DNA of 51,515 nucleotides from contig JAMLGI010000013.1 of the NCBI GenBank assembly GCA_023958085.1, forward strand, positions 1 through 51,515, read 5' to 3'. The translations under genes were made by a program, and so were the position numbers. Below the pieces are notes generated by a model. The model had not been told where the DNA came from. It worked only from the letters and a program-made list of their open reading frames with translations, and ran no database searches. Positions 1 to 51,515 of the stretch are shown here, piece after piece. Source of the DNA: Solirubrobacterales bacterium. GTDB taxonomy: Bacteria > Actinomycetota > Thermoleophilia > Solirubrobacterales > 70-9. How positions within the stretch are numbered: the first letter of the stretch is position 1; every line of letters begins with the position of its first letter.

Positions 1-1559
1 GCCGGGTAGCGGTCGATGTAGAAGCTGTGCGGGGTGTGGGCGTCGATCTGAAGGCCGGCGAAGTAGGCGGCGTTGTAGGTGGTGGTGGAAAACTGGGAGA
101 CCCCGCCACCGACCGAGTCGACCAGGGTGTTGCCCTCGCCGATGGTGGGGGCCGACTTGTAGCCCTTGGCCTCGGTCCGCTCCCCGGAGATCCCGTTCAG
201 CGAGAACTGCTCGCCCGGTCCGATCACCGTTCCGTCCACGGTCCTCGCGATCGTCTGGATGTTCGTCACCCGTGGCTCGCAGCAGCTGAAGCTGGTGGTG
301 AAGGTGCCGAGCAGCGAGGTTGCGTCTTTCAGCATGGCGGTGGTAACGCTTGCGTCGTCCCGTTCGGTCGGGAATCGCACCTCGTGGCTTCCTTCCTGAA
401 CCGCCTTGACGGTGGCCTTTACCGACTCGTCCCGCCCGATCACGCGGCCGTTCCGTCCCGGCTTCACGGTGGCCGCATCCGGTTTCGGCTGCCAGCCGAG
501 ATCGCCCTGCTCGCTCAGATTGACCGGCGGCAAGGCGGGGGTCACAAGCCGCGCGTCCCGCGCCGGACGGTCACGTTCGTCCGCGAGTTGTCCAACCAGC
601 GACTCGACCGCCTCCCGGTCGGCCCCGAGACGGACCCCGGTGCTGGAATCGTCGCCGGTCGACTCGATCACGAGCACCCCGGCCATCTGAGCCGGAGTGA
701 ACTCTGCCGGCCCGCCCATCGTCTCGATCCGAACTGGCTCCCGGAGAAACTCCCGGGCCTGATCCGCATCCTTCGTCACCTCGGCGGGGTCGGGGGCCGC
801 CCGGTGGTGAGCCGGGATCTCGATCGACCGGTCACCGGTGGCAAAGGCATCGAGAATTCGCTCCCGGGTGAGATCGCGGCGCACCTCGACCCCTGCCTTC
901 GGCTGCTCGGCGGTTACCTCAAGCGTCTCCGGATCGATGTCCAGAGCGCCGACGAACGGCCGACGGTCGATCCGGTCGGCGATCCGGTTGATGGTGCTGG
1001 CGAGGCGTTTCGCATCGGCCGGCCGGTACACCGGCAGCAAGTCGCGGTCTCTGAGCAGCACCAGAGGTCCCTGAAGCAGCGCGGCAACTCCGTTGCGGCC
1101 GGAACTGTACGCCCGTTCGGCGCTGGCCACCGGATCGATCACCAGGCCCGCCTGCGGGGCCCGGATCGTTACCGTTCGCTCGGGTCCGGCCAGCTTCAGG
1201 GTCTGCGGCTCGATGCGCTCGATCGGTCCGATCGCGCTCTCGCGGGTCTGGCCACCGAGCTCGACCCCCTGAATGCTGGTTCCGGGCAGGATCTCCCCGG
1301 AGCTGAAGGCCCGGACCGCCAGTCCCGAGAGAGTCCAGACCAGCAGGACGGCCCCGATCAGGCCCGGCCAGAAAACCCGCGGTGAGACCGGCAGCCGCCG
1401 GCTCGGGGAAGGACGCCGTTCGATCGACCCCCCGGGAGCACGACGGGAGTGATCCGGGGGGACCCCGCGCCGATGTCGTGGAGGCTTTGCGATGCCTTGA
1501 GTCTGAAGGAACGGGTGGTCGGCAGGCAGGTCGTGGGGAGACCCATGCGATGCCGTCAT
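1..1559 (-). CDS. VanW-family envelope protein with peptidoglycan-binding-like domains (3' end beyond left edge)
   Basis: Reading the minus strand from ATG at 1559 gives an open frame that leaves the window at base 1. It has an Arg/Pro-rich cytoplasmic N-terminus of about 60 residues, one membrane segment (VFWPGLIGAVLLVWTLSG), then a long extracytoplasmic part rich in short beta/alpha repeats (SIQGVELGGQ) typical of the domain preceding VanW. The end visible here has the VanW hallmarks: SFSCCEPRVTNIQTIA, a GEQFSLN stretch, GGGVSQFSTTTYNA and HSFYIDRYP. VanW-family proteins (YoaR-like) are linked to glycopeptide resistance and cell-wall processing, but their reaction is not established. No Shine-Dalgarno is obvious. 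It is divergent from the methyltransferase at 1603. The long plus-strand frame over the same bases is its shadow. Confidence 0.88.
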   Translation of the reverse strand, partial: MTASHGSPHDLPADHPFLQTQGIAKPPRHRRGVPPDHSRRAPGGSIERRPSPSRRLPVSPRVFWPGLIGAVLLVWTLSGLAVRAFSSGEILPGTSIQGVELGGQTRESAIGPIERIEPQTLKLAGPERTVTIRAPQAGLVIDPVASAERAYSSGRNGVAALLQGPLVLLRDRDLLPVYRPADAKRLASTINRIADRIDRRPFVGALDIDPETLEVTAEQPKAGVEVRRDLTRERILDAFATGDRSIEIPAHHRAAPDPAEVTKDADQAREFLREPVRIETMGGPAEFTPAQMAGVLVIESTGDDSSTGVRLGADREAVESLVGQLADERDRPARDARLVTPALPPVNLSEQGDLGWQPKPDAATVKPGRNGRVIGRDESVKATVKAVQEGSHEVRFPTERDDASVTTAMLKDATSLLGTFTTSFSCCEPRVTNIQTIARTVDGTVIGPGEQFSLNGISGERTEAKGYKSAPTIGEGNTLVDSVGGGVSQFSTTTYNAAYFAGLQIDAHTPHSFYIDRYP

Positions 1560-1602
1560 CGGGCCGTCGGTTGAACTACCGGAAACTGGGTACTGAGCGC
1601 CC

Positions 1603-2394
1603 GTGAACGAGATCTGGGACAGCGTTGCCGACGCCTGGGAAGAAAACGCCGACTTCGTGGACCGACAGATGGCTCCCTCCACCAGGGTGATGCTCGACGC
1701 TGCCGGGATCGGGCCGGGTGACGATGTGCTCGATCTCGCCTGCGGTCCCGGCGGGGCCGGGCTGGCCGCCGTATCGAGGATCGGATCTTCGGGGACGGTG
1801 GTGCTGGCCGACGACGCTCCCCACATGGTGGCCGCTGCGGCCCGGCGGGCTGCCGGTCTGGAAATGGTCAGCACCATGGTCTGCGGGCAGGAGGAGATTC
1901 CGGCTGCCGACGGGACCTTCGACGCGGTCATCAACCGTCACGGGCTGATGTTTGCGGAGGATCCTGTCGCCGCGATCAGCGAGGCGGCCCGGGTGCTGAA
2001 ACCGGGTGGTCACTACGCCACGATGACCTGGGACCGTCGTGCCGACAACCCGTGGCTCGGCCTGGTTCTCGACGCGGTCGGGGATGAGTTCGGGGTGGCG
2101 TTCCCGCCGCCGCAGGTACACGGGCCGTTTGAACTGGAAGACCCCGAGGTTCTCGGCACCGATCTGGAACAGGCCGGGTTGACCGAGGTCCGGGTGGAGG
2201 GTGCTGCCGCCTCGATGCCGGCCGACTCGCTCGAAGACTGGTGGAATCTGGTTCCGCGGCTGGCCGGGCCGCTGGCGATCGCCCTGGAGGGCATGGAGCC
2301 CGAGGTCCGCGAGTCGATCCATGACCGGGCGATCCGGGCCGGTGCCGAGGCGGCGGTCAAGACCGACCACGGGATCACCATGCCGGCTCGGTGA
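1603..2394 (+). CDS. class I SAM-dependent methyltransferase (UbiE/Methyltransf_11-like)
   Basis: 263 residues from a GTG start. Motif I is VLDLACGPGGAG (residues ~42-53). The acidic end of beta-2 is VVLADDAP. A post-I region QEEIPAADGTFDAVINRHGLMF and motif III (AARVLKPGGHYATMTW) follow, which is the layout of ubiquinone/menaquinone-type and small-molecule C/O-methyltransferases. The substrate is unknown. The C-terminal third (DLEQAGLTEVRVEG...LEDWWNLVPRLAGPL) resembles the cap of many actinobacterial paralogs. A TACTGA hexamer ends 6 nt before the GTG, so the transcript may be leaderless. It stands alone and its 3' end converges on the broken gene at 2491-3322. Confidence 0.88.
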   Translation: MNEIWDSVADAWEENADFVDRQMAPSTRVMLDAAGIGPGDDVLDLACGPGGAGLAAVSRIGSSGTVVLADDAPHMVAAAARRAAGLEMVSTMVCGQEEIPAADGTFDAVINRHGLMFAEDPVAAISEAARVLKPGGHYATMTWDRRADNPWLGLVLDAVGDEFGVAFPPPQVHGPFELEDPEVLGTDLEQAGLTEVRVEGAAASMPADSLEDWWNLVPRLAGPLAIALEGMEPEVRESIHDRAIRAGAEAAVKTDHGITMPAR

Positions 2395-2490
2395 TGATTG
2401 GGTCGGGCCTTCGCTCCTGAGGAAGAGACGGCCGGAAACCTGCCGTAGCCGGGTCCCTCCCGCCAGCCGCGGTTTCCCCCACCGGCCGGA

Positions 2491-3322
2491 TCAGCCCCGA
2501 GGATAACCCATCCGTCGGAAGGAACGTTTGAGCTTGCCGAGGTAAAGGCGCCCGGACCGGCCGGGATAGAAGTTCGAAACGGCGCCTCGCTTGACCATCC
2601 GTCGGGTGGTTCGCAAACCCTTGCCGCATTTCCGGAGCAGGCACATGTCGGCGGTCCATGCGGCCAGCGGCGCGGCGGCGTTCCCGCGTGGTGCGAGCCG
2701 TTTCCAGGCCCGGTGATGGCCGCGCAGGTCCGACATGAACCGGGGTGTCGGCGGGTGACGTCGATCATCTCGCCATCCCGGAACTGCCAGATCTGCACCG
2801 GGTAGCGACTGCAGGCGTAACAGTCGAAAAGGTAGGCGAAGCGGTCGTCCCGGGCGAGCATCAGCCGGGACCTCCCCGACCTGAAGAAACGGGCGGGACC
2901 CGACTGATTACCCCAGACATGCGGGGTGGAGAAGTACCGGCCATCCTCCCGGTAGTAGATGAGTGAGGAGCTGCAGCAGTGGGCGCCGCCCCAGTAGAAG
3001 GTGAAGATCACCTCGGGCTCGGCGGAGCCACCGAGGTTGATCACCCGAACCGGTTTGAGGCCGGGCCGGATCAGCTCGCAGTCCCCGCAACCGGGGACAT
3101 TCCACATGTCACGGTCCACCTGGCGACCCCGTCGCGACGGATCTGGATGTTGACGCTGCCGAGCCTGCCGAAATCGGACTCCAGGTAGTCCGGCCCGGTC
3201 ATGCTCGCCTCGGTGATGATCCCCTGGCCGTTGGTGGCGGAGTCGGCAACCCGTTCCGCCGAGGCAGTGGCGGGCAGCAGGAGAACTGCGGCCAGCATCA
3301 TCATTGTCAGCTTCCTGCTCAT
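2491..3322 (-). pseudogene. secreted Cys-rich hypothetical protein, broken by two frameshifts
   Basis: The gene starts at ATG 3322 with a good Shine-Dalgarno (GGGAGAAG) and a signal peptide (MSRKLTMMMLAAVLLLPATA). That frame stops after 83 residues, but its evident continuation lies in a second frame (GCGDCELIRPG, FTFYWGGAHCCSSS, DDRFAYLFDCYACSRYPVQIWQF, ~3110-2730). A third frame carries the end (RFMSDLRGHHRAWKRL to GKLKRSFRRMGYPRG, stop at 2491). Both junctions fall on a C4 run followed by GGTT (near 3090 and 2735). Adding one C at each would give a single protein of about 276 residues with GWGGAHCC and FAY...YPVQ.WQFRDG motifs seen in actinobacterial secreted proteins of unknown function. 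It may be a true pseudogene or an uncorrected homopolymer miscall. Confidence 0.75.
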
Positions 3323-3515
3323 CGCTTCTCCCGAGAATCGTTGTGGCCCGAGGTGGTCTGAGGATAACGGTCGGGACGGGACCGGAAATCTGACTTCGCC
3401 GCGGGCAGCGGTTCAGTTGACCGGCAGCGGGAGTCGGCCTGATCTGCCTCTCGGTCAGGTGGCCGGGGGAACGCTCCGGCGGTTCCCGGAAACCGGGCCG
3501 GCATCGCTCGAAAGG

Positions 3516-6704
<3,189 letters not shown>

Positions 6705-6755
6705 TCATGAAAAACCCGACCGGACATGGTAGCGGAAAGGTCCCCTGTCTGGCGC

Positions 6756-7409
6756 TCAGGGAAGCTCCGGCCGGACGGCATCCCCCGGACCCGAGCGAAG
6801 CTGTCTCCGGGCCACGGTGATTCCCGCCCGCCAACCGGGTGCCCTGCCGCCTGCGGGAGGGGTGATCCGGTCGGTGTCGACCCCGCCACGGGCGAGGATC
6901 CAGCCGATGATCGAGTTCGAGTTCCACATCTCGCCGGTCCCGAGCTCGTCCCGGCCCCAGACCGGGGTGGGAACCCGGGGAATCAGGTCAAGGATTCGCC
7001 TGGCGACCGCCTCGGCCTCGGTGACCGGATCGGGGCTCTCCACGGCCTCGTCGGCATCCGGAATTGTTCCGCCAGGCCAGCAGCGAACCTCGTAGCGGAA
7101 TATCCGCAGGCGACCGGCTGCACGGCTGCCGACCGCCCCTTCGGCGACCACACCGCGACGCCACCCTTCGCGGTCACGGACCGGGGCCTGCTCGATCACG
7201 AAGTGACCTTCGGGCAACTGGATTCGGAGAGCCGAGTGGTACAGGGCCAGGGCCGGTCGTCCCGCCAGCCGGGCGGTGACCATCTCGTAGATCTGTCCGT
7301 TCAGCCGGACGAAATGTCCGCCCGCCCCGAGGGGCAGCCAGTAGAGGAGAACCGCGGAACCGGTTCCGGGTGTTGCGTTTGACGCCGGACTGTTGGGCTG
7401 CTTGACCAT
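6756..7409 (-). CDS. conserved actinobacterial hypothetical protein (LYWLPLGAGG family), stand-alone form
   Basis: 217 residues from ATG 7409. This start is preferred over the in-frame ATG at 7481 because GATACT ends 6 nt upstream of it and the extra 24 residues are not shared with the paralog at 9278-10177. Strongly conserved stretches are LLYWLPLGAGGHFVRLNGQIYE, LYHSALRIQLPEGHFVIEQAPV, RRGVVAEGAVGSR, GRLRIFRYEVRCW, PTPVWGRDELGTGEMWNSNS and PPAGGRAPGWRAG. No signal peptide or membrane segment is seen. I recognise the family as a recurrent hypothetical but know no function. The two copies share their domain at about three quarters identity by eye. Confidence 0.85.
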   Translation of the reverse strand: MVKQPNSPASNATPGTGSAVLLYWLPLGAGGHFVRLNGQIYEMVTARLAGRPALALYHSALRIQLPEGHFVIEQAPVRDREGWRRGVVAEGAVGSRAAGRLRIFRYEVRCWPGGTIPDADEAVESPDPVTEAEAVARRILDLIPRVPTPVWGRDELGTGEMWNSNSIIGWILARGGVDTDRITPPAGGRAPGWRAGITVARRQLRSGPGDAVRPELP

Positions 7410-7415
7410 GGAAGC

Positions 7416-7421
7416 AGTATC
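7416..7421 (-). promoter_or_regulatory. -10-like GATACT, 6 nt before ATG 7409
   Basis: GATACT on the minus strand lies exactly 6 nt from the start codon. No clear -35 is visible. It supports a leaderless transcript and the choice of ATG 7409. Confidence 0.45.
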
Positions 7422-7496
7422 GGGCGGGATCGCGAGTCGGGCAAGGGAACGCAGATCCGTCCGGGAAAGGCCGACTTCCATTGACGGGAAGTCGGA

Positions 7497-7502
7497 TATG
7501 GT
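7497..7502 (+). promoter_or_regulatory. -10-like TATGGT, 6 nt before GTG 7509
   Basis: TATGGT followed by six bases and the GTG start of the truncated antiporter gene. A TTGACG at 7481-7486 is too close to act as its -35. Confidence 0.4.
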
Positions 7503-7508
7503 CGGGGA

Positions 7509-7973
7509 GTGATTGGGGGAGGTGGAGATCGGGAGGATCCGGCGATCCGCGAGGTGTCGCTCAGCGACGCGCTGATTCCGATCTTCTCGCTGGTGGTGCT
7601 GGTCGGGGGGTCGATCGCCCTGTTCGGACTGGACGCGCTCGACGGTCCGGTGCAGGTGGCGATGGTGCTCTGCACGGTGATCGCCGGTGACCAGTACATC
7701 GCCCTGGTTCTGCCCTCCCGGGTGTTCCGGGCCGAGTTCAAAAAGCGCGATCTCGCCCCGACCAACCTGTCACGTCTGGCAGCCGATTCCGGCACGGTCA
7801 CCTCACCGCTGGTGCCCTGGAACTCCTGTGGCGCCTTCATGGCCGGGGTGCTCGGGGTCGGCACGCTCGCCTACCTGCCGTACTGCATCTTCAACTACGC
7901 CAGTCCGGCCCTCAGCGTGCTGTATGGCTTCACCGGTTTCAAGATCGAGAAGCTGCAGGAGGAAACCGGATAG
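7509..7973 (+). CDS. internally deleted NhaC-type antiporter (mini-NhaC remnant)
   Basis: 154 residues from GTG 7509. Residues ~15-53 (SLSDALIPIFSLVVLVGG through GPVQVAMVL) match the first transmembrane region of NhaC/ArcD-type antiporters. From ~54 (TVIAGDQYIALVLPSR, LAPTNLSRLAADSGTVTSPL, PWNSCGAFMAGVLGV, YGFTGFKIEKL) it matches their last helices. Family members are about 450-480 residues, so roughly 300 internal residues are missing and the ends are joined in frame. The remaining protein has about four membrane segments and lacks the transport core. The arginine deiminase gene follows 38 bp downstream, so the full-length ancestor may have exchanged arginine for ornithine or citrulline (inference). 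It is probably non-functional as a transporter. Confidence 0.85.
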   Translation: MIGGGGDREDPAIREVSLSDALIPIFSLVVLVGGSIALFGLDALDGPVQVAMVLCTVIAGDQYIALVLPSRVFRAEFKKRDLAPTNLSRLAADSGTVTSPLVPWNSCGAFMAGVLGVGTLAYLPYCIFNYASPALSVLYGFTGFKIEKLQEETG

Positions 7974-8011
7974 AGCTGTACCGAACCAGTTCCCGCGAGT
8001 AAAGGATCCGC

Positions 8012-9271
8012 ATGATGAGCGACGAAAACCCGGCCGCCGGCTACGGCGTACATTCCGAGGTCGGCAGGCTCCGGCGGGTGCTGGTCTGCTCGCCCGGACT
8101 GGCCCACAAGCGACTCACCCCGACCAACTCCGACAGCCTGCTCTTCGATGACGTGCTCTGGGTCGAGAACGCGCAACGGGACCATCTCGATTTCGTCAAC
8201 AAGATGAGTTCGCGCGGGGTGGAGGTGATGGAACTCCACGACGTGCTGGCCGAAACGATGGCGGTTCCGGGCGCCCGGGACTGGCTGCTCGACCGCAAGA
8301 TCACCGACAACAACGTCGGGCCCGGCCTGGCTGACGGAACCCGCAGCTATCTCGAAACCCTGAAGCCGAAAGATCTGGCCGAAGTGTTGCTGGGCGGGCT
8401 TTCAACCACCGAGCTCCCGGAGGAGTACCGGGGAGACTCGGTGATGCTGGCCCGGGAATCGACCGGGGTGTTCGAGTACCTGATGCGACCGCTGCCGAAC
8501 ACCCTCTACACCCGGGACACCACCTGCTGGCTGTATGGCGGGGTGACCCTGAACCCGCTCTACTGGCCGGCCCGTCACGACGAGACCCTGCTGATGAAGG
8601 CGATCTACGAACATCACCCGGACTTCCGGGGGGCACGGCGATGGTGGGGTGACCCGGAGGAGGACTGGGAGCAGGCCTCCTTCGAGGGCGGGGACATCAT
8701 GCCGGTCGGCAACGGGGTGGTGCTGATGGGAATGAGCGAACGCACCTCCCGTCAGGCGATTACCCAGGTCGCCCGGGCGCTGTTCGAGGCGGAGGCGGCC
8801 GAGCATGTGATCGTGGCCGGGATGCCGAAACTGCGGGCGGCGATGCATCTCGACACGGTGCTCACCTTCGCCGACCGGGATCTGGTCACCGTGTATCCGA
8901 ACATCGTCGAGGGCATGCACACCTTTTCGCTCAGGCCGAGCGACCGGTCACCCGGTTTCGAGGTGATCGACGAGTCGCCCCGCCGGTTCACCGACGTGGT
9001 TGCCGAGGCGCTCGGGTTCAGGGAGCTCCGGGTGATCGAGACCGGCGGCGACGCCTACGCCTCGGAACGCCAGCAGTGGGACAGCGGCAACAACGCGGTG
9101 GCGGTCGAGCCGGGAGTGGTCTTCACCTACGACCGCAACACCCACACCAACACCCTGCTGAGGAAGGCCGGGGTGGAGGTGATCACCATTGTCGGGGCGG
9201 AACTGGGCCGTGGCCGTGGTGGCGGCCACTGCATGACCTGCCCGATCGAACGTGACCCGGTCGAGTTCTGA
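8012..9271 (+). CDS. arcA: arginine deiminase
   Basis: 419 residues. It hydrolyses L-arginine to citrulline and ammonia in the cytoplasm, the first step of the ADI pathway. The N-terminal [18 protein letters not shown] and [20 protein letters not shown] are typical. [12 protein letters not shown] carries the substrate Asp, [10 protein letters not shown] the catalytic Glu, MHLDTVLTF the catalytic His/Asp region and [13 protein letters not shown] the nucleophilic Cys. AAAGGA lies 5 nt before ATG 8012; ATG 8015 is also possible. The catabolic ornithine carbamoyltransferase and carbamate kinase are not in the window, and the adjacent transporter gene is deleted internally, so the pathway may be incomplete locally or the enzyme used for other purposes such as acid stress. 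Confidence 0.95.
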
Positions 9272-9277
9272 CCGTCC

Positions 9278-10177
9278 CTAACCCGGTCGGGTCCCGGACG
9301 GTCTCGCCGCCACGGTGAGCCCCGCCTGCCAGCCGGGGGCTCTCCCGCCCGCCGGAGGATGGATCCGGTCCGTCTCGATCCCGCTCCGGGCCAGGACCCA
9401 GGCGATGATCGAGTTCGAGTTCCACATCTCTCCCGCCTTGAGTTCATCCCGGCCCCAGACCGGGGTAGGAACCTCGGCGACCAGATCCAGCATCCGGCGG
9501 GCGATGTCTTCGTCCGCGGTCAGTGTCAGCGGGCTTCCCACGGCCTCGTCCAGATCCGGGATGCTGCCGCTGCTCCAGCATCGAACCTCGTAGCGGAAGA
9601 TCCGCAGGCGACCAGCCAGACGGGAACCAACCGGACCCTCCGCCACCACTCCCCGCCGGTAGCCATCGTGGTCACGAACCGGCGCCTGCTCGATCACGAA
9701 CCGGCCCTCCGGCAGCTCGACCTGCAGGGCCGAGTGGTAGAGGTCAAGTGGCTTCCGTCCGGCCATCCTGGCCGCGATCGCCTCGTAGATCCGCCCGTTC
9801 AACCGAACGAAACGCCCACCGGCGCCGAGCGGCAGCCAGTAGAGATCGACCGCGCTCACGCTCCGGTTTGCGCTCCGATCGAGAGCGGCGACGATCAGGT
9901 CGTTCGAGGGAGCGTGGGCGCTGTCGGCACCCGTTTCGTAGAGTCGGCAGTTCATGCCGTAGCCCCGGCGCTGATCGGCCCCGGGTTCGACATCGTGGCC
10001 ATCCACCCGGAGCGTGGGTGAGCCGAGGAACCGTTCCCGTTCGGCCTGCTCCGGCGTTGTGACCGGGACCGATTCGAGGTCCCCAAGCAGACCGCGTTCG
10101 GTCAGCAGCTCGTTCAGGCGGGGCTGCAGCTCCTCGTAGCCGGGGCAGCCGTCGAAGTAGAGCAGCTCGATCTTCAC
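9278..10177 (-). CDS. thioredoxin-like domain fused to LYWLPLGAGG-family hypothetical domain
   Basis: 299 residues from GTG 10177. Residues 1-~100 (MKIELLYFDGCPGYEEL...RFLGSPTLRVDGHDVEPGADQRRGYGMNCRLY) look like the small thioredoxin-fold proteins found near mercury and thiol genes. A single Cys sits at the FDGCP site and another at MNCRLY, rather than a CXXC pair. Residues ~112-299 are the same domain as the gene at 6756-7409 (LYWLPLGAGGRFVRLNGRIYE, FVIEQAPVRDHDG, VPTPVWGRDELKAGEMWNSNS, PPAGGRAPGWQAG). The fusion hints that the unknown domain works with a thiol/redox partner. It is convergent with arcA, whose stop lies only 6 bp away. Confidence 0.87.
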   Translation of the reverse strand: MKIELLYFDGCPGYEELQPRLNELLTERGLLGDLESVPVTTPEQAERERFLGSPTLRVDGHDVEPGADQRRGYGMNCRLYETGADSAHAPSNDLIVAALDRSANRSVSAVDLYWLPLGAGGRFVRLNGRIYEAIAARMAGRKPLDLYHSALQVELPEGRFVIEQAPVRDHDGYRRGVVAEGPVGSRLAGRLRIFRYEVRCWSSGSIPDLDEAVGSPLTLTADEDIARRMLDLVAEVPTPVWGRDELKAGEMWNSNSIIAWVLARSGIETDRIHPPAGGRAPGWQAGLTVAARPSGTRPG

Positions 10178-10183
10178 CGCTCC

Positions 10184-10189
10184 AGAGTA
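10184..10189 (-). promoter_or_regulatory. -10-like TACTCT, 6 nt before GTG 10177
   Basis: TACTCT on the minus strand is separated by GGAGCG from the GTG start. GGAG is too close to the start to be a normal Shine-Dalgarno, so leaderless initiation is more likely. Confidence 0.4.
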
Positions 10190-10286
10190 GCCCCCGGTTC
10201 AGGTCGCCCGGATGCGTCGGTTCGCGACTGCCGCGGTGGGTCAGGCAGTGAAATCAAGTGGCGTACCCATCCGGCACATTCGCCGG

Positions 10287-10676
10287 TCACACGGCCGAGG
10301 CCACATCCGTCTTCCGGAAGTCCTCGCCCTTGAACAGCAGCGGCCGGTCCGTGCAGCGGGCGAGGGCGTAGCTGAAGCAGTCACCCAGATTCAGCCGGGC
10401 GGGGCTGTTTCCACGACCGAACTGCTGCCAGGCACCATGGGCGATGGCGGCCTGGGTCTCGTCGAAGGCCACGACTCTCACTCCACCCTCGGCGAGAAGT
10501 TCGGCAATGCCGATGTCTGCTCCCGGGCCGAGACGGGACTCGGCGACCATCCGGATCTCAACCAGTGTGGCCGCAGAAATGAGCGGGTCCGGGTCGGCAG
10601 CAATCAGCTCGAGGAACTCATCTTCTTCGGCTTCCTTGAGCAGAATGGCGATCACCGCCGATGTATCGATAACCAT
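10287..10676 (-). CDS. vapC: VapC-type PIN-domain ribonuclease toxin
   Basis: 129 residues from ATG 10676, 4 bases after the vapB stop. It is the toxin of a type II module: a Mg-dependent endoribonuclease of the PIN fold. Acidic residues expected for metal binding are present: D4 in MVIDTSAVIAIL, E in ATLVEIRMVAE, D in RLNLGDCFSYALA and ED in LFKGEDFRKTDV. The longer frame reaching 10736 would overlap vapB and lacks support. Length is normal for the family. Co-transcription with vapB and repression by the VapBC complex are known for the family. Confidence 0.93.
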   Translation of the reverse strand: MVIDTSAVIAILLKEAEEDEFLELIAADPDPLISAATLVEIRMVAESRLGPGADIGIAELLAEGGVRVVAFDETQAAIAHGAWQQFGRGNSPARLNLGDCFSYALARCTDRPLLFKGEDFRKTDVASAV

Positions 10677-10680
10677 GACT

Positions 10681-10935
10681 TCAGGTGGGAAGTCCGTGTT
10701 CGTCGTACCCGACGATTTCGTCTGCGGACCGATCATCGAGAACCGGCATTGCCTGGAGCCGGTCGGCGATCGCTCTCATCCGTTCGTACCGCTGCTCGCT
10801 CGGCACGCCGCCGCTCAGCCGCTCAAGCCGATCCCTGACCGCTGTGCCGACCGCGACCGTGATGCTCTCACCGGTCAGCTCGGAAAGCTCGCGGGCCAGT
10901 CGGTCGGTAGTCGGATCCTTGATGTTCAGGGCCAC
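10681..10935 (-). CDS. vapB: VapB-type antitoxin (Rv0623-like/PSK transcription factor family)
   Basis: 84 residues from GTG 10935. MALNIKDPTTDRLARELSELTGESITVAVGTAVRDRLERL matches the ribbon-helix-helix N-terminus of Rv0623-like antitoxins. The C-terminal half (YERMRAIADRLQAMPVLDDRSADEIVGYDEHGLP) is the toxin-binding tail ending in the usual YDEHGLP. It neutralises VapC and represses the operon. The promoter is unusually clear (see 10942-10969) and its geometry puts transcription start at the GTG itself, making this a leaderless mRNA. Confidence 0.93.
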   Translation of the reverse strand: MALNIKDPTTDRLARELSELTGESITVAVGTAVRDRLERLSGGVPSEQRYERMRAIADRLQAMPVLDDRSADEIVGYDEHGLPT

Positions 10936-10941
10936 GGGTAA

Positions 10942-10969
10942 AGAATATCGCCTGTTTTCTTCCTGTCAA
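10942..10969 (-). promoter_or_regulatory. vapBC promoter: TTGACA-N16-TATTCT, leaderless
   Basis: On the minus strand a perfect -35 (TTGACA, 10969-10964), a 16-bp spacer and TATTCT (10947-10942) are followed by six bases and the GTG of vapB. This is the best sigma-70-type promoter in the window. An operator for the VapBC complex would be expected to overlap it, but no clear palindrome is seen. Confidence 0.75.
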
Positions 10970-11003
10970 CCCGCTCTGAGCGGGGCAGGGTGGAGGCCGG
11001 GAG

Positions 11004-12461
11004 TCAGCTCGAAAGGTCGAGCGGTCGGCCGTGGCACTCCCGGAACGGCCGGCCGCTGCCGCAGGTGCAGGGAGTGGTCTTGCCGCGGCGGCGATCGGCC
11101 TGCCGGTAGCGCTTGCTCATCTCGGCCGGGGGACGCTGCTTTTTCAGCAGATTGACCATCTGGCGCATCGGCCGGTCGATGTGATGGAAGAAGGCCTTGT
11201 AGCCGTCGCAGAGATAGTTGAGGCCCGGCTCGCCGTCGGCGGTGGTGATGAAACGGTCCTTGGGACAGCCGCCATGACAGGCGAAACGCACCTCGCACTC
11301 GCGACACTGCCTGGGCAGGGTGTCCCGCTTGTCGGTGCCGAAGCGGCGCTGCTCAGGGGAGGCGACCAGGTCCACCATGTGGGTCTCGTGGATGTTGCCG
11401 AGCAGGTAGTCCGGTTCGACGAAGTGATCGCAGGCGTAAAGGTCCCCGTTGTGTTCGATCGCAAGGCTGGTGCCGCAGGTCTCGCTGTGGATACAGAGGG
11501 TGGGTGGCGCCCCGTACCAGTTGGCCAGCGCGACATCGAACATCTGCACGTAGACCCGGCCGATGTCGTGGCGGATCCACTCCTCGAAGACATCGATCAG
11601 AAACCGGCCGTAGCCTTCGCCGGTGATCGAACGGCCGGTGACGTAGTGACCGTGCTGGGTGTAGAGCGGGCGGTCGCGCCAGGTGGACCAGGGGGTCTCG
11701 CCGTCCTCGGCGGCGGCCTCGACCCGCTCGACGATCGGGATGAACTGCATGTAGCCGGCCCCGAGGACATCCCGGAAGTAGCAGTACACCTCGCGACCCC
11801 GGTCGGCGTTGGCCGCGTGGACCGTGGTCAGCACGTTCCACTCGACCCCGGCCTCCTTCAGGTAGCCGAGTCCGCGCATCACCTGGTCGAAGCTGCCGGT
11901 CTGGCCGCGGGTCACCCGGTAGGTGTCGTGGATCTCCTTCGGTCCGTCGATCGAGATCCCGACCAGAAAACCGTGCTCCTTGAAGAAGGCGGCCCACTCG
12001 CCGTCCAGCCGGGTGCCGTTGGTCTGGATCGTGTGAACCGCCTTCTGGTTCGGCCGCAGATACTTCCCGACCAGCTCGATCGAACGCCGGAAGAAGTCGA
12101 GCCCCATCAGGGTCGGCTCGCCGCCCTGCCAGGCGATCATCACCTCCGGTGCGAAAGCGTGGGCCTCGATCAGCTGGCGGATGTACTCGTCCAGGGTCCG
12201 TTCGCTCATCCGGAAGCGGCTGTCCGGGTAGAGCATCTCCTTGGAGAGGAAGAAGCAGTAGTCGCAGTCCAGGTTGCACTGGGCCCCGGCCGGTTTGGCC
12301 AGGAGATGGAACGCCCTGGGGGCGTTTTCCGGCAGGATCGTCGGCCGCGGCCGCGGCCTCGGCTTCGGCTTCGGTTCCGCGGGCGTGGGCGGATCCGCTG
12401 TCGCGGCCCCGTTCCCGGGTTCTGTCGCCCGCTTGAAGAGTCCCATGCGTCCGGGCTTCAC
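11004..12461 (-). CDS. radical SAM / SPASM anaerobic sulfatase-maturating enzyme homolog with C-terminal SEC-C motif
   Basis: 485 residues from GTG 12461, whose GTGA overlaps the stop of the upstream SDR gene. Residues ~25-45 are Pro/Lys/Arg-rich. The radical SAM cluster motif is CNLDCDYCF (CX3CX2C), followed by AWQGGEPTLMG, TIQTNGT, VGISIDGP and YMQFIPIVE. SPASM-type cysteines follow: LCIHSETCG, LYACDHFVEPDYLLGNI, RQCRECEVRFACHGGCPKDRF. This order is that of anSME/AslB enzymes, which oxidise a Cys or Ser of sulfatases to formylglycine. The last 25 residues (TPCTCGSGRPFRECHG) are a SEC-C zinc motif. No sulfatase is present in the window, so the partner is elsewhere or the substrate differs. 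Confidence 0.88.
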   Translation of the reverse strand: MKPGRMGLFKRATEPGNGAATADPPTPAEPKPKPRPRPRPTILPENAPRAFHLLAKPAGAQCNLDCDYCFFLSKEMLYPDSRFRMSERTLDEYIRQLIEAHAFAPEVMIAWQGGEPTLMGLDFFRRSIELVGKYLRPNQKAVHTIQTNGTRLDGEWAAFFKEHGFLVGISIDGPKEIHDTYRVTRGQTGSFDQVMRGLGYLKEAGVEWNVLTTVHAANADRGREVYCYFRDVLGAGYMQFIPIVERVEAAAEDGETPWSTWRDRPLYTQHGHYVTGRSITGEGYGRFLIDVFEEWIRHDIGRVYVQMFDVALANWYGAPPTLCIHSETCGTSLAIEHNGDLYACDHFVEPDYLLGNIHETHMVDLVASPEQRRFGTDKRDTLPRQCRECEVRFACHGGCPKDRFITTADGEPGLNYLCDGYKAFFHHIDRPMRQMVNLLKKQRPPAEMSKRYRQADRRRGKTTPCTCGSGRPFRECHGRPLDLSS

Positions 12462-13306
12462 TCCCGTCCGCCCGCTCGCTTCTCGTATTCGCCGCGGGCC
12501 TCCCGGTCGGAGCTGAGCAGCAGATTGCGGGCCCCGAAGGCGCGCTCGATCGGATGTCGTATTCCGACCGGCAGCGCCCCGACCGGGGCGGTGATCACGG
12601 CGAGCGGCGGTACGTGAACGCTGCGGCGGGGCCGCTCGAAGGCGTCGGCAATCGCGTTCGCGACATCCTCGGGCTGAAGCTCGCCAATCAGGCGTGGTGA
12701 ACCTACCCCCGCGGCCAGTTCGGTCTGCACCACCGACGGCATGATGCAGGTGAGTTCCACCCCCGTTCCTTCCAGTTCGTCGGCCACCGATGCGGAAAGC
12801 CCGACCACCGCGTGTTTCGAGGCCGAGTAGGTGGCTCCGCCCGCCATGCCGGCCCGGCCGGCCTGCGAAGCAATGTTCACGATGTGGCCGCCGCCGCGGG
12901 GAAGCATCCGTTTCAGGGCGAGCTTGGTGCCGGTCGCCACCCCGGTCACGTTGATCCCGAGGATCCGGTCGGTCGTCTCGTCGTCCTCCTCCTCGAAACG
13001 GGAGAGTGGCATGATCCCGGCGTTGTTGACCAGTCCGTGGAGCGGGCCGAGCTCCTGCTCGACCGCGTCGAGGAAGGAACGGAAGCTTTCCCGGTCGGTC
13101 ACATCCAGAACCACGCCGATCCCGTTTCCACCGAGCTCCTCGGCCGACTCGGCGAGCAGCTCGGAATCGAGGTCCCCGATCGCCACCCGGACTCCCCGCC
13201 GGACCAGCTCCCGGGCGGTGGCCAGACCGATTCCGCGGGCCCCGCCGGTAATCGCGACCACCCGTCCGGAAAGATCAAGTGAGGCTCGGTTCATCCCCGG
13301 AAGCAT
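12458..13306 (-). CDS. short-chain dehydrogenase/reductase
   Basis: 282 residues. Classical SDR features are present: TGGARGIGLATA for the dinucleotide, an acidic beta-2 end (GDLDSE), NNAGIM, catalytic Ser in NIASQAGRAG and YSASKHAVVG (YxxxK). The C-terminal extension (PPLAVITAPVGALPVGIRHPIERAFG, then a charged tail) is like SDRs acting on lipids or steroids, but the substrate is unknown. The acidic residue after beta-2 favours NAD(H) over NADP(H). TACACT ends 6 nt before ATG 13306, suggesting a leaderless transcript. The stop overlaps the GTG of the radical SAM gene, so the two are translationally coupled. Confidence 0.9.
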   Translation of the reverse strand: MLPGMNRASLDLSGRVVAITGGARGIGLATARELVRRGVRVAIGDLDSELLAESAEELGGNGIGVVLDVTDRESFRSFLDAVEQELGPLHGLVNNAGIMPLSRFEEEDDETTDRILGINVTGVATGTKLALKRMLPRGGGHIVNIASQAGRAGMAGGATYSASKHAVVGLSASVADELEGTGVELTCIMPSVVQTELAAGVGSPRLIGELQPEDVANAIADAFERPRRSVHVPPLAVITAPVGALPVGIRHPIERAFGARNLLLSSDREARGEYEKRAGGRE

Positions 13307-13312
13307 GGAACA

Positions 13313-13318
13313 AGTGTA
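13313..13318 (-). promoter_or_regulatory. -10-like TACACT, 6 nt before ATG 13306
   Basis: TACACT plus six bases to the SDR start. No -35 is recognisable in the GC-rich upstream sequence. Confidence 0.4.
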
Positions 13319-13372
13319 CGGGGCGCCGGGACGGGCGCCGAGCGGCCGCAGCGGTCCCTATCGTCCAGTCCG

Positions 13373-14605
13373 GTGAACTCGACCTCGCTGCTCACACCGC
13401 TCCGGAACCCGGTCTACCGGCGGCTGTTCACCGCCCAGGTGATCGGGCTGGTCGGCAGCGGGTTGACCACGGTGGCGCTCGGACTGCTCGCCTTCGAGCT
13501 CGCAGGCGGCAATGCCGGCGAGGTGCTCGGAGTCGTGCTGGCCCTGAAGGTTCTGACCTACGTCCTGGTTTCCCCGGTGGTCGCCGCCTGGGGGGCCAAC
13601 ATTCCCCGCAAGCGGCTGCTGGTCGCGATGGACCTGATCCGGGCCCTGGCGATCGGTTCGGTCGTCTTCGTCGATCAGGTCTGGCAGATCTACGCCCTGA
13701 TCGTGATCGTGAGCGCCGCCTCGGCCAGCTTCACCCCGGCCTTCCAGGCCCTGATCCCGGACATCTTCGAGGACGTTGACAGCTACACCCAGGCGCTCTC
13801 GGTTCACCGGATCGCGTACGAGATCGAGTCGGTGTTCAGTCCGCTCCTGGCCGGGGTCGCGCTCGTCGTGGTCAGCTACTCGGCGCTTTTCGCGGTGAAC
13901 TCGCTGGCCTTCCTGGTTTCCGCCTCGCTGATTCTGGCCACCGCGGTTCCACCGCTCAGAAACCGGGAGATCGAAGCCCGTTCGATCGCCGCAATCAACC
14001 GTGGAATCAGGCATTTCTTCTCGGTTCCCCGGCTGCGCGGCCTGTTCGCCCTCGACTGGGCGGTCGCCGCCGCGGGGGCGATGGTGATCATCAACACGGT
14101 CGTCTTCGTCAAGGGCGAGTTCGGACTCGGGGCCTCCGAGGTGGCCTGGGCGCTGGGTGCCTTCGGGGCCGGTTCAATGCTGGTGGCCCTGGTCCTGCCG
14201 CGGGTTTTCGACCGGGTCAGGGACCGCACGGTGATGATTCTCGGCGGGGCTGCGCTGGCGGTCTCGATGGCACTCACCTGGCTTTTCGTCGGCTCGTTTG
14301 CCGCCCTGGTCGGTCCCTGGATCCTGGCCGGTGCCGGCACCTCGATGGTGCTCACATCCTCCGGTCGGTTGATTCAGCGCAGCGGCGACTCGGCCGAGCG
14401 GCCTGCCCTGTTCGCGGCCCAGTTCTCGCTCTCCCATTTCTGCTGGCTTTTCACCTACCCGATTGCCGGGTTCGCCGGCGGGGCACTCGGCCTGCCCGCC
14501 GCCGCGGCGATCCTGGGGGTCGTCGCGGTCCTCGGCACGCTCGCCGCGATGTTGCTTTGGCGGGACCGGCCGGCCGCGGAACCGGTTGGACAGACCGGGT
14601 CGTGA
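13373..14605 (+). CDS. MFS transporter (enterobactin exporter/multidrug-like)
   Basis: 410 residues with about 12 hydrophobic segments, starting at GTG 13373. The early part (LRNPVYRRLFTAQVIGLVGSGLTTVALGLLAFEL) and the loop-2/3 signature (AAWGANIPRKRLLVAMDLIRA) match MFS exporters of the EntS/MFS_3 type. A second-half RLR/D loop (LPRVFDRVRDRTVMILGG) is present. The substrate is not predictable from sequence. TATCGT lies 8 nt upstream of the start. It is divergent from the SDR gene, with 66 bp between the two starts. Confidence 0.88.
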   Translation: MNSTSLLTPLRNPVYRRLFTAQVIGLVGSGLTTVALGLLAFELAGGNAGEVLGVVLALKVLTYVLVSPVVAAWGANIPRKRLLVAMDLIRALAIGSVVFVDQVWQIYALIVIVSAASASFTPAFQALIPDIFEDVDSYTQALSVHRIAYEIESVFSPLLAGVALVVVSYSALFAVNSLAFLVSASLILATAVPPLRNREIEARSIAAINRGIRHFFSVPRLRGLFALDWAVAAAGAMVIINTVVFVKGEFGLGASEVAWALGAFGAGSMLVALVLPRVFDRVRDRTVMILGGAALAVSMALTWLFVGSFAALVGPWILAGAGTSMVLTSSGRLIQRSGDSAERPALFAAQFSLSHFCWLFTYPIAGFAGGALGLPAAAAILGVVAVLGTLAAMLLWRDRPAAEPVGQTGS

Positions 14606-14629
14606 CCGGATCCGGCCCGGAACCGGAGT

Positions 14630-14944
14630 TCAGAGCAGCCGTCCCGGGATCTCCGGGAGAAATACCTTGCCGGACCGGTCGATCCCGAGGAACCGGTTGG
14701 TGATCAGCCGGGAGATCCGGGCGTGAACAAGGTCGGGATTGAGGAAGGCGCAGGAGCCCGGTTCCGGCAGTGGGACGTTGAGCGAAGGCCCGGGGCCGTA
14801 TCTGCCGGAGAGGAGCAATCCGGCGATCAGATCCGGGGTGGCCCGGGGCCCGGGGGGCCGGTTCAGGTCGAGCACCGCCAGCAGGATCATCTGGTCAACC
14901 CGGGCGGCGGTGGTGCTGGAGATGGGGCGGGTGTCGGTCGGCAT
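14630..14944 (-). CDS. small hypothetical protein, winged-helix-like
   Basis: 104 residues. The pattern VDQMILLAVLDLN...TPDLIAGLLL...PDLVHARISRLITNRFLGIDRSGKVFLPEIPGRLL looks like a small winged-helix or ArsR-type fold: a helix pair, a recognition-like helix, then a two-strand wing. I do not recognise a named family. It is divergent from the glycosyltransferase operon at 15040 and could regulate it, but that is only inferred from position. Confidence 0.5.
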   Translation of the reverse strand: MPTDTRPISSTTAARVDQMILLAVLDLNRPPGPRATPDLIAGLLLSGRYGPGPSLNVPLPEPGSCAFLNPDLVHARISRLITNRFLGIDRSGKVFLPEIPGRLL

Positions 14945-15039
14945 CGGCCTCGCTTCGTATCTTGGGGACAGGGGGGATGTCGCCAGTCCCGGCCGATTTC
15001 TGACATCGATCGGCGGGTTCGGCGGATAGGGTGGAACCG

Positions 15040-16149
15040 ATGAGGATCCTGTACGGGGTGAACGGCGAGGGGATGGGGCATGCGACCCGTTCCGAGGTGG
15101 TGATCGAGTCGCTGCTGACCGACCATGAGGTGAGGATCATGGCCTCCGGGGCCGCCTACCGGTATCTCGACGGGGTGTTCGATCATGTTTCGGAAATCGT
15201 CGGTCCCTCCTTTGCCATGAAGGACGGGGAGATTCAGCCCTGGCAGTCGGTGACCGGGTCGATCCTCACCGCCTGGCGCGAAACGCCGGAGAGCTTCCGT
15301 AACTGGGCGGCGGCGATCCGGGAGTGGCGACCGGACGTGGCGGTATCGGACTTCGAACCCTTGACCGGACTCTACGCCCGCGGGTCGAGAACCCCGCTGG
15401 TCTGCGTCGACAACATCCACATGGTGGATCGCTGCGCCCACAGTCCCGAGATCGTCCGCGGCGGGATGGAGGATGCCGCGGTCGCCAGGGCGGTCATCAA
15501 GGGCATGGGTCTGGTCGCCGGCGACTACGTGATCCCGACCTTCTTCTATCCGGAGGTGATCAAGGGCCGTACCAGGCTGGTACCGCCGATCCTCCGGCCG
15601 GCGATCATCGAAGCCGAACCGGCTCGGGGCGAACATCTCGTGGTCTATTCGGGAGGCAGCACCGAACTGATCGACACCCTCAGGGACAGCCCCCTGCCAT
15701 GCCGGGTCTACGGGATGAGGGACGGGGACGAGGTCGGCACCACCGACGGGGCGATCGAGTATCGCCCCCGTTCAATCGACGGATTTCTCGAGGATCTGGT
15801 CGGCTCCCGTGGTGTGGTCACCGGCGGCGGGTTTTCGCTCCTCAGCGAGGCGGTGTATCTCGGCAAACCGGTGCTCTCGGTTCCGCTCAAGGGCCAGTTC
15901 GAGCAGCTGATGAACGCGCGGTATCTCGAGCAGGAGGGCTTCGGAGCCTGTGCGACCCGGGTCGACCGAGCCGCCCTGGAGGACTTTCTTGAAGATCTGG
16001 ACCGGAACCACGAACGGCTGGAGGGCTACCAACAGGATGGAAACCGGGAGGCGATCAGGGTGATCACGGAAACGATCGAGGCCGCGGGTGAGGACAGCCG
16101 GCGCGAAAGGGCCAAGGCTCGGCGTGCCGCGAAGAAGGTGCCGAAATGA
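15040..16149 (+). CDS. GT-B glycosyltransferase (GT28/MurG-like family)
   Basis: 369 residues from ATG 15040; GTG 15031 is in frame, but TAGGGT sits 7 nt before the ATG and homologs begin at MRILYGVNGEGMGHATR. This glycine-rich N-terminus and the C-terminal nucleotide-sugar pocket (LEDLVGSRGVVTGGGFSLLSEAVYLGKPVLSVPLKGQFEQLMNA) are typical of GT28-type enzymes of the MJ1255/VC2487 group. The acceptor is unknown. ATGA overlap with the next gene and its deacetylase product suggest cell-envelope glycan synthesis and trimming. Confidence 0.87.
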   Translation: MRILYGVNGEGMGHATRSEVVIESLLTDHEVRIMASGAAYRYLDGVFDHVSEIVGPSFAMKDGEIQPWQSVTGSILTAWRETPESFRNWAAAIREWRPDVAVSDFEPLTGLYARGSRTPLVCVDNIHMVDRCAHSPEIVRGGMEDAAVARAVIKGMGLVAGDYVIPTFFYPEVIKGRTRLVPPILRPAIIEAEPARGEHLVVYSGGSTELIDTLRDSPLPCRVYGMRDGDEVGTTDGAIEYRPRSIDGFLEDLVGSRGVVTGGGFSLLSEAVYLGKPVLSVPLKGQFEQLMNARYLEQEGFGACATRVDRAALEDFLEDLDRNHERLEGYQQDGNREAIRVITETIEAAGEDSRRERAKARRAAKKVPK

Positions 16150-16883
16150 ACCGGAAAGCAGCCGGAGCGGTTGCCGCCGGGGCGGCCACCGTCGCGGCCG
16201 GGGTCGCGATCTTCCAGGGCCAGTATCCGACCGCCCAGCTCTACGGGGAGACCGTTCACCGTGAACCGGGGGCGGGAAAGCGGCTCTGCCTGACCTACGA
16301 CGACGGACCGAATCCGCATGACACCCCGATTCTGCTCGATCTGCTTGATCGCCACGATGCCAAGGCGACCTTCTTCCTGATCGGAATGTGGGCGCAGCGG
16401 GAGCCGGCGCTGATCCGGGAGATCGTCGCCCGAGGTCACGCGATCGGCAATCACACATTCACCCATCCGACCATGCCGGCCCACTCCTCCGGGCGGATCC
16501 GGGAGGAGCTCAGGCGCTGTCGGGAGGCGGTGGTGGCTTCCGGGGAAGACTTTGCCGAGATCGAAGGCATGGCCCTGATGCGCCCGCCGTACGGCCGCCG
16601 GCGTCCGGGCACCCTGCGGACCATGAGGGAGGAAGGCTACGTGCCGATCACCTGGTCGATCACCGGCTACGACTGGCGGTCCCGGATCACGGCGGAAAAG
16701 ATCACCTCGAACTGCCTGAAGGCGGGGGAGGGGGACATCATCCTGCTCCACGACGGCTCGAACGAGGAACCGGCCGCCGATCGCAGCCGCTCGATCGAGG
16801 CGACCCGGAACATCCTCGAGCACTACCGGCCGCAGGGATACGAGTTCGTGACGGTGCCGGATCTGGTCGCTGCCGCGCGCTGA
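16146..16883 (+). CDS. polysaccharide deacetylase (NodB domain)
   Basis: 245 residues, ATG 16146 overlapping the previous stop by 4 nt. A short N-terminal hydrophobic anchor (GAVAAGAATVAAGVAIFQ) is followed by a NodB domain: motif 1 TYDDGPN with catalytic and metal Asp, motif 2 HTFTHPT (HxxxH), motif 3 RPPYGRRR, motif 4 YDWRSR and motif 5 DIILLHDG. It should remove N- or O-acetyl groups from an extracytoplasmic or lipid-linked glycan. It is the middle gene of the three-gene envelope operon. Confidence 0.92.
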   Translation: MNRKAAGAVAAGAATVAAGVAIFQGQYPTAQLYGETVHREPGAGKRLCLTYDDGPNPHDTPILLDLLDRHDAKATFFLIGMWAQREPALIREIVARGHAIGNHTFTHPTMPAHSSGRIREELRRCREAVVASGEDFAEIEGMALMRPPYGRRRPGTLRTMREEGYVPITWSITGYDWRSRITAEKITSNCLKAGEGDIILLHDGSNEEPAADRSRSIEATRNILEHYRPQGYEFVTVPDLVAAAR

Positions 16884-17575
16884 TGTTCGACGACCTGAAC
16901 ATCACCCTCACCGTCCTGCTGTTCCTCTGGTGTTTCGGGCTCGGGGCGATCGAGATCGAGATCGAGGGAGGCTACGGCTGGGCCGAACGGCTACCCACCT
17001 GGTATCTGAAGCGAGGCCGTACCGGACGGATCTACGGCTGGTTCATGGGCCACCGGCCCCTGACCGGCTACCACGTTTACGCGTTCACGATCCCGCTGGT
17101 GATCCTCCACCTGCCGTTCGGGATGGGAGTCGAGTGGTCGGTTTCGGCGGAACTGGTGACCATCGGCCGCTACTTCCTGCTGGCGGTGATCTGGGACTAC
17201 TGCTGGTTCGTGCTCAACCCGGCCTACACGGTGAAGCGGTTCCACCGGGGCAACGTGTGGTGGTTCGAGGTTCCGTGGATCTGGCGATTTCCGCTGGACT
17301 ACTACGCCGGTGTTCTGGTTTCGATCGTCCTGGCCGGTCTGGCTGCCTGGTCCGCCGCCGCGGGCGGACCCCTGTTCGAGCATCTCTGGCTGGTCGCCGG
17401 ACTGATCCTGCTGACCGGACTGACCGTGATCCTCGCCCCGCTCTACCACCGCTGGTACCGCCACATGCGCCGGGCGGACGCGGACGACCGCGCAATCACC
17501 GAAAAGTACGGCCCGCCGGCCCCGGAGGAGGTCTGGTCGGGCGGGATCCCGGACCTGCCCCCACTGGAACGGTAG
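16883..17575 (+). CDS. integral membrane protein of unknown function
   Basis: 230 residues from ATG 16883 (TGATG overlap with the deacetylase stop). About six hydrophobic segments: TLTVLLFLWCFGLGAI, YHVYAFTIPLVILHLPFG, LVTIGRYFLLAVIWDYCWFVLNP, YYAGVLVSIVLAGLAAW, LFEHLWLVAGLILLTGLTVILAP. The C-terminus is a charged soluble tail (RADADDRAITEKYGPPAP). I recognise no named family. The last ~275 bases of the gene are duplicated 2.2 kb downstream, at 19491. Conserved aromatic-rich WDYCWFVLNPAYTVKRF may face a lipid or glycan substrate, but this is a guess. Confidence 0.82.
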   Translation: MFDDLNITLTVLLFLWCFGLGAIEIEIEGGYGWAERLPTWYLKRGRTGRIYGWFMGHRPLTGYHVYAFTIPLVILHLPFGMGVEWSVSAELVTIGRYFLLAVIWDYCWFVLNPAYTVKRFHRGNVWWFEVPWIWRFPLDYYAGVLVSIVLAGLAAWSAAAGGPLFEHLWLVAGLILLTGLTVILAPLYHRWYRHMRRADADDRAITEKYGPPAPEEVWSGGIPDLPPLER

Positions 17576-17668
17576 CGCCCAAAGGGGTAAAGGATCCGAA
17601 AAGCGCGGGCGGCCCTCTAGCGCGAGCCGGGGTCAGGGCCAATCCGGAGATTGAAGTGAACGCCGCCG
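17299..17668 (+). repeat. 370-bp direct repeat, copy 1 (3' end of membrane-protein gene plus downstream DNA)
   Basis: Bases 17299-17668 reappear at 19491-19859 with roughly 14 differences and one 1-nt gap, about 96% identity by eye. The repeat begins inside the membrane-protein gene (YYAGVLV...) and runs ~93 bp past its stop, ending in CGCCGCCG. Copy 1 keeps the intact reading frame. The interval between the copies contains only hipBA and its promoter. Confidence 0.92.
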
Positions 17669-17710
17669 ACCACGCCCGGTAGCCCAGCCCCGGATAAGTA
17701 GAGGTGGAAA

Positions 17711-17730
17711 GCCGTCAAAAAAGACGGTTT
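17711..17730 (+). terminator. short hairpin downstream of the envelope operon
   Basis: GCCGTC-AAAAAA-GACGGT followed by TT. A 5-6 bp stem with an A6 loop lies between the repeat copy and the hipBA promoter. It could be a weak terminator for the envelope operon or part of hipBA control; the T-tract is short. Confidence 0.35.
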
Positions 17731-17742
17731 AGGGGCTATCCA

Positions 17743-17772
17743 TTCAGTTAAACGTCAAATGTGACGGATAAT
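17743..17772 (+). promoter_or_regulatory. hipBA promoter with a 14-bp palindrome in the spacer (candidate HipB operator)
   Basis: GATAAT at 17767-17772 is a good -10; TTCAGT at 17743-17748 is a weak -35 with an 18-bp spacer. A perfect inverted repeat CGTCA-AATG-TGACG (17753-17766) fills the spacer, where repressor binding would block polymerase. TATCC (17737-17741) and GGATA (17766-17770) echo the half-sites of the E. coli HipB operator, but their spacing (24 nt) differs from the E. coli one (8 nt). Confidence 0.5.
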
Positions 17773-17807
17773 ACTTATCTAAACAACGATGGTGGTAGGA
17801 TCCGCCA

Positions 17808-18104
17808 ATGGCGATCCGCCCGGACATGAGCGACCACGCCATCCTGCGCGAGATCGGCGATCGGATCAAGGACCATCGGCTCGAACAGGATGTGAGCCAG
17901 CGTGGCCTGGCCGGAAAGGCAGGGGTTTCCCTCAGCACCCTGGAGCGAGTGGAAGCGGGAGCGGGGTCGAGCATGGTCTCGGTCGTGCGGATCCTGCGTG
18001 CACTCGGCCTCGCCGGCAATCTGGATGAGCTTGTTCCGGAACCGCTGCCATCCCCGCTGGCCAGGCTCAAGGCCAGCGGCAGGAAACGGCAGAGGGCTTC
18101 CTGA
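17808..18104 (+). CDS. hipB: HipB-type XRE antitoxin/repressor
   Basis: 98 residues from ATG 17808; ATG 17826 is an alternative. A helix-turn-helix of the Cro/XRE type spans residues ~13-70: IGDRIKDHRLEQDVSQRGLAGKAGVSLSTLERVEAG, then SSMVSVVRILRALGLAGNLDELVPE. A basic tail (LKASGRKRQRAS) follows. As in other hipBA pairs it should bind the operator and inhibit HipA. The local DNA upstream is AT-richer than the surroundings. It overlaps hipA by TGATG. Confidence 0.9.
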   Translation: MAIRPDMSDHAILREIGDRIKDHRLEQDVSQRGLAGKAGVSLSTLERVEAGAGSSMVSVVRILRALGLAGNLDELVPEPLPSPLARLKASGRKRQRAS

Positions 18105-19390
18105 TGAACCTGGTTCAGGTCAAGATCTGGAACTTTGACGTCGGAACCCTTTTGGTGGAGGGTGACCGTTCGATCTTCCAGTACGAGCCGGATTTCGTGT
18201 CGCGCGGGTTGGAACTTTCACCGTTGATGATGCCGCTGACCAAGACTCCCCGGTCATTCCGGGTGCCGGACCATTTTCGAACTCTGCCCGGGCTGCTTGC
18301 GGACTCGCTCCCGGATCGCTTCGGCAACGCCCTGATCGACGCCTGGATTGCCAGCCGGGGTATCAGTCGCGCTGATTTCACCCCTGCCGATCGACTCAGC
18401 TATGTAGGTAGCCGCGGCATGGGCGCACTCGAGTTCAAGCCGGCGAACCATCCCGGATCGGGCAGACGTGATCACGCCATTGACCTGGGGACGATGGTCG
18501 AACTTGCCGGGCTTGCCCTCAACCAGCGGGAGGCCTTTGTGACCGATATCCAGGGTTCGAAGGAGCAGGCGGTAAAGGACATCCTCAGCATCGGTACCTC
18601 GGCCGGCGGGGCTCGGGCAAAAGCCGTGATCGCCTTCAACGAAAAGACCGGCCAGATCAGGTCCGGGCAGATCGATGCCGGACCCGACTTCGAGCAGTAC
18701 CTGCTGAAGCTCGACGGGGTGAGCGAATCGAGCCGTGAGAGCCTGGGTGAGGGACAGGGTTTCGGGCGGATCGAGTACGCGTATCACCTGATGGCCCTTG
18801 AGGCCGGGGTCGAGATGACCCCTTCCCGTCTGCTGGAGGAGGGCGGACGAGCTCATTTCATGACCCGACGGTTCGATCGAAGTGCCGAGGGCAAGCTTCA
18901 CATACAGACGCTGTCCGCCCTGGAACACCTCGATTTCAACCTTTCCTACCACTGGGAGGGTGCGTTCACCGCGGCCAGAAGCCTGAACCTGTCTCCCGGT
19001 GACCTGGAACAGATGTTCCTCAGGGCAATGTTCAATGCCGCTTTCCGGAACCAGGACGACCATGTGAAAAACATGAGCTTCATCATGGATCGAGATGGCA
19101 CCTGGAGTCTCGCACCGGCCTACGACCTGATTTACGCGCATAACCCTGAGGGCAGGTTCACCCGCACCCACCAGATGAGCGTGAACGGTGAGCGGGACGG
19201 TCCCGACTTCGATGACTTCAGGGAGATGGCCAAGACGGTCTCGCTCGATCGCGGGATCGCCACCCGTTCACTCGAACGGATTCGGGCGGCGGCGGCTAAA
19301 TGGCCGCAGTTCGCAGAAGAAGCCGGAATCGACGAGAGCATCACCCGGCGGATCGAGGCGGAATTCCGGAGCCTTCGGGCCGGCAACTGA
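18104..19390 (+). CDS. hipA: HipA-type serine/threonine kinase toxin
   Basis: 428 residues, near the E. coli HipA length. The N-terminal subdomain (VKIWNFDVGTLLVEG, LPGLLADSLPDRFGN) and the HipA core are recognisable: GTSAGGARAKAVIAF, YLLKLDG, RIEYAYHLMALEAG, HFMTRRFDR, then the catalytic/Mg stretch FRNQDDHVKNMSF and LAPAYDLIY. HipA-type kinases phosphorylate glutamyl-tRNA synthetase in E. coli, causing dormancy; the target here is not shown. All catalytic residues I can place are present. The gene lies between two copies of a host-derived direct repeat, so the pair probably arrived as an insertion. Confidence 0.93.
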   Translation: MNLVQVKIWNFDVGTLLVEGDRSIFQYEPDFVSRGLELSPLMMPLTKTPRSFRVPDHFRTLPGLLADSLPDRFGNALIDAWIASRGISRADFTPADRLSYVGSRGMGALEFKPANHPGSGRRDHAIDLGTMVELAGLALNQREAFVTDIQGSKEQAVKDILSIGTSAGGARAKAVIAFNEKTGQIRSGQIDAGPDFEQYLLKLDGVSESSRESLGEGQGFGRIEYAYHLMALEAGVEMTPSRLLEEGGRAHFMTRRFDRSAEGKLHIQTLSALEHLDFNLSYHWEGAFTAARSLNLSPGDLEQMFLRAMFNAAFRNQDDHVKNMSFIMDRDGTWSLAPAYDLIYAHNPEGRFTRTHQMSVNGERDGPDFDDFREMAKTVSLDRGIATRSLERIRAAAAKWPQFAEEAGIDESITRRIEAEFRSLRAGN

Positions 19391-19490
19391 GCGACAAGGC
19401 TGGAAGCCGAGATCCGCGATATCAGCGGACAGCACTGAAAGATCGGATCTCGCGGAGCTGTGCGGGACCCGTGGGCCTGGCACCGGCGCG

Positions 19491-19859
19491 CTACTACGCC
19501 GGTGTTCTGGTTTCGATCGTCCTGGCCGGTCTGGCTGCCTGGTCCGCCGCCGCGAGCGGACCCCTGTTCGAGCATCTCTGGCTGGTCGCCGGACTGATCC
19601 TGCTGACCGGACTGACCGTGATCCTCGCCCCGTTCTACCACCGCTGGTACCGCCACATGCGCCGGGCGGACGCGGACGACCGCGCAATCACCGAAAAGTA
19701 CGGCCCACCGGCCCCGGAAGAGGTCTGGTCCGGCGGGATCCCGGACCTGCCCCCACTGGATCGGGACGGCCCAAAGGGTGAAGGATCCGAAAAGCGCGAG
19801 CGGCCCTCTAGCGCGAATCGGGGTCAGGGCCAATCCGGAGATTGAAGTGAACGCCGCCG
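19491..19859 (+). repeat. direct repeat, copy 2, carrying a broken 3' fragment of the membrane-protein gene
   Basis: About 96% identical to 17299-17668. It encodes the last ~90 residues of the membrane protein (YYAGVLVSIVLAGLAAWSAAA...IPDLPPLD) with no start and with the stop codon region altered, so the frame reads on to 19845. The 5' end of the gene is absent, so this is a gene fragment, not a second gene. Confidence 0.9.
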
Positions 19860-19984
19860 CCGCGCTTGATATTGCCGGTCGGGTCCGGCTCCCTTACGCT
19901 GGAAGACCGACCGGGTTATGGTGAAGAGTGGTCGATCAGAAGGCGCTGGTTCGACAGCACTTCTACGCGAAAGGGTCCCCCCAC

Positions 19985-20440
19985 ATGACTCTCTTAGCAA
20001 TCATGACCCGTTTTCTGGTCTTCTTCGCGACCGCGGTCGCCGCGGTCGTCTTGGTCTTTGCGGGCCTCGCGAGCGCGGCCCAGCCGCAGACTGGCGGTTT
20101 CTCCTATTTCCAAAGCTGGGTCGGTGGGGCATACCGCCATTCGGTCAGCTTCACGGTCGTGAGGGCGCGGGGGAAGACAACGCTGAAGCGATTCGTCGTC
20201 AAGACCTCCGCCTGCGGCGGCACTCTGGTGCTGGGCAAGACCGTGAAGGTCAAGGCGAACGGCAAGTTCGCATCCTCTGGCAAGATGAAACTCGTCAACG
20301 GCTCTTCGGCGTTCCTGTACATCGACGGCAAGTTCGTTTCCCGGCGCAAAGCAAAGGGAAAAGTGACATTCCACGCGTGCCCCTTGTACGTGATCAACTT
20401 CGAGGCAGTGAAGGGTGGTAAGAAGGTCATCGACCCCTGA
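19985..20440 (+). CDS. small secreted hypothetical protein
   Basis: 151 residues from ATG 19985 with AAAGGG upstream; an in-frame GTG at 19928 is less likely. A signal peptide (LLAIMTRFLVFFATAVAAVVLVFAGLASA) precedes a ~115-residue basic domain with beta-rich spacing (FSYFQSWVGG, SVSFTVVRARGKTTLKRFVV, CGGTLVLGKTVKVKANGKFASSGKM, FLYIDGKFVSRRKAKGKVTFHAC). Two cysteines could form one disulfide. The strand pattern resembles Ig-like secreted proteins common in this bacterial group. No function is recognised. Confidence 0.75.
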   Translation: MTLLAIMTRFLVFFATAVAAVVLVFAGLASAAQPQTGGFSYFQSWVGGAYRHSVSFTVVRARGKTTLKRFVVKTSACGGTLVLGKTVKVKANGKFASSGKMKLVNGSSAFLYIDGKFVSRRKAKGKVTFHACPLYVINFEAVKGGKKVIDP

Positions 20441-20590
20441 CCCGGCCGGGTGCGGCCCAGAACCGCTGGGCACAGAGAACCCTGGATCCGGGTCGAAGAA
20501 GCACCTCCGGCCGGCCACCGGTCCGGGCCACTTCTGATCCAACCGGGCCGGGAAATCCGGCGTCGGGTGGAGCCGAAACGGTTCAGCGGA

Positions 20591-20848
20591 TCAGTGGCCC
20601 ACGGTGCCACGTCCGGGGTAGTAGAGCCGCAAGGTTCCGGTTCCCAAGTCGGGAGTGGAAACCGTTATCAACCGGTAGTAGCGGCGGGCGCGGCCGCGCG
20701 CTCCGCGCGAGGCTTTCGGCTTCCGCAGGGTGACCTTGGTCCGGTGAAGCTGGAATCCATTCCCGTTCTGGTCGTGGTTGTCCTGGATGAACCCTCGGGC
20801 ATGAGCGCGAAGGGGGACTTTCTCCCCGTTTGTACGTTTCCCAGGTTC
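20591..20848 (-). pseudogene. 5'-truncated remnant of a secreted-type hypothetical gene
   Basis: The interval 20441-20961 has no complete gene. On the minus strand one frame, open from 20848 to a stop at 20591, reads like a genuine protein end: VPLRAHARGFIQDNHDQNG, GFQLHRTKVTLRKPKASRG, YYRLITVSTPDLGTG, LRLYYPGRGTVGH. A stop lies immediately upstream in frame and I see no credible start codon or Shine-Dalgarno. I read it as the C-terminal remnant of a decayed gene; chance remains possible. Confidence 0.4.
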
Positions 20849-20961
20849 TCACCTGGACCCGAAACTCTGAAACCCGTACAACCTCCCGGCTGCTATCGCC
20901 ACGCCTTGCGGGGACGGTGAAGCCGGACCCCCTGCCACCCTCTCGCATAGGCGACGGCGGA

Positions 20962-21267
20962 TTACCTGCGGTAGGCGCGGCCACGCGGGCGGATCGCTCG
21001 AACGTCCAGCACCCGATCGGTGTCCCTGCGAGTGAAGATGATTCGCCACTCACCGACCCGAAGCCGCCAAAGCCGATCGGGGCCGCGTAACCGTTTCACG
21101 TCACCTTCCGGCAGGGCACCGATCCCGATCTGGATTCTCTCCTGGTCTTTCCGGCCGAGACGTTTCAGCGCTTTGAGTGCGGCGGGGCGAACCTCGATTC
21201 GCCACGGGGCCGGATCACTCAGCGGCCAGCCCCGCCAGAGCCTCGGACCACGGGATGCCCCGCTCAC
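20962..21267 (-). CDS. RelE/ParE-type toxin
   Basis: The core PAPWRIEVRPAALKALKRLGRKDQERIQIGIGALPEGDVKRLRGPDRLWRLRVGEWRIIFTRRDTDRVLDVRAIRPRGRAYRR is a full RelE-fold mRNA interferase: two N-terminal helices, then LRGPDRLWRLRVGEWRIIF and the basic end. The first ATG (21267) overlaps the antitoxin by 53 nt. A CTG near 21222 overlapping the antitoxin stop is equally possible, so the first ~15 residues are uncertain. The protein would cleave mRNA at the ribosome when freed of its antitoxin. Confidence 0.88.
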   Translation of the reverse strand: MSGASRGPRLWRGWPLSDPAPWRIEVRPAALKALKRLGRKDQERIQIGIGALPEGDVKRLRGPDRLWRLRVGEWRIIFTRRDTDRVLDVRAIRPRGRAYRR

Positions 21268-21442
21268 TTGCCGCCGCCTCGGCTGCGGCCCGATCGGCCT
21301 CGGTCAACTCTTCATCATCGATCGGGGCAGCATCGAGCTTGGCGATCACGGGATCTTGTGCCCGTTCAAGCATGGTCGCCACCGCCGCCAGGGAATCCTC
21401 GGGGAGCTGATCGACCAGTCTGTGAAGCTCGGTCTTGGTCAT
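21215..21442 (-). CDS. RelB-type antitoxin of the RelE-like pair
   Basis: 75 residues from ATG 21442: MTKTELHRLVDQLPEDSLAAVATMLERAQDPVIAKLDAAPIDDEELTEADRAAAEAAASERG.. The short helical N-terminus (LHRLVDQLPEDSLAAVATML) and acidic AAPIDDEELTEAD middle are typical of antitoxins paired with RelE toxins. The start is favoured because TACTCT ends exactly 6 nt upstream; the longer frame to 21520 has no such support. It is co-transcribed with, and overlaps, the toxin gene. Confidence 0.82.
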   Translation of the reverse strand: MTKTELHRLVDQLPEDSLAAVATMLERAQDPVIAKLDAAPIDDEELTEADRAAAEAAASERGIPWSEALAGLAAE

Positions 21443-21448
21443 GGATAG

Positions 21449-21454
21449 AGAGTA
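21449..21454 (-). promoter_or_regulatory. -10-like TACTCT, 6 nt before ATG 21442
   Basis: Same geometry as the vapBC promoter (hexamer, six bases, start codon). No convincing -35 is visible. Confidence 0.45.
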
Positions 21455-21505
21455 GCACCGAGAAAGCCCTGAAGCGGCAGATTTCCGGGTTCGGAGACCT
21501 TGACA

Positions 21506-21636
21506 ACCGAAGCTCCGCAAGCGCCTTTAGGCGTCTCGGGCGGGCGACCAAAGGGTTCAGGTAACCCCGAAGCGGCGGACCATTTTCCTCTGGGAGGAAA
21601 ATCTGACTGGGCGCGGGGTCAAGGCATCTCGACCAC
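21506..21636. other. conserved 131-nt element, copy 1 (possible structured RNA or attachment-type repeat)
   Basis: Lies in the 375-bp gap between the antitoxin and the RCC1 gene. It aligns with 24420-24550 in the same orientation, roughly 70% identity, with near-identical blocks such as ACCGAAGCTC at the start, AAGGGTTCAGGTA in the middle, CTGACTGG and CTCGACCAC at the end. A 9-bp stem (21582-21590 with 21594-21602, loop TGG) is kept in the other copy through two compensatory pair changes. I match it to no known riboswitch. The remaining gap (21637-21817) shows nothing I can name. Confidence 0.55.
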
Positions 21637-21817
21637 GATCGCATCTGTGACCTCTTCAGGGTGATACCTTGCCGCCGTTGCGCTAGCGTAAAGTTGACGC
21701 TCTTGGTCCCAGCAGACGTCACCCGACCGGGGCGGCAGAAGAATGGCTTCCAGGATTCTGAACCGATTGACGAATACCTCACCCGGGGCTGATCTCAGGA
21801 TTCCCGATGCTGATAGG

Positions 21818-24010
21818 TCAGAGTGGCTCTCGAACTACCCGGCCCCAGCACCAAACATGATTCGCCGAGTCGACTGCGCAAGTTTGACCGCCTCCCGCGC
21901 TTAGAGTCTTGAACGTACCACTTGGGGGGTCAGCCGCGCCAAAACCGCTTCTCCCCCAACACACGATCGTGCCGTCCACTCGAATACCGCAGGTATAATG
22001 ACCGTCAGCGCTCAACGTTTTGAACTCACCGGGTGGAGGGCTCGCTTGGCCATCGCTGTTCGATCCCCAACAGGCTACTGTGCCATCCGTCCTAATTCCG
22101 CAGGAATGGCTGCCGCCTGCACTAACGCTCTTGAACGTACCAACGGGAGCGATAGTCTCGCCATAATCGTCGTTTCCCCAGCAGTCCACAGTATCATTAC
22201 TCCGAATACCACAAGCGACTGCGTTACCAGTGCTCAGAGTCCTGAACGTGCCGGTAGGAGCGGACGTTTCGCCCGCGAAGTCCGAACCCCAGCATGTGAC
22301 GGTACCATCAGCCTTGATCCCGCACGTAAAAAGGCTGTCACCCGCGCTAATGTCCTTAAATGTGCCGCTAGGCGAAGCAGATAGCCCTCCAGTCTTGGTT
22401 CCCCAGCATAACGCTGTCCCGTTTGCCTTTATCCCACACGCATGGAGATATCCTGCGCTTAGGGTCTCGAATCTGTCGGCAGGAGCTACTGGTGCTCCAT
22501 ATCCCTCATCATCGTAACTCCAGCAGATAACTGTCCCAGTGGTTTTCATTAGACAAGCGGGCGAGTTAGAACTCACATCTTTGAATGTGCCTACCGGAAC
22601 AGTGGTCTGCCCAAACGAGTTATCTCCCCAACAGACAGTCTCACTATCGATCCGTATACCGCAGGCATGGCTGCCGCCGACGCTTACGCTCTTAAATGTA
22701 CTTTGAGGCGGACCGTATTCTCCATTTCGGTCCCAGCCCCAACAGCTAAGAGTGTCATCAATCTCGATACCACATGCGAACAGATCACCGGCACTAACGC
22801 TCTTGAATCGTCCTGAAGGAGGAGTCGCTCGACCAAACTCGTTGTCACCCCAGCAAACCACTCGCTCGTTGATGGTCCGGATACCGCACGAGTAGCGATC
22901 TCCGACGCTAATCGTCCTTAACGCTTCTGATGGCACTGTGCCATTCTCATATCCCCAGCATTCTGGTGTGCCGTCGGTTCTCAGCCCGCAAGCTTGGTTC
23001 GTGCCGACGCTCACTGTCTTAAACGTGCCGCTGGGCGGGATGAACTCTTCTGAATCATAGCCCCAACAGACAATCGTGTCGTCGAGACTGACGCCACACG
23101 TTTGGAGACCTCCGGCGCTCACAAGCTTGAACACACCTGCTGGCGGCGAGGCTTGTCCGTAAGAATTGGAACCCCAACAGACAACTTTGTCGTCCGACTT
23201 GAGGCCACACGTGTGCTGACGGCTAGCGCTTAGACTCTTGAAGTTTCCAGCGGGGGCCGAAGCCATCCCTGTGGCATCTACACCACTATTAGAGCCCCAG
23301 CACACAGCCGTTCCTTCGGTCCTCGCGCCACAGGTATAGCCGTCACCAGCACTCACGATCGTGAGCCGATTTGCCCGAAGATCGAAGACCCCAGAAATCG
23401 CGATGTCACCATCCATCTTGACTTTGCAGGCTTCACCATCGACCCGATCGCAGCCCGTCCACCCCTCAAAGGTGGAGTCAGAATCCGGATTGGGAACGAC
23501 GGTTACCTTGGACCCGGTGACGTAGCGGCCGTCGATGGGCTTCGGGTAGACAGTCACGGTGCCGTGGCCGTCCCCGTCCTTCCTGACGGTCAGGGCGTGA
23601 GTCAGAGCCGGAGGCGGAACGATCGGAGGGTCGGCACATGCTTTCTTGACAGCAGCCTTGGCCTTGTTAAACGAAGCTTTCGCTTTCGACTTGGCCTTCC
23701 TAGCATTCGCAAGCTTCTTTTTGGCCTTGGCTTTGGTCTTCCCGTTCGCTCTTTTCATTGCTTTTCGGGCAGCCTTCAGCTGTCTGTCGGCCTGGGCGAG
23801 CTTTTTCTGTCCCCCGGTCCGTTTTGCCTTGGCCTGCTTGCAGCGCACAGCGGTCGAAAGACCAGCCTGGCTGGCCTGACCCGCTGAAGACGCCACTAGG
23901 AGGGTGATCGGTCCACACAGCAGAACCACCAGGAACGAAACCGGCAAGCGAACATAGCGTCTCCAAGACCAACGAGACATTCCCGCTAACGCTCCCCGAT
24001 ACGCCCACAT
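21818..24010 (-). CDS. secreted RCC1-repeat (beta-propeller) protein with Lys/Ala-rich helical stalk
   Basis: 730 residues from ATG 24010, chosen for its Shine-Dalgarno (CGGAGGAAGCG). Layout: signal/anchor (RLPVSFLVVLLCGPITLLVASSAG), a Lys/Ala-rich coiled segment of ~65 residues (KKLAQADRQLKAARKAMKRA...FNKAKAAVKKA), a bacterial surface repeat domain (GTVTVYP..., FEGWTGCDRVDG...VKMDGDIAISGVFD), then 14 RCC1-type repeats each with a CGI..DGTV.CWG motif (one reads CWS). Each repeat has two cysteines. Such propellers bind proteins or matrix; the partner is unknown. G+C is visibly lower (about half) than in flanking genes, a sign of transfer or relaxed codon use. It is flanked by two copies of the 131-nt element. 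Confidence 0.88.
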   Translation of the reverse strand: MWAYRGALAGMSRWSWRRYVRLPVSFLVVLLCGPITLLVASSAGQASQAGLSTAVRCKQAKAKRTGGQKKLAQADRQLKAARKAMKRANGKTKAKAKKKLANARKAKSKAKASFNKAKAAVKKACADPPIVPPPALTHALTVRKDGDGHGTVTVYPKPIDGRYVTGSKVTVVPNPDSDSTFEGWTGCDRVDGEACKVKMDGDIAISGVFDLRANRLTIVSAGDGYTCGARTEGTAVCWGSNSGVDATGMASAPAGNFKSLSASRQHTCGLKSDDKVVCWGSNSYGQASPPAGVFKLVSAGGLQTCGVSLDDTIVCWGYDSEEFIPPSGTFKTVSVGTNQACGLRTDGTPECWGYENGTVPSEALRTISVGDRYSCGIRTINERVVCWGDNEFGRATPPSGRFKSVSAGDLFACGIEIDDTLSCWGWDRNGEYGPPQSTFKSVSVGGSHACGIRIDSETVCWGDNSFGQTTVPVGTFKDVSSNSPACLMKTTGTVICWSYDDEGYGAPVAPADRFETLSAGYLHACGIKANGTALCWGTKTGGLSASPSGTFKDISAGDSLFTCGIKADGTVTCWGSDFAGETSAPTGTFRTLSTGNAVACGIRSNDTVDCWGNDDYGETIAPVGTFKSVSAGGSHSCGIRTDGTVACWGSNSDGQASPPPGEFKTLSADGHYTCGIRVDGTIVCWGRSGFGAADPPSGTFKTLSAGGGQTCAVDSANHVWCWGRVVREPL

Positions 24011-24164
24011 CGCTTCCTCCGTCACCTCGTGTTTTCGGGTACCGAAGCGGAGTCCGGCCACCGGACCCAGCCGCAATCACCTGGAGCATAACACTGGCAC
24101 GAGGGGCGGTGAAATCAGAGGAATCTGACACGCCGAACCCAATACTGCATCGCATCTAGGAACT

Positions 24165-24197
24165 GAATAGTGCGCCCCCGGAGGTGGCGCACTATTC
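24165..24197. other. perfect 12-bp inverted repeat upstream of the RCC1 gene
   Basis: GAATAGTGCGCC (24165-24176) and GGCGCACTATTC (24186-24197) enclose a 9-nt loop. It lies ~155 bp upstream of the RCC1 start. It has no T-tract, so an operator or structured leader fits better than a terminator. Confidence 0.55.
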
Positions 24198-24419
24198 TGG
24201 CGGAACTCGTTTCGGGAAAATCGAGCGAGGGAGGCGGCAGGAGGTGGGGTCGCTGTTTGAACGCTCACCAAATGTTCACGCGGACCTGTCCCATTTGGGA
24301 CACCTGTCGAAAGTCCCAGAGTTGTGCAAAGGAAGCCTCGCAGCCCTCCCCGGTCCCGGCATCGGCAAGATGGGGATACCCCCGTGGCCCCTTGCCCTGA
24401 ATTGGAGCGATCGGTGGAA

Positions 24420-24550
24420 ACCGAAGCTCTGTAAGCGATCGTAAGCCGCTTCGGCAGGTGCCCGAAGGGTCCAGGTACCACCGAAACGGCGAACGGTTTC
24501 CCTCGGGGAGAGAAACTTGACTGCTGGCGGGGTCGCAGCTCCTCGACCAC
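24420..24550. other. conserved 131-nt element, copy 2
   Basis: Partner of 21506-21636. It additionally allows a 7-bp stem CCGAAGC (24421-24427) with GCTTCGG (24448-24454), enclosed by GGTGG/CCACC, and the conserved hairpin GTTTC-c-CTC (24496-24504) with GAG-a-GAAAC (24508-24516). It lies upstream of the RCC1 gene on the minus strand and of the 24869 gene on the plus strand, so orientation as RNA is undecided. Confidence 0.55.
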
Positions 24551-24563
24551 TCAAAAAGTCGGG

Positions 24564-24824
24564 TCAGGTGTCCAGCGCCCCGGCATCCCGAAGGATCAAG
24601 GCAGCCTCACGATGGAGCTCAGCTTCCGTCGGGGTGATGGAATGAGCGATCGGTCCGGCGTTGGGGCCGCTCACGATTTTTGGCAGAGCCCAGACTGGAT
24701 GTGCGTCGGATGGTTCCGTGAAAAAAATCATCGGGATCACCAGTCGCGCGGCCGGAAAGCGGGATGGGCCGACATGAGGTGGCAACGCCGTCACTTCTTG
24801 ACTCGCTGCCACCTCAGACCCCAC
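24564..24824 (-). CDS. possible small hypothetical protein
   Basis: 86-residue frame (or 55 residues from ATG 24731). The second half (HSITPTEAELHREAALILRDAGALDT) has a plausible amphipathic helix and codon use like real genes nearby. There is no clear Shine-Dalgarno and I recognise no family. It overlaps nothing else. It may be a remnant of a longer gene. Confidence 0.3.
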   Translation of the reverse strand: MGSEVAASQEVTALPPHVGPSRFPAARLVIPMIFFTEPSDAHPVWALPKIVSGPNAGPIAHSITPTEAELHREAALILRDAGALDT

Positions 24825-24868
24825 GGGATAAGGTCGATCCGACGGGCACCATCAATCAGGAGGAACCG

Positions 24869-25309
24869 ATGAAACTCCCCGAAAGTGTGAAACCGAAGCT
24901 GCGATCCACCCCGGCCGCCCCACCATTCAACCGGGCCAAAGGCTGGAAGCTCGACCCGCATAACGACCAGCGCATCCGCTGGTGGGACGGCCGCCGGTGG
25001 GGCTCTGCCGTCGCAGACGCTGGCGACGATGCGGAAACCTACGCGGCCGCTGAGCTTGGGGAGAACGTCGAGCTTCCCGAACCACCGAACGTCGGGCCGA
25101 CCACCAGGGCCGCCAGCCCGGACCCGGACAGCAAGATCACGTCGGCTGGGTGGACCACCGCGTTTCTCATCCCAATCGTCGGGTTCTTCGTTGGGGTGGT
25201 GGTCTTGACTCGCGGGCGAACCGAGGGGATCGGGATCATGGTCACCGCGGTCATCATGGCGGTCGTATGGTTTTACGTTCTGTCAGATCTGATGGTTGTG
25301 TCCGGGTGA
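24869..25309 (+). CDS. membrane protein with DUF2510-like WWDG motif
   Basis: 146 residues from ATG 24869 with a strong AGGAGGAA Shine-Dalgarno. A cytoplasmic N-terminal part carries GWKLDPHNDQRIRWWDGRRWGSAV, a variant of the GWYxDP...RWWDGxxW repeat of actinobacterial DUF2510 proteins. Two membrane segments follow (TTAFLIPIVGFFVGVVVL and GIMVTAVIMAVVWFYVLSDLM). Proteins of this type usually accompany envelope or secretion functions, but the role of the motif is unknown. It is a single gene. Confidence 0.8.
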   Translation: MKLPESVKPKLRSTPAAPPFNRAKGWKLDPHNDQRIRWWDGRRWGSAVADAGDDAETYAAAELGENVELPEPPNVGPTTRAASPDPDSKITSAGWTTAFLIPIVGFFVGVVVLTRGRTEGIGIMVTAVIMAVVWFYVLSDLMVVSG

Positions 25310-25622
25310 GCTGCGGGCTCCTGGCCTAGCGCAAAAACCCCGCCACCGAATGAACGGTGACGGGACCCCTGGCAACGCCGTCACTCTTGGACCGGCTTTA
25401 GCGATACAGCGGCGACGTGTCCCGGTGGTCTCGATCATCGGCTCTCCTGGACATCGTGGCCGAGCAGGTGGACGGGGCTGCAACGACCCAGTGAACAGGC
25501 GGTCCGGGGTGGCGCTCAAACCCTTGTCAGAAAACCGGGTCGCGCCAAGGCCTTGTCACTTCCCTTGTCACCCTGCGATTTTCGACGGTCGGTGAAGTGG
25601 AAGATTTGGCTCTGTGAGCGGA
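25310..25622. other. gap without a recognised gene
   Basis: About 310 bases between the 24869 gene and the tRNA. All frames are short or look like shadows. A 15-nt string (GGCAACGCCGTCACT) occurs both here (~25372) and at ~24781, which may mark an old duplication. I see nothing else. Confidence 0.4.
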
Positions 25623-25696
25623 TACCGGGGGAGGGACTTGAACCCCCGACACGCGGATTATGATTCCGCTGCTCTAACCAGCTGAGCTACCCCGGC
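25623..25696 (-). tRNA. tRNA with CAT anticodon (Met, or Ile2 if lysidine-modified)
   Basis: 74 nt. Acceptor stem GCCGGGG pairs with CCCCGGT, then discriminator A. D-arm AGCTCAGCTGGTTAGAGC, anticodon stem GCGGA/TCCGC with loop ATCATAA (anticodon CAT) and T-arm GGGGGTTCAAGTCCCTCC are canonical. No encoded CCA. G1-U72 pairing is a wobble; an initiator tRNA would have a 1-72 mismatch and three G-C pairs in the anticodon stem, so this is elongator Met or Ile2. The bases alone do not separate these two. Confidence 0.95.
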
Positions 25697-25856
25697 GGGG
25701 AGCGGTGAGTCTAAATGATCGCGGGGCCGGGCGACCGGAACCGTGGCAGGACAACGACGGCACGGAAACACCGGGTCTGGCGGGGCTGCTGCCTGATGTC
25801 GGGGGGTGTGGCTCCGGTCCTGATCTCCTTCCGGGCTGGCTGCGAGGGCGGGTGGC

Positions 25857-26249
25857 TCAGAAGTCGCCGATCGCGAACGTGTTCCCGTCCGGGTCCTTGA
25901 CCCAGCAGGCGTGGGAGCCGTCGAACTCGACCACCCCATCCGCATCGGTGTGCAGATCGGGCTCGTCGTACTGCTCGAACCTGACTCCCTTCGCCCGCAG
26001 GGCGGACATCTCGCCCTCCAGGTCGTCAACCTGCCATGCGCCCAGGGTGGCGGTGCTGCGCCCGGCGTGCTCGGGGGACAGATAGACCAGCAGACCGGTG
26101 TGCTCACCACAGCCGTACATCCGCTGTTCATCGGAACCGTTGGTTTCGCCGGATTCCCGCAGACCCAGGGTGTCCTCATAGAAGTGACGGGCTCGGTCCA
26201 TGTCGGAAACGGCCGCTACCGCGGCGATCCTGCTCGTACTCAGGCTCAT
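25857..26249 (-). CDS. VOC-family (glyoxalase/bleomycin resistance-like) protein
   Basis: 130 residues from ATG 26249 with a strong GGAGGAGG. Two beta-alpha-beta modules of the vicinal oxygen chelate fold: AAVAAVSDMDRARHFYEDTLGLRES..., then GAWQVDDLEGEMSALRAKGVRFEQYDEP and WVKDPDGNTFAIGDF. Metal-binding positions are plausible (H of GCGEHTGLLVY, E of VVEFDG), but the reaction cannot be told. It is a stand-alone gene between the tRNA and the ABC exporter. Confidence 0.9.
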   Translation of the reverse strand: MSLSTSRIAAVAAVSDMDRARHFYEDTLGLRESGETNGSDEQRMYGCGEHTGLLVYLSPEHAGRSTATLGAWQVDDLEGEMSALRAKGVRFEQYDEPDLHTDADGVVEFDGSHACWVKDPDGNTFAIGDF

Positions 26250-26336
26250 GTGGGGTGCCTCCTCCTCGGTGGTATCTCGGTGTCCCGAGAAATGCGCCTG
26301 CCCCTTGAGCGTAGCGCGATGCCCCCACCGGCCCGT

Positions 26337-27932
26337 TCAACCGAGGTCGCGCCGGCGAAACAGGGCGATCCCGACCGCGGTGAGGACGGCGGCGCTCGCG
26401 GTCAATACGGCCAGAGGGACCGGGTTGGCTTCCGTGGACGGGAGTGCCGGTGTGTGGGTGAAGGGGGAGAGGCTGTTGATCCAGTAGGGGAGATTGCCGA
26501 AGGCGGCCATGCTCCAGATCGCGACACAGGCGATCAGCAGGGCCCAGGCGACCCCGGCAAGGCGATCGGAAAGCCCGAAAAGCAGGACCGCCAGCCCGCC
26601 CATGATCCACATCGCCGGGGCCTGGGCGGCCCCGGCGGCGGCGAGGGCGGGGACCCGGGAGAAGTCCCCGGTGGAGACCCCGAGGCCGATCCCGATCGCC
26701 AGCCCGACCAGGATCATGATCACCAGGCTCGCGACCGCACCGATCAGCAGATGCCCGGCCACCCAGCGGGTCCTGCCGAGCGGTGAGGCGAGCAGCAGCT
26801 CCGCCCGGCCGTGGGACTCTTCCGAGTGGGGCCGGAGCGCCGCCCCGATCGTGAAGGCGGCGGCGAAGATCGCAAGGATGATCAGGATTGAAGCGAAGTA
26901 GGAGTCGAGGAGTGCCGTCCCGGTCGCTGCGCGGTCACCTCCGGCCAGCGCCGCCTTCATTGCCGGGCTGGACTGGAGCACATCCTCGATCGTGTTCCCC
27001 ATGCTGCCGATGATCACCCCGTAGGCGACCAGGCCGATCGTCCAGCCGATGATCGTGCCGCGCTGAATCCGAAAGGGCAGACCGAGCGGCCGGAGCAGCA
27101 GCCGGTTGGCCCGCCGCGACCCGGGCCTTGGCTGGAGCAGGCCGGAGCCGATGTCTCGCCGGTTGAGCACCAGGGCGGCGACGGCCGTGGCGATCAGGGT
27201 CGCAGCCAGGGGCAGAAGCAGGACCCACCAGCGTCCGCCGGAGAAGGGATGGGTGAGTTCGGCCCAGCCCAGCGGCGAGGTCCAGGTGAGTCGGCCGCTG
27301 CCGAGATCCCCGATCGCACGGAGCGCCCAGGCCAGTCCGAGCACGCCGGCGACCAGCCCCCGGGTGAGCCGGGCCTTGCCGGTCACCTGGGCGCAGACCG
27401 CGGTGGTGGCGGCGAAAACGAGACCGGTGCCGAGGATCGCGGCGGCGGCGAGCGCCGACTGGCCCGCATCGAAGCCGACCAGGATCAGGACCGCGGCCTC
27501 TCCGGCCGCGGCCAGCAGCAGGGTGAGACCGGTCAGCCCGAGTGCCGCAGTCAGGGGTGCCACCCGGCCGGCCCCGGAGGCCAGAAGCAGGTCGGTCCGG
27601 CCGTCCTCTTCCTCCATCCGACTGTGCCGGGTCACCAGGAAGAGAGCCAGGATCGCGCTGAGGATCGAAAGCACCGGAACTGCCTCCCAGACGACCACCC
27701 CGGGCAGGGTGTCGATCGCCCGGGCGGGGCCGATCATCGCGATCACCGCCGCATTGCCCTCCATGCTGGAGGCCAGCATTTCGAGTTCGGCCGGGGTGCC
27801 GTAAAGGCCCTTGTAGCTCAGTGCGTACATCGCGATCCAGCCGACCAGTCCGGCCACGCAGAGCGGGATCAGCCAGCGGTCACGGCGCAGGGCGAAGCGG
27901 AAGAGCCGTCCGCTTCCGGCGAGTCCGGCCAT
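26337..27932 (-). CDS. ABC exporter permease (polyketide/multidrug type)
   Basis: 531 residues from ATG 27932, which overlaps the ATPase stop (TGATG). About 12 hydrophobic segments in two similar halves, each with a conserved loop: HSRMEEEDGRTDLLLASGAGR in the first and HSEESHGRAELLLASPLGRTRW in the second. That EE..GR.dLLLA.P.GR signature is typical of TnrB3/exporter-of-polyketide-antibiotic permeases. It pairs with the ATPase at 27932-28816 to form an efflux pump. The substrate is unknown; no regulator is adjacent. Confidence 0.88.
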   Translation of the reverse strand: MAGLAGSGRLFRFALRRDRWLIPLCVAGLVGWIAMYALSYKGLYGTPAELEMLASSMEGNAAVIAMIGPARAIDTLPGVVVWEAVPVLSILSAILALFLVTRHSRMEEEDGRTDLLLASGAGRVAPLTAALGLTGLTLLLAAAGEAAVLILVGFDAGQSALAAAAILGTGLVFAATTAVCAQVTGKARLTRGLVAGVLGLAWALRAIGDLGSGRLTWTSPLGWAELTHPFSGGRWWVLLLPLAATLIATAVAALVLNRRDIGSGLLQPRPGSRRANRLLLRPLGLPFRIQRGTIIGWTIGLVAYGVIIGSMGNTIEDVLQSSPAMKAALAGGDRAATGTALLDSYFASILIILAIFAAAFTIGAALRPHSEESHGRAELLLASPLGRTRWVAGHLLIGAVASLVIMILVGLAIGIGLGVSTGDFSRVPALAAAGAAQAPAMWIMGGLAVLLFGLSDRLAGVAWALLIACVAIWSMAAFGNLPYWINSLSPFTHTPALPSTEANPVPLAVLTASAAVLTAVGIALFRRRDLG

Positions 27933-28816
27933 CACCCGTCCTCGTACTCGTGGAGAAAGAGATCCTCGAGGGTCGGGGGCCGGCTTACGAGGCTGACCAC
28001 TCCCCGTCCGGCCAGCCACTCCATCGTGTTGCGAAGCTCGGCGGTGTCGATCGAGAAACTGACCTGGTTGCCGTCGCGGCGAAGACCGTGGAGTCCGGTC
28101 AGCGACTCGATCCCGTCTGGTGGCGTTGCGGTTTCCGCCCGGATCGAGGTGCGGGTCAGGTGGCGCAGCTCGCCGAGCGATCCCGACTCCACGGTCCGGC
28201 CCTCCCGGATGATCGTCAGGCGATCGACCAGCCGCTCGACCTGGCCGAGGATGTGGCTCGAGAGCAGGATCGTCTTTTCCGCCTTGCGGATCTCGGCGAC
28301 GCAGTCCTGGAACACGGCTTCCTTCAGCGGGTCGAGCCCGGAGGTGGGTTCATCGAAAATGAACAGCTCGGCGTCCGAGGCGAGGGCTGCGATCAGCGCG
28401 ACCTTCTGCCGGTTTCCCTTCGAGTAGGCCTTGCTCTTCTTGGCGGTGTCGAGCTCGAACCGTTCACAGAGCTCACTCACCCGGGCCGGATCGAGACCAC
28501 CGCGGAGTGAGCCCAGCACATCGATCGTCTCGCCCCCGGTCAGATTCGGCCAGAGGTGAATGTCCCCGGGGACATAGGCGACCCGTTTCGTCACCTCCCG
28601 GGCTCTCGTCCACGGGTCCTGACCGAAAATTGCGGCCCTTCCTCCCGAGGCCCGGATCAGGCCCAGAAGAACCCGGATCGTGGTCGACTTTCCGGAACCG
28701 TTCGGCCCGAGGAACCCGTGGACCTCGCCGGGTTGAACCGTGAGATCGAGACCGTCGAGCGCCCGGGTGTGCCCGAACTGCTTCTCCAGTCCCTCGACTT
28801 CGATTACCGCTGGCAT
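27932..28816 (-). CDS. ABC transporter ATP-binding protein
   Basis: 294 residues from ATG 28816; a TTG 14 codons earlier is possible, but TACCGT ends 6 nt before this ATG and homologs begin at MPAVIEVEGLEKQFG. Walker A is GPNGSGKST, the Q-loop region VAYVPGDIHLW, the signature is a variant YSKGNRQKV in place of LSGGQ, Walker B is LFIFDEPTSGLD and the switch His is in LLSSHILG. The C-terminal ~80 residues (RAETATPPDGIE...PTLEDLFLHEYED) are the usual drug-exporter tail. The YSKGNRQK variant is common in this subfamily. Confidence 0.92.
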   Translation of the reverse strand: MPAVIEVEGLEKQFGHTRALDGLDLTVQPGEVHGFLGPNGSGKSTTIRVLLGLIRASGGRAAIFGQDPWTRAREVTKRVAYVPGDIHLWPNLTGGETIDVLGSLRGGLDPARVSELCERFELDTAKKSKAYSKGNRQKVALIAALASDAELFIFDEPTSGLDPLKEAVFQDCVAEIRKAEKTILLSSHILGQVERLVDRLTIIREGRTVESGSLGELRHLTRTSIRAETATPPDGIESLTGLHGLRRDGNQVSFSIDTAELRNTMEWLAGRGVVSLVSRPPTLEDLFLHEYEDG

Positions 28817-28822
28817 ACCGGG

Positions 28823-28828
28823 ACGGTA
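28823..28828 (-). promoter_or_regulatory. -10-like TACCGT, 6 nt before ATG 28816
   Basis: Hexamer, six bases, start codon. No recognisable -35. It supports a leaderless ABC-operon transcript. Confidence 0.35.
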
Positions 28829-28898
28829 GTCGGCGGTCGAGGTGAAGGAAAGTCCCAACTATCGCGGGCAGGCTTCATCTCGGTGGCCGGATCCCGGA

Positions 28899-29534
28899 TC
28901 ACAGGTAGGGGTCGGTGGCCGAAGGACCGAGCCGGCGCTCAACCAGGAAACGCAGCGGGAAGGCGAGCAGGATCCAGACCGCCAGGGCGTAGGTGGGAGA
29001 GGAAAGCAGGCCGACCGGGATCGCCAGGGTGAAGACGAGGACCGGGATCAGGACGAGCAGGACCGAGTACCGGACCATCCGACGCGGGGGATCAACCGCG
29101 AAAAGCTCGGCCCGGTGGGCCCGGGAGAACAGAATCAGCTCCATCAGGCTGATCAGCAGCAGGGTCGAGATGTAGACGACCACCGTGATCGGTTCGCCCG
29201 AGTAGCGGTCGAGCAGTCCGGTTGGCAGGGGCAGAAAGGCGATCAGGCCCAGGTAGATCAGGTTGAGGCCGGTGTAGACCGGATCGATCGCCTTCAGATG
29301 CCGGACGAAGTGGTGATTCGACAGCCAGTAGAAGGCAAGTACCGCGACCGAGATGAAGAAGGTGAGGATGTCCCCGTGGGCCGAGAGCAGGGTGTCGGTC
29401 AGTTTCTCCGATGGAACCCGGGGTATGCCGATCGAGACGATCAGCAGGGTCATCGCGACCGCGAAGATCCCGTCGGTCAGGCCAATCATCCGGTTGAACT
29501 CGATCGAGTCCCGCTCGTAGAGGGTCCGTCCCAT
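28899..29534 (-). CDS. TMEM175-family (DUF1211) potassium-channel-like membrane protein
   Basis: 211 residues from ATG 29534; homologs start with MGRTLYERDSIEFNRMIGLTDGIFAVAMTLL. The FSDGVFA-type filter helix of bacterial TMEM175 appears here as LTDGIFAVAMTLLIVSIGIP (F/S replaced by L/T). Five to six membrane segments follow: ILTFFISVAVLAFYWLSNHH, LNLIYLGLIAFLPLPTGLL, TVVVYISTLLLISLMELILFS, YSVLLVLIPVLVFTLAIPVGLL. Bacterial members conduct K+ with modest selectivity. It is close to the 3' side of the UspA-like gene, on the same strand (39 bp apart). Confidence 0.9.
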   Translation of the reverse strand: MGRTLYERDSIEFNRMIGLTDGIFAVAMTLLIVSIGIPRVPSEKLTDTLLSAHGDILTFFISVAVLAFYWLSNHHFVRHLKAIDPVYTGLNLIYLGLIAFLPLPTGLLDRYSGEPITVVVYISTLLLISLMELILFSRAHRAELFAVDPPRRMVRYSVLLVLIPVLVFTLAIPVGLLSSPTYALAVWILLAFPLRFLVERRLGPSATDPYL

Positions 29535-29573
29535 GTCCGCGCCGATGCTAATCACCAACCCGGTCGGAGCCGG

Positions 29574-30161
29574 TCAGTCCAGGTTGACGTGGTGGAATCG
29601 GGGCAGGAGCCGCGCCCGGAGTTCCTCGGCCACCTTCGAATCCGGATCGCGACGGGTCACCAGAAAGACCTCGGTCGCATCGAACGCGGCCAGCTCGTCC
29701 TCCACCGCCAGGACCACATCCTCGTCGCCGAGCAGGGGCTGGGCCGCGACCCCGGCCAGGGTGAGCGAGGCGACCGAGACCACGAGACTGCTGCGGGCCC
29801 GGTCCCGGGCCGCCTCGAGATCGGTCGCCCAGCGGTGGAGAAAGGTGTTGTCGGCCGGGGTGAGCAGCCGGATCTCACTCTCGTTCTCCTCGTAACCCAG
29901 TTTCACCTCGTCGGCCACCCGGGTGATCGCAGCGGCGTCCTCGATCGGGAAGGTGGTCACGACCAGCAGCCGTCGGTCAAGCTCCGGATGAGGCGTGCGG
30001 CCGATCGGATCCCAGGGGTGTTTGACCATCAGCCAGACCACGATCAGGGTGGTGGTGACCCCGGCTACGGCAACGCCCACTTCCGGTCTGACCAAAGCGA
30101 AAGCGGCCGCGGACGGGAACAGGATCACGATCAGGAGCAGTGGCGGGTGCCAGGACTTCAT
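29574..30161 (-). CDS. membrane-anchored protein with UspA-like Rossmann domain
   Basis: 195 residues from ATG 30161, supported by TACGGT ending 6 nt upstream. Two N-terminal membrane segments (PPLLLIVILFPSAAAFAL and VGVAVAGVTTTLIVVWLMV) precede a soluble alpha/beta domain: RRLLVVTTFPIEDAAAI, SEIRLLTPADN, then GDEDVVLAVEDELAAFDATEVFLVTRRDPDSKVAEELRARLLPRF. The GD.D...A...EL..F...EV.LVTR pattern matches universal-stress-like domains common in actinobacteria. Ligand and role unknown. Confidence 0.78.
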   Translation of the reverse strand: MKSWHPPLLLIVILFPSAAAFALVRPEVGVAVAGVTTTLIVVWLMVKHPWDPIGRTPHPELDRRLLVVTTFPIEDAAAITRVADEVKLGYEENESEIRLLTPADNTFLHRWATDLEAARDRARSSLVVSVASLTLAGVAAQPLLGDEDVVLAVEDELAAFDATEVFLVTRRDPDSKVAEELRARLLPRFHHVNLD

Positions 30162-30167
30162 CGGCCC

Positions 30168-30173
30168 ACCGTA
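30168..30173 (-). promoter_or_regulatory. -10-like TACGGT, 6 nt before ATG 30161
   Basis: Hexamer, six bases, start codon. No clear -35. It helps choose the start of the UspA-like gene. Confidence 0.35.
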
Positions 30174-30225
30174 CACCCGGTATCGGGTCGGCCAGTCGGT
30201 TGCGGCGGCCGTTACATTTCGGGTC

Positions 30226-31173
30226 ATGAACCCTGACCTGGCGAAGGCCGTGAACACCGTGGTCCGCGACTGTCTCGGAGTGCGGGCCGGCGAAGAGGTG
30301 CTGACCGTGGCGAACCCGGCCACCCTCGAACTGGGGACGGCGATGCGGGCCGAAGCCGAGGCAGCCGGAGCCGAGTCGGTGCTGGCCGTGATCACCGAAC
30401 GGGAAACCCACGCCGGTGAGCCTCCGGCAACGGTTGCCGAGGCGATGAAGGCGGCCGATGTGGTGCTCGCCCCGACCGTCCAGTCGCTGTCCCACACCGA
30501 TGCCCGCAAGGTCGCAAGCGAGGCCGGGGCGCGGATCGCGACCCTCCCGGGGGCGACGGTCGAGATGCTCGGCCGGGTGATGAGCGACGACATGGCCGAG
30601 CTTCGCCGCCGTGGTCATCGAGTCGCGGAGATTCTGGATCGCGGGGTCGAGGCGCGGATCACCTGCGACCACGGCTCCGATCTCACGCTCGGCCTCCAGG
30701 GCCGGGTGGCGATCCCCGACGCCGGGGAGCTGACCGAACCGGGCGCCTTCGGGAACCTGCCGTGTGGAGAGGGCTTCATCGCTCCGGCTACTGCGGAAGG
30801 AGTGCTGGTGGTGGACGGATCGATCGCCGGGGTCGGGCTGGTCGGCGATCCGGTCCGGCTGACCGTCAAGGCCGGCCGTCTGATCGATGCAACCGGCCCG
30901 GAAGGGGCGGCCCTGATGGAGCTGCTCACTGTTCACGGTCCGGACGGAACCAATGTGGCCGAGCTCGGAATCGGCACCAACTCGAAGGCGATCCTGACCG
31001 GGAACATCCTCGAGGACGAGAAGATCTTCGGTACCGCCCACGTCGCTTTCGGGGCGTCGGCTGCGATCGGCGGCAACATTCAGGTGCCGGTTCACCTCGA
31101 TGTGGTCAACCTGAGACCCGAGGTCACGGTCGACGGGGAGCTGCTGGTCCTGGACGGCCGGCTGCTGGTCTGA
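30226..31173 (+). CDS. M29-like aminopeptidase (AmpS/aminopeptidase T-related)
   Basis: 315 residues from ATG 30226. The sequence fits the COG2309 / leucyl aminopeptidase T group: an N-terminal Rossmann-like half (VRAGEEVLTVANPATLELGTAMRAEAEAAGAESVLAVI, APTVQSLSHTDARKVASEAGARIATLPG) and a metal-binding C-terminal half (NLPCGEGFIAPA, VAELGIGTNSKAILTGNILEDEKIFGTAHVAFGAS, IQVPVHLDVV). Conserved Glu in CGEGF and ELGIG, and the H of VHLD, are the expected ligands. Shorter members of the same fold (NicX type) are dioxygenases, so peptidase activity is likely but not certain. FtcD follows 12 bp downstream. Confidence 0.87.
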   Translation: MNPDLAKAVNTVVRDCLGVRAGEEVLTVANPATLELGTAMRAEAEAAGAESVLAVITERETHAGEPPATVAEAMKAADVVLAPTVQSLSHTDARKVASEAGARIATLPGATVEMLGRVMSDDMAELRRRGHRVAEILDRGVEARITCDHGSDLTLGLQGRVAIPDAGELTEPGAFGNLPCGEGFIAPATAEGVLVVDGSIAGVGLVGDPVRLTVKAGRLIDATGPEGAALMELLTVHGPDGTNVAELGIGTNSKAILTGNILEDEKIFGTAHVAFGASAAIGGNIQVPVHLDVVNLRPEVTVDGELLVLDGRLLV

Positions 31174-31185
31174 AACGGTGGTCCG

Positions 31186-32097
31186 GTGAAGATGCTGGCC
31201 GCACCGAACCTGTCCGAGGGGCGGGATTTCGCCCGGCTGGAACTGCTTGAGGGCAGCCTCGCCTCCGCGACCCTGCTTGACCGTCACACCGACCTCGACC
31301 ACAACCGGGCCGTGTTCACGGTGGCCGGGGAGCCCGACCGGCTGGAGCTTGCCCTGATCGGGCTCGCCCGCACCGCGATCACCGAGATCGACATGACGGC
31401 TTGGCGCGGGATCCATCCCGCGATCGGAGCGATCGATGTCTGCCCGGTGATCTGGACCAGGGCGGAGGACCGCGAGCAGGCGGTCGAGACCGCACTTCAG
31501 GCGGCGATCGCGATCGGCAAACTCGGGGTCCCGGTGTTCCTCTACGGCGAACTCGCCACGGCCGAGCAACGCCGGGAACGGGCCTACTTCCGTCGGGGCG
31601 GGGTGGACCGGCTCTGGCTGCGGATGAGCGGGGGCGATCCGGAAGAGTCGGATCAGGTATTGAAGCCGGATTTCGGGCCGGAGCGGCCCCATCCGACCGC
31701 CGGTGGCTGCCTGGTCACGGCCCGCCCGCCGCTGGCCGCATTCAACCTGGAGCTGGAAACGGACGACGTCACGATCGCCCGGGAGATCGCCGCCGAGATC
31801 CGGGAGAGCGCCGCCGGAGGGCTCCCCGGGGTCCGGGCCCTCGGACTCGGCTTGTCGACCGGGCGAACCCAGGTTTCGACCAACGTTCACGATCCGGTCT
31901 CGATGCCACTCGCCCGGCTGGTCGCGGCGGTGGCCGCACGGGCCGAGCTCCGGGGCACCCGGGTGATCGAGGCGGAACTGATCGGCCTGCTGCCGGAGGC
32001 GGCCATGGCCGGCTACCCGGAGGGGGTCCCGATCCGGGGGTTTGATCCGAACTATCACCTGATCGAAAACCGGCTGGCCGATCTGCCGGCAGGCTGA
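31186..32097 (+). CDS. ftcD: glutamate formimidoyltransferase
   Basis: 303 residues from GTG 31186 (ATG 31192 is an alternative). FtcD transfers the formimino group from formiminoglutamate to tetrahydrofolate in histidine degradation. APNLSEGRD at the start, LLDRHTDLDHNRAVFTVAG with the catalytic His, WRGIHPAIGAIDVCPVI, GVPVFLYGELA and the C-terminal GVRALGL...TQVSTNVHDP are family signatures. The cyclodeaminase domain of bifunctional FTCD is absent. No hut genes are nearby; pairing with the upstream aminopeptidase suggests peptide/amino-acid use. Confidence 0.9.
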   Translation: MKMLAAPNLSEGRDFARLELLEGSLASATLLDRHTDLDHNRAVFTVAGEPDRLELALIGLARTAITEIDMTAWRGIHPAIGAIDVCPVIWTRAEDREQAVETALQAAIAIGKLGVPVFLYGELATAEQRRERAYFRRGGVDRLWLRMSGGDPEESDQVLKPDFGPERPHPTAGGCLVTARPPLAAFNLELETDDVTIAREIAAEIRESAAGGLPGVRALGLGLSTGRTQVSTNVHDPVSMPLARLVAAVAARAELRGTRVIEAELIGLLPEAAMAGYPEGVPIRGFDPNYHLIENRLADLPAG

Positions 32098-32148
32098 GGC
32101 GGGGACAAGCCGGTCGGCGCGAGCGGGCCGGGATCTCGTGGGCTCCGG

Positions 32149-32154
32149 TAAGTT
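32149..32154 (+). promoter_or_regulatory. -10-like TAAGTT, 6 nt before GTG 32161
   Basis: Hexamer, six bases, GTG. No -35 recognised. Confidence 0.35.
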
Positions 32155-32160
32155 TGGCCC

Positions 32161-32529
32161 GTGGCCCAGACCAAAAAGAAACGCCGCCGCAAGCACCGGG
32201 GAACCCAGGCCGGCGGGCTCGAAACCAGACGGCGTCGCACCCGGCCGAAGAACCGGGCCGAGGCTCGCAACCAGGCACGCTCGAAGAGCCGCAACCGCAC
32301 GATCCAGAAGGACGCCCCGCCAACCTGGAAGGGCGCGACCATCCGCGGTCTCGTTGCCTCGCTGGTGTTCCTGGTCCTCCTGATCCTGCTGTTCAAACGC
32401 AACGTCGGCCAGGCCCTGCCGATAGCGCTGTTCATGCTGGCCTTCTACATTCCGGCCGGGTACTACATGGACCTGTTCATCTGGCGCCGCAAGGAGCGGG
32501 CGAAGATCCGTTCCGGACGCAGGGAGTGA
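32161..32529 (+). CDS. small basic two-helix membrane protein
   Basis: 122 residues from GTG 32161. The first ~55 residues are extremely basic (TKKKRRRKHRGTQ, RRRRTRPKNRAEARNQARSKSRNR). Two membrane helices follow (ATIRGLVASLVFLVLLILLF and ALPIALFMLAFYIPAGYYMDLF), then a basic tail. The cytoplasmic arm could bind nucleic acid or anionic lipids. No named family is recognised. It precedes the MBL-hisS-aspS group and is probably co-transcribed with it. Confidence 0.8.
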   Translation: MAQTKKKRRRKHRGTQAGGLETRRRRTRPKNRAEARNQARSKSRNRTIQKDAPPTWKGATIRGLVASLVFLVLLILLFKRNVGQALPIALFMLAFYIPAGYYMDLFIWRRKERAKIRSGRRE

Positions 32530-32575
32530 TCACGGTGGCGGGCCGCAAGAGAGGCCGGGCCGGGAGGAGAGCGAG

Positions 32576-33223
32576 TTGAGCGGATTCGAGGTGATGATGA
32601 CCACGGTCGGTCCCGTGCAGGAAAACTCCTTCCTGATCTGGCGTGAGGGCACCGGCAAGGCGATCATGATCGATCCGGGGGAGGAGCCGGACCGGCTGAT
32701 GCAGCCGCTGGCCGAGCGGAACCTCGAGCTTGAGGCGATCCTGCTCACTCACTGTCACTTCGATCACATCGGGGCGGTCGCACCGATCGCCCGGGCAACC
32801 GGCGCGCCGGTGTGGTGTCCTGAACTGGAGACGCAGATCCTGGCCGACGTGATGGCCTACATCCCGTGGGACGGAATCGGGCCGTACGAAAGCTACGACG
32901 CCGATCACACCGTGAAAGGCGGGGAGAAGCTGGAACTCGCCGGGATCGAGTTCGACGTTCTGTTCACCCCGGGTCACAGTCCCGGGCACGTCACCTACTC
33001 GGTTCCGGAGGCGCAGCTGCTTTTCTCCGGTGACGTGCTGTTCCAGGGTTCGGTCGGAAGGGTCGATCTCCCCGGTGGTGACTGGGACACCCTGCTTGAA
33101 TCGATCCGCGGACTGGTCACCTCCTTCCCGCGGGAAACCCGGGTGCTGCCCGGCCACATGGACCCGACCACCCTCGGGGATGAGCTCGAAACGAACCCCT
33201 TCCTGACCGAGCTGCCGACCTGA
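32576..33223 (+). CDS. MBL-fold metallo-hydrolase (glyoxalase II-like)
   Basis: 215 residues from TTG 32576, preceded by GGGAGGAGAG. Metal ligands are in place: LTHCHFDHIGAV (HxHxDH; the first position is His-Cys-His), PGHSPGHVTYSV, LLFSGDVLFQGSVGR and RVLPGHMDP. The N-terminal GPVQENSFLIWREG and GS.GR..LP are typical of the hydroxyacylglutathione-hydrolase-like group. The substrate is probably a thioester. Its stop overlaps the hisS start (TGATG), so it is coupled to tRNA charging genes, as seen in other actinobacteria. Confidence 0.9.
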   Translation: MSGFEVMMTTVGPVQENSFLIWREGTGKAIMIDPGEEPDRLMQPLAERNLELEAILLTHCHFDHIGAVAPIARATGAPVWCPELETQILADVMAYIPWDGIGPYESYDADHTVKGGEKLELAGIEFDVLFTPGHSPGHVTYSVPEAQLLFSGDVLFQGSVGRVDLPGGDWDTLLESIRGLVTSFPRETRVLPGHMDPTTLGDELETNPFLTELPT

Positions 33224-34458
33224 TGGCCGAGAAATTCAAGGCACCCCGCGGCACCTTCGACATCCTGCCGGACCTGGCGGCCCAGCGTGAGCGCCTGACC
33301 GACATCGCCCGACAGGTTCTCGGACGCGGCGGCTACCGCTGGATCGGCACCCCGACCTTCGAGGACACCGCCCTGTTCGAACGGGGGGTGGGGCGGTCCA
33401 CCGACATCGTCCGCAAGGAGATGTTCACCTTCGAGGACAAGGGTGGACGCTCACTCACCCTGCGCCCCGAAGGAACCGCACCGATCTGCCGGGCGTACGT
33501 GGAACACGGGATGCACAAGCTGCCGCAGCCGGTCAAGCTGGCCTACGTCGGGCCGATGTTCCGTCACGAACGTCCCCAGGCCGGCCGCTACCGGCAGTTT
33601 CACCAGATCGGGGCCGAGGCGATCGGAACCGCCTCGCCGCTGGCCGACGTGGAGGTGATCTCGATGCTGGCCGAGATCATCGAGGAACTCGGGGTTCCCG
33701 GGGTGGAGCTCCGGATTTCGAGCCTCGGTTCGCTCGAGGCGCGGGAAAGCTACCTCGATGAACTGAAGGCCCACCTCAGGGCACGCTCCGAGGAGCTCTC
33801 GGAGGATGTGCGGGGCCGGATCGAGCTGAATCCGCTCCGGGCCTTCGATTCCGATCACCCCGGTACCCAGGACGTGATGGCCGACGCCCCGCAGCTGCTG
33901 AATCACCTCGACAGCTCCGACGCGGAACATTTCGAACAGGTCCAGGCACTGCTGACCGCCGCCTCGGTCGAGTACGTGATCGACCCGACCCTGGTCCGTG
34001 GCCTCGACTACTACACCCGGACCGTCTTCTCGTTCGTCTGCGACCGGCTCGGAGCCCAGTCCGAGGTCGGCGGCGGTGGACGCTACGACGGCCTGATCGG
34101 CCAGCTCGGCGGACCGGACACCCCGGCGATCGGCTGGGCGGCCGGCATCGAACGGCTGCTGCTCGCTCTGGACGAGAAAGTTGAACTGCCGCGGCCGGAT
34201 CTCTACCTGGCGATGGCGGACCAGGAGCAGCGCGAGCGGGCGATAGCCCTCGCGGTCGAACTCCGACATCACGGCCTCGCGGTCGAGATGGATCTCGCCG
34301 GTCGCAGCATGAAGGGGCAGCTGAAGCAGGCCGACCGGTCCGGAGCCGCCCACACCCTGATCCTGGAAAACGGCGGGGCGGCCTCGCTGAAGAACATGGA
34401 GACCGGCGATCAGCAGTCGATCGACGCCTCCGCCGTGGTTGACCTGATCAAGCCCTGA
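33223..34458 (+). CDS. hisS: histidyl-tRNA synthetase
   Basis: 411 residues, class II. KAPRGTFDILPD at the start, motif 1 around GYRWIGTPTFEDTALFERG, motif 2 MFRHERPQAGRYRQFHQIGAEAIG, histidine-binding LVRGLDYYTRTVFSF (HisA), GGGGRYDGLIGQLGG and motif 3 AIGWAAGIERLLLAL. The C-terminal anticodon-binding domain (PDLYLAMADQEQRERAIALAVELR...AGRSMKGQLKQADRSGA) is complete. Length is normal. Charges tRNA-His with histidine in the cytoplasm. Confidence 0.96.
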   Translation: MAEKFKAPRGTFDILPDLAAQRERLTDIARQVLGRGGYRWIGTPTFEDTALFERGVGRSTDIVRKEMFTFEDKGGRSLTLRPEGTAPICRAYVEHGMHKLPQPVKLAYVGPMFRHERPQAGRYRQFHQIGAEAIGTASPLADVEVISMLAEIIEELGVPGVELRISSLGSLEARESYLDELKAHLRARSEELSEDVRGRIELNPLRAFDSDHPGTQDVMADAPQLLNHLDSSDAEHFEQVQALLTAASVEYVIDPTLVRGLDYYTRTVFSFVCDRLGAQSEVGGGGRYDGLIGQLGGPDTPAIGWAAGIERLLLALDEKVELPRPDLYLAMADQEQRERAIALAVELRHHGLAVEMDLAGRSMKGQLKQADRSGAAHTLILENGGAASLKNMETGDQQSIDASAVVDLIKP

Positions 34459-34525
34459 CCTCCCCGCAACGGGAGGCCGGGCTGAACTTTCGGCCCTGAA
34501 GGGATAACTGAAAGACTGCCGGACC

Positions 34526-36349
34526 ATGTCCCTGGATCCGACCAGTCCTTTTCCGAGCGCCCCGGCGCTGAGTCCGAACTCGTACCGCGACACCTGGTGC
34601 GGCCAGGTGCTGGGGGACCGGGTCGGTGACCAGGTGAGGGTTTCCGGCTGGGTTCACCGGCGGCGCGACCACGGCGGCCTGATCTTCATCGACCTGCGTG
34701 ACCGCACCGGACTGGTTCAGCTCGTCTTCAACCCGGACGAGGCCGGAGATGCCCAGGCGACCGGTCACCGGCTGCGCTCCGAGTACGTGATCTCGGTTGC
34801 TGGCAAGGTGGTGAATCGTGACAGCGACACGGTCAACCCGGAGATGGCGACCGGCGAGTTCGAGGTGCGGGTCGGCTCGGTCGAGGTGCTGGCCGAGGCC
34901 GAGACGCCGCCGTTCGAGATCGAGGGTTTCTCCGGGGAGGCCGGGGAGGAGACCCGGCTCAGATACCGCTATCTGGATCTCCGTCGGGACCAGATGCAGC
35001 GGGCGATCGAGTTGCGAGGCAAGTTGACCCGGTCGATCCGCTCGTTTCTCGATGCCGAAGGGTTTCTCGACATCGAAACCCCGGTGCTGACCCGATCAAC
35101 CCCCGAGGGCGCCCGCGACTTCCTGGTTCCGGCCCGCCTGCAGCGCGGCTCCTTCTACGCCCTGCCGCAGTCCCCCCAGCTCTTCAAGCAGCTGTTGATG
35201 ATGGCCGGCTTCGAGCGCTATTACCAGATCGCCCGCTGCTTCCGGGACGAGGATCTCCGGGCCGACCGCCAACCGGACTTCACCCAGCTCGACATCGAGA
35301 TGTCCTTCGTCGACGGCGAGGACGTGATCGCGGTCAACGAGCGGCTGATCCAGCGCGTGCTCGCGGATTTCGGGATCGAGGTCGAGGCCCCGTTCCAGCG
35401 GATCTGTTTCGACGAGGCGATCGGTCGCTTCGGCTCGGACAAGCCGGATCTCCGCTACGGCTACGAGATCACCGACCTGACCGAGGTGCTGCGCGGCACC
35501 GGGTTCAAGGCGTTCGGCGGGGTCATCGAGTCGGGCGGTGCGGTCCGCGGGATCAACTTCGGCCGACGGGAGCTCTCCCGGGCCCAGCTCGACGGGCTGA
35601 TCGACGACGCCAAGGAACTCGGGGCGAAGGGCCTGGTCTGGGCGTTCCGGGAGGGTGACGGCTGGCGGGCACCGATCGCCAAGTTCCTTTCGGCGGAGGA
35701 GCTGGCCGGCCTGAACTCGGCGATGGCGGCCGAGGAGGGTGACCTGATGCTGGTCGCCGCCGACGATCCGATGAAGGTCGCGGCGATCCTCGGCGGGCTC
35801 CGGACCCGGCTGGCGGAGCGCTGGGACCTGGTTCCGGCCGACGCCGGCAACCGGCTCTGCTGGATCGTCGAGTGGCCGATGTTCGAGTTCAATCAGGACG
35901 AGAACCGCTGGGATGCACTTCATCACCCCTTCACCTCGCCGGCCGGCGAGCTCGACCCGGAGAATCCCGGGGCGGCCCGGGCGAAGGCCTACGACCTGGT
36001 CTGGAACGGGGTGGAGCTGGGCGGCGGCTCGATCCGCATCAGCGACCCGGAAGTTCAGTCGAAGGTGTTTTCGGCGCTGGGGATCGAGGCGGAGGAGGCG
36101 GCCGACCGCTTCGGGTTCCTGCTGGAGGCGCTGAAGTACGGGGCCCCGCCGCACGGCGGGATCGCCTACGGGGTGGACCGGTTCGCCGCCCTGCTCGCCG
36201 GTACGGATTCGATCCGGGACGTGATCGCCTTCCCCAAGACCGCCTCCGGCGGCGATCCGCTGACCGGCGCCCCGGCCCCGGTGGATGACATCCAGCTGCG
36301 GGACGTCGGGATCGAGCTTCGCAGGAAGAAGCTCCCCGGCCAGTCCTGA
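34526..36349 (+). CDS. aspS: aspartyl-tRNA synthetase (probably non-discriminating, Asp/Asn)
   Basis: 607 residues, bacterial class IIb with an N-terminal OB anticodon domain (VRVSGWVHRRRDHGGLIFIDLRDRTGLVQLVF), catalytic motifs 1-3 (LTRSTPEGARDFLVPAR, CFRDEDLRADRQPDFTQLDIEMSF, GIAYGVDRFAALLAG) and the bacterial GAD insertion. The His in RRRDHGG occupies the position where discriminating enzymes tend to have Leu, a mark associated with AspRS that also charges tRNA-Asn. If so, Asn-tRNA is made by GatCAB amidation. 67 bp after hisS. Confidence 0.95.
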   Translation: MSLDPTSPFPSAPALSPNSYRDTWCGQVLGDRVGDQVRVSGWVHRRRDHGGLIFIDLRDRTGLVQLVFNPDEAGDAQATGHRLRSEYVISVAGKVVNRDSDTVNPEMATGEFEVRVGSVEVLAEAETPPFEIEGFSGEAGEETRLRYRYLDLRRDQMQRAIELRGKLTRSIRSFLDAEGFLDIETPVLTRSTPEGARDFLVPARLQRGSFYALPQSPQLFKQLLMMAGFERYYQIARCFRDEDLRADRQPDFTQLDIEMSFVDGEDVIAVNERLIQRVLADFGIEVEAPFQRICFDEAIGRFGSDKPDLRYGYEITDLTEVLRGTGFKAFGGVIESGGAVRGINFGRRELSRAQLDGLIDDAKELGAKGLVWAFREGDGWRAPIAKFLSAEELAGLNSAMAAEEGDLMLVAADDPMKVAAILGGLRTRLAERWDLVPADAGNRLCWIVEWPMFEFNQDENRWDALHHPFTSPAGELDPENPGAARAKAYDLVWNGVELGGGSIRISDPEVQSKVFSALGIEAEEAADRFGFLLEALKYGAPPHGGIAYGVDRFAALLAGTDSIRDVIAFPKTASGGDPLTGAPAPVDDIQLRDVGIELRRKKLPGQS

Positions 36350-36362
36350 TCCGACCCCGCAG

Positions 36363-36390
36363 TTGACCGGTTCGGTCGGGATCGTAAGAT
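36363..36390 (+). promoter_or_regulatory. promoter TTGACC-N16-TAAGAT before the 36399 gene
   Basis: TTGACC (36363-36368), 16-bp spacer, TAAGAT (36385-36390), then 8 bases to ATG 36399. A near-consensus promoter giving a leaderless or nearly leaderless mRNA. Confidence 0.6.
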
Positions 36391-36398
36391 CCCGGGCG

Positions 36399-36674
36399 AT
36401 GAGCCTGTTCGACCGGATCAAGGATCGCTTCGGCGGGGAGCCCCGCATTCACATCGGCGATCCCCGGTTCGACGAGTGGGAGATGGTGCGGGACTTCGAG
36501 GATCTCGAAACCGCCCTGGCCTGGCGCGACCGCCTGCGGGAAGCCGGGCAGACCGCGGTGCTGACCTCGGACTGGGAACTCGATCGCTTCCGGCGGGGCG
36601 AGATCATGCTCCAGGTGCCGCCCGGGAACTGGTCCGAAGCCGAGGAACTCCTCTCCAACCTCGACCTCGACTGA
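36399..36674 (+). CDS. small DUF2007-like (putative signal-transducing) protein
   Basis: 91 residues from ATG 36399. The region EWEMVRDFEDLETALAWRDRLREAGQTAVLTSDWELDRFRRGEIMLQVPPGNWSEAEELLSNLDLD resembles the ferredoxin-like DUF2007 fold found in stand-alone small proteins of many bacteria. No catalytic residues are known for the family. It has its own promoter, downstream of aspS. Confidence 0.75.
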   Translation: MSLFDRIKDRFGGEPRIHIGDPRFDEWEMVRDFEDLETALAWRDRLREAGQTAVLTSDWELDRFRRGEIMLQVPPGNWSEAEELLSNLDLD

Positions 36675-36698
36675 CGGCCGAACCGGTCCCGGCCGGGG

Positions 36699-37043
36699 TT
36701 ACTCCTTGATCTCCATCTCGATGCTCCTGTCCTTGTGGGCCGAGCAGTTGGTGATGTAGGAGCCGGCCCGGTTCAGCGGGATCTTCAGGGTCTGGCCGGG
36801 GGAGACCGAGTAGCCGGCGATGAACTGGGTCGAGGAGTCACGGTTGTCGACCACCAGCGTGTCGCCAACCCGGCCCCGGATCTTTTCCGGGACCGCCTTG
36901 CTGGTCCCGCCACTTTCAACCAGCTTCGTGGTGCCGGCGGGGATGGTCAGGTTGATCGTTTCACCGGCGGGCACCGAATCCGAGCCGCAGCCGGATGCGA
37001 GCAACAGGACCGTCCCGAGCAGGGCAAGGAGCCCGACCCGCAT
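36699..37043 (-). CDS. cupredoxin-like lipoprotein
   Basis: 114 residues from ATG 37043. Lipobox LLASGC at residues ~12-17 marks an anchored exported protein. The domain INLTIPAGTTKLVESG...RVGDTLVVDNRDSSTQFIAGYSVSPGQTLKIPLNRAGSYITNCSAHKDRSIEMEIKE has the cupredoxin strand order, and CSAHKDRSIEM offers Cys/His/Met copper ligands. It is the last gene of the copper cluster (PCuAC, SCO1 upstream) and probably carries or buffers Cu for oxidase assembly; this role is inferred from context. Confidence 0.8.
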   Translation of the reverse strand: MRVGLLALLGTVLLLASGCGSDSVPAGETINLTIPAGTTKLVESGGTSKAVPEKIRGRVGDTLVVDNRDSSTQFIAGYSVSPGQTLKIPLNRAGSYITNCSAHKDRSIEMEIKE

Positions 37044-37059
37044 CGGGTGCGGGACGAGT

Positions 37060-37090
37060 CCGGGGGGCCGGCGCGAGGCCGGCCCCCCGG
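37060..37090. other. 13-bp GC hairpin between PCuAC and cupredoxin-like genes
   Basis: A perfect 13-bp stem (37060-37072 with 37078-37090) of G and C with a GCGAG loop. There is no T-tract on either side, so it may be a partial (rho-assisted) terminator or an mRNA-processing/stability hairpin setting unequal expression of the two genes. Confidence 0.65.
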
Positions 37091-37113
37091 AGGGTCCCGG
37101 AACGTGGTTCCGG

Positions 37114-37698
37114 TTACTCCTCACGGACGGTCGCATCGACCTTGATCTCGCCGGCCTTCCCGAAGGTCAGGACGACCGGGAAGGTCTGGTCTGCCTTCAG
37201 CGGATCGGCCAGATCGAACAGCATGATGTGCAAGCCGCCCGGCTCCAGATCCACCTCCTCGCCGGCCGGGATCTCGACCGAATGGACCTGCTTCATCGAC
37301 ATGTTGCCGTGACCGGAGGTGGTACCCGTCTGGCCGGAGCCATCGTGGTCACCCTCCATTTCACTGCCGGACATGTCGTCCGACTTGGCCGGGTCACCCG
37401 ACTCGTGATCCTCGCCGGACTTGTCCATCTGATCCCCGGCCGTCGTGGTTTCGTGGATCTCTGCCTTCCCGGCGATGTCGGCGGGGACGGTGGCCTTGAC
37501 CAGCCGGTCGGCCTCGTCGCCACCCTTGATCGTCGCGTAGATCGCGCTGGTGGTCTGGCCGGGAGGGCTGGTGCGGGCCCAGACGTCGGTCACCTCTAGC
37601 TTGCCGGACTCCGATCCGGAGTCGGAACCACAGGCCGAGATGGCGGTGGCGCCGAAGATCAGCAGGAGCGGTATCAGGAGAATTCGTTTCAGTGTCAT
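37114..37698 (-). CDS. PCu(A)C-type periplasmic copper chaperone with acidic/His/Met insertion
   Basis: 194 residues with AAAGGAAAG upstream and a lipobox (ISAC). PCuAC features: KLEVTDVWARTSPPGQTTSAIYATI, AEIHETT, then MKQVHSVEIPAGEEVDLEPGGLHIMLFDL, matching the H...M...H.M copper site. A ~50-residue stretch rich in D, E, S, H, M and G (KSGEDHESGDPAKSDDMSG... to GHGNMSM) is inserted between HETT and MKQV, a segment that could bind extra metal. These chaperones deliver Cu(I) to the CuA centre of cytochrome oxidase with SCO1. It is 9 bp downstream of the SCO1 gene. Confidence 0.92.
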   Translation of the reverse strand: MTLKRILLIPLLLIFGATAISACGSDSGSESGKLEVTDVWARTSPPGQTTSAIYATIKGGDEADRLVKATVPADIAGKAEIHETTTAGDQMDKSGEDHESGDPAKSDDMSGSEMEGDHDGSGQTGTTSGHGNMSMKQVHSVEIPAGEEVDLEPGGLHIMLFDLADPLKADQTFPVVLTFGKAGEIKVDATVREE

Positions 37699-37707
37699 GA
37701 CTTTCCT

Positions 37708-38394
37708 TTAGTTGGTTTCGTTTCCGTCCAGCCGCTCCAGCAGGAGACGGATGTCGGAGGCGATGTTTTTCGGACTTGAACCGAACGGCCACTCGACCAG
37801 CACCCGGCCGTTCGCGTCGATCGCGAAGACCTGGGCGCTGTGTTCGACCTCGTAGTTGCCGCTCTCGTCCGGTTTGCCGTAGCGATGGGTGATTCCGAAA
37901 GTCCGTTCGACCTCCGCCAGTTGCTGCCGGTTTGCCGGAACGAACGTGGCGAACTCGTCTGGATCGAAGAAATGCCCCAGATACCGGTTCATGACCCGCG
38001 GGGTGTCCCGTTTCGGATCGACGGTGGCCATCGCCACCTCGACCCGGGCCCGTTGCTCGGGATCGAGCTCCGCCAGCGCGAGCCGCAGATCGGCAAACGT
38101 CGTCGGACAGACATCCGGGCAGAACGTGTAGCCGAAATACAGCAGCATCAAGCCGTTCTTCGGGCCCTTCAACGGCTGTTCGCCGGTGGCACGCTCCGGG
38201 TTGTGCTGGGAGAGACTCGCTCCCTTCACTACCAGTTGGGGATTTCGGGTCATTCCGGTCAGATCCGGGGCCTGGTCCGTACTGCCGCATCCCGTCGAGA
38301 TCGTGGCACCGATGACGACGGTGGCGAAAAGGACGGCGAGGCGACGGAGACCGGCTCCCGGAAACCTTGACCGGACGGACTTGATTCGGTCCAT
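37708..38394 (-). CDS. SCO1/SenC-family copper/redox protein
   Basis: 228 residues from ATG 38394, with AAAGG upstream. A membrane segment ends in a lipobox-like TGC. The thioredoxin fold has the copper-binding CxxxC (YTFCPDVCPTTF) and the distal His (EVEHSAQVFAID). VAMATVDPKRDTPRVMNRYL is characteristic. SCO proteins reduce or metallate the CuA site of cytochrome c oxidase. Together with PCuAC and the cupredoxin lipoprotein it forms a copper-insertion operon; the oxidase subunits are not in the window. Confidence 0.94.
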   Translation of the reverse strand: MDRIKSVRSRFPGAGLRRLAVLFATVVIGATISTGCGSTDQAPDLTGMTRNPQLVVKGASLSQHNPERATGEQPLKGPKNGLMLLYFGYTFCPDVCPTTFADLRLALAELDPEQRARVEVAMATVDPKRDTPRVMNRYLGHFFDPDEFATFVPANRQQLAEVERTFGITHRYGKPDESGNYEVEHSAQVFAIDANGRVLVEWPFGSSPKNIASDIRLLLERLDGNETN

Positions 38395-38452
38395 CAAGAT
38401 GGCCTTTCTTTCAATCGGATGGCCGACGAGGTCGGCCGAGAACAGGTTCTGA

Positions 38453-38755
38453 TCAGGCCGTAAGCGGGGGGCCCCGCGACCAGACGGAGAGGGCGGCGGA
38501 ACGATCACCCGGAAGGTGGATCTCCTCCGGGAGGAAGGCAGCAGGGCGAGCCGACCCCGTCGCACGATCAATCCCGAGAATCCCGACCAGGCGCTCGACC
38601 GCCGGTCCGGCCGGATCGAACCCGGCCAGGAGCGGCAGGAGCAGGAAGAAGAACGGGGTCAGGACGAGAACACCGGCGACACTCTCGAACAGTCCGAGTA
38701 CCGCGCAGAGCGAGGTGATCGCAAGGATCGTGAATGCCGGGGCACGTCTTTCCAC
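38453..38755 (-). CDS. small membrane protein upstream of SCO1
   Basis: 100 residues with two hydrophobic segments (AFTILAITSLCAVLGLFESVAGVLVL and TPFFFLLLPLLAGF). The C-terminal part (PEEIHLPGDRSAALSVWSRGPPLTA) is soluble. I recognise no family. Same strand as, and 58 bp before, the SCO1 start; it may be part of the copper operon. Confidence 0.6.
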   Translation of the reverse strand: MERRAPAFTILAITSLCAVLGLFESVAGVLVLTPFFFLLLPLLAGFDPAGPAVERLVGILGIDRATGSARPAAFLPEEIHLPGDRSAALSVWSRGPPLTA

Positions 38756-38993
38756 GGGGGTCGAATCGTACCGGGTCCGGGGACAGACTCCGGGAAGTCT
38801 GCGGAGAACTGCGCAGTCCGGATCCGATCACCGTGACCGGCCATCCGATCCAGCAATAGCTGCTAGGTTGATCGCAGGCTCTGGCCTGTACGTGATCCGC
38901 CTCATAATTTGACCCAACATCAACGGCACGGGAGTCGATTTCTCCAGCCCCTGCGGGCCAGAGATAGACACCCACCTTTTTCACAAGGGATCA

Positions 38994-39062
38994 ATGCCGG
39001 AGGAGGAAACGGCAGGCCGGAGCCACCCTTCGTCCGCTGACGGCGTCAACGACCGAAAATGA
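38994..39062 (+). CDS. possible 22-codon leader ORF
   Basis: ATG 38994 is preceded by AAGGGA, followed by 22 codons (MPEEETAGRSHPSSADGVNDRK) and TGA inside the left arm of the long inverted repeat. It could be a leader peptide whose translation opens the hairpin, or chance. No codon-run (for example repeated Cys or His codons) suggests an attenuator. Confidence 0.25.
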   Translation: MPEEETAGRSHPSSADGVNDRK

Positions 39063-39138
39063 GGACCTCACGTACCGCGCACGTACTATCGCCCCTCATT
39101 TTCGGTCGAGTCCTTGTCAGCGAACGAATGGTGGCTCC
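39019..39138. repeat. long inverted repeat (45-bp arms, 29-nt loop)
   Basis: Left arm 39019-39064 (GGAGCCACC...CGACCGAAAATGAGG), right arm 39094-39138, with mismatches mainly in an 8-nt central block. The loop contains CACGTAC twice. It lies in the 500-bp gap between the copper cluster and mnmA. Candidates: a bidirectional regulatory hairpin or a small miniature-transposon-like repeat. No open frame explains it. Confidence 0.85.
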
Positions 39139-39148
39139 GGGTTGATTC

Positions 39149-39183
39149 TCGTCCGCTGACGGCGTCAACGACCGAAAATGAGG
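39149..39183 (+). repeat. third, direct copy of the inverted-repeat arm core
   Basis: 34 of the first arm's bases (TCGTCCGCTGACGGCG through AAAATGAGG) recur unchanged 119 bp downstream, ending just after the earliest possible ATG of the mnmA frame (39178). Perfect conservation, unlike the diverged inverted copy, suggests a recent duplication. Confidence 0.88.
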
Positions 39184-39264
39184 CGCTCCCCGCGTTCCGT
39201 CCCGTCCCGCAAGGGGACATCGAGGCAGGTTCGGTTCGGCAGTTGGACCTTTAACCTGTCGGAG

Positions 39265-40728
39265 ATGGAGTCGCTGCTTCAGGAATACGTCGAGGATCGC
39301 TCCTTCGAGGGCGATCCGCCCGCCGATGCCTACACCGGGGCGGCCGGGGGAGCGGCCTGCGGCGACCTGGCCCGGATCTCGCTCCAGATCGGACCGGACC
39401 CGGACGGAAATCCGGAGCGGCGAGTGGCCCGGATCAGCTTTGGAACCGAAGGCTGCGCCCCGACCCGGGCGGCCTGCGCCTGCGTCTGCGAGATGGTCGA
39501 GGGAGCGACGCTCCTCGAAGCCGCGCGAATCGGTGCCGACGAGATCGAAAATGAACTGGGCGGCCTGGGGCCGGCCCACCGCCACGCGGTAGTCCTGGCG
39601 GCCGACGCCCTTCACCGGGCGCTTTCGGCGGCGGCCTCGGACGGAGTCACCCTTTCCGACCCGGTACCGGGACGGGTAATGGTCGCCGTCTCCGGCGGGG
39701 TTGATTCGGCCGTGGCCGCGCTCCGGGAACGGGAGCGGGGAGCCGACGTGGTGGCGGTGACGGTCAAGCTCTGGGCCGACCCGGACACCGACGGAACCAG
39801 GGCCTGCTGCTCCCCGGAAGCGGTACTGGGGGCGAGGGCGGTGACCCACTCGCTCGGGATGCCGCACCTCACCCTCGACCTGGAGGGTCCCTTCCGGGAG
39901 AAGGTGGTGGCCGGGTTCCTCGACGGCTACTCCGAGGGCCGGACCCCCAACCCCTGCATTCTCTGCAACGGGGAGGTACGGATCGAGGCGATGGTTGCGC
40001 TCGCCGAAAGGGTCGGAGCCGAACGGCTGATCACCGGTCACTACGCCCGGGTGGCGGAGGACGACGACGGAGCCTTGATCGCCGCCGGCGAGGACGAGAA
40101 CAAGGATCAGTCCTACATGCTGGCCGCCCTCTCTCCCGAGGTGATCGCCCGGCTCGACTTCCCGCTGGCGAAGCTGACCAAGCCCGAGGTGCGGGAGATC
40201 GCGGCAGCCCACGACCTGAAGGTGGCCCGGAAACCGGAGAGCCAGGACCTCTGCTTCCTCGCCGGCCAGAAGAAGAGCGACTTTCTTAGTCGCCACGCCG
40301 GCCTCACGGACCGTCCGGGAGAGATCATTTCCGAGGCCGGAGAGGTGCTGGGCGAACACCTCGGGCACCACCACTTCACGGTCGGTCAGCGCCGCGGCCT
40401 CGGGGTTGCTGCGGAGGCGCCGCTGTACGTGCTCGGAACGGATGCCGTCTCCAACCGGGTCCGGGTTGGCCCCCGGTCCCGTCTCGCCACCGACCGGGTC
40501 ACGCTCGCAAACGTGGTTCTCCACCGGGACGCAAGCCGGGTCGACCGGGTACGCCTGCGCTACCGGACTCCGGCGATTCCGGCCCGGTTGGCGGCAGCAG
40601 CCGGCCGGCACGAGCACCTGGAGATCCGGCTCGACGAGCCGTTCGACGGACCGGCCCCCGGCCAGACCGCAGTCCTGATGGACGGCGAGGTGGTGGTCGG
40701 CCACGGAACGATCACCGTCGGTGGATAG
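39265..40728 (+). CDS. mnmA: IscU/SufU-like scaffold domain fused to tRNA 2-thiouridine synthase MnmA
   Basis: 487 residues from ATG 39265; ATG 39178 is in frame but adds 29 non-conserved residues and lies in a repeat. Residues ~1-125 are NifU/IscU-like: GGAACGDLARI (Cys32), EGCAPTRAACACVCEMVEG (Cys64 plus CxCxC) and HRHAVVLAADAL, where the third scaffold Cys is Ala108. The rest is MnmA: PP-loop VSGGVDSAVAAL, NPCILCNGEVR, TGHYAR, DQSYMLAAL, catalytic ESQDLCFLAG, HFTVGQRRGLG and the C-terminal beta domain. MnmA thiolates U34 of tRNA Lys/Glu/Gln using persulfide sulfur; the fused domain may relay sulfur from a cysteine desulfurase (inference). alaS begins 12 bp after the stop. Confidence 0.93.
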   Translation: MESLLQEYVEDRSFEGDPPADAYTGAAGGAACGDLARISLQIGPDPDGNPERRVARISFGTEGCAPTRAACACVCEMVEGATLLEAARIGADEIENELGGLGPAHRHAVVLAADALHRALSAAASDGVTLSDPVPGRVMVAVSGGVDSAVAALRERERGADVVAVTVKLWADPDTDGTRACCSPEAVLGARAVTHSLGMPHLTLDLEGPFREKVVAGFLDGYSEGRTPNPCILCNGEVRIEAMVALAERVGAERLITGHYARVAEDDDGALIAAGEDENKDQSYMLAALSPEVIARLDFPLAKLTKPEVREIAAAHDLKVARKPESQDLCFLAGQKKSDFLSRHAGLTDRPGEIISEAGEVLGEHLGHHHFTVGQRRGLGVAAEAPLYVLGTDAVSNRVRVGPRSRLATDRVTLANVVLHRDASRVDRVRLRYRTPAIPARLAAAAGRHEHLEIRLDEPFDGPAPGQTAVLMDGEVVVGHGTITVGG

Positions 40729-40740
40729 TCTCCCCGGATC

Positions 40741-43380
40741 ATGAAGTCGGGAGATATCCGCGAAACCTTCCTGCGGTTTTTCGAGGAGCGAGACCATCGG
40801 CGGATGCCGTCGGCCTCACTGATTCCGTCCCCGGACGACACCTCGACCCTGCTGACTGTGGCCGGAATGCAGCCGTTCAAGCCGTACTTCACCGGTCGCG
40901 AGAAGCCTCCGGCGCCCCGTCTCACCTCCAGCCAGACCTGTTTTCGCACCCCGGACATCGAGGAGGTCGGCAAGACCCTGCGCCACCTCACCTTCTTCGA
41001 GATGCTCGGCAACTTCAGCTTCGGTGACTACTTCAAGGAGGATGCGATCCGGTTCGGCTGGGAACTTTCCACCGCCGGTTTCGGGTTCGATCCGGAGCGG
41101 ATCTGGATCACCGTGTTCGGCGGGGACGAGGAACTCGGCCTCGGTCCGGACGAGGAATCGATCGCGATCTGGAAGGGGCTTGGGGTGCCGGACGGACGGA
41201 TCGTCCGGCTGCCCCGCTCCGAGAACTTCTGGCAGGGCGGGGCGACCGGCCCCTGCGGTCCCTGCTCCGAGATGTATCTCGATCGTGGACCGGAGTTCGG
41301 CGGCGAGGACGACCGCCCCGGCGACGACTCCGACCGCTTCCTCGAGTACTGGAACCACGTCTTCATGACCTACGACCTGGGCGAGGGCGGTTCGCTCACC
41401 CCTCTGCCGCAGCGCAACATCGACACCGGGATGGGTCTGGAGCGGATGGCGGCGATTCTGCAGGGGGTCGACTCGGTCTACGACACCGATCTCTTCCGGC
41501 CACTGATCGCCCTCGCCGAGGAGCGCTCCGGACTCACCTACGGCGAGGATCCGGCGGTGACCCGGGCGATGAGGATCATCGCCGACCACAGCCGGGGAAT
41601 GAGCTTCGTGCTGGCCTCCGGCGTGGTCCCCTCGAACGAGGATCGCGGCTACGTGCTTCGGCGGGTGATGCGGCGGGCGATCCTTCAGGGCCGCACCCTC
41701 GGGCTGGAAGGCAACTGGCTGGGAGAGTTCACCGACCGCACGATCGAGATGATGGGTGACGCCCATCCGGGTCTGCGGGGCGAACGGGAAGCGATCGACC
41801 GGTGGGTTTCCGCCGAAGAAGAGAGTTTTGGTCGTACCCTCGACCGGGGGACCGCCCTGCTGGAAGAGATCGTCGAGAACGCGCTGGCGGGCAAACACTC
41901 CTGGATCGCGGCCGATGACGCCTTCCGTCTCCACGACACATTCGGTTTCCCCTACGACCTGACCCGGGAACTGGTCGCCGAGCGGGGGCTCGGGGTGGAC
42001 GACCAGGGTTTCCACGAGCTGATGGAGGCCCAGCGAAACCGCGCCCGATCCGGGGTCGCGGTCGAGAGCAGCGGAGGACGCAGGGACCGGATCAGGGCCT
42101 TCGCCGCGGCAGCTCCATCCTCGGAGTTCATCGGGTACGACCGGCTGCGGGCCGAAACCAGCGTCGCGGCACTCGAGTCCGACCCTTCGGCTTCGCTGTT
42201 GAGGCTCGAGAAGAGCCCTTTCTACCCCGAAGGGGGAGGTCAGGTCGCCGACTCCGGGCAGATCGTCTGGGAGGGCGGCGAGGCCGTGGTGAAGGACGTG
42301 ATCCGGGTCGGTGAGGACCAGGTGATCGAACTCGAGCCGGCCGAGTCCGGAGGAGAATCGACGACGCCTCCGGAGGGGGTGACGGTCGAAGCCCTGGTCG
42401 ACCGCGAGAGCCGGTTCAGGACCATGGCCAACCACACCGCAACCCACCTGCTGCACGCGGCGCTGCGGGAACGGCTCGGAAGCCACGTCCATCAGGCCGG
42501 GTCGGCCGTCCGTCCGGACAAGCTCCGCTTCGATTTCAGTCACAGTCAGGGGCTCTCCCCGGACGACATCGGCGCGATCGAAGACCGGGTCAACGGCTGG
42601 ATCAAGGATGCATCGCCGGTGCGGTGGATCAACATGGAGAAGGCCGAAGCCGAGAAGCTCGGGGCGATGGCCCTGTTCGGCGAGAAGTACGGTGACTGGG
42701 TGCGGGTGGTCGAGGTCGAAGGTGTCTCCCGTGAACTCTGCGGCGGGACTCACGTCTCGAATACCGCCCAGATCGGGATCTTCCGGATCACCCACGAAAG
42801 CTCCTCGGCGGCGAACGTGCGGAGGATTGAGGCGATCACCGGACCGGAGGCGATCGACTACTTTCGGGGACGGACCGCCGAACTGGCCGAGATCGGAGCG
42901 CTGCTCGGCGATCCGAGAGATCCGGTGAAGGCGGCCCGGGCCGCAGCCGGAAAACTGGCCGAGGCGAGCAAGGGCGAGAAGCAGGCCGCCCGGCGGAAGA
43001 TCGGTTCGCTCGGGTCGGAGCTGGCCGGGAAGGTCGAGTCGATCGGTCCGATCGAGGCGGTGATCGCCCGGGTGCCGATCGGCAACCCGAAGGAGATCCT
43101 TCAGGTGGCGAAGTCGATCCAGGCCGAAAGCCCCGGGGCGGGTGCGGTGCTGATCGGAGCCGACGAGTCATCCGGCAAGGTCGGGCTGGTCGCGCTGTTC
43201 TCGAAGGCAGACGCAGGATCAAAGGTTTCCGCCGGGGATCTGGTCAAGGCCGTGGCGCCGCTGATCGGCGGTGGCGGGGGCGGATCACCCGAGATGGCCC
43301 AGGCGGGCGGAAAGACCCCCGAGGGCATCGAGGCCGCCCTGGAAGCGGCCCGGGAACACTTGAGGTCGCTGGACGGATGA
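40741..43380 (+). CDS. alaS: alanyl-tRNA synthetase
   Basis: 879 residues, full length. Class II core at the N-terminus (RETFLRFFEERDHRRMPSASLIPS, TSSQTCFRTPDIEEVGKTLRHLTFFEMLGNFSFGDYFKEDAI, NIDTGMGLERMA). The editing domain has HTATHLLHAALRERLGSHVHQAGS and the zinc/ester site CGGTHVSNTAQIG. C-Ala ends in GGGGGGSPEMAQAGG. It charges tRNA-Ala and clears Ser/Gly mischarges. Its ATGA overlaps ruvX, starting the alaS-ruvX-mltG-aroE operon. Confidence 0.97.
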   Translation: MKSGDIRETFLRFFEERDHRRMPSASLIPSPDDTSTLLTVAGMQPFKPYFTGREKPPAPRLTSSQTCFRTPDIEEVGKTLRHLTFFEMLGNFSFGDYFKEDAIRFGWELSTAGFGFDPERIWITVFGGDEELGLGPDEESIAIWKGLGVPDGRIVRLPRSENFWQGGATGPCGPCSEMYLDRGPEFGGEDDRPGDDSDRFLEYWNHVFMTYDLGEGGSLTPLPQRNIDTGMGLERMAAILQGVDSVYDTDLFRPLIALAEERSGLTYGEDPAVTRAMRIIADHSRGMSFVLASGVVPSNEDRGYVLRRVMRRAILQGRTLGLEGNWLGEFTDRTIEMMGDAHPGLRGEREAIDRWVSAEEESFGRTLDRGTALLEEIVENALAGKHSWIAADDAFRLHDTFGFPYDLTRELVAERGLGVDDQGFHELMEAQRNRARSGVAVESSGGRRDRIRAFAAAAPSSEFIGYDRLRAETSVAALESDPSASLLRLEKSPFYPEGGGQVADSGQIVWEGGEAVVKDVIRVGEDQVIELEPAESGGESTTPPEGVTVEALVDRESRFRTMANHTATHLLHAALRERLGSHVHQAGSAVRPDKLRFDFSHSQGLSPDDIGAIEDRVNGWIKDASPVRWINMEKAEAEKLGAMALFGEKYGDWVRVVEVEGVSRELCGGTHVSNTAQIGIFRITHESSSAANVRRIEAITGPEAIDYFRGRTAELAEIGALLGDPRDPVKAARAAAGKLAEASKGEKQAARRKIGSLGSELAGKVESIGPIEAVIARVPIGNPKEILQVAKSIQAESPGAGAVLIGADESSGKVGLVALFSKADAGSKVSAGDLVKAVAPLIGGGGGGSPEMAQAGGKTPEGIEAALEAAREHLRSLDG

Positions 43381-43772
43381 GGGTGCTGGCGCTCGACTAC
43401 GGGACCGCCCGGATCGGCTGTGCCGTTTCGGATCCGACCGGGACGCTGACCACCCCGATTCCGGTGATCGAACCGCCCGAGGTTTCGGCGGTGGCACGGC
43501 TGGCCAGAGAGCGCGAGGTCGAACGGATCGTGGTCGGGCTTCCGGTGTCACTTTCCGGCGAGGAGACCGGTCAGGCCGAGATCACCCGGGCCTTCTGCTC
43601 CGAGCTCGAAGGGGAAGTCGACGTTCCGGTCGCGGTGTGGGACGAACGTTTCACCACCCGGATGGCAGCCCGGACCCGTCGGGCCGGGGCGGGGGCGGCC
43701 GAAGACTCGATTGCCGCCGCCCATCTGCTCGAGAGTTATCTGGCCGCACAGGCAGGAGAGGGGAGCCCATGA
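43377..43772 (+). CDS. ruvX: Holliday-junction-resolvase-like YqgF/RuvX
   Basis: 131 residues. RNase H-like fold: LALDYGTARIGCAVSDPTG with the first catalytic Asp, VVGLPVSLSGEETGQA with Glu/loop, VWDERFTTRMA and EDSIAAAHLLESYL with the last Asp. YqgF proteins take part in 16S/23S rRNA 5'-end maturation (E. coli) and may cut recombination junctions. Overlaps alaS and mltG by 4 nt at each end, a gene order conserved in many bacteria. Confidence 0.93.
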   Translation: MRVLALDYGTARIGCAVSDPTGTLTTPIPVIEPPEVSAVARLAREREVERIVVGLPVSLSGEETGQAEITRAFCSELEGEVDVPVAVWDERFTTRMAARTRRAGAGAAEDSIAAAHLLESYLAAQAGEGSP

Positions 43773-45022
43773 CCGACCGGTGGTTTGATGACCTGCCGGA
43801 ACACGACCCGGAGGACCCGGAGGCGGTGGAACGGGCGCTGCGCCGTCAGGAACGGGCGGCAAAGCGGGCCGGCAGTTCACGCCGGGCCTCGGGGCGCAAG
43901 GACCACGAGCCGGTCCGGGACCGGAGCGATCGAAGGCCGTATGGACGGCGGCCACATCCTGCCCGGGCTGACCGTTCAAATCGGGCCCGGCTGATCGGCC
44001 TCGGCCTGGCCGGACTGGTGGCGATCGCGATCATCTGGTTCTGTTTCGCGCTTTTTCAGCCGTTCGCCGGGAACGGTGAGGGCGACCCGTTCGAAGTGAC
44101 GATCCCGCCGGGCAGCAGCGTCGGTGACATCGGCCGCCTCCTGGCCGACGAAGGGGTGGTGTCAAACGGGGCGATGTTCGAGATTCGGGCAACCCTGAGT
44201 GGCCGGCGCGGGTCGCTGAGCGAGGGCAGCCATGCCTTCCGTCGAAACATGTCGTACTCCGCGGCACTCGACGAGATGGAAAAGACCACCGCAAAGAAGA
44301 CGATCACGGTGGCCATCCCGGAAGGCCTGAGCCGAAGCGAAACGGCCGAGACCGTAGCCGCCGCCGGCCTGTCCGGCGACTACATGAAGGCAACGGTCAG
44401 CTCGCCCGACTTCAACCCCCGCCGGTACGGGGCCCCGAAGGACGTCAAGAGCCTCGAGGGTTTCCTCTTCCCGGCCACATACGAGCTCAAGCCGAACGCC
44501 ACCGTCGATGCGCTGGTGGAGGAGCAGCTCAAGGCATTTTCCGACAACTTCGCCACGGTCGACATGAAGTACGCCCGGAAGAAGAACCTCACCGCGTACG
44601 ACGTCCTGACGATCGCCTCGATGATCGAACGCGAGGTGGCGGTCCCGAAGGAGCGCAGAATGGTGGCTGCGGTGATCTACAACCGCCTGAAGATGGGCGA
44701 ACCGCTGTTCATCGATGCGACCATCCGTTACGCCACCGGCAACTGGCAGAAGCCGCTGACCGAGTCCGAGCTGGCCGTCGATTCGCCCTACAACACCCGG
44801 ACCAGCCAGGGCCTTCCTCCGGGCCCGATCGGGAGCCCCGGTCTGGCCGCGATCAAGGCTGCCGCGAATCCGGCCCGGACCGACGCCTGGCTCTACGTGG
44901 TCAAGCCCGGCACCTGTGGCGAGCACGTCTTCTCTTCTTCGCTTGAGGAACACAACCGCAACGTCGAGGCCTATCAGCAGGCGCAGGAGGAGGCCGGCGG
45001 CTCGCCGACCGAGTGCCCCTGA
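43769..45022 (+). CDS. mltG: endolytic murein transglycosylase MltG (YceG-like)
   Basis: 417 residues from ATG 43769. A highly charged cytoplasmic tail (~75 residues, ALRRQERAAKRAGSSRRASGRK) precedes one membrane helix (LIGLGLAGLVAIAIIWFCFALF), a LysM-like domain (VTIPPGSSVGDIGRLLADEGVV) and the catalytic domain: EGFLFPATYEL, TIASMIEREVAVPKERRMVAAVIYNRL with catalytic Glu, SPYNTRTSQGLPPGPIGSPG. MltG cleaves nascent glycan strands and sets their length. The long tail is characteristic of actinobacterial forms. Confidence 0.94.
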   Translation: MTDRWFDDLPEHDPEDPEAVERALRRQERAAKRAGSSRRASGRKDHEPVRDRSDRRPYGRRPHPARADRSNRARLIGLGLAGLVAIAIIWFCFALFQPFAGNGEGDPFEVTIPPGSSVGDIGRLLADEGVVSNGAMFEIRATLSGRRGSLSEGSHAFRRNMSYSAALDEMEKTTAKKTITVAIPEGLSRSETAETVAAAGLSGDYMKATVSSPDFNPRRYGAPKDVKSLEGFLFPATYELKPNATVDALVEEQLKAFSDNFATVDMKYARKKNLTAYDVLTIASMIEREVAVPKERRMVAAVIYNRLKMGEPLFIDATIRYATGNWQKPLTESELAVDSPYNTRTSQGLPPGPIGSPGLAAIKAAANPARTDAWLYVVKPGTCGEHVFSSSLEEHNRNVEAYQQAQEEAGGSPTECP

Positions 45023-45822
45023 TGAAACGGCTGGCGGTTCTCGGATATCCGGTCGGGCATTCACGCTCCCCGGCGATGCAGAACGCGGCCCTGGCATTCC
45101 TCGGACTCGACCGGGAGTGGTCGTACGAGGCGGTCGCGGTCGAACCCGCCCGGTTCGTCGAACTGGTGCGCGGGATGGAAGCGGACGGCTTCGTCGGGGC
45201 CAACGTGACCGTTCCCCACAAGCAGGCGGCACTCGAACTGGCTGACGAAGCAACACCGGTTGCAGCCGCGATCGGGGCGGCAAACACCCTGACCCTGGCC
45301 GGCGGGCGGATCCTGGCCGAGAACACCGACGCGCCGGGTGTGATCGACGCCCTGCCCGGCAGCCCCGCCGGCAAGCGGGTCCTGCTGCTCGGTGCCGGTG
45401 GTGCGGCGCGGGCGGTGCTCTGGGCCCTGCTCGGCGCCGGGGCCGAGGTGGATGTCTGGAACCGGACCGCGGACCGGGCCGAGGCGCTGGTCGCCGAGCT
45501 CGGTGGAAGGGCGGTGAGCGGCACCGGGATCCGGGGTCCGGAGTACGACCTGATCTTCAACTCCTCGGCGGCCGGACTCGACGGTTCGGACTCTTTTCGC
45601 GAGCTGCCGCTCGACCCGGGGTGCATTGCTCCGGGTCGGATCGTGGTCGACATGGTCTACGGCGAACGGGAAACCTCCCTGATCACCGCCGCCCGGAAGG
45701 CCGGGGCGGAGGTGGTCGACGGCCTCGAGATTCTGGTCAGGCAGGGGGCCCGGTCACTCGAGATCTGGACCGGGGAGAAGCCGCCTCTGGAGGTCATGCG
45801 GGCCGCCGCCCGCTCGGTCTGA
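45022..45822 (+). CDS. aroE: shikimate 5-dehydrogenase
   Basis: 266 residues from ATG 45022 (TGATG overlap with mltG); GTG 45013 is less likely. Substrate motif GYPVGHSRSPAMQNAAL, catalytic Lys/Asp in GANVTVPHKQAAL and AENTDAPG, dinucleotide loop LLGAGGAARAVLWAL with NRT for NADP, and C-terminal DGLEILVRQGARSLEIWTG. Reduces 3-dehydroshikimate to shikimate. Last plus-strand gene before the antisense gene at 45823. Confidence 0.95.
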   Translation: MKRLAVLGYPVGHSRSPAMQNAALAFLGLDREWSYEAVAVEPARFVELVRGMEADGFVGANVTVPHKQAALELADEATPVAAAIGAANTLTLAGGRILAENTDAPGVIDALPGSPAGKRVLLLGAGGAARAVLWALLGAGAEVDVWNRTADRAEALVAELGGRAVSGTGIRGPEYDLIFNSSAAGLDGSDSFRELPLDPGCIAPGRIVVDMVYGERETSLITAARKAGAEVVDGLEILVRQGARSLEIWTGEKPPLEVMRAAARSV

Positions 45823-46329
45823 TCAGTCGGCAGTGATCACGGCCCGAACGGTCGACTTCCGCCCGTCCGGAGGGGCGGTGTAAACCGGGATCCGGCCGGG
45901 GTCGGTCGGCAGGATCAGGTCGAACACCGCCGGCGCCCAGCGGTCGGCAAAGCCGTTTCGGCCCAGCGCCGGGATCGACACCTGGGAGGGATCCGTGGTC
46001 TTGACCGTGAGAACGAGACGACTCCCCGGGGGCACCGCGATTCTCCGCTTTCCGGCTTTCGCCGTTTCGTTCACCTCGACCGTGGCGGTCTCGACCCCGG
46101 GTGGGGGCCCGGGCATGGCCGACGGGGCCGGCGGGCTGTCAGGGCCTGTCGTGCCGGCGGGAGCGGTCTCGCCGGTTGCTCCCGAGACACCGGTGGTCCC
46201 GGTGACCTTCTCCGCCTCCCGGGCCTCCCGCTCGCGGGCCTCACGGCGGGGGTTCGGGATGATCACGGCGATTGCCGAGGAGATCCCGAGCAGGACCAGC
46301 ATCAGGATGAGCAGGCGTCGAGCGGCCAA
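45823..46329 (-). CDS. membrane-anchored protein with a short collagen-like linker
   Basis: 168 residues from TTG 46329 (upstream frame is proline-rich and unlike a gene start). Signal anchor RRLLILMLVLLGISSAIAVII, charged helix (RREAREREAREAEK), a Gly-Thr-rich linker (TGTTGVSGATGETAPAGTTG), then a beta-rich domain ending DRWAPAVFDLILPTDPGRIPVY and STVRAVIT, reminiscent of a cupredoxin-like fold without obvious copper ligands. It lies antisense between aroE and aroC and its stop abuts aroE. No named family recognised. Confidence 0.72.
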   Translation of the reverse strand: MAARRLLILMLVLLGISSAIAVIIPNPRREAREREAREAEKVTGTTGVSGATGETAPAGTTGPDSPPAPSAMPGPPPGVETATVEVNETAKAGKRRIAVPPGSRLVLTVKTTDPSQVSIPALGRNGFADRWAPAVFDLILPTDPGRIPVYTAPPDGRKSTVRAVITAD

Positions 46330-46414
46330 TTCAGCGGCGGCTGCCGGGAAGGCGGATTCGTGGGCGGATGCAGACGGCGACGGACATACGGCAGGCAATA
46401 GCCTAAGCCCCCAG

Positions 46415-47578
46415 ATGAGTTTTCGATTCACAACCGCAGGAGAGTCACACGGACCGGGTCTGGTCACCATCGTCGAGGGGCTGCCGGCCGGACTTGAGCT
46501 GGACCGGGAAGCGCTCGACGCCGACATGGCCCGCCGCCAGCTCGGACACGGTCGCGGCGGGCGGATGAAGATCGAGTCGGACTCGGTCGAGATCCGGGCC
46601 GGGGTCAGGCACGGCCGCACCATGGGCGGACCGGTCGCGGCCCTGGTCGCCAACCGGGACTACAAGAACTGGGACGAGCGGATGAACCCCTGGCCGATCG
46701 AGGGCGAGATCCCGCCGATCACCCTTCCACGTCCCGGTCACGCCGACATGGTCGGGATGTGGAAGTACAAGCATGAGGATCTGCGCCCGATTCTGGAACG
46801 GGCCAGTGCCAGGGAGACGGCCGCCCGGGTGGCGGCCGGGACATTCGCCCGCGCCTTCCTGTCGGCGGTCGGGGTCACGGTGCGCAGCCACGTGATCCAG
46901 ATCGGTTCCGTGCATGCACCCGAACGGGCCGACCTCAGTCCCGGCGACTTCGACGGGGTGGATGAAGATCCGGTCCGCTGTCTCGATCCGGCCACCTCGG
47001 CGGCGATGGTCGAGGAGATCAACGTGCTGCGCAAGAAGAACGAGTCGCTTGGCGGCAGCTTCGAAGTCTGCGGGTTCGGGCTCGTTCCCGGTCTCGGCGG
47101 TCACATCTCGTGGGACCAGCGACTCGATGGACGTCTGGCCCAGGCGATCTGCTCGATCCAGGCGGTGAAGGGAGCTTCGATCGGTCCGGCCTGGGACGTG
47201 GCCGGACGCCCCGGCTCCGAGGCCCACGACGAGATCTTCTACTCCGAGGAGCGCGGGTACTACCGGGAGACCAACCACGCCGGCGGGCTCGAGGGTGGCA
47301 TGACCACCGGTGAGACTCTGTTGGTGCGGGCCGCGATCAAGCCGATCTCGACCATGACCAAGCCGCTCCGGTCGGTCGACATGGCGACCCGGGAGCCGGC
47401 CAAGGCCCACAAGGAACGTACCGACTCGGCGGTGGTCCCGGCGGCCGGGGTGGTCGGCGAGGCGATGGTCTGCCTGACGCTCGCCGCGGCCTATCGGGAG
47501 AAGTTCGGGGGCGATCACATCGACGACGTCCGCGAGGCGGTCGAGCGCTACAGGGATCGGATCGGCTGGCGACGTTGA
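46415..47578 (+). CDS. aroC: chorismate synthase
   Basis: 387 residues from ATG 46415. FMN-dependent conversion of EPSP to chorismate. Signatures: FTTAGESHGPGLVTIVEGLPAGL, RRQLGHGRGGRMKIESD, GRTMGGPVAALVANRDYKNW, RPGHADMVGMWKYKHEDLRPILERASARETAARVA, and C-terminal TDSAVVPAAGVVGEAMVCL. The long upstream frame is a shadow of the antisense gene. Its stop overlaps the TTG of the next gene. Confidence 0.96.
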   Translation: MSFRFTTAGESHGPGLVTIVEGLPAGLELDREALDADMARRQLGHGRGGRMKIESDSVEIRAGVRHGRTMGGPVAALVANRDYKNWDERMNPWPIEGEIPPITLPRPGHADMVGMWKYKHEDLRPILERASARETAARVAAGTFARAFLSAVGVTVRSHVIQIGSVHAPERADLSPGDFDGVDEDPVRCLDPATSAAMVEEINVLRKKNESLGGSFEVCGFGLVPGLGGHISWDQRLDGRLAQAICSIQAVKGASIGPAWDVAGRPGSEAHDEIFYSEERGYYRETNHAGGLEGGMTTGETLLVRAAIKPISTMTKPLRSVDMATREPAKAHKERTDSAVVPAAGVVGEAMVCLTLAAAYREKFGGDHIDDVREAVERYRDRIGWRR

Positions 47579-49122
47579 TCTGCCTGATCGGCTTCATGGG
47601 TGCGGGCAAGTCGACGGCGGTGGCCGAACTCGCCCGGCACGGTCTGCACACGGTCGACTCCGATGCCCTGATCGAGTCGATCGCCGGCGAACCGGTGGCC
47701 GAGATCTTTGCCGGCCGCGGGGAGGCCGCATTCCGCGAACTGGAGCGGGAGACCATCCTCTCCGCTCTTGACGACCCCGAGATCGATGCGATAGCGCTCG
47801 GGGGCGGGGCGATCGGGAGCAGCCGGGTCAGTCAGGCGGTCGCCTCCGGGGAGCACATCGTGGTCTGGCTGGAGGTCGACCGGGACATGGCCTGGCGTCG
47901 GGTCAGTGCCTCGGATCGTCCGCTGGCCCAGGACCGGGAGCGTTTCAATGACCTTTTCGACACCCGCAACCCGATCTATGCCGGACTGGCCGATGCCGTA
48001 CTTCCGGCGTCGGCGACCAGAATCTGGGATCGGGCCCTGGAGGCGGTGAAGGCACTCGACCGGCTGCCGTCGGGCACCAGGATGTTCTGGGCCGAAAGTT
48101 CCGGCGGCGAGTATCCGGTCTATGTCGGTGAGGGGCTGCTCGGCTCGGTGCTGTTCGAGGACGGCAGTCCGATCCTCGGGGATGGCGGGCGCTCGTTCGG
48201 TTTCACCGATCAGGAGGTCGGTCCGCTCTACGCGGACCGGACGGGAACGCTTTCCGGTCTGGTTTCGGTCCCGCCCGGGGAGGGCACCAAGTCGATGTCG
48301 CAGTTCGAGACCTCTCTTCGTGAGATGGCCCGGCTCGGCATCACCCGCTCGGATCGGCTGATCGCCCTCGGCGGCGGTGTGGTCGGTGATCTCGGCGGCT
48401 TCTGCGCGGCCAGCTACCAGCGGGGGATCCCGGTGGTTCAGGTGCCGACCACCCTGGTTGCCCAGGTGGACTCGGCCTACGGGGGCAAGACCGGAGTGGA
48501 TCTGCCCGAAGGCAAGAACTACGTCGGTGCGTTCCACCTTCCGTCCGCGGTGGTGACCGATGTCGGGACGCTTCGCAGCCTGCCGGAGGCCGAGCTGACC
48601 GCCGGCATGGCGGAGGTGGTGAAGACGGCTCTGCTCGCCGGGGGCGATCTCTGGGAAGCCACCCGGCAGCTCGGCCGGGGTGAGATCCTGGGTCGCCCGG
48701 AGATCATTTACGAGTGCGCGCGATACAAATGCGGTGTGGTGTCCCGCGACGAAAAGGATCGAGGTCTCAGGGCCCAGCTGAATCTCGGCCACACGGTCGG
48801 GCACGCAATCGAGTCGGTGACCGGCTACGAGCGTTACCGACACGGTGAGGCGATTGCCCTGGGGCTGCTGGCCGCACTGCGGATTTCCGGGGCCGGGGAA
48901 CTCCGGCAGGAACTCCGGGACTGGCTTGACCGCCACGGCCTGCCGGTGACCCTCGATCCCGAGTTGGAGCCGGACGATGTGATCGCCGCCACCAGGTTCG
49001 ACAAGAAGCGAACCGAGCGGGGGGTGGGCTTCGTCCTGCTCGAAAATCCCGGGGAACCGCAGCTCGACCAGTTGGTGGGCGAAGTGGCGGTCCGTGACGC
49101 GGTGCGGGAGTTGCTGCCGTGA
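47575..49122 (+). CDS. aroKB: bifunctional shikimate kinase / 3-dehydroquinate synthase
   Basis: 515 residues from TTG 47575 (TTGA overlap with aroC). Residues 1-~165: shikimate kinase with Walker A GFMGAGKST, DSDALIE, FRELERET and GGGAI. Residues ~170-515: 3-dehydroquinate synthase with PGEGTKSMSQFE, LGGGVVGDLGGFCAASYQRGIPVVQVPTTLVAQVDSAYGGKTGVDLPEGKN, GMAEVVKTALL, zinc ligands in ARYKCGVVSRDEKD, LNLGHTVGHAIES and YRHGEAIALG. The two reactions are the fifth and second steps of the shikimate pathway; fusion co-locates them. Confidence 0.95.
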   Translation: MICLIGFMGAGKSTAVAELARHGLHTVDSDALIESIAGEPVAEIFAGRGEAAFRELERETILSALDDPEIDAIALGGGAIGSSRVSQAVASGEHIVVWLEVDRDMAWRRVSASDRPLAQDRERFNDLFDTRNPIYAGLADAVLPASATRIWDRALEAVKALDRLPSGTRMFWAESSGGEYPVYVGEGLLGSVLFEDGSPILGDGGRSFGFTDQEVGPLYADRTGTLSGLVSVPPGEGTKSMSQFETSLREMARLGITRSDRLIALGGGVVGDLGGFCAASYQRGIPVVQVPTTLVAQVDSAYGGKTGVDLPEGKNYVGAFHLPSAVVTDVGTLRSLPEAELTAGMAEVVKTALLAGGDLWEATRQLGRGEILGRPEIIYECARYKCGVVSRDEKDRGLRAQLNLGHTVGHAIESVTGYERYRHGEAIALGLLAALRISGAGELRQELRDWLDRHGLPVTLDPELEPDDVIAATRFDKKRTERGVGFVLLENPGEPQLDQLVGEVAVRDAVRELLP

Positions 49123-49577
49123 CCCATGCCCAGAACCGGGTGGCGGTTCTCCACGGCGTCAACTTCGATGTGCTGGAACGACGCGACCCGGAACTCTACG
49201 GCGGGATCAGCCTGGGCCGGCTCGAGTACCGGATCGAGAAGTGGGCGGGCGAGCTCGGACTGGAAACAATCTTCTTTCAAACCAACTCCGAGGCCGAGTT
49301 CTGCAGCTACCTTCACGACCTTTCGAGCCTCGCGGACGGTGCCCTGATCAACGCCGGAGCCTGGACCCACTACAGCCGGGCGATCGGTGATGCCCTGGCC
49401 GTGGATCCGGTGCCGACGATCGAGGTTCATCTGTCCGACGTCGAAAACCGGGAGGCGTGGAGGAGGGTCTCCGTCTTTGATGGCCTGGTCCAGGATCGGG
49501 TGTTCGGACGCGGGATCGACGGTTACCGGGAGGCGCTCGGTCGGATGGCTGCGCTCCTGGGGATCGCCGATGCCTGA
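49119..49577 (+). CDS. aroQ: type II 3-dehydroquinate dehydratase (divergent)
   Basis: 152 residues from GTG 49119. The usual NGPNLNLLG.REP..YG start reads HGVNFDVLERRDPELYG, but the catalytic residues are kept: Asn of GVN, Arg of RRDP, Tyr of LYG, Asn/His of INAGAWTH, His of EVHLSD and Arg of REAWRR. Converts 3-dehydroquinate to 3-dehydroshikimate as a dodecamer. Position directly after aroKB supports the call despite the divergence. Confidence 0.9.
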   Translation: MTHAQNRVAVLHGVNFDVLERRDPELYGGISLGRLEYRIEKWAGELGLETIFFQTNSEAEFCSYLHDLSSLADGALINAGAWTHYSRAIGDALAVDPVPTIEVHLSDVENREAWRRVSVFDGLVQDRVFGRGIDGYREALGRMAALLGIADA

Positions 49578-50655
49578 CCCGGCCGACCAGCCGGCCAGAG
49601 GGAACCGGCTCGCACTGCGGGTCGCCGAACGGGAACTCGACCTGCTGCTGGTCACCGACCTGACCAACGTGCGCTGGCTGACCGGATTCACCGGAACCAA
49701 CGGGGCCTGTCTGATCGGACCTGAGGCCAGGATCTTCCTGACCGACTTCCGTTACGCCGAGCGGGCAGACTCGATCCCCGGTTGGGACGCCGAGGTGATC
49801 ACCGGAGAGTGGCTCAAGGGGGTGGCCGGACGGCTCGAAGGCCGGGTCGGGGTGGAGGACGACCGGATCACCCTGCGTGAGTTCGAGCGGCTGGGTCAGG
49901 AGGCGGACCCGGGTGTGGAGCTGATTCCCGCGGGCGGCGAGGTCGAGAGCCTCCGACGGATCAAGGATCCGGCCGAACTCGATGCGATCGCCGCCGCCGC
50001 CGAACTGACCGACGGGATCTACCGGGAACTGGTCGATCGTGGAATGGTCGGACGGACCGAAATCGAGATCTCCGGTTTCGCGGTCGCCAGGATGCGGGAA
50101 GAGGGAGCCGAACCTTCCTTCCCGCCGATCGTCGCAGCAGGACCGAACGGGGCATCGCCTCATGCGGAGCCGTCCTCGCGGAGCCTCGGCCGGGGTGAAC
50201 TGGTCACGATCGACATGGGCTCCCGGCTCGACGGCTACTGCTCCGACTGCACCCGGACCTTCGCCACCGGGGAAGAGAGCGACCTTGACGATTTCGCGCG
50301 GGGGATCTACGCGGTCACCCTTGAGGCGCAGTTCGCCGGTCTGGATGCCGTCCGCGCCGGGGCGGAGGGCGCTGACGTTGACCGGGCGGCCCGCGATGTG
50401 ATCGCGGCCGCCGGCTACGGCGAACGGTTCGGGCACGGTCTCGGACACGGAGTCGGCCTGGAGATTCACGAGGCACCCCGGCTCGGTCCGCGGTCGAAGG
50501 ACCTGCTCGCCGCCGGGGAGGTGATCACCGTGGAACCGGGAATCTATGTGCCCGGGAAGACCGGATTGAGAATCGAGGACATGGTCGTGGTCGGCCCGAC
50601 CGGGGTCGCCCGCAACTTCAGTTCCGTCCCCAAGGATCTGACCTTCGTCGGGTGA
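49570..50655 (+). CDS. Xaa-Pro aminopeptidase, M24 (PepP/PepQ-like)
   Basis: 361 residues from ATG 49570, overlapping aroQ by 8 nt. N-terminal creatinase-like domain (LLLVTDLTNVRWLTGFTGTNG, FLTDFRYAERA), then the pita-bread catalytic domain with dinuclear metal ligands: VTIDMGSRLDGYCSDCTRTF (two Asp), FGHGLGHGVGLEIHE (His), ITVEPGIYVPGKTGLRIEDMVVV (two Glu). Cleaves N-terminal residues before proline. In actinobacteria this gene often follows the aro cluster and precedes efp; efp is not seen here. Confidence 0.94.
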   Translation: MPDPADQPARGNRLALRVAERELDLLLVTDLTNVRWLTGFTGTNGACLIGPEARIFLTDFRYAERADSIPGWDAEVITGEWLKGVAGRLEGRVGVEDDRITLREFERLGQEADPGVELIPAGGEVESLRRIKDPAELDAIAAAAELTDGIYRELVDRGMVGRTEIEISGFAVARMREEGAEPSFPPIVAAGPNGASPHAEPSSRSLGRGELVTIDMGSRLDGYCSDCTRTFATGEESDLDDFARGIYAVTLEAQFAGLDAVRAGAEGADVDRAARDVIAAAGYGERFGHGLGHGVGLEIHEAPRLGPRSKDLLAAGEVITVEPGIYVPGKTGLRIEDMVVVGPTGVARNFSSVPKDLTFVG

Positions 50656-50702
50656 TCGTCGGGAAGGGCCCGCAGGATGAGTCACTTTCCGCACATTCTG
50701 TG

Positions 50703-50833
50703 TATAGTGTGACCCCCATCACAGAAGTGGGTCAGATCTTTAGCCAGAGCCGGACGCATCCGGCAAGAAGCAGGGCGAGGTTTGAGGAGAGAGGGTGCAT
50801 GTGAAAAGACCGGTCTGAGGGGGCCGGTCTTTT
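50703..50833 (+). ncRNA. candidate small RNA or untranslated leader ending in a strong terminator
   Basis: TATAGT (50703-50708) is a fair -10 with no clear -35. About 120 nt follow with no real gene: a GACCC/GGGTC hairpin, a perfect CCGGA-CGCA-TCCGG hairpin, a purine-rich GAGGAGAGAGG before an ATGTGA start-stop, and the terminator at 50804. The start-stop after a Shine-Dalgarno-like stretch is curious. It may be a stand-alone sRNA or just the pepP trailer. Confidence 0.35.
50804..50833 (+). terminator. intrinsic terminator (AAAAGACCGG / CCGGTCTTTT)
   Basis: A perfect 10-bp stem with a 10-nt loop ending in CTTTT. The AAAA on the 5' side makes it bidirectional. It closes the aroC-pepP transcript (or the candidate sRNA) on the plus strand. 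Confidence 0.85.
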
Positions 50834-50884
50834 CGTTGGGTGAGACTGCGAGCAGACCAAGGCGGGCCGGGCGGATTCCCGGAA

Positions 50885-50918
50885 AGCGAAAGGGGGGCCG
50901 ATCGGCCCCCCTTTCGCT
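50885..50918 (-). terminator. 34-nt perfect palindrome, terminator of the minus-strand gene
   Basis: AGCGAAAGGGGGGCC-GATC centre and its exact complement: a 15-bp stem with GATC at the apex. It lies 31 bp after the stop at 50950 and between convergent transcripts, so bidirectional termination is likely. Confidence 0.8.
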
Positions 50919-50949
50919 GTTGCCTTGTTGCGGCTGGACCGCGCTGCGC

Positions 50950-51515
50950 CTACGGCAGGCCGGCGGTGCCGTTCCAGCCGTTCGCGAAGCAGAGGTCCTG
51001 GATCCCGTTGCACTTGGAGATCGTGCCCTGGGTCAGGAACTGTGAGATGTTCGCGATGTTGTCCGGGGCGTACCGGACCTGGCCGTGGGGGTCATTCCCG
51101 TAGCCCCAGGCGGGCTGCGGTGCCACGTTCTCCAGCGGCGGCAGTTCGACGCCCTTGCCCCGGCCACCGTTCGGCTGGCCGGTGCCGTCCCATGCGTACG
51201 GTCCGGTGTCGAAGTACTGCATGTAGCTCTCACCGGCCGTGGTCGGCAGGTTGGTGCTCTCCACCGCGGGGAGACCTTCCCAGTCCGGGTCCCAGTTGTG
51301 CCGGGTCGGCAGCAGGGTCGGTGCGTAACGCTTCGCCCCGATGGTCCGGGCCTGAACGTCCGCCGCGAAGTTGGTGACCTGATGGTCACCAAGCGCGACA
51401 TCCATGTAGATCTCGTGCGGGTTGGTGTTCGGCAGCGGGTTGTCGGTCATGTTGTGGGCGTACCCGTTGCTCTCGCCGCGGTCCCACAGCAGCTGGATCA
51501 GGTCCAGCAGAACCG
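50950..51515 (-). CDS. large conserved hypothetical protein, C-terminal part (5' end beyond right edge)
   Basis: The frame is open from the right edge to a stop at 50950 (188 residues visible). LLDLIQLLWDRGESNGYAHNMTDNPLPNTNPHEIYMDVALGDHQVTNFAADVQARTIGA is a conserved stretch that I recall from large secreted or hydrolase-like actinobacterial proteins (the N..P.H.V....GDHQV element resembles the C-terminal His region of alpha/beta hydrolases), but I cannot name the family. The tail is aromatic and Asn/Gly-rich (YFDTGPYAWDGTGQPNGGRG), with two Cys near the end (ISKCNGIQDLCFANGW). Confidence 0.75.
   Translation of the reverse strand, partial: VLLDLIQLLWDRGESNGYAHNMTDNPLPNTNPHEIYMDVALGDHQVTNFAADVQARTIGAKRYAPTLLPTRHNWDPDWEGLPAVESTNLPTTAGESYMQYFDTGPYAWDGTGQPNGGRGKGVELPPLENVAPQPAWGYGNDPHGQVRYAPDNIANISQFLTQGTISKCNGIQDLCFANGWNGTAGLP

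What the first reader, a model, noticed from the sequence alone, without database searches (positions are those of the whole stretch)
21506..24550. Two related 131-nt elements with covarying hairpins flank the low-GC RCC1 gene
Seen: 21506-21636 and 24420-24550 align end to end in the same orientation at about 70% identity, far from any shared protein frame (one copy has stops in every frame I compared). The central hairpin is kept in both: pair 1 is A-T in one and G-C in the other, pair 5 is T-A versus C-G, with one mismatch in copy 2. Inference: a structured RNA or a recombination/attachment element not matching any riboswitch I know. The enclosed gene has visibly lower G+C, consistent with a mobile cassette.
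Basis: partly seen in the sequence, partly recalled or inferred. Interest (0 to 1): 0.68.

Follow-up and report, generated by a model that had tools for sequence, protein, structure and literature searches.

The report
Two-copy noncoding repeat around RCC1 gene
A 132-letter noncoding sequence really occurs twice, on either side of an apparently foreign gene, but no other copy was found in several hundred related genomes or in the virus and plasmid sets searched, so it is most likely a local repeat left by the arrival of that gene and not a new class of RNA.

Summary
Window 21505-21636 and 24419-24550 are homologous end to end in the same orientation: 132 nt, 96 identical, no gaps, sharp borders, E about 2e-15 in the whole genome. 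They bracket an RCC1-repeat gene of atypical composition (GC3 0.58; other genes 0.72-0.90).

A 9-bp hairpin survives in both copies with two double changes; all 9 pairs hold on the minus strand, 8 on the plus strand (joint chance about 0.002-0.011). Covariation over the whole element is no better than permuted substitutions.

No third copy was found in the same genome, 232 genomes of the order, a 399-genome class sample, phages, plasmids, IMG/VR pattern scans or Rfam. parDE homologues at 66-71% DNA identity lack the element upstream, so it is not a parDE leader. attC cores, target-site duplications and terminal inverted repeats are absent.

Best reading: direct repeats bordering an acquired RCC1 module in an accessory strip beside tRNA-Met, where hipBA and a DUF2510 gene are also bracketed by local direct repeats. 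A two-copy structured RNA is the main rival.

The parts
21505..21636 (-). copy 1 of the 132-nt repeat (strand given as the better-supported RNA strand)
   Evidence: 96/132 identical to copy 2, ungapped; E 2.4e-15
24419..24550 (-). copy 2 of the 132-nt repeat
   Evidence: minus-strand fold z -3.07
21582..21602 (-). central 9-bp hairpin of copy 1 (element columns 78-98)
24496..24516 (-). central 9-bp hairpin of copy 2, two double changes and one G.U against copy 1
21818..24011 (-). enclosed RCC1-repeat gene with signal-like N-terminus (start taken at the ATG behind GGAGG; the longest ORF starts at 24076)
   Evidence: Pfam RCC1_2 2.9e-71, Flg_new_2; GC3 0.58; start chosen by eye
20962..21267 (-). 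ParE-like toxin gene beside copy 1
   Evidence: PF05016 3e-06
21215..21442 (-). ParD-like antitoxin gene; DNA homology to other genomes starts at or just before its ATG and excludes copy 1
24869..25309 (+). DUF2510-like membrane protein gene beyond copy 2
   Evidence: PF10708 4.1e-05, just under cut-off
24780..24800 (+). left copy of a local direct repeat bracketing the DUF2510 gene (16-nt exact core TGGCAACGCCGTCACT)
25370..25390 (+). right copy of that repeat
17299..17668 (+). left direct repeat of the hipBA module (tail of the upstream gene plus intergenic DNA)
   Evidence: 96.2% over 370 nt
19491..19859 (+). right direct repeat of the hipBA module
25623..25696 (-). tRNA-Met (CAT) at the edge of the accessory strip; its link with the ABC gene is conserved in relatives

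Best explanation
The two 132-nt copies are the direct repeats at the borders of an acquired RCC1 module in a variable strip (about 17.7-25.6 kb) next to a conserved tRNA-Met. Shown: homology, direct orientation, sharp ends, atypical composition of the enclosed gene, absence of other copies, and two neighbouring modules (hipBA, DUF2510) that are also bracketed by local direct repeats. Inferred: the copies arose when DNA carrying a related copy recombined with the resident one (one crossover leaves repeat-cargo-repeat), or by tandem duplication followed by gene turnover. The 27% divergence then means either an old event or two copies from different lineages at the start. Either way some constraint is needed to keep 132 nt free of indels and one hairpin paired. 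The resident sequence was probably a noncoding element with a minus-strand hairpin, whose own role is not shown.
For: Ungapped 96/132 identity with abrupt ends. RCC1 GC3 0.58, other correctly framed genes 0.72-0.90. In genus relatives the ABC-tRNA-Met pair and the glycosyltransferase-membrane-gene pair are kept, but nothing matching hipA, parDE, RCC1 or DUF2510 was found beside them. hipBA lies between 370-nt repeats at 96% and the DUF2510 gene between 21-nt repeats at 95%; the 16-nt core of the latter occurs only twice in the genome. The element is found only here in the genome and order. parDE homologues in four genomes lack it.
Against: No integrase was found on this contig; PF00589 hits lie on other contigs and PF00239 gave none. 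No target-site duplication. The repeats of the three modules share no sequence, so a common mechanism is an inference. At 73% identity homologous recombination between the copies would be inefficient today. No relative with an empty site holding a single copy was found.
Confidence: 0.42

Rival explanations
1. A structured RNA encoded on the minus strand, present twice: either a small RNA pair or a leader-like element upstream of RCC1 and of parDE, which lie downstream on that strand.
For: The 9-bp hairpin is kept 9/9 on the minus strand with two double changes and a G.U; joint chance 0.002-0.011 under permuted substitutions. Copy 2 minus strand folds at z -3.07. A second small helix GGUCG/YGACC differs only as G-U against G-C on that strand.
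Against: Whole-alignment consensus energy not above permutation (40/300 and 102/300 reach it). The strong 10-bp stem of copy 2 is not formed in copy 1. Copy 1 minus strand z only -1.05. parDE homologues lack it. No Rfam match and no third copy.
Confidence: 0.27
2. A nonautonomous mobile element or recombination site (MITE-like, attC-like) that moves or exchanges the RCC1 gene.
For: Discrete length, sharp ends, direct orientation around a foreign-looking gene next to a toxin-antitoxin pair.
Against: No RYYYAAC or GTTRRRY core, no target-site duplication, no terminal inverted repeat; only two copies in 2.44 Mb; no recombinase nearby.
Confidence: 0.13
3. Remains of a duplicated protein-coding stretch (a gene tail or pseudogene).
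For: Plus frame 2: 28/43 identical codon readings, mismatches 12/8/16 by codon position, nominal p 0.0095.
Against: About 0.06 after six frames; a stop stands at the same codon in both copies; no Pfam match, no tblastn match in plasmids.
Confidence: 0.11

Closest known systems
Direct repeats bordering acquired gene modules (single-crossover or duplication scars)
   Same: same orientation, enclosing a gene of atypical composition, unique to the locus
   Different: copies 27% diverged yet ungapped, and one hairpin kept
Integron cassettes with attC sites
   Same: about 130-nt repeats in one orientation around a gene, toxin-antitoxin neighbour
   Different: no attC core boxes, no single long palindrome, no tyrosine recombinase on the contig
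Candidate structured RNAs from comparative genomics (e.g. PMC2864571, PMC6429828; titles and abstracts seen)
   Same: intergenic, hairpin with compensatory change
   Different: such motifs rest on homologues from many genomes; here only two copies in one genome, no Rfam match

Membership tests
Structured noncoding RNA family | homologues in several genomes | tested here: not met
   none in 232 order genomes and 399 class genomes
Structured noncoding RNA family | significant covariation over the structure | tested here: inconclusive
   one hairpin P 0.002-0.011, whole element not significant; only two sequences
Known Rfam family | match to a covariance model | tested here: not met
   no match at gathering; at permissive level only chance hits to human lncRNA models
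Integron attC site | RYYYAAC / GTTRRRY core boxes | tested here: not met
   none within 20 nt of or inside either copy, either strand
Integron attC site | linked integron integrase | tested here: not met
   no PF00589 match on the contig of the window
MITE / insertion-sequence derivative | target-site duplication and terminal inverted repeats | tested here: not met
MITE / insertion-sequence derivative | dispersed copies in the genome | tested here: not met
   two copies only, both at this locus
parDE leader or operator | present upstream of homologous parDE operons | tested here: not met
   DNA homology of four relatives starts at or within 20 nt of the parD ATG and excludes copy 1
Diversity-generating retroelement template/variable repeat | differences concentrated at adenines of one copy | tested here: not met
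   mismatches spread over all four bases
Direct repeats bordering an acquired module | direct orientation around a gene of foreign composition | tested here: met
Direct repeats bordering an acquired module | empty site with one copy in a relative | tested here: inconclusive
   no relative keeps this junction; neither copy nor cargo found there

The most novel reading that the evidence does not exclude
A lineage-restricted minus-strand structured RNA, duplicated around an acquired RCC1 gene, that controls or marks the RCC1 and toxin-antitoxin genes downstream of it.
Probability: 0.1. Interest if true: 0.5.

Novelty: new member of a known kind. Interest (0 to 1): 0.27.

Why it matters
If the border reading holds, it adds a case of gene accretion beside a tRNA in which three modules each carry their own direct repeats without a local integrase. 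If the RNA reading holds, it would be a very narrowly distributed structured RNA, of a sort that methods needing many homologues cannot detect.

Tried and rejected
Rfam at gathering and permissive thresholds: nothing. Weak covariance hits in the own genome and order (18-21 bits, L140-L142, L144) align in patches and were read as chance. BLAST hits L138 and L139 are 24-nt matches that read as coding. Coding origin, parDE leader, attC, MITE and retroelement readings were each tested. The membrane-gene query 16930-17682 proved to be in the wrong overlapping frame (GC3 0.51; the gene ends at 17575); it still placed the relatives' loci. A literature search for noncoding RNA motifs in Solirubrobacterales found nothing.

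Full report
Observation. The copies are 21505-21636 and 24419-24550, 132 nt each, 96 identical positions, no gap, with identity dropping to chance at once outside both borders. In the whole genome copy 2 finds copy 1 at E about 2e-15, and nothing else of weight.

Strand and structure. The central hairpin (element columns 78-98) has two pairs changed on both sides. The third changed pair is C.A on the plus strand but G.U on the minus strand, so only the minus strand keeps 9 of 9 pairs. Under permutation of the observed substitutions, a shared stem this long together with two double changes arises in 0.2-1.1% of trials on the minus strand; on the plus strand the best shared stem is ordinary. This statistic was chosen after seeing the hairpin, so it is a little optimistic. 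RNAalifold energies of the complete alignment are not better than permuted substitutions on either strand. The strong fold of copy 2 on the minus strand (z -3.07) uses a stem that copy 1 cannot form. Two sequences support one hairpin, not an RNA architecture.

Coding. Five of six frames show no significant excess of amino-acid conservation. Plus frame 2 does (p 0.0095 before correction for six frames) with mismatches 12/8/16 by codon position, but contains a stop at the same codon in both copies; the peptides match nothing in Pfam, and the one searched against plasmids found nothing.

Distribution. BLAST in 50 family and 399 class genomes, and a two-sequence covariance model in 232 order and 399 class genomes (the sets overlap), return only these two copies at a credible score. 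Phages, plasmids and four pattern scans of IMG/VR are empty.

Neighbourhood. On the minus strand copy 2 lies about 400 nt upstream of the RCC1 gene and copy 1 about 60 nt upstream of a parD-parE pair. ParE homologues at 64-69% identity occur in four other genomes of the order; the DNA similarity in them runs from the parD ATG (or up to 20 nt before it) downwards and stops short of copy 1, so the element does not travel with parDE. RCC1 homologues in the family are distant repeats, and the loci of theirs that were searched hold no match to the model. The RCC1 gene has GC3 0.58, while the other correctly framed window genes measured lie at 0.72-0.90. In genus relatives, tRNA-Met stays next to the ABC gene and the membrane gene next to the glycosyltransferase, without hipA, parDE, RCC1 or DUF2510 beside them. 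The stretch 17.7-25.6 kb is therefore an accessory strip. Two more of its modules are bracketed by their own direct repeats: hipBA by 370 nt at 96% and the DUF2510 gene by 21 nt at 95%.

Mechanism. The economical reading is that the 132-nt copies are borders of the RCC1 module, created by recombination between a resident and an incoming copy or by tandem duplication. The steps shown are the repeat, its orientation, the foreign composition and the local setting; the recombination itself is inferred. Why the copies stayed ungapped while 27% diverged, with one hairpin kept, is not explained by a plain scar and leaves the RNA reading open.

Comparison. Integron attC, MITE, retroelement-repeat and Rfam membership were tested and not met. 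The finding is a real but orphan repeat of modest interest.

Noticed in passing
window 17299-17668 and 19491-19859: A hipBA toxin-antitoxin pair (hipB 17808-18104, hipA 18104-19390) lies between 370-nt direct repeats (96% identical) that are the 3' part of the upstream membrane-protein gene and its downstream DNA.
   Followed up: partly
window 24780-24800 and 25370-25390: A 21-nt direct repeat with the exact core TGGCAACGCCGTCACT brackets the DUF2510 gene and occurs nowhere else in the genome.
   Followed up: partly
window 24164-24196: Near-perfect inverted repeat GAATAGTGCGCC...GGCGCACTATTC between copy 2 and the RCC1 gene, without a T tract.
   Followed up: no
window 38875-39027 and 39030-39188: A 6S RNA match (64.3 bits) is followed by a 40-nt sequence repeated at 95% identity 119 nt apart (39030-39069, 39149-39188).
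   Followed up: no
window 3890-4710: Long run of 9-nt periodic repeats (CCGGTN-type), as in a collagen-like protein on the minus strand.
   Followed up: no
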